From assembly GCA_004123355.1 (NCBI GenBank), contig SCHM01000004.1:6041017-6105016 (forward strand): 64,000 nucleotides of DNA, written 5' to 3'. This stretch comes from Amphirosellinia nigrospora (taxonomy: Eukaryota; Ascomycota; Sordariomycetes; Xylariales; Xylariaceae). Positions 1 to 64,000 of the stretch are shown piece by piece. The position numbers and the translations under genes were made by a program. The notes beneath the pieces were generated by a model. The model was not told the DNA's origin, did not search any database, and saw only the letters and a list, made by a program, of their open reading frames with translations. Numbering within the stretch: the first letter of the stretch is position 1; every line of letters begins with the position of its first letter.

Positions 1-2085
1 ATTGTAGTTTCGACTACACTACACTCAAGGCAAATGATTCCACCGTCCCACTGCCAAGTTTTGATGCCCTTTCGTACTGTTGGGACAATTCTTTTAGCGA
101 GTACTATGTCTTGCTCGATCCGAACTTTCATTTCGGCAGAGAAGGACCTTGGGCGGGACGGAAATTCGCTGTCGGACGAAATGTCGAGACGGGCCTACGT
201 CGACTGCGACAGGAGAACAGACCGATTCGAATTTGGATAGATGCTATTAGTATCAATCAAACGGACGTCGAGGAAAGGGCCCAGCAGGTGAGCATAATGA
301 ACTTAATTTATTCTTATGCTACGACCGTTCATATTTGGCTCGGCGAAGGCAACCTGGTAGTTGATACTGCTCTGTGCGTCGTTCACGAGTTGATCAATCT
401 TGCATACGGTGCTTGTCCTGGAGCCAATTCATGCCATTGTATAGCAGATGGCATTTCGAAGCATAGTGTAAGCAGACAAGACGCCAATGGTACACTACCG
501 GTAGAGGGACTCACATCATCATCATCCCACCACGTCAACGAGTTCTGGAATCTTATTAAACGTACATTCATTCAACAATTGAGACAAATCGGCGACGATT
601 GGTATAGTGGCGAAGTGGCGGCAATGATTGGTGGTCTCTACCAGCATGCATGGTTCACTCGGGTTTGGGTTCTACAAGAAGCCATCCTCGCCCGTCGAGC
701 TTTTGTCCGTTCAAGCGCTGAGGTTATCCCTTTCGAGGAAATTATCTCGACGAGTAATCTGATTCATGATATTAGACATCAAGGAGGCTGGTTGCCGCAT
801 ATCAAGTGGCGAGCAGCTTTAGCTCCTATCTGGGTTCGTCTAGGAAAACCGGCCGTCATTCAAGCCGGTGAGTTCCAGGTTGGCCAAAGTACAGAGATTA
901 ATGAGTCAGACTTGCTTGCTTCAGTTGGTGTAAAGCCCGTCGGCATCTTGGATGTCTTTGTTGATGCGCTTGTAATGAGAGCCAGTGATCCTCGAGACAA
1001 GCTATTTGCACTCCTCCCATTTGCCCACGAAGTCAGCAATCCAACCGAGATGCAAAAGCAAACTTCTAAACTCGAACTTTTAATTAAGCCGAACTACTTA
1101 AAATCCACCGCGGTCGTCTTTGCAGATTTCACAAGGTGGTGGATCATACCCACCAGTCTCTTGCCATCTTATCATATATCCATGCAGACCCAGCCCGCTC
1201 CTGGCGGATGACAAGTAACCACAGACACTCTACGGCACCTACTTTAGATATCACGGAAGAACCAAAGCACCCGACATGGAGCATCAGTACAAACGGGCGG
1301 GCTTCGTGGGCCCGCGCTACGCTCAATTCGCAGTTCTCCTTTCATGCAACGGGAAGCACAACGCCATTCCTCGATCCGAATTACGGCGACTTCGAACTAC
1401 ACGACGACACGGCGCATTTCAATATCAGACTCAAAGGGGTAATCGTCGCCAACATCGTGGATATTGGCCATTTCCCTGTCGAGAAGTTGTTCCCCTATGG
1501 AAGCAAAGACGCCATGAATGGTGATGACGAAATAGTTAACGGCCAGAGGCAAAGTATACGAGCTGTCTTCCATAAGATATTTGATCCCTGCGGCCTTCAT
1601 CAGTTCTGGACACTCGAAGCCGACCCTGGCGAAGATACACACTACGATCTCGCGAGAGCGCGGAGCTGTTATTCGGACCACCTTCGCACGCACTGGGCAT
1701 ACTGTCCCGTGAAAAGCTGCTTGCTATGGCGCCTCCATCTGGGGGTGGTGATAGCGATGGAGGTGCCATGCTCTACAAGACAAATAATCTTCCCACGTGC
1801 CTCGACCCCTGTTTCTTCGTCGCTACAGGAGGTTATTACGGTTTGTGCCCCTGGACTGCACGAGAGGGTGATGTGGTCGTCTTGTTGTACGGCGGGAATA
1901 TTCCTTACCTTCTCCGACCAGTCGATAATGAGATGAATGCAAAGGAGGGAGTCGTTAATACCCAAGACATGTTCGAGTTTGTAGGCGAGTGCTATGTCCA
2001 GGGCATTATGCACGGGGAATTTCTTAACGGACGCGAAAGCGAAAACGGCCAGAGAGTGGGAACTAGGACGTTTACTTTGGTGTGA
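1..2085 (+). pseudogene. HET (heterokaryon incompatibility) domain protein, 5'-partial and frame-broken
   Basis: HET-domain proteins mediate nonself recognition and cell death between incompatible hyphae; the partner of this one cannot be told. The reading frame is open from the first base of the window, so the start lies upstream. All signature blocks are visible: FDALSYCW near 60-83, IWIDAISINQ near 225-255, a WFTRVWVLQE block near 650-680, and ASDPRDKLFALLPF near 970-1020. The C-terminal region typical of these proteins (YYGLCPWTAREGDVVVLLYGG, then FVGECYVQGIMHGE) ends at the stop at 2085. The frame is broken twice. At CCC 1149-1151, FTRWWI passes into HQSLAILSYIH one frame back. Somewhere in 1630-1780, most simply at GGGGG 1741-1745, it shifts again; an intron there is the alternative. 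Both shifts equal one missing base. No in-frame nonsense codons were seen, so this may be an intact gene with sequence errors. HET identity is sure; integrity is not. Confidence 0.85.
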
Positions 2086-2187
2086 TCTTTTTGGAAATTT
2101 ATTAGTACTTGAGTGTGATCATTGTCTTTATCACTATCCCAATTGAATGAATCAGGGTAGATAATGAAGCTATCACGATAATCAACA

Positions 2188-2860
2188 TTAATTATCACTT
2201 GGTAGGTCTTTGGAAGTTAAATTCATCAAGAACTGGCTGAGGGAAGATCTTATACTGTACATGACAGGAGATACGCTATTTGCGCTTGACATTACGTCCG
2301 CTACCTTGGTATCTCCACAGGCCAATGCTCTTCCATCGATTGCCTTGACTAAAACTAATATGTTCATCATATATGTATTGTCTCGGTTGGATCTGGCCAC
2401 TGCGCTGCAATTGGGCCATTGTTGCTGGGTCCTTGCTTCTCCTCCAACACCTTGCACACATCATCACAACCCCTGGTCGCGTGTGGTCTCTGTTATTTCC
2501 CGAAACCGCCGCCACTGGATTATGGCTTGGCAAGTTCAGCAGAACCGTCTCATCAAAACCCAACAGTCGCTCTTCAACGCGATTAGGGCCACCGGAAACC
2601 TTGGCTATGGCTTCTCCCGCAAGAATGGCCGCAACTGGAAGGCCTCGCAGAATAAAGGGCAGACCGGCTTGGATGTTGGACGTTTTGGCGAGTTTGGAGA
2701 GTTCGGCTTTAAGGCCAATATGAGTGCTCTCGAAAGGCATGGTCGCGGTATAACGAGTGACTAGAATCCTAGTGCCGTCCGGTGGCGCTAATCGAGGAAT
2801 AAGTAATAAACGATTAATGTTAGAACTCTTGAACGTGTACGTCGCGATTCTAATGTCCAT
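2188..2860 (-). CDS. Hypothetical ORF, not recognised
   Basis: An uninterrupted 194-codon frame runs on the minus strand from an ATG at 2860 to about 2276, overlapped by a second minus-strand frame down to 2188. The middle part has a plausible protein composition, with a hydrophobic stretch AGLPFILRGLPVAAILAGEAIA near residues 64-85. The last third (RCWRRSKDPATM onward) reads like non-coding sequence. I recognise no domain. The plus strand also carries a 184-codon frame over the same DNA, so the strand is not certain. The ORF is convergent with the HET gene, about 100 bp away. It could be a small lineage-specific gene, the remnant of a longer gene, or chance. Low confidence. Confidence 0.22.
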
Positions 2861-3365
2861 TCAATGGACCTGATCATGTGATGTAACATAATATCATGCC
2901 AAGATTAGATTAGAGGGGCCTCTACCTAGGCAGGTTAGTCAATGTTGGCGCCACACTAGCACTCAAACATCCTTCCGCAATTGCGGCTTGAAGCTTCTAC
3001 ACTCCATAAAGAAACGCGTATTTGAGCGCCAACGGCAGCCACAAGTAAATAGGCTGCCATGCGACATCTATGATGAGGCCGGCGCTTTACTACGGGGTCA
3101 GACCGGAGTAGGGCGTGCCTAGGGTAAAGGAGAGATGTATCGCATAGCCTGCCATTTTCGAAGACCAGGAATCCGCGTAGCGCCAGACGCATGAGTGCTT
3201 AACGGCAGTGTTGGGAATTTCAACTTTCTCTGTCGTAACAGCCGAGATTCCGTTCACATTTTATATGCGGTTTAGACCAGATGCTTGAACACGCGATAAT
3301 ATCATTTCCTCTGTCATACCTAAACTAGACTTCCCTCGGGATTTGTTCGCTGACCTTGACTTTCC
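2861..3365. other. Intergenic, nothing recognised
   Basis: About 500 bp of mixed composition. It holds a short tract CTACCTAGGCAGGTTAG near 2921-2938, similar to ACCTA/TAGGT words elsewhere in the gene half. Only short frames are present, and they resemble nothing I know. Confidence 0.5.
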
Positions 3366-3726
3366 CTAATGAGACTGAGTACTCGGCTCAGTACCCGGTA
3401 CGGCCGCATTATTTTGCTTTTTATCTCGGTGCGATACATAAAAACGTGCGAAGAGCCCAAAACTTGCAACGACAACCAGTCCAATTACGCCAAAAACGAG
3501 AATTGCAATGACACCTCCGACTGCTGGAGTAATCTTCCAGTCATTATCCTGTGTTATCCCCATGGCGACTGCTCCAGTAAAGGTTAGCGAAGAGCTTTTG
3601 ACAATAAAGGAAATGTGATTGTAACAATTGGACTCTTTTCAGTGTAACTTACACCGGCTTCTCTGAATTCGATTACGAGTAAGAGGCCAGTTGGCGTCTG
3701 CCCTGAGTGGTGCGATGCGATGTTGA
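3366..3726 (-). CDS. Putative single-pass membrane protein, C-terminal exons
   Basis: The last exon (3366-3568) encodes MGITQDNDWKITP, then a strongly hydrophobic segment of about 25 residues beginning VGGVIAILVFGVIGLVV. A basic stop-transfer stretch (SHRDKK) and a short polar tail follow. This is the pattern of a type I single-pass membrane protein. An intron on the minus strand fits at 3569-3654: donor GTGTAAGT, branch GCTAAC, acceptor GGAGCAG. It joins the phase of an upstream exon (about 3655-3725) reading NIASHHSGQTPTGLLLVIEF. A further 48-nt intron (GTATCT...CAACTAACAC...AATAG) would join that to coding-like sequence around 3775-3900, but the phase is off by one base. That offset matches the missing-base pattern in neighbouring genes. 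The 5' end and the function are unknown. Confidence 0.42.
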
Positions 3727-4044
3727 CTATTTTGCAAGAGACAGTGTTAGTTGGCATTTAAAAGATTGAGATACTTCGAGCGATAGCGTGGTAGATCCTA
3801 CAGCAGCTACACTGAGTGATAATGGCGCATTAGGCGAAGACTGACAACTTGTTCCCAGACGTTTAGATCGGCCGAAAGAGCATATCGGCCCATACGTCCT
3901 ATGATTAGAATAAATCAATATATCGTAGATGGAATTCATGATTGAATTTATACAGCGATGCGTACCCCATTTTGTAATTACATCTAACTGCCACGTAGAC
4001 AGTCTTTGCCCGGCGAGCTGTCCTCTTTGTGAACCAATAATCAC

Positions 4045-6086
4045 AATGCGACAAATAATATTTCAGGCAATCGTGGTAATTTTATTGATACAGGTCATTA
4101 TGAGTGTGGATATAGTCTTGCTATGTATACCGTCTCCCTTTCAAGATCTCGTTTCAGCCATATATCTCAACCCATCCACGTAAGAGTCCAGGACATCAAA
4201 TACTCATATTTGTTCAAAGAATCAGGCGTCACAATCTGAGTCTCATCTCAACCACAGGAGATTTGTCATAATCAAGTAGTAATGAATGGCATGTGTGCCT
4301 CACGATGGCTCCCATCGTCTTTTAGTAGTATCTGAGCGACAGGTGAAAAGGTTGATTCATGTCAATTCTCGTCTCCGGGTCGTCTTCATGTCGTCAACTC
4401 ATTCTTCTGCTTCTACTCCTACTGTAATGTTTCCTAATCCGGCGCTTATCTAGGCCAAATGAATCAGTTGTATGATAAACATTCATGCACTCCTATTGTT
4501 ATCATTGTAATAATGAATCATTAAAAAACACTCTATATGTACTAAGTTAGTCTGTGCGCTCTACACCCTACCTTGAGGAGTAGTTAGGCACACACTCATC
4601 CCCAGACTAGGTTTATTCTCTCGGGTCCTTGGGGGAGCGTATGATCGGAACTCAATGCAATCAATTAAATTTCTAACACTATGTCGTATTAACTGAAGGC
4701 CCAGTGCAGAAAGCAAGGCGCATAGCTAGTTGTGTAGTTTTTAATTTTCAAGTCCTCAACCCTCACATACACGCGAATAATCATTGATTCCTATAGGCGT
4801 GGTTGCCCTGAGTACTGCTTCAGTACGTCGTAAGTTACCGCGCAGCATAAACCGAAGAGGATTAGGTAGTACCATAATCCACAGTCCATTATGTATCTTC
4901 TATAACGACTCTCCAGAAACTATTTTGACAGTTGTACCTTTGATTTATTTGTGTTGAGACCCACTAACAACAACGCACCAACATCGTGGTATGGATACGA
5001 CTCTTTTTTGCACATTACAATGTAAGTCTTTTTTGAGTTGAGTATATTGCGCCGTAGTGCGAAAAAAATATAGTGACGGCCGAGAACGGGGTGGCGTCAG
5101 CATTTACTTTTGATTCAGTAATTAGGAAAGGGCCAAAGCGGACGAACATGTGGCGGTTGGCAGTAGATGAATAATCAGATGCTAGCCTAAATAGTATACT
5201 TGATAGCTTATGTGATTAAACTCTGGGAGAGCTAACCTTGGGCGAACTAGTTAGCATTCTATGAGCATGAGCAGTTTTGTCCTCTCGTCATGAGTATTAT
5301 ATGATATGATGCGGGATCGGCCCGCACGCAACATCTACACCACAGTACTTGGTTAGGGTCAATCGATGCCCTGTGGGAGCTTATTAAGCGGCACATTCCT
5401 ACAGCACCATCTTTGTGCCAAGCTTGCCAATACCAATGTGGAATCTTTCTAACCAGAAAGAAAGCTACATTACGTACCCAGGTACTCTCAACACGCAATC
5501 TACACTCGACCATTACATCAAAGCCGAATCCAACACCTCATAAATGAGTAAACATTCCGCGATAAATCCGAACATTTTGTTGTGATGTACCTAGAGTGTA
5601 GCGTCACTTATCTCTTTTACTTTTGGTCTTTATTCCTTTGTCTCCGTACTTTGTTTTTTCGGGCCCGGGCAAGGATAGACGCGCTGTTGGCTCTAGTCCC
5701 AAAAGATGATGGTGCGCAGCTTAGAATGACATCTTTCGCATCTTTCGACCATATCCAGCCCGGTTGATCCGCATCTAGCGTCGAAACCCGAGGACTGACC
5801 GGAAACCGATGCATATTCTTCACGCCCGGTCATCATTGATAAGCCGGAATTACCTAGTTTCATACCGTCGTCAGCGGCAGGACGAATCTTATCAAATTTA
5901 ACATGGGATTTGCTGTGGAGTCGATGCGGACCTACATGTAGGAATTTCGGCATCAACCGTACCAAGAAGCAGGGATCATTTCAAATGTCATTTGACGTGA
6001 TTTATATATCTTTGATCGCGTCCCACCCTCACTCCGCGATCCTTTATCGATCTTTCAATCTGATATTCCCATGCGATAGATTGACA
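4045..6086. other. Gene-poor spacer
   Basis: Two kilobases with short, scattered frames only. Composition is moderately AT-rich (for example 4,480-4,560 and 4,920-5,060), with no recognisable protein, RNA or repeat. The 5' exons of the minus-strand membrane protein may reach into its left edge, and the promoter of the MFS gene occupies its right edge. Confidence 0.5.
6001..6009 (+). promoter_or_regulatory. Possible TATA box of the MFS gene
   Basis: TTTATATAT lies 78-86 nt before the ATG at 6087, on the same strand, in an otherwise mixed-composition stretch. The spacing suits a fungal core promoter with a short leader. Motif and distance are the only support. Confidence 0.3.
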
Positions 6087-7730
6087 ATGAGTGAGACGAC
6101 CGAGAAGCTCGACACGTCGGCGCCGCCCGTAGAGGGCGAGAGCAATACGAGTATGACAGATGGGGAAGGTATGGCGCTACAACAATCCAACGTGGAGTCG
6201 ATTTGGCCAGCCGAAAATATGTCCTTGCCCCGGGAGATTCTCATGGTATTTATCGCATGCATGGCCCAATTCTGTACTCGTAAGCTGGCTTCCCTGGTCT
6301 CCTTCTCTTTGCCTTAAACGGCTCCCAAAATGCAACCCTACCGAGACTCAACAGAATCTAATGAGTACCGATAGAGGCTTCATTTGCTTCGGTATTGATC
6401 CTCCTACATACTATCGGAGGGTCATTTGACGTCACCGATCCGGGCCGGCTCGCGTGGCTCGTCTCCGGCTTTTCCTTGACCGTCGGTACTTTCATCCTAT
6501 TCTTCGGTCGGCTCGGAGATGCTTTCGGATATAAACGCATGTTGTTGATTGGTTTCGGATGGTTCAGCCTTGGTCTATCATCGTGGGCCTAAGTACATAC
6601 TCGAATTACACCCTGATCATTTTCGCTCGCGTACTCCAAGGTATCGGTCCAGCATCTGCTTGCCCAATGCCCTCGCCATCCTTGCTCAGCCTATCCGCCG
6701 GGGCACAAGAAAGCAATGGTCTTCGCCTGCTTCGGTGCCGTGGCGCCCGTGGGAGCTGTTATAGGAGCTGCCGTTGCATCTGCGATATCGCTTGCTTGGT
6801 GGCCGTGGGCTTTTTGGGCATTTAGCATCTGGCTTGTCGCACTTGTTGTCCTTGGATATATAGCCCTACCCGACTTCCCACGGAAAGACGACGTGTTTTC
6901 CGATGGCTATACGCTACGGAAACTCAACGAGGAGTTGGATCTACCTGGCGCCGTGACTGGAGTGGTATCTCTGGTCCTCTTCAACTTCGCGTGGAATCAA
7001 GCCCCTATAGCTGGCTGGGCCACACCCGAAACCATCGTGCCCTAATCCTCGGCTTAGCAATCTTCGGCGTGTTTGCTTTGGTTGAAATCAAATTTGCAAC
7101 AAAGCCATTGCTTCCATTCGATGCCATCAATGCCGATGTAGGCTTCGTTCTTGGGACTGTAGCGTGTGGTTGGGCTACCTTTGGCATCTGGATCTTATAT
7201 TTTATCCAGATTCTTCAAGAGATTCGACATCTGACTCCTCTATTGACCGTCGCATGGATGGCACCACTACCCGTTGGTGGTGTAATCGCAGCTGTCATCA
7301 CGGGTGCACTTCTTGGCCCTCTCCAGGTCAAACCCCCTGTTGTCATGACCTTAGCATTAGCCGCGTTTACAATTGGTGTCACTCTCATCGCGACAGTTCC
7401 GCCAAATCAGATCTACTGGGCCAAACGTTTGTTTGCACCGTTGTCATACCATTTGGCATGGACATGAGTTTCCCAGCCGCGACGTTAATCCTCTCCAATG
7501 CAGTCAAGAGAGAGCACCAAGGAGTTGCTGCTAGTCTTGTCAATACGGTAGTCAATTATTCCATATCGCTTGGAGTCGGTTTTGCCGGCATAGTGGAAGT
7601 GCACGAAAATCATGGGGATCTTCTTGCTGGGTATAGAAGTGGCTTATACTTCGGTATAGGACTGGCAAGTTTGGGCTTGGTGGTTTGCCTACTATTCTTG
7701 GTACGGGAGCATTTCAGACAACGGAAATAA
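6087..7730 (+). pseudogene. MFS drug:H+ antiporter, DHA2/Atr1-like (frame broken five times)
   Basis: Multidrug and aminotriazole-resistance type transporter of the plasma membrane, 14-segment DHA2 architecture. The start MSETTEKLDTS is followed by a polar N-tail. Exon 1 (6087-6279) joins exon 2 across an intron at 6280-6374 (GTAAGC...GATAG), giving AQFCTQASFASVLILLHTIG. Family motifs include the GRLGDAFGYKRM loop, VLQGIGPAS, GHKKAMVFACFGAVAP and, near the end, MDMSFPAATLILSNAV and QGVAASLVNTVVNYSISLG. Five frame changes occur, at 6570-6571 (TT), 6660-6661 (TT), about 6689-6691, 7040-7042 (CCC) and 7421-7422 (CC); each equals one missing base. Restoring them gives exactly 518 codons including the stop, a normal size. 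No stop codons other than those produced by the shifts were seen. Family call is firm; whether the gene is really broken is doubtful. Substrate unknown. Confidence 0.85.
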
Positions 7731-7766
7731 ATAAAAACTCGGTGTAAATGTTACTTGACGACTATA

Positions 7767-7772
7767 AATAAA
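7767..7772 (+). terminator. Poly(A) signal after the MFS gene
   Basis: A perfect AATAAA lies 37 nt past the stop codon at 7730 on the coding strand. Fungal polyadenylation signals are degenerate and the region is AT-rich, so position is the main support. Confidence 0.35.
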
Positions 7773-10700
7773 ATAGACTTAGAATATAATAATAATCATG
7801 AGGTATGGATCGGTTTAAATTAATAGAATATTTGTATTCTTTCGACTCAGATTTATTACTAGCCTTAGTGGTCGTATGCATGATCCGATACCCGCGAACA
7901 TATGCTCTATTTGAATAAAGTGAAGAAGTAGCGGGAAAGGGCGCCTATTATGCAAACTTGTATAAGTACATCATGAGAATTGATACATAGCAGCAGCGGT
8001 ATTGGATTAACTTATATGCCAACTATTTTCGGAGATAAAACATAACACCCTGAGTAATGCAACATTGCGGGTACAATCCATATGTAAGCTTTGAATTCCT
8101 TCTTAGCACCATATACATAATTCAAATTTCTAAGTAGTATTTATAGAAGTCTTGCTCGATCGAGATCACCACCGTCAGTTTCAACGTTACAGGGGCCTAG
8201 TCTAAGGGCTTGGGAATAGCTTCATTCCAATTGATTCCAATAATTGGCTATAGTCTCAAAGGGCCTCTTACTCGCTAGGCTTTCCTGGGAAGGTTTGGGG
8301 CTGACTAACCTTTATATATACAACACAATCATTCATATCCGCATTACCCCAACAGACTTCCGTAATTATATCTCAGTGAAGGAGCCTCAAAATGGTACGA
8401 ATAACCGAGAGCTGTATCCGGAGGCGAGATCCCTGTAACATTCAACGACTTAGATTGCCTTCTAGATCATAGGTTTTTAAATCATTTATTAGATTTAACA
8501 AGACGTAGATATATTGCGAACGCCATGTCCACGACCAAGTAAATACTGCCGGGCACAAATTATTATAGCGACCAATAAATTTTAGTATAAAGTATAATAT
8601 CCTTGTGATGACGCTAAACCCTTTACCATTACCGTATTAGATCGAGATATGCGAAAAGAAGCACATAAAGTTACAGATATCATTCAAACTAGAAAGGGGT
8701 TCAACCCTTCGCGGCCTGTATGATCCCGCGGAAGTGTGCTGGGAATGAATATTTTAAGCACTTATTTCGGTGCCCTTTCTACAGAGACCGTTTTACAGAT
8801 TATCATACGGCGTCAGCACATGACGCAGACAAAAGGGCTATTTATACCTGTCTGAACGTATCCAGCCCATAGACACCTAGCCCATAGACAAAGGACGTAT
8901 GCCAGGAACAGGGATCAGAGACCGGACTAGACAAAGAGACTCCCCATATATAGCCATATAGTCACGTAGAGCCCGCGGATATGACTTCACTGGTCCTCTG
9001 TGCAACAACAGATGTCTACACCCCACCCCTGCAAGGTTCGTGACAACGGGTGTGTATATAATGAGACTAGTCATCAGGAGAGATGGATACTTTGCGCAAT
9101 AACAAGAGTCTTACCTACCCCATACTAGAGGTCCTGGCAATCCCAAACCACATTATGTCCACAGAAGTATTTTTTAGACACCTTCGCGCAACAACAGCTT
9201 TGGATAACCTGCCTTATATACTACGGAGTCTCTGGCAAAGATGTTGCTCGCGGATTATGGTTCAGCCAGTCAAACTCTTTCAAGGGTGCTAATACAACAA
9301 ATACAATGCAAGCCCCCAAACTCTTTCAGTGTTCCATACACTATTCATCACACAGGCTGAGGGACTAGATCTGAATCCAAGATCGGGCTCCTTCATACTA
9401 ATCATGTATATTGCCATACATGTGTAGCCCTCTGGGCGTGACGTCGGCTATCCGGCTACTCGTTTATTGCCTAACATACCCGAGTAAATTGTGTGATAGT
9501 GAAGGGTAAGTGAGCGCAAGTGAAAGGCAACTAGCAGGGGGTTGTTTAGGGATATAGACTAGAGGTCTCTGATCTGAGGACAGGGTTAAGGTCTTCATCT
9601 ATCTATCCCTTGGCTAACAACGTGCGGCTTGATATTTTAGAAGAAGGACAAAACTCCAGAGAGCTTCAAATGTAGTAATCGAAAAGTATATAAAGAATAT
9701 TTCCCTGATGAACCTACGCTCAGCCTGCTTCTGATCACATGTTAAAGCAACGTTGGACCGGACGTGTTGCCTCATGGTTATTTCTACAAGGCAGTCAATG
9801 AGTATGCTAACCAGCCAAGCGCCACCCCCTCCCTTATATACTTGGCAATGTCACTATCACTAGAATCAACCTATTGCAACCGGCAGCTCTAAGCAACCAC
9901 TTCGGCATTGTCTCGGTGCGGCAGCGTTGGCCGGTCATGATCGAGATACTAAACAAGAGGAGGAAAGTAAACTCTAAGCCATGATTACTATCCGAACCCT
10001 CCGCAAATCCAGATTCAGTCAAGAAAACAAGATGCAAGAGTCGTTTAGTCATTGAGGTTTTCCCCATTCCGTCCCCCCATCAAGTACCCCCATCCCAACC
10101 CCCCATCCATACACTTCCATGGATGAACCCAGCGGCTATGGGCCAACTGGTGCGTGGCGCTTTGACGAATATATCCCAGGACAAAGGAACCATGCCATGT
10201 TCGCAGCATATTTGCCAAGCTTCGGGAGCCGCCCCAGAAAGGGGAACTAGACTAGCCAATTAGGATTCGATATAGTTACTAGGGCAGGATTTGGTGGTCA
10301 CATGTTATCCTCCTTCCACATACTACCTACTCTAATGCTAACTAAATAGGGGAGGCAAGGTGAGTGAGACTGGCGTGCGAATGGGTCTGGACTCCAACTA
10401 GGCTATCAAGTTAGGGTTCTTAGAGCGAGGCCACTTTCACCAGCACCTGGCTCCTGTCAAAGCCGGCAGGTGAACGGACGCCTCGTCGACATACATAGTA
10501 CATAACGCTCACCACACCAAACATCAACCTTGTGCCACGATGAGCATGACCTATCCAGAGCTTATGCTACTTTTAGGTCCGTTGTCCGGCACTAGGCGAT
10601 TTTGTGCAGTTATTTACCCCGGTTTGCGCGATTCATAATAATACCACTTCAGGCAACTCAAAGGATTCATCGCGCGATCCACCTAAGTAGCTCATGCTTT

Positions 10701-11730
10701 AAACTTATTTACTAACACTAAATTTCTCAAGTTACCAATGCTTTGGGGAAAGCGCTCGTGTCGAATGACTATGCAGACAACACCGCCAACACTGCCAACG
10801 CATATTCCTGTATTCTTGTATGCCGATGATGCATCTTAAACTTTAGCGAAAGGATCGCGCCGTACACGGCGTGCTTTTTGGCGTAGTACTAACGCATCAG
10901 ATTAGGCAACTTTCCCGATCTACATCAAACAAAAAAACGTGCGTGACTTGTAAGCAGCCTACTAGCTGCATGTTTGGTAACGTGGATATAGTAAGGTGAA
11001 GGAAGGGAAAATGAGAACCGGATGAAAGGTATTATTACAGCTAGAGAGTTCAGGCCCTACCCAACTTATTGTAATAGAGCTCGCAGCATAACCCTGGAAA
11101 CCAACCTGAGCCTGTTAATGGGGCCAAATTACTTCATATTTAAACTTCATATTATGCCAGGATGTTTGTTTACACACTTTTGAGTTGCCGTAGCCAAGTA
11201 TCTTCACCCTTCAATTTAAAGATCAGCATGGCTTTGACTGTGTCTGGGTATACGTGACAGGGTACATCGGCCTACCCCGGATCAACATGTAAACTAGCCT
11301 TGGCTGGATGTCAAATTAATGGCTCCCGCAGTTCCTGCATTGGTGGAGACGATCTCGTGGGACTATAGCTGATGTCCAGTCAATTTACCATCATATCTTG
11401 ACAACCTATCTATAGTGCCTCCATACTGCTCTCCAGCGGCCCACGACCATGCTGAAACTACATGGGGTGATACCCCAGGTTGCTTCGGCGAAATAAAGGC
11501 CTTACTTGGTGGCATGACCAACATGAAAGGCTAGTAGAAAGCCATCCAGAGACTCTTTGAGTCCGGAAAGGGAAGGTTATGTCGCGCTTCGGTCGATATG
11601 ACAATTGACATGCTGGGAACGAGGAGCCCGCAACGTTCCACCATCATCGTCGATGCCGCCGTGGCGACGGAACGGCATTATTGTCGCGGCCGTCGATGAA
11701 AGAGGGCAACTAGATGCGTAGGAGAATGAA
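7773..11730. other. Long gene-free interval
   Basis: About 4 kb without a frame I would defend; the longest open frames are 60-80 codons and have no protein-like pattern. Composition is mixed, with AT-rich patches near 7,770-8,130 and 8,460-8,700. I found no repeat pair, tRNA or transposase remnant by eye. It could hold promoter elements of the GH64 gene, an unspliced non-coding RNA or old mutated repeats, but nothing in it shows which. Confidence 0.5.
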
Positions 11731-11738
11731 TATATAAA
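11731..11738 (+). promoter_or_regulatory. TATA box of the GH64 gene
   Basis: TATATAAA lies 127-134 nt before the ATG at 11865. It is followed by a pyrimidine-rich leader (CTTCCCTTCCCTTCTCCCC near 11788-11806), a common layout in well-expressed ascomycete genes. Confidence 0.5.
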
Positions 11739-11864
11739 GATTGTCCAGTCTCGTCCCAAAAGCTTCTTTACCCAACGACAAGCTGCCTTCCCTTCCCTTC
11801 TCCCCTGCGCTGAGCGTATCTGCATCGTTCGTCCTTATCATCAGCCTTCCAGGTAAACGGCATC

Positions 11865-13187
11865 ATGCGCGGTGTATTCGGTTTGGCTGCGGCCGCCTTG
11901 GCCACCTTCTTTACACAGTCGGCTGCTGATCCGACTGTCGCACGCCCGGGTGGTGTTCACGATATCGTCATCACTCCACACAATATCCTCAACAGCACTA
12001 TTGTCAGGACCCCGGGTGCGGGTGGAGACAAGGCTTTCAAGATCGATGCTGCCCAGTCCGGCGCGTTCCCCATCACCATCGTCAATAACTTCGGTAATGG
12101 AATGTTCATGTACTTGGAGGGCAGAGACGCCTCAAACAAACCTTGCCTGATCGGTACGAACGGCCAATACTTGTACCCTAATGCGGACGGCACCGGTGTC
12201 CCGAAGCCCATCACCGGCAGCTACGCATTTGCATTGAACAACAAGGGCCAGTCTACCACGGTCACCCTTCCTGGAGTCCTGCAGTCTGCTAGGATCTGGT
12301 TTGCTCAAGGACAACTGCAATTCTTCACTGTCCGTGACGGCAACGGAGTTTCTGCCATTGTTGAGCCCTCGGCCGCTAACCCATCTGACCCTTCCGCCGG
12401 GGTTCAATGGGGATTCATCGAGTTCAACTACGACGGAGTCAACATTTTTGGCAACATCAGCTTCGTCGACTTCGTCGGTCTACCTCTCGGCATGGGCCTG
12501 ACTCTCGCCAGCGGCCCGCAGCAGATTGTGCAGGGACTCCAGGCCGGAGCTACCGCCAACATCTGCAACGGTGTCAAGGCCCAGCACAACGCGGACGGCG
12601 TCATCTGGGACCGACTATGTACCGTAAGCTCCTCGGGTCAGGCTCTCCGTGTCCTGTCGCCAAACCTATACACCTCAGCCAACGCCGGCGCATTCAGCGG
12701 TTACTACGACAACTACGTCAACCAGGTCTGGAGCAAGTACCAAAGCCAGGATCTTACCATCAACACCCAAACCGGTGCTGGCAACGTCAATTGCCGCGTG
12801 AGCAACAACCAGCTCAACTGCGGCAGCGGTGATAGCGGAACCTACCCCAAGCCTGTTACCGCTGATATCTGGGGCTGCAACTCGGGTCCTTTCGCCAATA
12901 CCGGCAACGATCTTCACAAGGCCGTCCTTGCCCGACTTTGCGCCGCCTTCACACGTACCACTCTGTTGCTTGCTGGCGGCAATGTCCAACCCTCGCTCAG
13001 CGCCAGCAGCTACTACACCATGAACCCCACCAACCACTACAGCCGTATCGTGCACCAGTACGAGGTGAACCAGATCGGCTACGCCTTCGCCTACGATGAT
13101 GTCAACCCCGCTGGCGAGAACGCCGCAGGTGCGGTGTCGGGTGCTAACCCTACCAACCTGAAGATCACCGTCGGCGGTTGGTCGTAA
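11865..13187 (+). CDS. Secreted GH64 endo-1,3-beta-glucanase (thaumatin-like fold)
   Basis: A single-exon gene of 440 residues. The N-terminus MRGVFGLAAAALATFFTQSA is a signal peptide, with cleavage likely close to AAD. The rest matches family 64 throughout: FPITIVNNFGNGMFMYLEG near residues 68-86, ARIWFAQGQLQFF near 142-154, the catalytic region near 181-210, and the closing Y.MNPTNHYSRIVHQYEVNQIGYAFAYDDV. Family 64 laminaripentaose-producing enzymes use a Glu and an Asp 16 residues apart; here E186 (GFIEFNYD) and D202 (SFVDFVG) have that spacing. The substrate would be 1,3-beta-glucan of fungal walls or plant callose, outside the cell. Length is normal for fungal members. It is the only clear gene here with no frame disturbance. 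ATG 11865 is chosen because it starts the signal peptide. Confidence 0.93.
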   Translation: MRGVFGLAAAALATFFTQSAADPTVARPGGVHDIVITPHNILNSTIVRTPGAGGDKAFKIDAAQSGAFPITIVNNFGNGMFMYLEGRDASNKPCLIGTNGQYLYPNADGTGVPKPITGSYAFALNNKGQSTTVTLPGVLQSARIWFAQGQLQFFTVRDGNGVSAIVEPSAANPSDPSAGVQWGFIEFNYDGVNIFGNISFVDFVGLPLGMGLTLASGPQQIVQGLQAGATANICNGVKAQHNADGVIWDRLCTVSSSGQALRVLSPNLYTSANAGAFSGYYDNYVNQVWSKYQSQDLTINTQTGAGNVNCRVSNNQLNCGSGDSGTYPKPVTADIWGCNSGPFANTGNDLHKAVLARLCAAFTRTTLLLAGGNVQPSLSASSYYTMNPTNHYSRIVHQYEVNQIGYAFAYDDVNPAGENAAGAVSGANPTNLKITVGGWS

Positions 13188-13902
13188 AAGGATAGCGGAA
13201 TAGCCGGGATCATGCTATTTCAGGTATAATATAACTGTACATAGGATTATACTTGAATTGTATATAGTTCAGCATGAAAGTACATAAGACAAAGCCTACA
13301 CACGGGCTAAATATATTTATGTATCCCTGACACATTATCTTGATGCCTAACTGTGTCTGTCTAACTACCTAAGTAGAACCTTGGAAAGGTAGGTACCTAA
13401 GTACCTAACCTACCTGGGGAATTGAAATGTTATTATTGAATTAAGACGATCTATCCTTGAAGACGGGATTGCGTACATAGATTGAGAGTCCACAACGACT
13501 TATTAATTACCCACAGGACAGGGCACCACTACCTAGCTCAACAAATTCACATCGGTTCGCGAGTGTGGAAGATGTTGGTTATCGCAAGTTATGCGTACGA
13601 CTATAAGCTTTTTGCTATACTTGAAATAGACGTTCAAAAATTGTGGAGAGAGCTATGGTCGAGAAAGAGGGGAACCAGCGCAATGTGTTGGTTTATATAG
13701 GTAATTGGTATCCAGTCGCGAAAATCTACATTAAGTGTAAGAAGACGCCTACACATGCTTTGGCTAAAAAGATGGCGATGATCAACGTGCCAACCCAAGC
13801 TGAGGCTCGAGTCAGTATAAGAAACACAGCCGCCCCTGCGGCGAATAGTATACTCAGGAGAAGTCTTGACGACCAGGCTCTATATCTCTCTAGAGTATGC
13901 TT
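13188..13902. other. Intergenic region with ACCTA/TAGGT words
   Basis: This spacer holds the GH64 3' region and, at about 13,365-13,415, a cluster of CTACCTAAG, GGTAGGTACC and ACCTAACCTACC words. The 27-bp stretch from 13,389 begins GGTAGGT and ends ACCTACC, forming an imperfect inverted repeat. The small frames at 13,482-13,900 show no family resemblance and I do not call them genes. Confidence 0.45.
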
Positions 13903-15102
13903 CTAACAATCTCCGCCCCAGCCCAATTGACGGTTTACTTCATTCATGGCGTGGATACCGGCACGAAAGAGCCCGAGAGCGCCATCCACGCCAGTATTGC
14001 CGGAATTGAAGGCGGGCTCGGCTTCTTGCGCCCTTCGCAGGTCTGATTGGTCGAGAAGTGTCTGTCTCTTCTCCAGCACAGCTCGACAGATGGCCTGGGC
14101 CCACAGGTTGTACCATTGATCTTCACTGATGCTGACGTACTCTTTGTTGCCAGATTCATCGATGCGCGAGAAAGGCCAATCTGCAAAGACAACCTCCCAT
14201 CTCTTGGTCCGGAAGAAAAGATAGGGCCAACTAAAAATGATGGTGAGCGTTAGAATGAACAACCACTGGATCCAAGGGTTAGGCGCCAGCGGTTGATCTT
14301 GGCATCATTATAGAAATGAATCCGGGCATCTTTCATAATGAGCTGAACGTTAAGATGACCGCGGTAGTTTGTCCCTCGCACTAATTCCTCAAGTCGGTGT
14401 TTAACGCCTTCTTCGTCGAAGCCAACCATTCTCCGCTGGAAGGTGAAGCACTTAAGCCCGGCAGGACTTGCAGCAAACCGGTGACACCATTCTTGGAGAG
14501 TAGTCTCGCATCAGCTCCAACCTCGATGCTCTGATTCGACCCCTCACCGCGCTTGGCCAGGACCGTTCCACGGTGAACCTTCTCTGAGCCTTGTACGGTG
14601 CGTAGCTCGCTCCATGACCTGCGATACTGGGCATCGGCAAAGAGGTACGGCGTCAGTTCAACCGTGACGTCGAAGTCAGTGACGGTGTTCTTCTCATGCT
14701 TCCCCTTGCTGTCCCTGGTTGTCTCGGTGTGTGTGCCGACGAGTTTCATATACGGACGGGGAGGGGACACGGAGAGTTGACGGATATATGCCTCGAGCCG
14801 ACTCGGATCTTCAATACTCTTCGCTACCCAAGCCTGTGCGCCGGTGTTTAGGTCTGTGACGACCCTCGAGTCGAGGTCTTGGGGTCGAATCGTGTCATTC
14901 ATGGCACTTCTGGGCGCGAGCATGGGGGCAGCTTCGGAGGATTCGACGGCATCGCTATAGTTGGGTGGGAGGTCGTCAATATCGATTTCGGGCGCGTCAT
15001 CGTCGACGTAGGGGCAACCACGGAGCTTTCACCAAGGTTGCTGTGCAATGAGACAGCATCTGAGAATGAATCACCTTGACTATTGGTTTTGCCCTTACCC
15101 AT
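13903..15102 (-). CDS. Conserved fungal single-pass membrane protein with PPxY motif (three single-base frame breaks)
   Basis: A protein of about 400 residues, of a family widespread in filamentous fungi. My recollection is that some database entries label it an ABC transporter protein, but no ATP-binding cassette is visible. It starts MGKGKTNSQGDSFSDAVSLH, followed by an acidic stretch with DIDDLPPNYSDAVESSE, in which PPNY is a PPxY motif of the kind bound by WW domains of Rsp5-type ubiquitin ligases. A folded region follows, from RPQDLDSRVVTDLNTGAQAW to GLLQVLPGLSASP. One membrane segment follows (WIQWLFILTLTIIFSWPYLFF). The tail is ADWPFSRIDESG...WYNLWAQAI...LGWGGDC. Frame changes at 15011-15014 (GGGG on +), 14407-14408 and 14276-14278 (GGG on +) each equal one missing base. 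Restored, the gene is exactly 401 codons including the stop. Molecular role unknown; membrane trafficking is a guess from PPxY. Confidence 0.75.
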
Positions 15103-17227
15103 ATTGAGATTAGCGATGGTGCTAGCCTATCGCAACTGATATTGGCAGTAGATAGTCGGCCTTGTTATTTTCTACAACGATGACTTTCTCGTGATAGTAA
15201 GGCAGATACCTAAAATGTCATGCCACTCGGTTGGAACCCTGATGCTGGTAATCTTGTGAGGACGGGACCTCGGCATGATTGCCCTAATCCTCAATCCTAG
15301 GCAATAGTTTGTATACCGTTTATACCGATATGCAATTAATGCAATACCTACGTAATCAGGTAAGTACCTACCTTAGGTATGGAAGTGCTCTAACTGGACC
15401 GCTCAAAAAATGTACAAACAAAGCGACCGCACTTAACTATTAAAAAGAAACCCCATTTCTTTAAACTTCCAAATAATAGATATGGTATATGGAGAGAGCT
15501 TTAATAATATTGTACCTATTTAGTATACTTGTACTTGCGCACCGGACTGTCCAACCCACGATGGATCTGCAAACTAACCCCAAGTTTACTAGCTTATCCG
15601 AATTCTTCATCCGCATTGCGAATACCTTCAACGGCAATATCGTAAACACCCAGACTTACTGGCACAGGTCATGTTAGTCTCATTCTAAGCTCACGTACCT
15701 CAGGAACGGCTTCTGTTCAAAGAGCTTATTAACTCTATTTGTCATCGTTCGGAGAGAAACGTAGTTGTAGCTTCGGCTTAGCAACCTCAAAGGCTGTGAT
15801 AATGCTTGTGCTTAAGGGCTGATGACAAGTATTTATGATTCCCTTAGGGTCTAAAGGGTCTCTATTATCTTGTCCCTCTCTACAATGTCACCTCGCCCTT
15901 CACCTCTGGTTATAGCTAGTCCTCGAAGTTTTTAATGTCCCCGGTTTTCCTATTGTAAGCCTTTTCTATGGAAGTCTTTGGTTTGCGATCTAGCTTGACC
16001 AATAAAATAAATGAACTATTCATATAAAAATGTTTTAAGATATTTTTAGTGATATCCAAACTTAATCCTTATTGGTCTTACAACAGCTCAACCTTTCGCA
16101 GCGCCGTACAGCATAAGTATATCAGGTTTAAGGGGGTTTTATGAAAAGGAGGTATAAACTAATCTTAGTTCTGGATTGGTATTTTCTAAGCTTTGGCAGA
16201 GAGAATTTGGCTTTACTATGTTCATGGAGGAGAAATAATGATCGCCATACCCACCAGCTTTGCTACACTATAAAATTAAGAAGAAACAAGGCAACTCAGG
16301 TTTAGAACAAATTCTCTTGGGTGCCTTATGTAGCCCAAAAACGAAGTGCATTCCTAGGACAATAAAAATAGCAGTTTGCCTTTGATTATTCTATACGCCT
16401 TACCGTCGTTAAATTAAATGGTATCTACATTGCAACTTTGAAGCGTGAAGGCAAAGAGGAGTAGAACTACTCAGTGGCAAATATGAGGGAGCACATATCA
16501 CATCAAATGCAATCAACGCGGGAGCAATAATTCTTCTGCACGGCACCCCCTTCATAGTCCTAACCCGACGTATAGCGCGCCTCGAAATCTGCTTCCTTGT
16601 TGTTCCAACAATAACATGCCATGCCATGTCATGTGTGATTTAAAGCCAGTTAGGTAAGTACATAGTAGTGTAAGTAAGCAAGCAAGTGCCCAGCGCCGCC
16701 GTGCGCCAATCCGGCAATCTGGAGATAGATTACCGTTTCCAATTTCGAGCGTGCGATCCCACCAATCGAGGACACTGACACGGGGTTCCGCGACCGAGTT
16801 CGTGGGTACGATGGGTCTCTTAGCGCAGGATCGGTACCGGGTTTCCGATGGCTCAAAGTTCCTACCACCTATTCCGTGGCATCTCACATCGTGTTGAGTT
16901 AGGTCGTCGCCTGACAGATATTTCCAGCTCGCGCTCGGGCGCGAGGGCTACCATCGCCCGGTAAGGCGGCTCTGGACTCCGCTCACTTCACGCCAAAGTG
17001 GATTTTCCACGAAGAAATTCATGCAATAAGAGGACGGCGGAGCAAGAATAAAGGAGGTAGAATAGGAAAGATGCCGTGGTTTCACAGTCCGTATTAAGCC
17101 ATGCCAGGACGGGCGGAGATGGGTATATGTGCAACAGCCCCAGGCCAACGGACTCAGGGTTTTGCACTCGACGGGTTCAGCAGCCTCACACATACCAACG
17201 AGCCTCAAATCCCAACCGTAGGACACT
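15103..17227. other. Intergenic, 2.1 kb, nothing coding recognised
   Basis: Divergent promoter region between the minus-strand membrane protein and the plus-strand AA9 gene. It includes TACCTA/TAGGTA words near 15,346-15,380. The middle (15,900-16,420) is AT-rich. Near 16,928-16,945 a GC-rich hairpin-capable stretch has arms CTCGCGC and GCGCGAG. Small frames (for example 15,489-15,677) have no family signature. Confidence 0.45.
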
Positions 17228-18406
17228 ATGAAGTCGACTCTATACACGGCCGCTGCGGTCGCTTTCGGTACAGCCCGTGTTGCCGCGCATGCCACCTTCC
17301 AAGATATCTGGATAAACGGCGTCGATTATATAAGTTACCATTTTCTCTGTAGACGCGGGCAACATCAATGTTGACATACCGCACGGAGCCACCTGCGCCC
17401 GCCTCCCGGTCTCCAACTCGCCCGTACAAGATGTGACATCTAAAGACATCGCCTGCAACGCCGGAACCTCGGCGGTAACAGGAAAATGCTCTGTCGCAGC
17501 AGGCGCCACGGTGACAGTCGAGATGCACCAGCAGCCTGGGGACCGATCATGCTCGAACGAGGCGATCGGGGGCGACCACCACGGGCCGGTACAGGTGTAC
17601 ATGGCATCGGTATCAGACGCAGCGAGCGCCGACGGGTCGTCCGCGTCGTGGTTCAAGATCTTCGCCGACACGTGGGCCAAGAACCCGAGCGGGACGGACG
17701 GCGACGGGGACTTCTGGGGCACCAAGGACCTGAACACGTGCTGCGGGCGGATGAGCGTCAAGATCCCGGCCGACGTCGCGCCGGGCGACTACCTGCTGCG
17801 GGCCGAGGCGCTCGCGCTCCACTCGGCCGCCAGCACCGGCCAGGGCCAGTTCTACATGACGTGCTACCAGCTCACGGTGACGGGATCCGGGTCCGCCAAG
17901 CCGGCGGGCGTCAACCTGCCCGGCGCGTATGCGGCGAGTGACCCTGGCATCCTAATCAACATCCACCAGCCCATGACTACGTACATCGCGCCTGGTCCTA
18001 CCGGTGCGTGAAATCCATACTCGCGCGATCGTTGACATTCTTGGATGGCTGACATTTATCGGCATAGTGTACTCGGGTGGCGCGACGAGGAGCGCCGGCG
18101 CAGCGTGTGCGGGCTGTGAGTCGACTTGCGCGGTTGGTAGTAGCCCGACGAGCTCGGCGGGTGGTGGGAGTGGCGGCAGCGCACCGACAACGACTTTGTC
18201 TACGTCCAAGACGACGACGACGGGGGTTCGAGTCCCACGGGATGTACCGCTGCTCTGTATGCGCAATGTGGTGGAATCGGTTATACGGGATGCACGGCGT
18301 GTGCTGTAAGTCGTTCAGATGACCCCCTTAGTCAGGGTTTTGCTAACAGTATTTGTAGTCCGGAACTTGTAACGCCCTGAACGACTATTACTCGCAATGC
18401 ACCTAA
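17228..18406 (+). CDS. AA9 lytic polysaccharide monooxygenase with C-terminal CBM1 (four exons, one frame break)
   Basis: A secreted copper enzyme that oxidatively cleaves cellulose or related glycans. A 20-residue signal peptide (MKSTLYTAAAVAFGTARVAA) precedes His21, the N-terminal copper ligand of HATFQDIWINGVD. The second ligand is His99 in GGDHHGPVQVYM; second-shell His and Gln and the axial Tyr sit in ALHSAASTGQGQFYMTCYQ. Proposed introns: 17334-17388 (donor GTTACC is weak, so this one is provisional), 18004-18067 (GTGCGTG...GCTGACA...CATAG) and 18306-18358 (GTAAGT...GCTAACA...TGTAG). The splice at 18003/18068 gives PGPTVYSGG, the usual linker start. A Ser/Thr/Gly linker leads to CBM1 with its Cys pattern (CTAALYAQCGGIGYTGCTACA, then SGTCNALNDYYSQCT). 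The linker (TSKTTTTG) and CBM1 are one frame apart at GGGGG 18222-18226, again one missing base. Restored, the four exons total 336 codons with stop. The catalytic part is notably GC-rich (17,600-17,900). Confidence 0.9.
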
Positions 18407-18770
18407 AGAACCAAGTTAATAGAAACTTATGAAAGTAGGTAAGCACCCTGCGGATATAGTAACTTTGTGGTAACGAGAGAACTATGATCAGCCAGCTTAT
18501 CAACTCAACGTATCAAGGATCAATGTGTGTCGCTATGTTGCTGGCATGAAAGACCAAGCCTCTTCGTTAATTTCTTTTATACTAGCAAGATTAAGGCTAC
18601 CTAATCTTTCAAGTTAATCCTTAGCCTTTACTATCACTACGGGGTATCATCGAATAAAATACACAAATAATCGTGGTAACGGCACCGCTTTCATAAAAAG
18701 ACGTAGGCTACGTGTAGTTGCAAGCCTTCGCAGTTTGAAACGATACTGGCTAGATAAGCACTTGCAGCAT

Positions 18771-20531
18771 TTAAGTTGGAGGTCCGACGTAGTTCTTACG
18801 ACCCCACGCAAGGTACCAGCCCAACGAGATCAGCGTGAAGCCCACGAAGACCACGGGAGCGTAGTTAGCTAAGCTAGGGTCGGTGACTGGAACCGTGGTT
18901 GGCATAGAGAAAAGAGGTATGACGAGAGCAGTCCAAGCTAGACTCTTTGTTAGCAAAGGGGATACATGGGCAATGCCCAACAGGGCGGACGGGGGTGACG
19001 CACCAACGGAGACAATGTTGCAGGCCCAACCAATTTTACCAAGATAAAAAGAGCCAGTAGCCACGGTCCTACGACCCTCTATCATACTAACAACGATAGG
19101 CGCCGAGTAGGCGGCTGTGAGCGCAATGACTCCGACGCCTGAGAAGGCGTTAAACGCGGCGCTAGAACCAAAGTAGATGAGGCCAAGCGCGATCTGAACA
19201 ACCATGCTGAGCATCATGGCGTTCACAGGCACGTCAAGCTTGGGATGAACCACCTTCCACCATTTAGAGCCGGGAATGGCACCGTCGCGGGAGAATGCAT
19301 AGATGCAACGTGACGTAGCCGTGGTGCAACCAATACCGCAGATGACACCCAGGACAAGGATAGGGATCAGCAGGGCAAACGCGCCTCCTGAGTTGCCAAC
19401 GGCACTCTTGACGATCGCAGGGACGGTTGCGCAAGCAAGATCAGCTCTTGGATGTCGGGAAGGACGAATACGAGTGGGATGAGAGTGAGCAGTCCAGCAG
19501 CCAGGTTGAATATGATGGTTAAAACCATGGCTTTGGGTACCTGTGTAGCGGGGGCTCGAACTTCCTCGCACATGCTGCGATCACAGCACATTAGTACGAC
19601 GCAGAACAATTGTGTCGCATGATGTAGCGAGAGGGAGGGTAAAAGAGTCTTACGAGATGATCATGCCGGTCGAAGAGGTGGCGTAAGCAGCATGCAATAG
19701 ACCGACGAAGAATGACCAGCCGGGTGTCCAACCAGAGTTGACCTCGAAATGGCCAAACACGTAGCTACCACTATGGCGTCCATTCTTGGCAACGACTAGC
19801 ACAGTAATCAAGATAGCAATTACGCCTATGAAGGTCCAGAAGATGGCAAAGGTCTACAATGACACGGAACTAGTTAGCACACGGAAATTTGAAAAGACTA
19901 AGAGCAGGAGGAATGGCGGAAGCGAGAGACAGTCGTACATCTAGGATGGGCAGCCATTTGTTACATAGTGAGCACACGAGATTGCACAGCAACGTGATAC
20001 CGAGGAAGATCAAGAAAACCTGGTAAGCAGAGCCCTCCAACACATCCTTGCCTTCAGCTGTCTGAAAGACATTGACGCAACCCACGAGGAACAGGGCCGT
20101 AGCGAAATTAACAGATAGCGTGATGGTGATGTTGCCGACGGCATACAACCACCCACAGATCCAGGCCGCAAGACGACGATAGCTTTCAGGCGCGAGCATG
20201 AAGGATTGGTAGTAGACACCACCAGCGGTAGGATAGACACTCGTGATCTCCCCGAGCGATGCCGCGACACAGATAATAATGAGCGATACAGCGACCCAGC
20301 CCCAGATAATGTCGACGGGACCACCGCAGACCAGTGGATAATAGAGGTAGTAGCGAGACCGTAAGGGACCGAAGCCAGGACGAAGGACATGAAGGCGACC
20401 TGGAAAGTCGATCGCGTGCGCTGTAGTTCGGGCTTGTAACCAAGCGACGTCAGCATCTGGTCGGCTGAACCGCTATCCGTGTCGTGGCCATCGTGTTCGC
20501 CGTTGGCCATGGCTTCGGATTTGGCACCCAT
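18771..20531 (-). CDS. GABA/choline-type permease, APC superfamily (three exons, two frame breaks)
   Basis: A twelve-segment plasma-membrane uptake carrier of the fungal amino acid/choline transporter family. It starts MGAKSEAMANGEHDGHD at 20531. Family hallmarks: the N-terminal TRSTFQVAFMSFVLASVPYG, the block EITSVYPTAGGVYYQSF, the cytosolic CEEVRAPATQVPKAM, CTTATSRCIYAFSRDGAIPG, and HPKLDVPVNAMM. Introns: 19854-19938 (GTACGA...TGCTAACTAG...TTGTAG) and 19575-19653 (GTAAGA...TACTAATG...CGCAG), both with matching phases (the second splits a Ser codon). Two frame changes, at about 20344-20346 and at 19425-19426 in GG, each equal one missing base. Restored, the exons give 533 codons with stop, a standard length. 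Substrate cannot be told: GABA, choline, polyamines and other amines are all transported within this family. It ends 365 bp from the convergent AA9 gene. Confidence 0.88.
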
Positions 20532-22390
20532 CTCGACTCAACCGAAGTGAGTAAGCCTCGGCGCGAGCGTAACTAAGGATAGAACTAGCAGCTGAGAAAC
20601 CAATCCAAAAAGCTACTGAAAGTGTTTCTAAAGAAAAGACTATAGATTAGATTTATTGCTGCTATAACTCCATGAAGGCTATCGCGTGTCCAGGGGAATT
20701 GGAGCGGTAGAGGTCGAATGTGTAAGTCACGGGAAGAGAAAAGAAGGTGGAAAACAACGTTAATTAAAGCGAAGGACCGAGAGAGTATATGAACAAGATG
20801 AAGAGATAGAGAGAGAGGTAGGGATCGCCGAGGATTTGGATCCCAGTGACCAGGGGTTCAAGATAAGAACGACGGCCATTTGTCCATCTTACATATACCT
20901 ACTACATAGTACAAGTACTTAACCTCCCCCATTTCATACGTTAGTTATACAATACCTACTACATACAGTACATATGTACAGTAGTGCGTGCATAGGCTTA
21001 GCACGATAGGTAGCAGGCTAGTACTCCGCCAGGCACTTCTTTCCGAGTCCTTCATCCCATCGTTGCGTTGGCTGGCTCTAGCTCCCGACATGCTGGTTCG
21101 CCGAGGCCGATAACCTGATCAGACTCGAGATCATAGTGCAAGCTAGTCCACAGAGACAGGGGCTTAGTGAGGGGCAGCAGGGATTAAGACCTTCCACTCC
21201 TGTTCCACTGTTCCATTTGTTCGGTGAGTTTAGCCACGAGCTGCCTAGCGTCCTGAGATAGTGTAGACCAACAAGAGTTAACGGTAGCTTGCGATCCGAA
21301 CTTGAATATTCTGCTATGCGATTCTGAAGTAAAACAAAGAAATGTATCCCTATAGCCTGCATTTATATACACTACAAGAAGTCCGTGTCCCAGGAGCCGG
21401 TGACGCTGGTGTTGCCATTATATAAATCACTTGTATCATCTGCAGGCCATTTCCACACACTTTATACTGTGGTACACGATCTACAGGAGCTAGTGCATGC
21501 AGTTAGTCTAGATGTGAGCTACGCTAGTTTGATTTGAGAGGACGTCATTGGAGACGCTGGGATACGACGGTGGCGGGCTTGATGCGGCGCGTCGGACTGC
21601 GCCGTCGAGCTTACTTGATGCAGATAATCTAGCCAAGATCTGGGCCCTCGACTGCGTTGCCTCGGGAAAGATAAAGGTTAATTGTGTACATTGCCTACTA
21701 GTGTAAGAGCAACATCTTTATTATCATCTTGAGAACGTGTTAGTCTTGGGATATCGTACCACTATCAAACCCCTATTAAACTATATCTTAGACAATAGCC
21801 TAGTCACAACACTAACAACTCTCAGGCCAATGAAAAACCGGCAGAAGGCATGGATACAGATCCGTGAAACTACTGTAGAACGTTTTCCCGGCACGGCAAT
21901 CTCGCCTTGGAATCCACAGCTTCGATTGGTTCTCGAAAATGTTCAACCAGGCTTTTTTTTTAATCACGCAAAAACTTTCTAACTTCGGGATCTCACCGTT
22001 ACACCGTTAGCAAATGGGGCATGACGTAGACCAGCTCCAAATTAAAACGCGCCGTTTGTCTGTTTGGCGCTCGCTGTTGAATTATCCCGATCGTGAGTGG
22101 ATTAAGTACCTAGATAGCGTATCCAACCGCTCGGTCCTTGCGCCCCCACCATACGAGAAGCGCTCTCAGCCGACGACAGGTGAAGCGCAGGCGCCGGTCA
22201 TTCATATGTAATCCTGCTCACTTGCGGAATATGCCTATAGTGTATCGAGAAGCACGGCACAAGGGAGAAACAGCTATTAAACGTCACAGCCAGTGTTATT
22301 ATCAGTGGACGGAAAAGACAGAAACCAATTGATTAAATCTTCACGAAAGGGGGCTTTCTAGATGATAACCTACCAAACACCTCCTTACGC
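20532..22390. other. Intergenic, 1.9 kb
   Basis: Upstream region of the permease, with a GA-rich tract near 20,775-20,822 that is CT-rich on the coding strand, common in fungal promoters. At 20,890-20,990 lie repeated CCTACTACATA and GTACATATGTAC words. Frames up to about 95 codons occur (for example 21,078-21,362 minus and 21,737-21,982 plus) without recognisable features. I see no gene. Confidence 0.45.
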
Positions 22391-23570
22391 CTACTCTTGC
22401 GCATCATACTGTCTAAACAGCTCCCTAAACTCCCCATCCTGACAACAGCATCATGAAGCCGAGGCCACTCCCTCTCATCGGGTAACTCTCCCGCGGTCTT
22501 CCCGTCCTCCCACCACCCGCAAAGCGCTCATACAGTTCCGCCACGATCCTCGCGCGCCGGGGTAGCTCCTTCTGCCACTCCTGCCAATCCCACTCGATCG
22601 GGACAACCTCATCCGTGATATGATCGTGCAGTTTGATCTCGACAGGATCTTTATACGAGTCCGAGTGGAGATACGCGCCGTTCGCCGTGACCATGATCTC
22701 GCCCTTCTCGCCATTAATAGTCCAGATGAACCCCGGCGTCCCTTTGAACTGCTGACCGGATCGGAAGGTAAACGACAGCGTAGCGTCCTCCGCGATATCG
22801 ATGCCCGCTTTCCCCTTTGCCAGTTTGCCGTGTACGGCCAGGAGGTCGGGGACGTCGGAGCGGATTGTCCTCTCGGTAGTAACACCATCCTGATCCCGAA
22901 GTCTGAGCACCGGATGCTGCAACTGCGCGCGGCTCTGAAACCCGTCGAACTCGCCCAGGACATCATGGACGTAATCGACCGTGTGCGCATACGCGATGGT
23001 GACATGGTTCCCACCGACTTTCCGATCCGCAAAATACGCCACCGTCTCCGCGAGGCTGTCTCGTCTGCCCAGATTCCCAAAGGCGCGGACATCGCTACTC
23101 AGCACGCGCCCGATGCGACCGGACCTCAGAACCTCCTTGAGTTTCAGCGTGATAGGCGAGACGCGACCCTGCAGACCGATGATACTGTGGTCCACGCGCC
23201 GCCCACCCGTCAGGGCGAGCGCGGCGTCGTAGTTCTCGGCCAGCGGCCACTCGATGAACACGGCTTTCCCGGCGGCGAGCGAGGGCGCCGTGGTCAGGAT
23301 ATGGGTGTCGACGCGGGTATTACACACGACGAGGTCGACGTCTTTATCCGCGGCTAGATCTTCCGGACGACCGTAGGCTCTGACGGTAGGGGGTAAGTTG
23401 AAGTGTGTGCGCGCGGCTTCGGCGGCCGCGACGCTGGAGTTGAGCAGCGCGACGAGCTCGTAGTGGGATTTACCCCGTTCTGAGTTGAGGTAGGGCAGGT
23501 GGCCTTGCTCGGCCCAGTTCACTTTTGCCGAGGCGGAGAGGCCGATGAGGGCTATGCGGATGGGTGGCAT
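22391..23570 (-). CDS. Gfo/Idh/MocA-family protein, Gal80-like (two frame breaks near the C-terminus)
   Basis: Rossmann-fold protein starting MPPIRIALIGLSASAKVNW, with GLSASA where NAD(P)-binding members usually have a GxGxxG-type loop. Residues 106-111 read IEWPLA where catalytic members have EKP, so the conserved Lys is Trp (W108), as I recall for yeast Gal80. GLQGRVSPITLKLKEVL and GGNHVTIAYAHTVDYVHDVLGEF follow the order of the C-terminal domain of this family. The uncorrected frame ends at 22425, but the C-terminus becomes family-like (EDGKTAGELPDEREWPRLHDA) one frame away from CCC 22509-22511 and again beyond CCC 22423-22425 (C on +). Restoring one base at each extends the gene to the TAG at 22391-22393, giving 394 codons. 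It could be a sugar-responsive transcription regulator or an oxidoreductase; the missing Lys favours a non-enzymatic role. No galactose genes are adjacent. Confidence 0.85.
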
Positions 23571-24159
23571 TGGGGTCGTAGTGTGAGAGGCGGGAGTAAG
23601 ACTAAATAGATGAGGATGGGGTGAACTGTGATATGGACGGATGAAACCGAAACCCTGATGCTATATGCTTGAACATCGTAACGAATTCTTAATGTGCGTT
23701 TCCTTCCTCTCTTATACTTTTTGTTTACGCCTATGATTAGGTATTAGAAATCGAGAAGTCCAAGAGGGGGATGATTCAGCAGAGGGGAACAAGTACAGTA
23801 ATTCATTATAATATCCGCACAGTAGGGCTACTAGTAAAATAGAGTACAAAACCTGTAGATTTTCATCATTGAGCACTGTGCTGCTTACCCTTTAGGAAAA
23901 TGGTCCTCTAGGCTTTTTATTCATCAACCCCAAAACAGAAGTATATGCCAAGCATCATGGGTTGGGTGTAGGTGTCGATAGCGATTTCATCTGATTTTTC
24001 AACTTATGATAGCAAAGAATACTGAGATAAAGCGTTGATATTTCTGGTCGGTTCGACATATGTTATAAGTTATTTTACATACATTTTATGTGTTCATAGA
24101 TTTATAGTACAAGCATTTTACCAGCCCAACCCCGGAGTTAACGATTTCTTATTTCGGAA
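23571..24159. other. Transition from gene region to AT-rich block
   Basis: This holds the promoter region of the Gal80-like gene and then about 400 bp of increasingly AT-rich sequence. The last G+C-containing patch is CAGCCCAACCCCGGAG at 24,122-24,137. Beyond about 24,160 composition falls abruptly and stays low. Confidence 0.6.
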
Positions 24160-24267
24160 GGATTTTAGCTTTAGAAATACTATTTTGTAAGTTTGTTTCG
24201 TAAGTTATATATTTAGCTATATAATATACTAGCTATACTTTTACTTTTTTTATTTTAGTGTAAAATT

Positions 24268-24420
24268 AAAACCTAGGTTTTAATTTATTATATTTGCTGT
24301 ATGTTTTTTTGTTATATTTGCTTATACTTTTTATTATAAAGCTAAGCTTTTTTTATTATAATTTAATTTAAAATAAAACCTAGGTTTTAATTTATAATAT
24401 TTATTATATGTTTTTTATTA
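24268..24420. repeat. Direct repeat around a 14-bp palindrome
   Basis: AAAACCTAGGTTTT is a perfect palindrome at 24,268-24,281 and again at 24,375-24,388. In each case it is followed by TTAATTTAT and about 30 similar bases. After the palindrome the first copy has TTTGCTGTATG where the second has TTTATTATATG: one C-to-T and two G-to-A differences, the polarity expected of RIP. The two copies lie at the very edge of the AT block. Confidence 0.6.
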
Positions 24421-25561
24421 TATTAATTTGCTAAAAAAAATACTAAAGTAATATTAGCTAATAATATAAGCTAAAATAATTATATAATATATAAGTTCGG
24501 AGGAAAAAAAGATTTTAATCGTAATAATTATTAAATATTTAGTTTTTACTTAAATAAATTATGGTATTATTAAGCTATAAAATTTAAATATTAAGTTAAA
24601 ATATTATTTTATAAGCATTATTGTTTTTAAGCTTTATAAAATCTTTTTAAGCTAAAATTTTTATTAAAAAAAGCAGTAAAAGCGCGTTAAATATATAATT
24701 AGTTTAATATTATTTATAAATAATTTATTTTGTTTAACTATTAGTTAAATAAATAAATTTAAATAAGCTAATAATTATTAGTTAAAAATGTTAATAATTA
24801 TAAGCTTAAAAACCGTTCTATTTAAAATATATATAAACTATAATTTATATAATTATTTAATCTTATAAAAAACTTAGCTAATGCTTAATAATATTGTTTA
24901 ATATATTTATTAAAAAAAACTTAAAAACTTAATATAAAATTATTAATATATAATTATATTTAACGCCGCTTTTAGCGATTTATAGTATAATTTAAAAGCT
25001 TAAAATTATTATTTTAAAACTAGTTTAAACTATATTATATAATAAAACTTTAATTATATTTACTATATATAATATTATTATAAAGTATATTTTAATAAAA
25101 TTTAATATTTTATATTTAAATATAATAAAAGCTTTTATAGCTACGATAAAAAAAGTAGCTACGCTAAAAGCGTAAAATATATAATATTTAAAAAATATAT
25201 AATATTTTTGTTTGCTAAAATAGTTATAATAATTTATTAACTAATATTAAAATAAATCTAAAAAATAGTTTTTATTAGCTATTAAATAGTAATAAATATT
25301 ATAGCTAGTTTATATTATTTGTTTATAATTTAGTTTTAATAGCGTTAAATTATAAAAATAAAACTAATTTTAGTTTTTATATAATAAAATATAAAATCGT
25401 AAATATAATAAATATAAACTTAAAAACTTTAAATAGTTTAAAAATAGTTAAATAAAAATTAAAAAGTTGTTTTATTTAAATAAAATAATAAATAAATAGT
25501 TATATAAGTTTATAAAAGTTTATAAAGCTAGAAAATAAATATAAAGCTATTTCGAATATAA

Positions 25562-25715
25562 AAACTATAATATTAAAATAATTATATTTTTAATTTAGCT
25601 GCTTTTAATTAACTATAATATTAAAATAATTATATTTTTTAACTTAGTTTTAAGCTTAGCTGCTTTAATTAACTATAATATTAAAATAATTATATTTTTT
25701 AATTTAGTTTTTTAT
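25562..25715. repeat. Three copies of a ~30-bp AT unit
   Basis: AACTATAATATTAAAATAAT followed by TATATTTTT occurs at about 25,563, 25,611 and 25,671, spaced 48 and 60 bp. The copies are separated by related TTTAGCTGCTTTTAATT sequence. It is a short irregular direct repeat in the AT block, of unknown origin. Confidence 0.5.
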
Positions 25716-28074
25716 TTTTATATATAACTATTTTTTTTTTTAATAGAAATTTTTTTTTTTTATTAACTTGTTTATAATATTTTTATTTATTAATTTATTT
25801 TTATTATTAGATTTTGTTTTTTTTAGCTATTATTAAATTATAAATTATAGTTTTAATAAAAGCTAGTTAAAGTTTTTAAAGTTCGATAATTTAACTAAAA
25901 TAAAAAATATTATTAATTTAATAATTATCGAGCTAAAGTTTTATGCTAGCGTATTATTTTAGTCCGAAATAAAACTTATTATAATAATATTTATTAAAAA
26001 ATATTTAAAAAACTATTAAATTAAAAAATAAAAAAGTTTATATTTTTTATATTAGTATAAATTTCGGTTATTAAATATAATAATAATATTTTATTTAAAG
26101 TTTAAAACTAAATATATTTTTAAAATATTATAAAAAAATTGCTTATTTAAACTATAATTTATTATATTACGCTAAATTATACATAATAAAAATATAAACT
26201 AACGCTAAATTAAAACTAGGATTTAAAACTAATTTTACTTAAATTTTTATATATTATAAAAAACGAACTATATAATATAATACTTTAAATAATAAAAAAA
26301 TAATATTTAATATATATATATAAATTTACTGCTTTTATAAGTTTTAAAGCTATTTATAGTTTTTTTAAAATATTATATATTATAGCAAGCTTAAAAAAGC
26401 TAAGCTTATAAAAGCTAAATTATTTTAAATTAAAACTAAGCTATTTTAAACTAAAGCTAAACTATTTTAAGCTAAAGCTAATTATTTTAAGCTAAAACGT
26501 TAATTAAATTATTATTTAGAAATTAATTTAATATTTATTAAAAACTATTTAAACTAAACAAAAAAAATTAAACTTTAATAGTTTTTTATTTATAATAATA
26601 TTTTTATAAAATAGTTTAATTAAAAATAATATAAAACGTTAATAATTATTTAATATATTAATAAACGTAATATTATTTTAATATATTAGTAATTTTTCGC
26701 TAAATTATATAAAATAGCTTGTTTAATAATTAATATTAAATAATTTAAAAATTTAAAATATATTAAAACCGGGCAAAAACTATATATATATTTAATATTT
26801 TAAAAATAAAATAATAAAAACTAATAATATAAACTATTAAACTTTAATTTAATTAAAATAACTATTAATAATAAATTATATAATTATAAAGCTATTATTA
26901 TATTTTATTATTATATTAAAATATAAAAAGTTTTTATATAATATTTTTTAGCAGTTATAATATTTTATAATATAATAAAAAAAACTTTTTTGCTTAATAT
27001 ATTATTAAAAGTTTATTTAAAAAAAATATTTTTTATTTATTTTTTTTTAAATATTATTTTTTTTTAAAAAATAAAATATAAATAAAAATATTTTTAATTT
27101 TAGCTAATATTTTTTTAAAACTTATAAAAATAAATATAATAAATAAACTAAAAAATTTAAACTAAATAAGCTTAATTTTAACTTTATAAAACTAATAATT
27201 TTTATAATATATAATTTAAAAAAAAAATATAAAATATTAATTAAAATATAAATATATTATTAATAATAACTTTAACTTACGTTTTATTTAAAAAATATTA
27301 TTATTTATAGCTTTATATAAAATATAATTATAATATTAAATATATTTAGTTTTAATAAATATTTTAATTAAATAAGTTTTAATTTAGTTAAAAATTTCGA
27401 TAAATTTTATTATATTATAATTTTTAATTTAATATTTATTAATAATATTTATTAAAACTATAATATAAAAAATTAGCTAAAATTTACGAGTAAATATTAT
27501 TAATATTTTTTTATTATTTTTTTTTAACGTTTTTATTTAAAAAATAAAAAAAAATCTAGCTTTTTTAAAAAAAAAGCAAAAAAGCTATATTAACATTTAA
27601 ATTTTTCTAAAGTTTTTATAAAATTAAATATATTTTTTTTAAAGCTATTTTATTTTAAACTATAAAAAAAAAACTTTAAAAAATTAATTAAAAATAATTA
27701 ACTAAAATATATAAACTTTTTTAACCTAATAAATTTTAATTATAGCTATAAATTTAAATAAAATAAAAATAATATTTAAATAATTAAAAATTATTAATAA
27801 AACTAAAATTTAAATAAATATAATATAGTTTTTATTAAAATTAATTATATTTTTATAAATTTTATAATGTTTAAATAAGCTTAAAAAATAAATTATAGTT
27901 TTATTTATTTATTTTTTATAAAAATTTAAACTATTTTTATATTTAAATATAAGCTATAATTAAAAGTTTTATTTTTATATTTATTTTAAGCTTATTATAA
28001 TTATAATTATATAAAATAAAAAGCTTTTTTATATAAAACATATAAAAAAAACTTTTTTTTCCGGGTTTTATTTT

Positions 28075-28710
28075 AAAACTATTTATAAATATATTATAAA
28101 CTTTAAAAAAATATTTATATTTAAATTATATTTTTTAATATATATTTAATAAAATAAACTTTAAAAAATATATAAAAAATATATATAAACTTTAAAAAAA
28201 TATAAATATTTAAGTTATATTTTTTAATAAACGTTTAATAAAATAAGCTTTAAATAATATATAAAAAATTATATAAATTTAAAAAAAATATTTATATTTA
28301 AATTATATTTTTTAATAAACGTTTAATAAAAAAACTTTAAATAATATATAAAAATATATATAAACTTTAAAAAAAATATTTATATTTAAATTATATTTTT
28401 TAATAAATATTTAGCGAAATAAGCTTTAAAAAATATATAAAAAATATATAAATTTTAAAAAAAATATTTATATTTAAATTATATTTTTTAATAAACGTTT
28501 AATAAAAAAACTTTAAACTATATATAAAAAATATATATAAACTTAAAATAAAATATTTATATTTAAGTTATATTTTTTAATAAACGTTTAGCAAAAAAAG
28601 CTTTAAAACTTATATAAAAAATAAATATAAATTTTAAAAAAATATAAATATTTAAATTATATTTTTAATAAACGTTCGGCGAAAAAAGCTTTAAATAATA
28701 TATAAAATAT
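28075..28710. repeat. Tandem array, ~88-bp period, about seven copies
   Basis: The word TTTTTTAATA, usually continuing to AACGTTTA, recurs at about 28131, 28220, 28308, 28396, 28484, 28573 and 28662, steps of 88-89 bp. Each unit also carries TATAAACTTTAAAAAAA, ATATTTATATTTAAATTATA and an AAGCTTTAAA-like word. Units differ at few positions (AACGTTTAAT, AACGTTTAGC, AACGTTCGGC, AATATTTAGC), mostly C/T or G/A. This is a minisatellite embedded in the mutated block. It may be an internal tandem repeat of a retroelement or an independent satellite. Confidence 0.75.
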
Positions 28711-30989
28711 ATATATTAAAACTAAAAGTTTAACGTTTAAATAATATATTTATTTATAAGTTAAATTAATTTAACTTTTTAATTAAAATAGCTATAAAAA
28801 CTATTTATAAATATTATATAATTTATTATTAAATATTATATTATAAAACTAAAATAATTATATAAAACTATAACAAATTTTAAATAAATATTAAAACTAA
28901 ATTTAAATATTAAAATATTTAGTTTTTAATTATAAAAGTTTTTATTTAAGTTTATAAAACTATAAAAAAAAAATATAATAAAGTTTTATATTTAAAAATA
29001 GTTCGATAAAAAGTAAAATATAATTAAAGCTTATATTTAAATATTTAAAATTTAAAATTTAATTTAGCTAATAATTTTTTAAAGTTTTTAAAAGCTTTAG
29101 TTTTTTATTTTAATTTTAATATAATTTTTTTATATTTTTAATTTATAGTTAAATTTTAAAACTTTTTTTTATAAACTTTTTAAAATATTATTTTTTAAAA
29201 AAGTTTAAAGCTATTTTAAATAATATTATAATAATAATATAATATATTTAATTTATAAAAATAATCGGAATAATATTAATTTTTAAGTTTTTATAAAAGT
29301 TTTTAAAAGTTATATAGCTTTTATAGCTAAATTTTATAGTTAATCTATATAATAATAATAATAAAAAAAGTTTTAAATATTAAAAATATAAAATTTTATT
29401 TTTAAAAAATAAAAAATTAAATTTTTATAATATTTTTAATATTATTATTATTTATTAGTTAATTTAAACTTATTTTAAGCTTTTTGTTTAAATTTTTATT
29501 ATAATAAATATAAATATAACTAATAATATAAAAATAAAAAAAATTATTTATTATTAAGTAATAATTAATTAAATAATAAATTAAATAGTTAATTTATTAA
29601 ACGTATTAAATAATATAAATAAGTTATAAATAATTTTATAAAAATATATTAACTAATTAATTATTTAATTTATTAAGCTATTTTTTAGCTATTATAATCG
29701 ATTTAAAAATTTTAACGGTTTATTATATTAAATATAAATAAAATATAAATAAAACATAAATAAAATAAAAAAAAAAACATATTTATTATAATTATTAATA
29801 AGTTATATTATATATAATAATAAATATATATTTTTTAAGCAGTAATAATAATAATAAAAAACTAAGCTATATAGTTTTTTAGTATTTATTTAATAATACG
29901 TTTTATATAAACGTTTTTTATTTTTGCGCTATTTCGAATATATTAAAACTAGTAGTTAATATATATTATTTTAAACTTAAACGTAGTTTTATTTAATAAA
30001 TAAAATTATAATATATATTTTATATTTTAAGTTTTTAATTTTAATAAATTATAAAAAGTTTTTATAATTAAATTATTAGTTAATTATATATTAATAAATA
30101 AATATTAAAGTTATATTATTAAATAGTTTAAAAACTAAACTTTTTTATTTATTATTATAAATTTTATTTTTTTTTAAATAAAAAAGTTATTAAAATTATT
30201 ATTATAAACTATAAATATTTTATATTAATATTTAGTTTAAATAAATAATAAAATAATATATTTATAAATAATTTTAATTTTTTAATAAAATAAATCGCTC
30301 CGAAAGCTTTAAAAAAAATAGCTATAAAGATTATTTAAAAAAATTCTAATTAGTTTTATAAACTAGTTTAATATAAAATTAAAACAATAAAGCTAATAAG
30401 TTCTATAATAATAAATAATATAAAAAAAAAAAAGTTTTAAAACTAAGCTAAAAAAAGCGTTTTTTTAAAACTAAATTTTAAACAAAAAAAAAAAAATAAT
30501 AAATATTTTAGTTTTATTTTTTTAATTTTTTATAATCCGGGCAATAATATATAATAATATACGCTAACGTTATTTAATTATTTTTTTATTAATTATTATT
30601 TATATAATTTGCTAAAAAAATTATATAATAATATATTTTAGTTTATATATATATATTTAAATATTTTATATTTAGTTATTTTATATAAAAATTATAATAT
30701 TTTTATAAAAAAAAACTATAAAAGTAGCAATAAATAAGCTAGCGCTTTTTTACGCCCGCTATTATTATTATTAGCGCTAAAAACTTAATAACTTTTAAAT
30801 ATTATATTATATTAGTTATTTTAAAAACATATTAAACGGCGTTTTTTAAATATATAAAAATATTAATATAGCTTTTTAGTTATTATTTATAAAGTAATTA
30901 AAAAAGCAAAAAAATAATAAGTTTTTTTTTTATATAGTTTAGTTTTATTAGCAATTTTTAGTTTACGTTATTTTAAAAAAACTTATTTA

Positions 30990-31150
30990 AATATATAAAA
31001 TAATAAAATAATAACGTTAGCTTTTATATTATAATTTTTATAAAAATAAAATATAAATATTTATTATTATATAATAATTAATAAAATTATTTCTATAAAT
31101 TTATATAATTATATAACTATATAAAAAATCTTTTTATTTAATCCGGTTTT
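30990..31150 (+). repeat. Dispersed repeat, copy 1 (pair at ~58,760-58,915)
   Basis: Around 31,035-31,135 the sequence AATATAAATATTTATTATTA, then TAATTAATAAAATTATTT, then TATAAAAAATCTTTTTATTT closely matches 58,805-58,905 in the same orientation. Flanks on both sides become too diverged to follow by eye. This probably marks two copies of one mutated element. Confidence 0.5.
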
Positions 31151-34100
31151 TAATTTTAATAATATTTTAATATAATATTTAAATAATAAACGTTATAAAA
31201 TAATTACTTTTTTTTTTTTAAACTAAAGCTAATATTTTAATAAATATTATTTATTTTATTTTTTAAATATATATATTATTATTTTGCGCTTTTTTTTACT
31301 ATTTAGTTTAATATTTTATGCTTTAAAAGTTTAATTAAACTAAAATTATTTTAAAAAAAACCAAGCCTTTTTTATATTAAAAAAATCTTTTTAATATTAA
31401 GCTTTTTATTAACTTATATATTTAATTATATATATAAGTTATTTTTTTAATTAAATAGTTTTAATTTAATTTTTATTTTAATTATTTTACGCTAAAACTA
31501 TTTATAAACTAAACTTAATAATAATATATATATATAACTTTTTTATATTTATTATTTTATTTTTATAATAGTTTTAAAACGTTATATTTATTATTAATAT
31601 ATATTATTAAAAACTACTTTTAATTTTAATAAAATAACGTTTTCGTAAAAATATTTAATAATAAAACTAAATATTTTAAGCTTTATTAATATAAGCTTTT
31701 TTACTTTATAAATATATATCGTTATTATTTTTAATTTTCGATAAGTTAGCTTTTATATAAAAAAACAATTATTTAGCCGTTTATTTATTTATTTTATAAA
31801 ATTTAATAATTTTATTAAATTTTTCGTTTATTATAAATATATATAAATAAATATTTTATTAACTAAAAACTTATATAAACTAATTAATATTTAAACTATT
31901 TTTATTTTTATTATTTAGTTTATAATAAATAATATTTTTAAAGCTATTTAATTAATCGGCTATATATTAAAAGTTTTTTAAATATTTTGCTTATTAATAA
32001 TATTTAATATAATTTAATAATATATTTATATATTAAATAAAGCTATAATAAAAAAATAGTTTAAATTATAGCGAGCTATTTAGCTTTATAATACGTTAAA
32101 AAAATAATTTTAATTTTATTAAATATTTAAACGGTAGATTAAAAGCTTTTAATAAAGCTAAAAATTTATTTATTTCCGCTTTTTAGTTTTTTAATTATAT
32201 TTTTTTATAATATTACTATAGATTTTATTATATAACTTTTTATTTATTATTTAAAAATAATATATTTCTTTTTAAAGCTTTTTATTTAATATTAAATTTT
32301 ATAAATATAATATTTATATTTAAAAATCTTTAATATTATTTTAATAATATATTATTTTTTAAAATATATTATAATAATTTTAGTTAAATTATTTATTTTA
32401 TTAAATATATTAATAATTTTTTAACGGATAAAAAATATATTTTATTATTTTTTAATATATTAATAATTTTAGCAAAAATAATAATATTTATAATAAAAAT
32501 TAAAGCTAATAATATTAAAAATAATAGCTTTATTATTAATAAATATATTATTAAAAATTAATATTTTTTATATATATAAGTTTTTTATATTTAAAAATAA
32601 ATATAAATAAAAAGCTAAAAATACTTTTATTAGTTAATTAGCTAAACTTTATAAATAATATATTATTAATAAAACTATAATAAATATATTTTATTAAAAA
32701 AAATAAGCTATAATTATATAATAAATAAAAATAATTAAATAATTATTTAATATATTAAAGCTAAAAAAACATAATAGCAAAAAAAAATATTAAATAAATA
32801 AATATATTAAATAGTTAATAAAAAAATATATTTATAAAAGTTTAGTTAGCTTTTTATAAAAATCTTTTATAAAAAGTTATAATAGCTATTAAGATTTTAG
32901 TTTTATATATAAATATTATAATAGTTGCTTTATTGTTTATTTAAAAGTTTATTTTTTATTTTTATCTGTTTTTAGTATATATAATAAAATATATTAAAAA
33001 TTAAAAAATAATATTATTTTAAAAATTTTATTATATTATTTCAAAATAAAGTTTTTATAAAGCTTATATAAACGCGTTAAACAAGCTAAGTTTTATTTCG
33101 GATATAAAAAAAACTAAAATAAATACCCCTTAATATATAAAAAAAAAACTATTAACTTATTATAAAAACTAATTAAAACTATATATAAAATATTATAATT
33201 ATAATAATTAATATAATTATGCGCTTTTTATATAAATATAATAATAAATATTAGCTTTAATATTATTTTTATTTGTTTATTTATATTTTATTAATTTTAT
33301 TTTTTAAATTATAAAGCTAATATATTATTTTAAAAATAAAAAAGCTTATTATATTTATAGCTATATTTTTTATTATTAATAAATAATATATTATATTAAA
33401 AATAAATATATATTTTATCGGGCTTATAAATTTTATATTTTTTTAATAGCGCTAAATTTTATATTAAACGTTTAAACGTTACGTTTTCGCTTAAATAAAC
33501 AAAATTAAATATTATTTTTTTATTAGTAATATTAACGTTATTAGTTTTAATATTTTTATTTTTATTATTATTATTATTAGTTTTATTATTATATTATTTT
33601 AGCTTAAAAGTAAAATTATATAACTTTATTTAAAAAAACGTTTTTATTTTATTAGTTAAAACTAAAAATATAATTAATATATAATTTATTTTAAAATATT
33701 ATATAAAATTTATAGCTATTTTGATTTTATTTAATATATTAAATTATATAATATAATTTTAATTTTTTTTATTTAAATTTTAATTATAGCTATTAAAAAC
33801 GTTAATTAATTTTGTTTTAATTTCCGGTTAAATATTAAAATATTATTTAAAAGTAATAAATATTATAAAAATAACTATATTTAAACTAGTATAAAAAAAT
33901 AAAAGCTTATTTAGTTACGTATTTTATAAAACTTTTAGTTTTAAAGAAAAAAATAATTATTTTAGCTAGTAGTTTAAACAAAAATTAAAAAGCTTTTTTA
34001 ATATATTTTATAGTATTATATAATATAATAATAATAAAATTGTTTAGTAAAATATAACTATAAACGTAAAAAATAGCTAAATTAAATATAATAAAATATA

Positions 34101-36066
34101 AATAATAATTAATAAACTATTTTATAATAAAATAATAATTTAATTTTCGTAAACTATAAAATAAAGTTTTTATATATTATATTAATATATTATTATTAAT
34201 AAAAGGTTTATTATTTAAAAATAAATAATAATAAATAAATTTTAAATAACGATTAGTTTATTTTATATTTTTATTTAATATTATTAAAACTTTTTTATTA
34301 TTGTTTTAATTATTATAAAAAAAATATAAAATTTATAATAGTTTTATATTATTAAGCTTTATATTTTAAAGCTTTATTAATAACGTTACTTAATAAATAG
34401 TTTTAATTTATATATATATTTTTTTTTATTAGCTTATAATATTATTTTTTAAGTTTTATTGTTTTTATTAATATTTTAAATGTTATATATATTATTTTTT
34501 ATAATTTTTTTACGAAAAGTTTTTTTTAAAATATTAGCTAGTTTGTTTAAATTAAATTTGTTAATTATTATATAGTTTTTAAATATAATTTTTATAATTT
34601 AATAATACGCTATATTTTTTTTATTTTTTTATTATTATTTAGTTTAAGTGTTTTTTTTAAATATAAGCTTATATATTTATAAATTTATTAAAACTTTAAT
34701 ATAATATTAACTAATAAATAATAGCTAAATAATAAATAATACTTATTAAAGCTAGTAATATTTTTAGTTATAAAATTTTAGCTAAATAATAAATTAAAAA
34801 AAATAAAATTTATAAAAACTTATTTTTAAACGTAAAATATTAATATTATAATAATTAGCTAAATAATATTTAAAAAAGCTTATAAAATTATTATAAATAA
34901 ATATTTAAATCGAGTATTTTTTAAATATAATAAAAAAAGCATATTATTTAAGTTAAATACGCCGGCTTATTAAAAAAGCTATTATTATAATACTTTATTT
35001 ATTTATATTAAATAAAAAACTATAAAACTATATTTTAGCGGGACTATTTATTTTAGCTATATAAAAGCATATTTTTTTAATAGTTTTAATAACTATAGTT
35101 ATAAAATTAATTCGAAAATAATATAATTAAAATTTATATATAAAAAGTTAAATATTAATAAAAGCTATTATAGCGTTAATAAAGTTTAATTTTAATAAAA
35201 TTATTAAATTTTATATTTATTTATAGCTATTTATTAAATTAATTATTGCCCGGGCTATATAAATAATTATTAAAAAATATATTTATTATTATATAATTAA
35301 AAAAAATCCTATTTTATATAATATAAAATATAATTCGTTTATTAAACGATTTAAGTTTATTAATAAATAAAATTTAAAATTTAATAATATAATAATTATT
35401 TTTAGCTTTAACGTTTATTAATTTTTAAACTAAATAATATATATATTAAAATATTTTATTTTTATTTTTTAAAACGTTATTAGTTTAACGATATATTTTT
35501 TAAAGCTTTTTTTTTATTATATAAAAGCTAATAATGTTTTTTTGCTAGCTTAAATGCTTTTTTAAAAAAGCGTATTATATATTAGTATAATTTTTATAAA
35601 TTAATAATATCCGAGCTAGTAATTTTTTAAATATTATTTAAAGCCGGCGTAATTTTAAAATTAAATAATAATAAAAAACTAAAAATATTAGCTAGTAAAA
35701 ATAATTAAAACTGTTTAAATAACTTTTTATTATTATAAATAGCTTTAAATGCTTAAAGTTTTAATAGTAAATTTTAATTTTAATAAAAAATTTATTATAT
35801 TTTATTTAAAATATATTTAAAAATATTATATAACTATAAAGTTTAATAAATATTAAATACTAATAGTTTTTAATATATAAAACAAACTTAATTTGCTAAT
35901 TATTTTTAATATTATTTTTATAAATATATCGAAAGTTTTACGTATAATTAAAAATATAATTATAAAATATTTATATTTAATTTTAATATAATAATATTAT
36001 TAATATTTTATTTTTTATTAATTATTTATTTAACGTTTAAATAAAAAATTTATTTTTATAAAAAAT

Positions 36067-36341
36067 ATAATTGCTACGCGTAGGTAAGGGACCCAGTGCC
36101 CCTAGGGCACTGGGGTCACCCTGTGGCTATACGTGGCTGTGACCAGTGGCTGTGGCACACCCCACCCAGGGGTGGGTCACGTGGCCACCCCACCTACGTG
36201 GGGTAGGTCACCTAACCACTAGTTGCAGTGACCTATATAAGGTGGGTAGTGGACGCGGGCTACCACCACTACCTTTATAAACCACTAGACTTACAAATAC
36301 CATAATATACACTTTTACCCAAGGCTTCTTGTGTTAATAAT
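36067..36341 (+). mobile_element. Candidate solo LTR escaping RIP, with 5-bp target duplication
   Basis: A 265-bp island (36,072-36,336) is about half G+C in DNA that is otherwise about 90% A+T. It begins TGCTACGCG and ends CTTGTGTTA, and is flanked by ATAAT on both sides (36,067-36,071 and 36,337-36,341), as a 5-bp integrase target duplication would be. It holds a perfect hairpin (CCCAGTGCCC 36,092-36,101, loop CTA, GGGCACTGGG to 36,114). It also has several further GTGGGG/CCCCAC inverted words, a TATATAA at 36,234-36,240 followed by a second TTTATAA, and a transcript-like 3' part. TG...TA would be TG...CA with one C-to-T change. Length, TATA box and ends fit a retrotransposon LTR too short to trigger RIP, or one inserted afterwards. 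No internal region is attached. A short 5-bp match is weak evidence in AT-rich DNA. Confidence 0.55.
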
Positions 36342-37394
36342 ATTAATTTTAAATTTTAATATATTTTATTTATGTTTTAATTAAAACCGTAAAAAAGTAT
36401 AAACTATTAAACTTATAATAATATTTATTTATATAGTTTTATTTTTATAATATTATTATAATATTATATATAAAAAAGCTTATTTAATATATTATAATTT
36501 TATATTTTAAAACTTTTATAAAATATTTTAAGTATTATTTTATACGCCGAATAACTAAATAGTTAATTCGTTATATTTAATTTTATTTACTTTAGTTTTA
36601 TATTTAACTAATTAAGTTTTTTAAATATTATTATTTTTTATTTTTAATTAAAATAATAAATATAAAATCTTATAGTAATTTAAAACTATTTAAAAATATA
36701 CTTATTTATTGCTTAAATATATATTTATTTTTTAAATATAAACTTAAAACTTAAGTATATATTTAATATTTATATATATATTTAATATTATATATATATT
36801 TAAATATATTTATTATATTTATAAATTTTTTACTATTTTTTAGTACGAACTTTTTATAATATAAAATATTAATACGTTAAACAATATTTTATTATATATT
36901 ATTAAGCTATTTATTAAGCATATAGTTTTTATTTTATATATTTTTAGCTTTTTAAAATATATTACTATTAAAATCTTTATATAAATATTATATTTAATAT
37001 ATATTTATATTTTAATAGTTTTTATTATTTTAATAAATTTTTAATAAATATCCGGATATTTAAAAAATTTTTTAATATTTTTAATAGCTATATTAATAAT
37101 AAACAATATAATTATTAAACGTATTAAATAATATAATATATAAGCTATTAAATTATTAAAATTTTTTATATAATAATATTTTAAAATAAATTAAAGCTAA
37201 TAATTATAATTTTTCCGTTAATTTAAAACAAAGAAATTTCTTAAAAAAAAAAACTTAAAATTAAAAAAATATTATAATAAAAACCTAAATAAAAACTAGA
37301 ACTATAATTACATATTATTTAATAAATAATAATACGTTATTAATTTAACTTAATTAATAAAATAAATAAAAAAAACGAAAGCAAAAAAATACGT

Positions 37395-37455
37395 AAAATA
37401 ATATAAAAAACAAAAAAAAAAAAAAATACGTAAAGCGATATAAAAACAAAAAAAA

Positions 37456-37490
<35 letters not shown>
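37395..37490. repeat. A-rich simple sequence with poly(A) tract
   Basis: A purine-rich stretch with two similar words (ATACGTAAAATAATATAAAAA and ATACGTAAAGCGATATAAAAA type) ends in a run of about 31 A at 37,458-37,488. It could be a retrotransposon poly(A) tail or simple-sequence drift. Confidence 0.4.
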
Positions 37491-38224
37491 TTTATACTTA
37501 AGCAAATATATTATATAACTATTTACGTAAAGTTTTAGTTTAGCGATTATTATAAAATATATAAAGCTATAATTAAATATTTAATATTTTAATTATTTTA
37601 TTTTTATATTTTAATTGTTTTTTTTACGTTAATATAAATATATTTATATTAAAGTTTAAAAATATTTTTAAGTTTTTATTTTTTTTGTTTTATTAAAAAT
37701 ATAAAAAAGCTATTATAATTAATATTAAAAAATTAAATAAATTATATTATACGTATATAGCTTAATCTATTATTATAATATTTTAATTATTTATTTTTTA
37801 ACTTTATTACTTAAAATATTAATTTATAATATTTAAACAGAAATATTTTAATTTATTTAACCTTAAAATTTATACTTTTTTTTAATAATAATAATAATAC
37901 AATAGTAAATATAATATATAAAAAATATTAATAGTAATAATAATAATAAATATTACTTAATTAAACTATAGTTTTGTTTTTAATATATTATATTATTACT
38001 TATTATTTATATATACGTATTTAAAAATATATAATTTATAATAATAAAAAAAGCTTATAATAAAGTTAAACTATAATTTAGTTAATAAGCTTATAATTAC
38101 TTTTTAAATATATATATTTATAATATATATTTTAATAAAAACTATTTATATAAAGCTAAAATAGTTCGATTAATAAAGTTTTAACCGTTTATTTTATATA
38201 TATATTTAAGCATTTTTATTTTAT

Positions 38225-38440
38225 TACATAGTTAAAAAAATATTATAGGTTATAAAAAAAACTTAATTAAAAAAAAAAAAATTATTATTAAATCTATGTA
38301 ATAAATCTAATAATAGATTTTTTAACTAATAATATGCTAGTTATTTATTTAAATATAAGTATTTTAAATAGTTTTTTTTTACGCTTTACGTAAAAAAGCT
38401 ACTAGTAATATAAACCTTTTAAAAGCTTTATTAAAATGTT
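38225..38440 (+). repeat. Dispersed repeat, copy A (pair at 52,540-52,757)
   Basis: About 200 bp ending AATATAAACCTTTTAAAAGC matches 52,540-52,757 on the same strand, both sharing an A-run, ACTAATAATAT.CTAGTTATTT and ATTTAAATATAAGTA. Differences are mostly C/T or G/A. An 11-bp inverted pair (TTATTACATAG at 38,221 and CTATGTAATAA near 38,295) lies in this copy. Confidence 0.6.
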
Positions 38441-41400
38441 AAAAACATAAAAAAGTTTTTATTAACTTTAATAAATCAATTTATATAAGCTATATTATAA
38501 TTTTTTTTATAATATTAAGTAATACTATTGCTTGTTTTATTTTTTTTATTACTTTATTTATAGGTTGCTATAACTTTAAGCTTTATTAAAGGCCGAAGAT
38601 TTATTTATTAATATAACAAATACTAAAGTATTAACTATAAAAATATCGGTAAAAATTAATACCGAAATATTAATAGTTATTTTATATAGCTAACTATAAA
38701 ACGTTTGCTTTTTGTTTTATTATATTTAGTTTAAATAGCTTTATAAAAAACTTTTTTTTTCGGTAAAGCGGGGTAAAAGCTATATTTAGCCTAATAATTG
38801 TTAATAAGTTTTTATAAGTACTAAAAATATATATTAAATATTAATAATTATACTTATAATTTTAACTTTTTTATTTAATTAAATAATCGAAATTATTTTT
38901 TTTTAATTAAAATAATATTTAAATATAACTTAATTTATAAATAAATTTTTATTATTATTATTAAAGTATTAATTAGCTTTAATAAGCTTTAATAATAATA
39001 TTATTTATTTAAAAAAGTTTTTATTATTTTTATATAATTATAATATAATAAAAATAATAAAATATATATAATAATATTTAAAAAGATCTAGTTTATAAGC
39101 TAAATTATTAACTTTATGTTTAATAATTTAAAGTTTAATATATTATTATAAATATTTTTTAAAAAATTTATTAAATAAATAATAGCTATTATATAAATAA
39201 AAAAAAACTTTATTATTTAGTTTAAATTTTAATATTTAATATTTATTATTAAAATATTTTTTATTATAAGTAATAAAATTTATAGCTAATTTAATATTTA
39301 TTATAAATAATTATATAAAAATTTATATTTTTAAAATTATATATTTTATTTAGTTTATAAATATATTAAAAAAGCTAAAAAGTTTAAACTTAAATAATTA
39401 TTATATAAAATAAACTATATAGTTTATAAAATATAAAATTAAAGTTTTATTATAAATAAAAATTATATTAAACTAGTTTAATTTAAAAATATATAATATA
39501 AAAAATATTATAATTTTAATTGTTTAGTTTTTTTTTTCGGATAAATTATTTTTTTATAAATAATACGTAATAGTTATTAATAATTTAATATTTAATATTT
39601 TTTATATATTTTTTTAAAAATCGGAAATAAATTTACGATCGCGATTAAAAATAATTTTTTTAAAAATATTTTAATTATTTAAAAATAATTATTTAATTAA
39701 ATTATTATTTAATTTTTAGCAATATATTTTATATTATTAAAAATTATAAACGTTTATTTAAACGTATAATAAAAAACTATTATTATATAATTATATATAT
39801 TAAAACTTTTTAATTATTATAAAATATTTTATAATTTAATTAAAAATAATAATAAAAAAATTAATTATAATTATTTATATTAATAATATATTTTTAAGTT
39901 TAATTAAATATAAATTATTTATTAGTTTTTATTTATTATATATAAATTATATTTTAAATATATTTAATATTTTTAATATATTATAATTTTTTATAAATTA
40001 AATATAATTTTAAAGCTTTTATTATATAATTAAATCCGAAATAATATTTTTATTATATATAATATATAATATTTGTTATATATTATATATAAAACGTAAA
40101 ATTATTTAATTTTTTTATATTATTATAAATTAAACTATTTATAATAAAAATAAATATTTAGTTTTAAAAAAAATAATAGCGTTTTATTTATATAATTTAT
40201 AAAATTAATTTTAATAAAGTTTGTTTAAAATTTTTTATATTAAAAGTTTATTTTATATTTAGTTCGAAATTATATTTAAAATATATTATTATTTTATTTA
40301 TAATATTTTATTATATTTTATATAAAATTTAATATTATAAGTTTTTATAATTATTTTAATTTATTTTTTAAGTTTATAATATTTTTATTATAAATTAGTT
40401 TAATATATTTAAAATATAATTAATATATTTTAATAAATAAAATATTTAAAAATTATATTATAATAAATATATAAATAAATTAATAAACTAATTATTTATT
40501 TTATTAATAATAAAATATTTAATAAAGTTTAATTAATAATATTTCTTATAGCTAAATAATTTATTAATATATAATATATAATTTATTTAAATAAATTATA
40601 ATATAAAACTTTTTATAATTTATATAAAATACGTTATTTTTATTTAAAAAAACTATATTTAGTTTTAAATTATAATAAATATTAATTTAAATATTATTAA
40701 TTATATTTATATAGAAAATATAAGTTGCCCGGTTTTTATTCGAAATTTAGCTTAATATTATAAATTATAATAAAAACTTTATTTAAAATATTTATTAATT
40801 TATAAATATAAAATTTAATTTAAATTATAATAATAAAATATAGTTTTAAAATAAATAACGTTTTAAATAATATTAAAAAAAGCTATTTTAGTTAATATAA
40901 AATAAATATAGTTTATATATAATATTTATAATAATTTAAATTATTATTTATTATTTTTTTTTAATAATTTTTAATAAATAAAACTATTTTATATTTTTAT
41001 AAAAGCTTAATTAATTATATATAATAAAAAAAAAATTATAAAAAATTTTATTTATATTAAAATATTATTTAAAAGTTTAAAAGTTTTAAAAAATATAAAC
41101 TATTTAAACGTTTATATATATTTAATAATAATAATATTTTTAAAATATTAATATAAAATTTAAAAAATTTAATAAAAAATAATTAATAAAAAATTTTTTA
41201 ATAATATAATAATATTTTTAATTAAAATAAACTAAAAATAATATTTAAATATTATATATATTTTTTAAATATATTAAAAAAAATAATAATATTATTAATA
41301 ATAATAATAAAAATAAAAATAAAAATAAAAAAACTTATTTATATATTTTTAAATATAAAAAAAATTTATATATTTTATTAATATTATATTAAATTATTTT

Positions 41401-44400
41401 ACTTTATAAAAGCTAATAATAATATTTATTTTATAATTAAAATAAATTAAAAATTAATAAAAAAACTAGTTATATTAATATAAATAATATAAATTTTTTT
41501 ATAAAAACTTTTAATTATTTTATTTTATAAAAAAAAAAATAGCTATTAAAAATAATAATTTTATTAAATTATTATAAATTAATAATTATTTAGTTTTTAT
41601 TTATATTATAAATTTTTTTTTAAATAATAAATATAAAATATATAAAAAATATAGTTTTATTTATTTAAGTTATATAATTTATTTTATAAAATTAATTATA
41701 ATTTTATTAAAAATTTTATATTTTTTTAATTAAAAAAATAAACTTTTATATTTAGTTTTATTTTTTTATATTATTAATAAAAAAAATTTTAAGTTATTTT
41801 ATTTTAAAAAATATCGATTTTATTTTTATTTATTTAAATATTATAAATTTTAATAATTTTAATAAATTTAGCTATTTTAAAAGCTTTTTTAATATAAATA
41901 TAAATATTATTATTAAATATTTTTTAAAAAAATTTATAAATTTTTAATATTTAAAATAAAATATATTTTTAATAATTTAAGTTTAAAAAAGTTTTTTTAA
42001 TATAATATATATAGTTTTTTTAATAATAATAGTAGTTTTAATATTTATAATAAAATTATTTATTATATTAATAAAAAAAATATTTAAAAATTAAACGTTA
42101 AAAATATTAATAATTAAAAATAAAAATATTATTTTTTATTAAAACTAATAATATAATTATTAATTTTATTAGCTATTATTATAAAAATAATTATAAAATT
42201 AGCTAATTTATTTATAAATATTAATTTTATTAATATTATTAATTATATAATAGCTATAATAATTAATATTATATTAAATTTAATATTTATAATAATAAAT
42301 AAATTTAAAATAATTAAAAATTTCGAACTAATTATTTTAATTAATAATATTATTAAAATAATTATTATAATAATTAAAATTTTTATAGTTAATTTTTATA
42401 AATTAATATATATTATTATTATAATTTTTATAAATTTATTTTAATTTAATATTTTTATTTATTTTAATTAAATATTTATAATATTAATAATTAAAATAAT
42501 TTTAAAGTTTTTATATTTTTATAATATTTATTATATTTTATATATTATAAAATAAAAATTATAATTAAAAATAATAATTTATATTCGATTTATAAATATA
42601 TATTTTTATTAGCTATAATAATTATATATATATATTAATAACTTTTTATATATATTTATAATTATAAATTAAAATTTCGAAATTAATAATAAATTATTAA
42701 AATTATAAAAAATAATAATATTTTTAAAATAATTAATAATAATTTTATAAAAATAAAAAAAATTATTATTAATTAATATATTTAGTTATAATTTTTTATT
42801 TATAATTTAATTTTTTTTTTATATTTTATAATTTTAAACTATTTATTATTATTAATTTTTCGAACAAAAAACTTAAATCTAGTTTAATATATTATTTTTA
42901 TGCGTTTATTTTTAATAATAATTATTTAGCTTTTATATTTTTTTATATATTTTAATATATTAAAATATTTATTATTAATTATATTTTATTTATATTTAAA
43001 TTAATATATATTTTTATATTTTAATTAATTAATAAAATATATATATAAAAATAAAAATATATATAGTTTAAACGTAAAATTTTATTATATATATTTATAT
43101 TTAATGTTTTAAATATAAATATTTTAATTTAAAGATTTTATTTAATTTATTTTATATAAATAATAAATTATTATTAAAAATATTTTATTTTTTTTATATT
43201 TTTTTTAGCTAATTTATACTAGTTTAAATATTAAAAAGTTAATTTTATAAAATAATATTTAAATATAATATTTATATATATTATTTAAAATAATAAATAA
43301 AAAAAAATTAATATATATATATATTTTAATAAAATATATAGTTTATATTTTATATATATAAAATAAAAATATTAAATAATTTATATTTTTTATAATATTT
43401 ATAATAAATAAAAGCTAAACTAAATATATAATAAAAAATATTATTATATAATATTTTTTATTAATATTGTATTTAAATTCTTTTTTATTTAAATATATAT
43501 TATTAGTTTAATATATATAATAATAATTATTATATTTTTTATTATAATAATTTATAATTATTATTATAATTATAATTATAATTATAGCTATAATTATAAT
43601 TATAATTATAATTTAAATTATTATTATAATTATTATTATATTTTTTATTTTTATTATTTATTTTTTATTTTTATAAATATTTTTTTTATTATTTTTTTTA
43701 TAATAGCTACGATTTTATTATAATTATTATTATATTATTTATTATATTTTTTTTTTAACTAATAATAATTAAAATATTTATAATTATTATATTTAAAATA
43801 TAATTTTAAAAGTTTTTATTATTATTTTTTAAATAGTTATAAAAAAGTTTAATATTTAAAAATTTATATTTTATTTTTATTTTAATTTATAATATATTTT
43901 ATTAATTTTTTTTATATATTTATTTAATATATATATTTTTTTTTAATAAATAAATATAATCGATAATTATTTTAGTTTATTAATTATAAATATTTTTTAT
44001 AATATTTTATTAATTAAATTATTTTATATTAAAATTTTATTTTTATAAATATATATAATTTATATTAAATAAATTAAATAAATATATTTTTATTTTATAT
44101 TATATCGAATAAAAAAAAATTATTTTCGAAAAAATTTTTTATAATATATTTAAAGCATATTTTAAAATATTTTTTTAATTTTTTAAATATTAAGTTTAAG
44201 CTTATTTTTTATTAAATATAATAATTAATAAGTTTAATTTTATTATTTTATTATAAAAAATAAAACTTATAAAAAAATAATTAAATAGTTTTAAAATTTA
44301 ACTATTATTTAATAATTTTATATTATTAAGTTTATATATAATTTAAATATATTAAAAAATATATATATATTTATATAAATAATATTTTTTTATTTGCGAT

Positions 44401-44969
44401 AATTTTTTTATTTTTAAGTTATTTTAATTAAAGTTTAAAATTTTAATATTTTTATATTTAATTTTATAAATATTTTTTATTATAAATATAATTAAAAAAA
44501 GTTTTATAATAATAATATTTATTATTATAATTATAACCGTTAAAGCTAGTTTTATTATTTAATAAATTTAAATTATTATTAAAATTATTTATTTTATTAT
44601 TATTATTTTTATTATTATTGCTATTATTATTATTATTATTTATTTTAATTAAAAATATATTTTTATATTTTTTATATTATTTTTAAAATAATAAAAAAAA
44701 TAAAAATAAAAATTATTATTATATTTATTATATTTAAAAATAAAAGCAAAAATATTATTATTGTTTTTTTTTATTTATAGCTATATTATTAAAATTAATT
44801 ATTATATTATAAAAAGCTTATTAATAAAATATTAATAAAAATATAATATCGATTTTTTTAAAACTTTATAAAAGCGTTAAAATTTTAATTTATTTATATA
44901 ATTAAATTAAATTTATTATTAATTTATTAATATTTTTTTATAGTTATGTTTTATATACTTAAAAAGATA

Positions 44970-45228
44970 AAGGTTAATATATATAATATATTATATATAA
45001 ATTTATAATAAAGTAAAAAAGAAAAAAATTTATAATATTATAGTATAAATACGCTGTTTAAATACTTATATAAAGTAGCTATATTTATTATTAATATTTT
45101 GTTTTTATTTAATTATAACTATATTTATTATAAAAAATAATATATATTATTATAAATAATTGTATTATAAAATAGAAATTATAATATTATAACTAATAAT
45201 AGCATAGTTATTAAAGCTTAAAATTTAT
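44970..45228 (+). repeat. Candidate LTR, left copy
   Basis: This stretch aligns along its length with 51,362-51,612: ATATATTATATATAAATTTATAA, a purine run, TATAAA.ACTNTTTAAATA, TATATTTATTATTAATATTTT, ACATAG or GCATAG, then TATTAAAGCTTA. Both copies are on the same strand, 6.4 kb apart, as LTRs of one mutated retroelement of about 6.6 kb would be. Boundaries are approximate, and no primer-binding site or coding remnant can be read. Confidence 0.5.
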
Positions 45229-47889
45229 ATATTATTTTTTTTTCGAAAAAAAAAAAATAACTTAATTAAGGTTAAAATCGTAACTATTTTTTAGCGAAAA
45301 AAAAAATCGCTTCGGGTTTTTACTAATATAACTTTTAATAAGCTTTTATATTATTAAATTATTATACTAGCTTTTTTATACGTTGTTTAAAGTTTTTTTT
45401 TAATATAATATTTAAATATATATAATATTTATATATTTTTTTATTTTATACGTTTTTTTTTATATTATTTTTTTTTTTTATATTATAATTTTATTATTAT
45501 TTAAATATAGTTTTAAATTTGTTTTTTATGCCGCTTTTAGTATATTATATAATTTTATTAAAATTTAGCTAAATTAAAATTTATATTATAAAAATTTTTT
45601 CATATTTTTATATTATTTTTAAAATTTTTTTATAAATATTATATATTATTAAAGTTTTAATTTTTTTTAGTTTATTTAATATTTAATTTTTAATAATAAA
45701 ATTAAAATATTATATTTTTTTAATAATAAATTTTTTTTATTTTAAGTTTATTATTTTTTTTTTAAGTTTTTTATTTTTTAATTTAATAATAAATTATTTA
45801 AATATTTTTATAATTAATTTATATAATAATAGTTTAATATTTTTTAAATTATAAAAATATTTAATATAAAATATTTCTGTTTTTTTTATATATTTTAAAT
45901 TTTTATTATATTATAAAAAAATCTAGCTATTTAATAAATAATTTATTTTTTAAACCTATTTTTTTTTTAAAAATTAATATATAGTTTTTATATTAAAATT
46001 AAATTATATTAATTTTTATTAGCTTAATTAATTATATATTTTTAAATATATTATAAGTTTTTTTAGTTAATTCGATAAAATATATTATTTTTTTTATTTT
46101 TTTTTATATATTATTCGAATTATTTTTTTTTTTTAAAAAGTTTTTATAGCTTTATATTTACGGTTTAATTTTTTTAATTAAAATTAAATAATAATTAAAA
46201 AACTTATTTTTATTTTATAAAATAATAGTTTTATTAAAATATAAAAAATTAAAGCTTATATATAATTTATAGTAAATAATATTTAAATTAATTATTTTAA
46301 TAATAATTTATATATAATATAATTTTTAATTAATATATTTATTTATAATTTTTTATTTATTTTATAGTTTTATAATATTTATATATAGCTAATATATTTT
46401 ATATTTATTAAGTTTATATAGTTTGTTTATAAAAATAAAAATAAATTAAATTTTTAATTTAAAATTATAGTTAAAATATTTTAAAAACTTAAAAAAATCT
46501 TTATATAGAATTTTTAATAACGTTTTTTATAATTATTTTTATAGTATAAAATAATTTAAATTTATTTATTTAAATATTTTATTAAATTAATATATATTAT
46601 ATTTAATATTATATTTAAATATTTATTTAAAATTAATAATAAAATAGCGCTATATATGCTTAAATATTAAAAAAAATATAAATTTATTAAAAATTTTATT
46701 TTTAAATATTTTAATAAATTTATATTTTATATAGTTTATTATATAATAATTATAATTTTTATTTAGTTTTAACTATTAATAATATTTAATAATAAGTTTA
46801 TATGTTTATTTTTATTAAAATATATAATAAATATTTTATAGTATATTTTTTAATAAATATATTTATAAATATAAAAAATTAAAAATAATTAAACGTTTAT
46901 AAAAATAATTAATTTATTTTTTAATTTTTAAATTTTTTAGTTTATTATTTTTTATTTGTTAATAATAAATTTTTATATTTATATTTTTATAGTTTTTTTT
47001 AAAATTTATTCGATTAATTATAATTTTATAAAAATATTTAATTTATATAATTTCGATAAAATTTATTTAATATAATTTTATTATATAAAAATTAATTATA
47101 TTATATTATTTATTATTAAAATATTATAAAAATATTATATTTTTTTTTTAGTTTTTATATTATTAAGTTTTTTATTTTTAAATAAAAGTTAGCTAATATA
47201 TTATTTTATTTAAAATAATATAATATTAAAAATTATATTTTTAAAAAAAATTAATTTATTTAATTTATTTTAAATTAAAATATTATTTTTATTAAAAAAC
47301 TTTAATATTTAATTATTAATAAATATTAAAAAAAACTTATCGTAGTTATTAATTAATTTAATTTTTATTTTTAAAATATATAAATTATTAATAATTTTTT
47401 ATTATAAATATTATAATTTAATTTAACGCTATAAATATTTTCGAAAAATATTATAAAATATTAAATTTTATTATATAATTATAATAATATATTAAAACTA
47501 ACGTTATTAAATAAATTAGTTTTAATTTTTATTAATAAATTATAATTAAAATATTTTAATAAAAAAATTTTATTAAAGTTTTTTTAAAACTAATAAAATA
47601 ACTTTTTATATTTTTAGTTTATTTAAAAAATATGTTTTTTTATATTAATTAGTTTAAAAATTTATAATATAATTTTAAATATTAATAAAATTTTAATAAA
47701 AATTATAAATTTTAAAAAAAATTATATATTTTTAACTAATATAAAAGTTTTTTATTTAATATATATTAATTTTAATAAAATTTATTTAATTTTTTTAATA
47801 TTAATAATATAGTTTAAAAATTTAATTTTAATAATATAAAACTTAGATTTTTTTAAATTAATTTATAATTTAGCTTAAATTAATTATTT

Positions 47890-50800
47890 AATATATAATA
47901 TATATAAATATATATTTTTTTATTATTTCGAATAAATAATAACGTTATTTATATAACGTTTAAAAATCGTTTAAAAATTAAAAATAATTATTATATATAT
48001 TATTATTAAAAACGTTAAAAATCCGTTAATAAACTAAACAATAATATTAATAATTAATATATTATATTTATATAAAATATTATATAATTTTTTTTTTAAA
48101 TAATATATAATATATATTAAATATTTATTATATATTAAATTAAATAAAAATTTTCGTTTAATAATATAAGCTAAAGTTTTTTTAATAAAAAAAAATAAAT
48201 ATTAGTTTTTTTTTATAATTTTATTTAGTTTATAATAATTTATATAAAATAAAACTTATTATTTATTTTTTTATAAATAAAATAAATATATTATATAAAA
48301 TATTATTAAATTTAATAAAACTTTTATATTAGTTTTAATTAAAAATTTTTATATAGTTTTAATTTATTTAATAATATTTTATATAAAAAACTATAGTTTA
48401 AATTAGTTTAAATTTATTTTAATAAATTTTATTTTATAATTTATTATAAATAATATAATAATAATATATTAAATTTATTTAGCTAAAATAATATATATAA
48501 TTTTAATATTTTTTAAATATTTTTTTTATATTTTTTATTTAATTTTTTTTTTTTTTTTTTAAAAATTAGTTTTTATTTTTTTTAATTTTTTAATTATTTT
48601 TATTAATTTTATTAATATTAATAATATAATATTTTTTACTTAGTTTTTTTTTATTATTATATTAAAAATAATTATATTTAATTAAATATTTTAATTATTA
48701 GTTTTTTTTTATATTAATTAATTATTTTTATTTATATATATAAAACTTTTTTTATTAAACTTTTAAATAAAATCGAAATTATATTTTTTATAAAAAAATA
48801 TAGCTTATATTTTTTAAAAAAAATTCTAATAAAAACTAATTAAATATTATTGTTTTATTTATTAAAATTTTATTATACTAAATTATTATATTTTAAAATA
48901 AATATTTTTAGTTTTATATTTTTTAAATATTATTTTATTTTATTTTATTATTATTAATATTATATTTTTTTAATTTTAAAATTATAATTTTATTAATTAA
49001 TATAATTAATAAACTAAATATTATAATTATATATTTATTTTATTTATTATTAAATAATATTTATATATAATTAAAAAATAATTAAAATAAAAATATTAAA
49101 TAATTTTATTAATAATTTAATAAAATACTATAATATATTTAAACTATAATTTATTTAAAAATATTATAAATTAAATTAATAATAATTATAAATTTATTTT
49201 TAAAAGTTTTTTTATATTTTTTAATAATAATAAAAAAACTTAATTAATATTTTTTTGCTTTTATTATTATATTTATAATTTTTTAAAAAAAAATTTATAA
49301 TAATAATAAATTAAATAATTTAAATTTTTTTTTTTAAAATTATTAGTTTATATTTATATATATATTTATTTTTATATTTTAAAAAAATTATTATAATTAA
49401 AAAAAATTTATTATTATATAAAATATAAATATATAATAAAAGTTTTTATTTAAATATTTTTTATTAAATTTATTTTATAATTAATAATATTTTTTAAAAT
49501 ATTTTTTTTAAAATATTTTTTTTTTTTATATTATTATAAGTTTATTTTTTATATATAGCCGGTTTAATATTTATATTATATATAATATAAAATAAATATA
49601 ATTTAAGCTTTTTTATTTATTAAAGTTTAATTTTTTAAAAATATTTTTTAAAATATATTTTATTAATAATAATAAAATATTTATTATAAAAATTATTATT
49701 ATATTTATTAATATTAAGCTTAAATAATTAAATAAAATTATTTATTATTATTATTTAATTTTAAAATAAAATAAAAAATTATTAAATAAAATAAAAATAA
49801 AAAAAAAAAAAAAATTATAATAATAAATTTTTATATTTTTTTTTTATAAATTTTATTTATTTATAATTAATTATTAAAATAATAAACTATTTAAAAATAA
49901 TATTTATATAAATATTAAAATTAATATTTTTTTTTAAATATTTTAATATAGTTTTAATTATTAATTAAAAAAATAGTTTATTTTTAAATTTTTTTTTTAT
50001 TTAATTTTATTAAATTTAATTTTATTAATTAAATAAATAAAAATAATTTAAAATTTAAAAAATTTAATTAATATATATTAATTAAAACTAAATAATTAAA
50101 AAATTAACGTTAGTTTTTTATTATATAGTTAACGTTAATATAAATTTTTTTAAAATATTTTAAAATAGTTTTTAAATTAATAAATATATTAAAATAATTA
50201 AATAAAAAATAAAAAAAAAAATCGTTAGCTATATAGTTTTTAATATAAGTTTTAATATTAATTATTTTAATTATATTATTATAAAATTAATATAATATTA
50301 AATTTAATAATTTTATTAGTTTAAATATATTTAAATTTAAATTTATTTTTAATTATATTATTATAAAAAATAAATATTAATATTTTAATTATATATTAGT
50401 TATTTTTTTTATTATTTAATAAAATAAATTATTTTATAATAATTTAATAAATTAATTATTTATTAGTTTAAAATATTTAAATTATTTTAAATATAATTAT
50501 ATTATTTAATTATTTTTTATAATTTATTTAATAATTAATTAATAGTTTATTTTAATTAGTTTTATATAATTAAATTATTTTAATTATAAATTAAAAAATA
50601 TTAATATATATATTAATATAATATATATTTTATTATAAAAAATAATAATTTTATTTTATTTTTTTATTTAATTAAATAAAACTTTATTTTATTTATTTAA
50701 TTTTTTAATATATATATAAATTAATAATAAAATAATAATAACTATTATTAAAAAATATATATTTTTATTTTTTAAAAAATAATAATAAATTTTATATATA

Positions 50801-51620
50801 TATTATATATTAATTTAATTTATATTTTTATTAAAACTAAACTAAATTATTTTATATAATATATTATTAGTTTAAAATAAAAGCTAAACTTAGCGTTTTT
50901 TATTTATAGTTTTATATAATTATTAATTAAATATTAAACTATTTAATTAAAACTAATAATATTTATATTAAATTTTTATTTTTAATATATAATTATTAAT
51001 AAAATTATAAAACTATTATATTAAATTAATTAAAAATAATTAGTTTTTATAGCTTATTATTATAATTTTTATATAATTAAAAAATAAAATAAATATATTT
51101 TTTATTATTTATTAAAGTTTTATTATAAAAAGTTTATTATTTAAATATTCGAAATAAATAAATTTAAAATATTAATAAAAGCTTTAATACGTATAATTAT
51201 ACGCGTTTATTATTTTAATTTTTTTTTAAAAATATTTTAATATTTTTAAGTTTAAATTAATTATTTAATTTAGTTAAAAATATTATTAAATAATTTTAAT
51301 ACTTTATAATATTTTAAATAATTTATAAATAATTACGCTTTATATATTCGAAAAAATAAAGCTTTAATATATATATATTATATATAAAATTTATAAATAA
51401 AAAAAAAAAAAAAAAGTTTAAATTTATAATATAAATAACTATTTAAATATTTATATAAAATAGTTATATTTATTATTAATATTTGCTTTTATTTATTATA
51501 ACTATATTATATAATAATAATTACGTATTTATTATAAATATAATTATTATAAATAAAAATTATAAATATATAGCTAGTAATAAAACATAGCTATTAAAGC
51601 TTATAAATTTATAACTTTTA
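47890..51620 (+). repeat. Left arm of a 3.7-kb inverted repeat
   Basis: Reverse-complementing 60,310-64,000 reproduces this region in order. Matches checked at three places: the end around 51,360-51,610; the stretch 49,600-49,800 (ATTTATTAAAGTTTAATTTT then AAAATATTTTTTAAAATATA); and the far end near 47,895-47,990, which pairs with the last 100 bases of the window. Two copies of one element in opposite orientation, 8.7 kb apart. The left arm may continue further left, where its partner would lie outside the window. Confidence 0.7.
51362..51612 (+). repeat. Candidate LTR, right copy
   Basis: Partner of 44,970-45,228 and, in reverse complement, of 60,310-60,560. It carries the words TTTAAATATTTATATAAAATAG, TATTATTAATATTTGCTTTTA and AACATAGCTATTAAAGCTTA. 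It lies at the inner edge of the inverted-repeat arm, as a terminal repeat should. More weakly, 56,190-56,410 resembles it on the minus strand. Confidence 0.5.
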
Positions 51621-52539
51621 TAGTTTTTTTATATTTAGTTTAATTTAATTTTATTTAAAATTATTATTTTATTATTATTTTAAAAATATATTTATAGTTT
51701 TATATTAAATTTTAAATATTAGTTTAATTTTTAAATAAAAATTTTATAAGTTTTTAATTTATTATTATTAATTAAGTTTTATTAATATTAATTTTAGTTT
51801 TAATTATTTTTACGTTAATTTTATTTTTTTTATTTTATTTTAATTTTTAAATTATATTATTAAATAATTTATAAATATTTTTAATAAAGCTTATATTAAT
51901 AATAATATTTATTTTAATAATATTATATTAAAAATTAAAAAAAAAATAACTTTAAATAAAAATTTTCTAATAATAAATTTAACGTTTAATTTAATAAATA
52001 ATTAAATATATAAAAAAATTATTATTATATTAATTTTATAATTTATTATTTTTATATAATATTATAAATAATAACTTAAAAATAAAATAAATATATATAA
52101 AAAAATAAAATAAAATATATAATTTATAACTATATTTTAATAATAAAACTAATTATTTATAAATTTTAATAATAAACTAAAACGTTTAAAAATTTTATAA
52201 TAAAACTAAAATATTTAAAATAATTAATTAATAAAAATTATAATATTTATAATTTTATAATAATTTAACTATATTATAAAAACTAATATATTTAAAATAT
52301 AAAAATACTTTATTAAGTTTTTTTAAAGCTAAATAACTAGTTTATTTAAAAGTTTTATAAAAAATATAAAAATAAAAATATAAAATAAATCAACGCTAAA
52401 GTATAATATTGCTTTAATTAATAAATATATATAAATTATATATTAATTGCCGCTAAAAAAATTTATATTTTTAATTTTAAAAATTTAAAAACAAATAGTT
52501 TTAATATAGTTTAATATTTATAATAAAACTACGTAATAA

Positions 52540-52757
52540 AATATTATTTTAAAAAAAATATTATAAATTATAAAATAAAGCTTAATTAAAAAAAAAAAAA
52601 TCTATTATTAAATCCATATAATAAATTTAATAATAAATTCTTTAACTAATAATATACTAGTTATTTATTTAAATATAAGTACTATTAAATAGTTTCTTTT
52701 TATATTTTACGCAAAAAAACCACTAATAATATAAACCTTTTAAAAGCTTTATTAATA
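52540..52757 (+). repeat. Dispersed repeat, copy B (pair at 38,225-38,440)
   Basis: Matches copy A from about TATTATAAATTATAAAATAA to AATATAAACCTTTTAAAAGC. It lies just inside the spacer between the inverted arms. Its C and G positions are partly complementary to those kept in copy A (for example CCATATAATAAATTT here against CTATGTAATAAATCT there), showing that each copy was mutated independently. Confidence 0.6.
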
Positions 52758-53355
52758 GTTATAATATTAATAGTTTTACTTGTTATTTTAAAACTTTATT
52801 ATAATTAATAAAATTAAATAAAAAATAATTAAATTAAAAACTAAAATAAGTTTATTTTAAATATAATATAGTTTTGTTTTATTTTATTATTTAAAAAAAT
52901 ATATTTATTATTTTAGCTTAGCTATTTAATATAAAATAAAAAATATTTTAAAGTAATAAAAATAAAAAAATATAAAAAAAACTTTAATATTTAAACTATA
53001 GTTTAAAAATATTTTATTTTATATTAGTTTAACTATTTAATATAAAACAAAAATACTTTAAAATAATAACAATAAAACAAAAAATAAAAAAAACTTTAAT
53101 ATTTAAATAATACTTAATTTTATTTAGCTTAGCTATTTAAAACGAAATAAAAAATATTTAAAGCAGTAATAATAAAATAAAAAATAAAAAAAAACTTTAA
53201 TATTTAAACTACAGTTTAAAAATATATTTTATTTTATTTTAAGCTAGCTATTTAAAACAAAACAAAAAATATTATTAAAATAACAAATATTTAAAAATAA
53301 TATATTAGTTAATAATATATAACATTATATTTAAAAATTTATTTTTAATAATATA

Positions 53356-53361
<6 letters not shown>

Positions 53362-53400
<39 letters not shown>
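53362..53400. repeat. (TA)n microsatellite
   Basis: An uninterrupted alternating A/T run of nearly 40 bases. Confidence 0.9.
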
Positions 53401-53401
<1 letters not shown>

Positions 53402-55004
53402 GTTATAAAAAAAATTTATATATAAAAGTATAATTATTGTTTTTATTATTAATTAGTTTATTTATAACTTGCGATTTAATTATATTAATATTATATACTT
53501 TTTAAACTTTTTTAATATAAAACGAATTTTTTTATAAAATATATTTAACGTATATTATTAATTACTTTTAAATAATAATATATTATAATAAATAGTTTAT
53601 TTAAATTAATTAAAATATAGTTTTATTTAAACTATAAAACTAAAAAAATACGCTAGCTATTTAATATATAAGTTAGCTATAGTTTATTCGTACGTAATAT
53701 ATTAATAAACTATTTATTTATTATATAATAATAATAAAAATTAAAAGTATTATTAAATTATAATTTTAAAATCGGTAATAGTTTTTTTATTATTTTAAAA
53801 AATTAATTAATTAGCGCGTTTTAAAAACCTATTAACTAAAATAGCTTTAAAATTATATAGCTTTTATAAATTTTAACTTAAAACTAATATAGCTAAAATA
53901 ACAATATATTTAAAAAAATAAAAAATATATATAAAAAAACTAAAGTTATAAATTAAAATCTTTTAATAATAAATAATTAACCCGAGCATAAATATTAGTT
54001 TAGCTTAGTTTTAATTTAAACTTAAGTTTTAGCTTTATAAGTTAAATATAGTTTTATTTATTCGTAAATAAATAATTTATTTAATAATCAATATATTTTA
54101 AATATTTTAATTTGCTAGCTTTTATATATTAGTTTTAATAATTATATTATTATTATATTTTATTTAATTTGCTAAATATTTATATAACCGGTTATTTTTT
54201 AGCTAATATATTTATTAATAGTAATAATATTACGAAGTTTTTTATTAACGATTAATTATTAATAAACTAATTTTTTATATTTTAGTTTATTTAATAAAAA
54301 TTTAAATAAAATATTTTAGTTCGCTAGTTATTATATTTTAACGTTTTTAAAAATAATAATTATATATAATATATTTTAATAAAAATATTTATATAGCCGA
54401 ACTTATATAAAATAATTTTTAATAATATTAATAATAATTTTAGCTTAATATTTATATAAATATTTATTAAATAACTAATTAAACATTATATAATTAGCGC
54501 GTTATTTTTATAAATTATTTATTTTAATTTTTTAGCGAAAAACTATTTATTATAAATAAACTTTTATTAATTAAAAATTATTTATTATAAATAAAGTTTT
54601 TATAAACTTAAAAAGTTTTATAGTATTATTTATTAAATATATAGCTTTTTTTAGCTAAAAATAAATTTTTAATAAACTATATTTTATAAAATATAATTTT
54701 TATTAATATTATTTTATAAACTATTAGTTTAAAAATATATTATAATAGTTTAAAAGCTTATAATATTTATTTAAAAATAATATTAAAAAATTATATTTTT
54801 TTATAAAATTAATATAAAAGCTTTTTAATAAAAGCTAGCTTTTTTATTATTACGTTTAAAATTTTTAAAAATATTAATATAAAACTAAAAATATTTATAT
54901 TTAAAATTTTAAAAATAACTTTAATTATAAAATTTTATAATAGTTTTAATAAATTTAACGTTATTATTAAAACTAGCTTTATATTTAATAAAATATTATT
55001 AAAA

Positions 55005-55330
55005 ACTTTATTTTTAAGCTTTTAATTATATTTAAATTTTTTTTTATAATATAATTATATTTAAAATAATATTTTAATAAAAAGTTTTATTTTTAAGCTT
55101 TTAGTTATAATTAATATTTTTTTTATAATATAATTATATTTAAAATAATATTTTAATAAAAAGTTTTATTTTAAGCTTTTAGCTATAATTAATATTTTTT
55201 TTATAATATAGTTATGCTTAAAATAATATTTTAATAAAAAGTTTATTTTTAAACTTTTAGCTAAAACTAATATTTTTTTTTTATAATATAATTATATTTA
55301 AAATAAATATAATAAAAATTTTTATTTTAA
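55005..55330. repeat. Tandem array, ~79-bp period, four copies
   Basis: AATTATATTTAAAATAAT or a close variant recurs at about 55053, 55132, 55210 and 55290. Each is accompanied by TTTTAATAAAAAGTTT, TTTTTAAGCTTTTAG and TATAATTAATATTTTTTT. One unit keeps AGTTATGCTTAAA where the others have AATTATATTTAAA, differences of C/T and G/A type. It is a second minisatellite in the AT block with a unit unrelated to the 88-bp array. Confidence 0.7.
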
Positions 55331-55814
55331 TATTTTAATTATTATTAACGTTTTATTTATAGTTTTATTACGTTATAAATATTATAATAAAAAATATTTA
55401 TAAGCATATTTTTTACGCTAAATATTTTACCGAAATAAAATTATTTTTATTAATAAGCTTTAAAAAAAAAATAATTAAAAAGAAATAATATTAAAAATTG
55501 CTTTTAAAAAATTTATAAGCTTATAAAACTATATAAATAATAAAAATAAAAAAATAAAATAAAATAAAAAGCTAATTTATAAAAACTAATAAAACTATTT
55601 TAAACTTAAATTATAAATTTATAAGCTTATTAAAACTTTATAAATATTAATTAATATTATTTATTTAGCGAAAAAAAAATTTATAAACTTTATTATTTTA
55701 AATCGAATATTTAAAACTTTAAAACTAAAAGCAAAAATTAATAAAAAAAATAATTTATATTAGCTATATTATTTAATTTAAAATATTTTTTATAAAAAAT
55801 ATATATATAATTAA

Positions 55815-56030
55815 TAGTCACGGGTGGCTAACCAGATATAAATATAGTGGATATAGTGGGTTTTTATAAAACTTACTTAGAGTTATATAATTAGCCTTAT
55901 TATGTACACATATAAAATTTTATATATAAAATTAGCCGCTAGATCTTAAATCTAGCTTAATATCTCTCGATTAATATATAAATAAAACTTTAACTAGGAG
56001 CTTTGCTTTTATAAAAACACTAATTGTAAT
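55815..56030 (+). mobile_element. Partly RIP-sparing island, possible LTR remnant
   Basis: The sequence from TAGTCACGGGTGGCTAACCAG through TTACTTAGAG, TAGCCGCTAGATCTTAAATC, ATCTCTCGATTAAT and TAACTAGGAGCTTTGC to CACTAATTGTAAT keeps more C and G, including CpA, than its surroundings. Starts like GTCACGGGTGG and ends like TTGTAACA are common in fungal Gypsy LTRs (from memory), and one or two C-to-T changes would give the ends seen. ATTAA occurs at both edges but is uninformative here. Length is about 216 bp. Weaker case than 36,072. Confidence 0.4.
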
Positions 56031-58759
56031 ATTAATAAAATATAATATTTTAATATTTTAAAATAATTAAATAAAATATAGCAAAAAATAATAATTTTAA
56101 CTTTTATTATTTTTATAAAATATTAATAATATTTAAATATTTATATAATATAATATAAAAACTTCGTTTAATATATTTATATAATTTTATATAATAATTA
56201 TAAATTATAATATTTATAATTTTATTTATAATAATTACTATTTGTAATAAATAATATTTATAATAAATAAAAGCAAATATAAACAATAAATATGCTTGCT
56301 TTATTAAATCGCGAATATATATATAATTATTTATAATAAAAGTTAAACTTTTTTTTATTTTTATTTATAGATTTTATATATAATATATTATATAATTAAA
56401 GCTTAAAGTTGTTTTTTTAAATATATAAAGTAAAAGTTATATTTTATATAAAAAATAAAAAGAATTTTTAATTAAAAAAAAACGCAATATATTAATAAAA
56501 ATTAACAAAATTTAAAAACTTCTTAGCTTATATATAAGTATAAAAAATATAAAAGGAATTTTATTTATATTTTTAAAGTTTATTGCTTAAAACTTTTACT
56601 TTATATATTAAATAAAACTATATTATTTTAAAATTTAAAAGAAATTAATATATATTTTTATTTTATTAAAACTAAAATAAAACTTATAATAACTATTTAT
56701 TTTGTAAATAATAATAAATTAATAAAATAAATAAAAATAAATATAGCTAAAATAATATATTTAGCTTTTAATAAAAACATAATTAAATATATTTTTTTTA
56801 TGTTTTTATTTATTTATTTTAGTTTTTATTTTTTATAAATTATATTAAACTTAAAATATTGTTTATTATTTTTTCCTGCTTTTTACTTATAAGCAAATTA
56901 ATTTAGCTTTTTTAAAAGCGGTTAAACATATTTTATAACAAAAAAACAATTTATAATAATTTTTACTAAAAATAAAAATATTAAAACTATAATAATAAAC
57001 TAAATATATATAATTTAAATATATTTAAAGCTAAAAAAAAATTATAAAACGTTAATTTTATATTAATATTATAATTAAATTTAATTATAAAATAATATTT
57101 ATTAAATATTTTAAAAAAACTAATATTAAAAATAAAAATATAACTTAAGCTTAAATTATTAGTATTATTATTTAATATTAACGTAAAACTATTAACTTTA
57201 ATAATATAAAGCTATTAATAAAAACTTTAACGTTAATAAAACCGCTAATAAAAATAAAACTATTAATAAAAACATTAATAAAGCTTTAAAAACTTTTTTT
57301 ATATTTAAACTTAAGTTTTTTAACGTTTAATAATATATTTTTTTAATTAGCGCTATTATTAAATATAATATATATATTTTTGCAATTTTAAAAATATTAG
57401 CTATTAATATTTATTTTATTAAAATAATTATTTATAAGCTTTATTTAAATATAAGCCCGAAATCTTTAGTTTTATTATAAACGCGTATATTAAATAATTA
57501 GGTTTTTTTTAAGTTTACGCTATTTTTTTAAAATATAAAAACCGTACGCTTAATAAAAAAAAAAAAAATCTTTTATATTAAAAATAAAATAAAAAAAATT
57601 TAACTAGCTTTATTATTTATTAAAATATATTAAAGCTAAAAATATTATTAAATATGCTTAATAAATAATTAAAAACTAAATAATTTAATATTTATACGTA
57701 AAAAATATAACTATAAATAATAAAACTATTTAATAAATTAGTTTTTATTATTTATATATTATTTATTTTTTAATTTAATAATATTAATATTAAAAAGTTA
57801 TTAAAAGTTTTATATAAATTATATTTTAAATAAAATATATATTATAAATTGCGAAATTAAATAAATTATTTTTTATAAAAGTTTTAATAAAATATTATAT
57901 AAAATATATAAGCTATAAAATTAAAAATAAAATTTAATAAATTTAAATATAATAAATTTTAAACTTAAGTTTATTTAATATATAGCTACTAATTAATTAT
58001 TATTATAAATAAATAAAACTTTTTTAATATTTATTTTTAAATTTATTAATAATTTTAAATCCGAACTTTTTAAAATTATATTTTAAATTTTTATATAAAA
58101 CTTTTTAGTTATAATTATTTAGTTAGATTTTTTTTTTAAATTTATTTTAGATTTAATTATTTAGTTTTTAATTTTTATTTAATATATTTATTATAATTAT
58201 TTACGATATTTTTTAGCTATAGTTTTTTATTTTATAAATAATATTAGTTTTATTTATATTTTATTTGTTATTTTTTTATTTAATTAGCTTAATTTTATTT
58301 TTTATTATTATTAATAGTTATAATAATTTAAATTGTTTAAAAAAGCTTTATTAATATAAATTTTATTATATACTTTATTATTTTATAATATAAGTTAGCT
58401 TATATAGCTATATAGTTTTTTTTTGCTTAAAAAAAAAAAAAAAACCGTATTTATATAATAGTTTTATACGTTATTAAATATTTAATAAAATCGTTAATAA
58501 TAATTTAAACTTAAATATTATTAATTAAATAATTTTATTATTATTTTTTTAATCTAGGTTAATATTATATAGCTATGCTTAAATTTTTTTATAAAGTTAT
58601 AAAAAGCTAAATTTATAAGCGTTCGATTTTTTTTTTTTATTAGTTTTATTATATAATTTTTTTAAAAAATAAAAATAATATAAACTTGTTTAATTTTACG
58701 TTTAAGCTTTTATTATTTTTTTGTTTAAAAAATATATATATAAATAAAAACAACTATAT

Positions 58760-58915
58760 ATTAAAAAAAATATTTAATATAATAAAAAAGCTTTAAAATT
58801 TTATAAAAAAAAATATAAATATTTATTATTATATAAAAAATTAATAAAATTATTTTATAAGTTTTATATAACTATTAATTATATAAAAAATCTTTTTATT
58901 TTTAATAATATAAAT
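58760..58915 (+). repeat. Dispersed repeat, copy 2 (pair at ~30,990-31,150)
   Basis: Same words in the same order as copy 1, including the endings TATAAAAAATCTTTTTATTT. The surrounding regions of both also contain GCTTTTATTATTTTTTTG-like stretches, so the true repeat may be longer than marked. Confidence 0.5.
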
Positions 58916-60309
58916 TAGTTTAATAATATATAATAAATATTTTAGCGGTTAATATTTATATTTTTATTAGTTAATTAATATTAAAAACAAAAATTAAAAA
59001 CTAATTAAATAAAAAAACTTTTATATATAGCTATATAATTATAAAACTTATAAAAATAATTTAATAATAAATATTTATTTTATAAAAATCGTAAAAAAAG
59101 TTTTAATAAAAAATATTTTATAAAGTATTAAAAAATTATTAAACTAATAGCTAATTTATTTTTAAGCTATAATATTAGCTATTTTTTTAGCTAATATTTA
59201 GGTTTAAAAAATCTTTAACTTTATATAATGCTTAAAAATATAAATTAATAATATTTATTTTTTAAAACTTATAAAAACGTTTTTTTAATTTTAATATTTT
59301 TTTATTAAATTTTAGCTCGATTTTATATTTTATAAATTAAAACCTTATTATTATATTTTTTATTATTAATTTTTTATTAAAATTATAAAATTTATTATTA
59401 ATAAAATAAATTTTAATAATATTTTTAATTTAATAAAAGCTTTCGATTTATTAAAAGCGTTTTAAAAAAAAATATTTAAAATATTATATATATTTATTTA
59501 TTAATAATATTTTTAAAAGTTTTTAAAAATTTTTTAGTTTATTATATAAACATTTAAAAAAATAATTTTTTAGCTTAAATAAAATAACTAATTATTAACT
59601 TTATATATTTTAAATCGTTATTTTTTTTTAAAGTTATTATTTGTTTTTTTAATAATTTAAATAATAAAAATATAATATTTATAATATTTTTTTATTTTTT
59701 ATTTTATAAATTTTAAAAACTATATTATTAGCATTATAACTAAATTTAAAATAACTTTTAACTAATATAAACTATTTTTTAATTATTTGCGGTTTATAAT
59801 ATATAGATTTTTTATTCTCCGAAAATAAAAAATTTTTTTTATTTTAAGCTATTTTATAAATAGCTAGTTTAGCGCTTATAATTATATTAAATATCGATTA
59901 ATATTAAAAAAAGTTTAAAAATTAAACATAATAATTATTATATTTTTTATTTTAAAAAACTAGCGTATATTTTTTTTATTATAAATAATATTAATTTATT
60001 TATTTTATATATTTATATTTTTTATAAAATATTTTATTAATTTAATATTAATTTCTGCTTTTTTTCGGGAATATATTATATATTTTAATATAAAATTAAA
60101 ATTTAACTAAGCTTTATATTTATTAAAAATACTTTTAAAATAAATTATATTGTTTTTTTTTTTGCTATAGTTTATATATAATAAGCTTAATAAAAAATTT
60201 TTTATAAAACTAAAATATTATACGATCGATAAATAATAGCTAATAATTTAAACGTTATTATTATTAATTATTTATTAAAAAAAAAATATAATTATTAAAA
60301 AAATAAATT

Positions 60310-63300
60310 AATAAAGTTATAAATTTATAAGCTTTAATAGCTATACTTTATTACTAGCTATAATACCTGTAATTTTACTTATAATAATTATTATTTATAT
60401 ATATATATATATTTATAATAATATAGTTATAATAAATAAAAATAAGCATTAGTAATAAATATAGCTATTTTATATAAATATTTAAGCAGCTATTTATATT
60501 ATAAACTTAAACCTTTTTTTTTTTTTTTTTTTTTTTATAGATTTTATATATAATATTATATATATTAAAGCTTTATTTTTCGAATATATAAAACATAATT
60601 ATTTATAAATTATTTAAAATATTATAAAATATTAAAACTATTTTTATAATATTTTTTAATTAAATTAAATAATTAATTTAATTTAGAAATATTAAAATAT
60701 TTTTTAAAACTAAAATAATAAATATATATAGTTATATATATTAAAACTTTTATTATATTTTAAACTTATTTATTTCGAATATTTAAAATAATAAGTTTTT
60801 TATAATAAAACTTTAATAAATAATAAAATATATTTATTTTAATTTTTTAATTATATAAAAACTATAATAATAAGCTATAAAAACTAATTATTTTTAATTA
60901 ATTTAATATAATGTTTTATAATTTATTAATAATTATATATTTAAAAAATAAAAATTTAATATAAATATTATTAGTTTTAATTAAATAGTTTAATATTTAA
61001 TTAATATTAATAAATATAAATAAAAAATATTAAATTTAATTTTTATTTTAAACTAATAATATTTATATAAAATAATTTAATTTAATTTTAATAAAAATAT
61101 AAATTAAACTAATATAAATAATATATATAAAACTTTATTATTATTTTTAAAAATAATATATATTTTTTTAATAATAGTTTATTATTATTTATTATTAATT
61201 TATATATATTTATTAAAAAATAAATAAATAAAATAAAGTTTTATATAAATAAAAAAAATAAAATAAAATTATTATTTTTATAATAAAATATATATTATAT
61301 TAATATATATTAATATTTTTTAATTTATAATTAAATAATTTGCTAATAATAAACTAATTAATAAACTATTAATTAATTATTAAATAACTATAAAAAATAT
61401 TAAATATATTATTATGTTTAAAATAATTTAAATATATCGAACTAATAAATAATTAATTTATTAAATTATTATAAATAATTTTTATTTTATTAAATAATAA
61501 AAAAATAATTAATATAATTAAAATATTAATATTTATTTTTATAATATATATTAAAAATAAATTTAGATTTAAATATAAATTTAAACTATATAAATTATTT
61601 TAAATTTAATATTAATTAGTTTTATAATAATAAATTAAAATAGTTAATATTAAAATTTATATTAAAAGTTATATAATTAATAATTTTTTTTTTTTTTTTT
61701 TATTATTTTAATATTTTATTAATTTAAAAACTATTTTAAAATATTTTAAAAATCTATATTAATATTAATTATAATAAAAAACTAAAGCTAATTTTTAATT
61801 ATTTAGTTTTAATTAATATATATTAATTAAATTTTTTAAATTTTAAACTATTTTTATTATTTAGCTAATAAAACTAAATTTAATAAAACTAAATAAAAAA
61901 AAATTTAAAAAATAATTATTTTTTAATTAATAATTAAAGCTATATTAAAATATTAAAAAAATATTAATTTTAACGTTATATAAAATATTATTTTTAAATA
62001 ATTTATTATTTAATAATAATTAATTATAAACGAAATAAACTTATAAAAAAAACGTAAAAATTTATATTATAATTTTTATTTTTTATTTTTTATTTTTATT
62101 TAAATAATTTTATTTTATTTTAAAATTAAATAATAATAATAATAATAATTTTATATTTAATTATTTAAACTTAATATTAATAAAAATAATAATTAATTTT
62201 TAATAATAATATTTTAATTATTATTAATAAAAATATATTTTAAAAAATATTTTTTAAAAAATTAAACTTTAATAAATAAAAAAACTTAAATTATATTATT
62301 TTAGTTATATTAATATTAAATATATTAATAATATATAAAAAAATAAACTTATAATAAATATAAAAAAAAAAATAATTTTAAAAAAATAGTTTTTTTTTAA
62401 AAAAAATATTTTTAAAAATTTATTAATTATAAAATAAATTTAATAAAAATATTTAAGCAGAAATTTTATTATAATTTATATTTTATATAATAATAAATTT
62501 TTTTTAATTATAAATAATTTTTTTAAAAATTAAAAATTAATATATATATAAATATAAACTAATAATTATAAAAAAATTATTAAACTATTTAATTTTATTA
62601 TTATTATAAATTTTTTATTAAAAAATTATAAAATATAATAATAAAAATAAAAAAAATATTAATTAACTTTTTTATTATTATTAAAAATATATAAAAAACT
62701 TTTAAAAATAAATTATAATTATTATTAATTCGATTTATAATATTATTTTAAATAAACTATAATTTAAATATTATAATATTTTATTAAATTATTAATAAAA
62801 TTATTTAATATTTTTATTTTAATTATTTTTTAATTATAATATAAATATTATTTAATAATAAATAAAATAAATATATAGCTATAATATTTAATTTATTAAT
62901 TTAATATTAATTAATAAAACTATTTTAAAATCGAAAAAATATAATATTAATATAATAAAAAAAAATAAATAATATTAAAAATAAAAAACTAAAAATATTA
63001 TTTTAAAATATAATAATTTAATAAAAAAAATTTAAAAAAATAAAATAAATAATATTTAATTAGTTTATTAAATTTATTTTTAAAAAATATAAACTATATT
63101 TTTTATAAAAATTATTTAATTTTTATTTAAAAGTTTAATAAAAAAAGTTTTTATTATATAAAATAAAATAATATTAATTATATAAAAAAACTAATAATTA
63201 AAATATTTATTTAAATATAATTATTTTTAATATAATAATAAAAAAAACTAAATAAAAAAGTTTATATTATTAATATTAATAAAGTTAATAAAATAATTAA

Positions 63301-64000
63301 AAAATTAAAAAAAAATAAAAACGATTTTTTAAAAAAAAAAATAAAAAATTAAAATAAAAAGCGTAAAAAATAATTTTTAAAAAATATTAAAATTTAATAT
63401 ATATTTTTAACCGAATTAATTTTAATATATTTTTATTATATTATTTATAAATAAATTATAAAATAAAATTTTTTAAAAATAAATTTAAAATTAATTTAAA
63501 TTATAGCTTTTTATATAAAATATTATTTTAAATTAAAACTATATAAAAATTTTTAATTAAAAATTTATATAAAAGTTTTATTAAATTTAATAATATTTTA
63601 TATAAATATTTATTTTATTTATAAAAAAACAAATAATAGGTTTTATTTTTATATAAATTATTATAAACTAAATAAAATTATAAAAAAAAACTAATATTTA
63701 TTTTTTTTATTAAAAAAATTTTAGCTTATATTAATAAAGCAAAAATTTTTATTTAATATATAATAAATATTTAATTATATTTATATATTATTTAAAAATA
63801 AAATTATATAATATTTTATATAATATAATATATATTAATTATTAATATTATTATTTAGTTTTATTAATAAATTTTAATATTTTAATAATATATTAATAAT
63901 ATATTATTTAATTTTTAAATAATTTTTATAATATTACGCTAATAATATTATTATTTATTTAAAATAATAAAAAAATATATTATTTATATATATTATATAT
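60310..64000 (-). repeat. Right arm of a 3.7-kb inverted repeat, cut by the window end
   Basis: Reverse complement of 47,890-51,620. The inner end (60,310-60,560) holds the inverted candidate LTR, with TATAGATTTTATATATAATA and a run of about 24 T. Further out, TTTTTCGAATATATAAA near 60,585 pairs with TTATATATTCGAAAAA near 51,340. TTTAATATTTAATTAAT-type words near 60,990 pair with 50,930-50,950. It extends to the last base, so the element continues beyond the window. Confidence 0.7.

Follow-up and report, generated by a model that had tools for sequence, protein, structure and literature searches.

Among the elements that resemble the one described here, crapaud is of coding size, and the others are non-coding. 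TRIMs of the TRIMp2 type have short LTRs, a short non-coding internal region, and a primer site adjoining the 5' LTR, and they depend on a helper (Kojima 2024, PMC10886601). In the same account, the length of TRIMs is given as below 1 kb, and the longest Helenus measures 1263 bp. Helenus elements of fungi and plants produce a 5-bp target duplication; the fungal members are non-coding, are accompanied by numerous solo LTRs, carry a tRNA-like sequence in the LTR, and for the most part are said to pair with the anticodon loop (PMC10886601). TRIMs have been annotated in Venturia, a RIP fungus (PMC4646964), and in other fungi (PMC5689174, PMC10886601). Arrays of the form LTR-internal-LTR-internal-LTR are described for the non-coding plant element Cassandra, which carries a 5S sequence (PMC7215508). 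The crapaud element of Podospora anserina has LTR subfamilies that differ chiefly in U3, and its solo LTRs are largely spared by RIP (PMC10787394). RIP itself is described as being set by repeat length and similarity, with AT content also acting (PMC4522978, PMC10787394).

The window, i.e. the whole 64-kb stretch of DNA that was analysed, contains a GC-rich island of 265 bp at 36072-36336. With little doubt, this island is a solo LTR that derives from a non-autonomous LTR retrotransposon of TRIM-like type in a RIP fungus. The identification rests on further copies in the genome, in which LTRs in direct repeat flank internal regions with a tRNA-complementary site and no recognisable gene. A TRIM-like family is a known kind of element, and its RIP damage is uneven.

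The unit lies on the plus strand, starts with TGCT, ends with GTTA, and is enclosed by a perfect 5-bp target-site duplication, ATAAT, at 36067-36071 and 36337-36341. Thus, the 265-bp TG...TA unit between two ATAAT copies, as given in the preliminary description, is confirmed at 36067-36341. For random pairs of isochore 5-mers the chance of identity is 0.019, so that the single ATAAT duplication is moderate evidence by itself. The GC content is 54% inside the unit and 9.7% and 8.0% in the flanking kilobases, in agreement with the AT-rich surroundings noted before. The isochore is poor in CpA and TpG, with observed-to-expected ratios of 0.19 and 0.22; over the initial 24 kb of the window these ratios are 1.05 and 1.01. 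Such a depletion fits RIP. Within the 64-kb window no second LTR copy was found, and neither Rfam nor tRNA scanning of it gave a match.

The 5' part of the unit (36072-36233) is GC-rich and palindromic, lies 5' of a TATA box, and is presumed to be U3; its rate of RIP-type changes is lower than that of R-U5. It includes a hairpin at 36092-36114, the perfect 10-bp arms of which, CCCAGTGCCC and GGGCACTGGG, are located at 36092-36101 and 36105-36114, exactly as first reported. The stretch 36088-36118 folds with -21.9 kcal/mol (z -3.0). The GTGG/CCAC words and the TATA box listed at the outset are present as well, the latter as TATATAA at 36234-36240 (LTR position 163), presumably a Pol II TATA box. 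At this place, TATATAAGG is found in 15 of the 16 near-complete LTRs of the focal family (family 1). In 13 LTRs of a second family (family 2), the corresponding word is GTATATAGAT in five and GTAGATAGAT in eight copies, and TATATA itself is present in 5/13. The word CACGTG at 36178-36183, which we take to be a putative E-box-like site, occurs once in 12 of the 16 family 1 LTRs, is absent from four, and is found one to four times in each of the 13 family 2 LTRs. The palindromes, including CACGTG, are putative promoter sites. Directly 3' of the TATA box, a stem-loop is predicted at 36244-36274, in the presumed R region. The stretch 36243-36280 folds with -15.0 kcal/mol (z -3.2), and its counterparts in L011, L009, and the family 2 copy L053 give z values of -2.4, -3.8, and -3.7, respectively; badly placed stretches of L053 and L009 gave only -0.7 and -0.35. 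This stem is nearly invariant among copies and may form an RNA leader. The unit together with both duplications has a predicted fold of -115.5 kcal/mol versus -95.1 ± 5.0 kcal/mol for 200 shuffles (z -4.0), and the fold is more stable than that of every single shuffle. A tRNA- or 5S-like promoter was found neither in the window nor in the LTRs of L010, L011, and L081, for which the sole Rfam match at E values up to 5 was HgcG, with 14.5 bits against a cut-off of 77.

The host genome (48.1 Mb, 11 contigs) contains at least 19 matches to the focal LTR including the focal copy itself, 16 of them near full length and three fragments. These counts are lower bounds; a second query returned the identical 19 places. 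Among the 15 other near-complete copies, two align only from base 3 or 4, and the copy at L015 is cut at base 249 by another insertion. Eleven of the 16 near-complete LTRs are distributed over five loci that hold two or three each (L009, L010, L012, L013, and L016), the LTR at L017 is preceded by a partial internal region, and the focal copy, L011, and L014 are solo LTRs. The search for further copies and the alignment of their ends, both proposed earlier, thus yielded at least 18 other matches, and the paired copies fix the same boundaries, so that neither of the refuting conditions named at the outset applies. At six of the eight loci with both outer ends readable the duplication is a perfect 5 bp, namely ATAAT at the focal locus, TTTAT at L009, AAATT at L011, ATTAA at L012, CTTTA at L013, and AATAT at L016. 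The duplication at L010 agrees in four of five positions (AAGTT/AAATT), and the outer ends of L014 have none in register. At all eight loci the outer flanks are AT-rich on both sides. Together with the paired copies elsewhere, these duplications uphold the original reading as a solo LTR. The nearest relative of the focal LTR is L011, from which it differs by 17 substitutions; no age can be derived from this number, because 12 of them are RIP-type. The focal copy is outside the near-identical copies of its family.

At the five loci, paired direct LTRs enclose six internal regions of 770-966 bp, and the total element length is about 1.3-1.5 kb. The internals open with AA, followed by the 12-nt tRNA-complementary word TGGTGCGGTGAG. 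This word is exact in two of the six (the first internal of L009 and that of L012) and is changed in the other four solely by G>A or C>T. All 12 of its positions are complementary to the 3' terminus, CCA included, of three tRNA genes of 90-92 nt, called Ile(gat) by ARAGORN, which we take to be intron-bearing tRNA-Phe(GAA) genes. None of the 38 distinct tRNAs predicted from 50 of the 58 genomic tRNA matches fits the primer site. With one mismatch allowed, the tRNA 3'-end pattern gave 26 and 24 hits versus 24 and 37 in the reversed control, i.e. no more than the control, and hence the count was confined to the three exact hits with a tRNA fold. Exact copies of TGGTGCGGTGAG number nine in the genome, two of them in this LTR family; none of the seven other exact words has an LTR-like end two bases upstream. 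A search of the LTR for sites at which the start of the internal could self-prime yielded no candidate. The internal consists largely of an array of tandem CAGACCTAC-like repeats. The internals share the end GTGTGTGGCATT and terminate in TGTGTGTGGCATT; no polypurine tract adjoins the 3' LTR, and a purine run, GGAGGAAAG, is present further upstream. The missing polypurine tract, the seven primer-site words outside the family, and the LTR terminus TA, instead of CA, speak against the reading as a TRIM-like LTR retrotransposon. The longest ORFs of L009 comprise 134, 100, and 94 aa, and L012 has a single ORF of more than 80 aa. In a Pfam scan of the three longest of 15 listed L009 ORFs all matches stayed below the cut-off. 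Since no gag-pol of its own was found among the ORFs of L009 and L012, the element is regarded as non-autonomous. The expected parent element was found, as an element of 1.3-1.5 kb with no recognisable genes and not as a coding one.

This architecture agrees with that of TRIMp2 TRIMs in the short LTRs, the short non-coding internal, the primer site beside the 5' LTR, and the presumed reliance on a helper, as far as these are set out in the TRIM account (PMC10886601). It deviates in the length of about 1.3-1.5 kb, the absence of a recognisable polypurine tract, the TA end, and the partly tandem internal of the CAGACCTAC type. As the length exceeds the figure of less than 1 kb given for TRIMs, the element is called TRIM-like and not a TRIM. 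With Helenus, as portrayed in the same source, it shares the fungal host, the lack of coding sequence, the 5-bp duplication, and the solo LTRs, but it has a TATA box and no tRNA-like sequence was found in its LTR, and its primer site fits the 3' end of a tRNA, in contrast to the anticodon loop given for most fungal Helenus. In the proposed life cycle, Pol II transcription would start from the TATA box, and a tRNA 3' end would prime at the 12-nt site two bases past the LTR. Reverse transcriptase and integrase would presumably be borrowed from an autonomous helper element, and integration would make the 5-bp target duplication. Recombination between the LTRs would later leave a solo LTR. The focal copy would have landed in AT-rich DNA that was already mutated, with light RIP-type damage afterwards.

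The 3' part of the family 1 internal also matches elsewhere in the genome. Of six such places that were read, four adjoin a second LTR of about 225 bp (TGACACAG...TGTGTCA), and a fifth adjoins a broken one. At the sixth, L056 (about 267-492, read on the minus strand), the shared internal 3' end is followed by a third, unrelated-looking LTR-like sequence, TGTCACAAGGC...TTATGACA. The family 2 LTR has at least 29 genomic matches, fragments included. Its plan is the same as that of family 1, with the LTR, AG, TGGTGCC..., and internals of 708-784 bp (five measured), and the U3 sequence differs between the families, a trait shared with the LTR subfamilies of crapaud. Half of the first hairpin is missing in the family 2 LTRs L080b and L080c. 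At L080, the order LTR-AGCT-LTR-internal-LTR is found between two copies of TAGTA. Because in family 2 AG follows U5 and CT precedes U3, AGCT looks like two unprocessed cDNA ends joined together. Such joined ends are a feature of two-LTR circles. L081, another family 2 locus, is a three-LTR array between two copies of ATATA, in which AT-rich DNA enlarges the first internal.

L009 is the three-LTR array of family 1. Its outer LTRs have no substitution in 256 columns and 5 gap columns, with 7 differences in an earlier multiple alignment that placed the gaps otherwise, while 23 of 259 positions distinguish the middle LTR from the first. This pattern fits a dimer that was retrotransposed as one unit, or a circle that recombined with a resident copy. 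The same order of LTRs and internals is described in the account of the plant Cassandra arrays (PMC7215508), where the element carries a 5S sequence. As judged from the outer LTRs of L009, the activity of family 1 is recent, as had been predicted for the parent element. The first LTR also has, at its outer end (L009:3486-3530), a perfect 23-bp duplication, in which 21 nt of the LTR start are followed by TT, the two bases before U3, and by the LTR again. It looks like a cDNA-end or strand-transfer accident.

RIP-type changes are unevenly distributed over these elements. Relative to L011, the focal LTR shows 12 C>T/G>A changes, seven of them at CpA, one reverse change, and 4 transversions. The preliminary description had offered two explanations for the readable island, arrival after RIP or a length too short for recognition. 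An insertion later than the surrounding mutation is retained, whereas an LTR left untouched is not, given the ratio of 12 to 1. The focal LTR was probably inserted after its surroundings had been mutated and then underwent light RIP-type damage. Readable solo LTRs in the isochore would also serve as markers of insertions later than isochore mutation. Differences between paired LTRs are almost all transitions (13 of 13 at L010, 12 of 13 at L012, 14 of 14 at L013, and 29 of 32 at L016), and dating by LTR divergence was dropped on this ground. At L013, RIP-type changes affect 90 of 449 sites of the internal versus 20 of 317 of the LTRs (p = 3e-8), and at L016 205 of 442 versus 33 of 294 (p = 3e-25). 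In L010 and L012 the difference points the same way but is not significant (p = 0.11 and 0.22). Internals were compared with the L009 internal and LTRs with the L011 LTR, and the internals carry more transversions (14-49, the partial L017 left out) than the compared LTRs, so that the contrast may in part reflect older divergence. Overall, RIP-type hits within elements tend to decrease from the internal to R-U5 and further to U3.

Between sister LTRs of family 1, 29 of 511 sites in U3 and 36 of 245 in R-U5 carry RIP-type differences (p = 8e-5), and over seven comparisons in family 2, three of which pair LTRs of unlike type, the counts are 19/576 and 31/353 (p = 5e-4). When only true pairs are taken and the following base is used for stratification, the contrast persists with p = 2e-5 in family 1 (five pairs) and 0.014 in family 2 (four pairs). 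At CpA, RIP-type changes amount to 20/154 in U3 versus 26/70 in R-U5 in family 1, and to 2/86 versus 7/82 in family 2, i.e. a rate about threefold lower in U3 than in R-U5 of the same LTRs in both families. In the nine true pairs, the 5' LTRs have 14/844 changes in U3 versus 23/443 in R-U5 (p = 6e-4), and the 3' LTRs 20/844 versus 25/443 (p = 0.004). As the contrast appears in 5' and 3' LTRs alike, distance from the element ends is no explanation. RIP hits cluster in tracts, which makes all these p values optimistic. With the two LTRs of a pair summed, two of the nine pairs have no RIP-type difference and the other seven are all lower in U3, albeit barely in L012 and L078/L051. Single LTRs that run the other way are the 3' LTR of L012 (5/108 in U3 versus 1/49 in R-U5) and L078a (3/89 versus 0/50).

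Why the LTR has stayed readable may have a simple reason, namely that 265 bp lie below the length limit of RIP, irrespective of sequence. This is a plausible account, although we would not put it at even chances. RIP is said to act on repeats longer than about 400 bp (PMC4522978), and in Podospora most solo LTRs of crapaud escape RIP while the LTRs of full copies do not (PMC10787394). In line with this, C>T/G>A changes per GC site amount to 0.077 in the focal LTR, as opposed to 0.20 for the L013 internal and 0.46 for that of L016. However, in these two strongly hit copies the LTRs are likewise less damaged than the internal although they belong to full elements (the difference is not significant in L010 and L012), and U3 is less affected than R-U5 in both 5' and 3' LTRs, neither of which is predicted by length alone. 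The focal copy is itself RIP-biased, though this damage may predate its solo state. A more specific and rather unlikely proposal is that the GC-rich, palindromic U3 is shielded from RIP in cis by its own sequence. Bound factors, an unusual DNA structure, or failed homology pairing could each provide such shielding. The two families that show the contrast have U3 regions that largely differ in sequence and are GC-rich and palindromic in both. The passages of the crapaud report that treat RIP (PMC10787394) contain no description of a contrast between U3 and R-U5 within an LTR, and no U3-specific RIP gap within LTRs of full elements was found in the accessible portions of the open-licence RIP literature. 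If shielding were true, the promoter would stay intact while the rest of the copy is mutated, and a short element could outlive RIP in cis. Should the U3 contrast persist when a larger sample is examined, RIP would be seen to be shaped by bound proteins or by the local sequence.

The identity of the island could also be questioned. The genome has 32 RVT_1 and 16 RVT_2 matches, i.e. reverse transcriptase genes exist, and the LTR might belong to a coding gypsy or copia element, the coding copies of which were destroyed or are absent from the assembly. This is improbable, as neighbouring LTRs at the five paired loci lie 770-966 bp apart, no pair several kb apart that would frame a coding element is present among the genome matches, and the element interrupting the L015 LTR has a different end. 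Two queries revealed no autonomous or coding copy with this LTR among the genome matches. A stand-alone palindromic element of the MITE or foldback kind, not retroviral in origin, would account for the stable fold, the dense inverted words, and the family 2 LTR ends TGACACAG and CTGTGTCA, which are inverted repeats. Direct-repeat copies around common internals, the primer site, the 5-bp duplications, and the AGCT junction of family 2 make this origin exceedingly improbable.

Other mobile elements in the genome may include a helper. Among the 32 RVT_1 matches, five without stops have one identical score, and one of these five lies about 3 kb past the insertion at L015. There, a GC-rich LTR-like sequence starting at about TGTGGCTCCAGGG interrupts the LTR (L015:1286-2301). 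A coding element may therefore be active and unmutated. At L092 (C9:206950-207360), the word TGGTGCGGTGAGTGCGGATT at C9:207296, one of the seven primer-site words outside the family, is complementary along 20 nt to the 3' end of a tRNA including its CCA. A dispersed repeat with at least 42 matches, many of them on contig C9, ends 72 nt before it. A chance hit was considered and dropped in view of the 20-nt match. The word may serve a different LTR element as primer site, and that element would be a candidate helper.

Repeat arrays of the CAGACCTACG type are arranged in inverted halves at L093:230-1260 (C4:808700-810100) and appear foldback-like. Clusters of such matches, the inverted halves of which are deduced from match strands, occur at C1:13562366-13563488, C4:1943061-1943620, C1:4692935-4693498, and C6:6725199-6725879. 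The word repeated in these arrays also recurs in the mini-element internals. In the window between 24500 and 64000, residual C is mostly found in ACT, GCT, and ACG, and TCA and CCA are almost absent. TpC is depleted alongside CpA in the isochore, a loss wider than that of plain CpA RIP. Further small GC bumps (33%) are located at 30721-30780 and 55821-55880. The sequence of the latter resembles the GTGG-rich words of the LTRs, and it may represent an LTR in decay.
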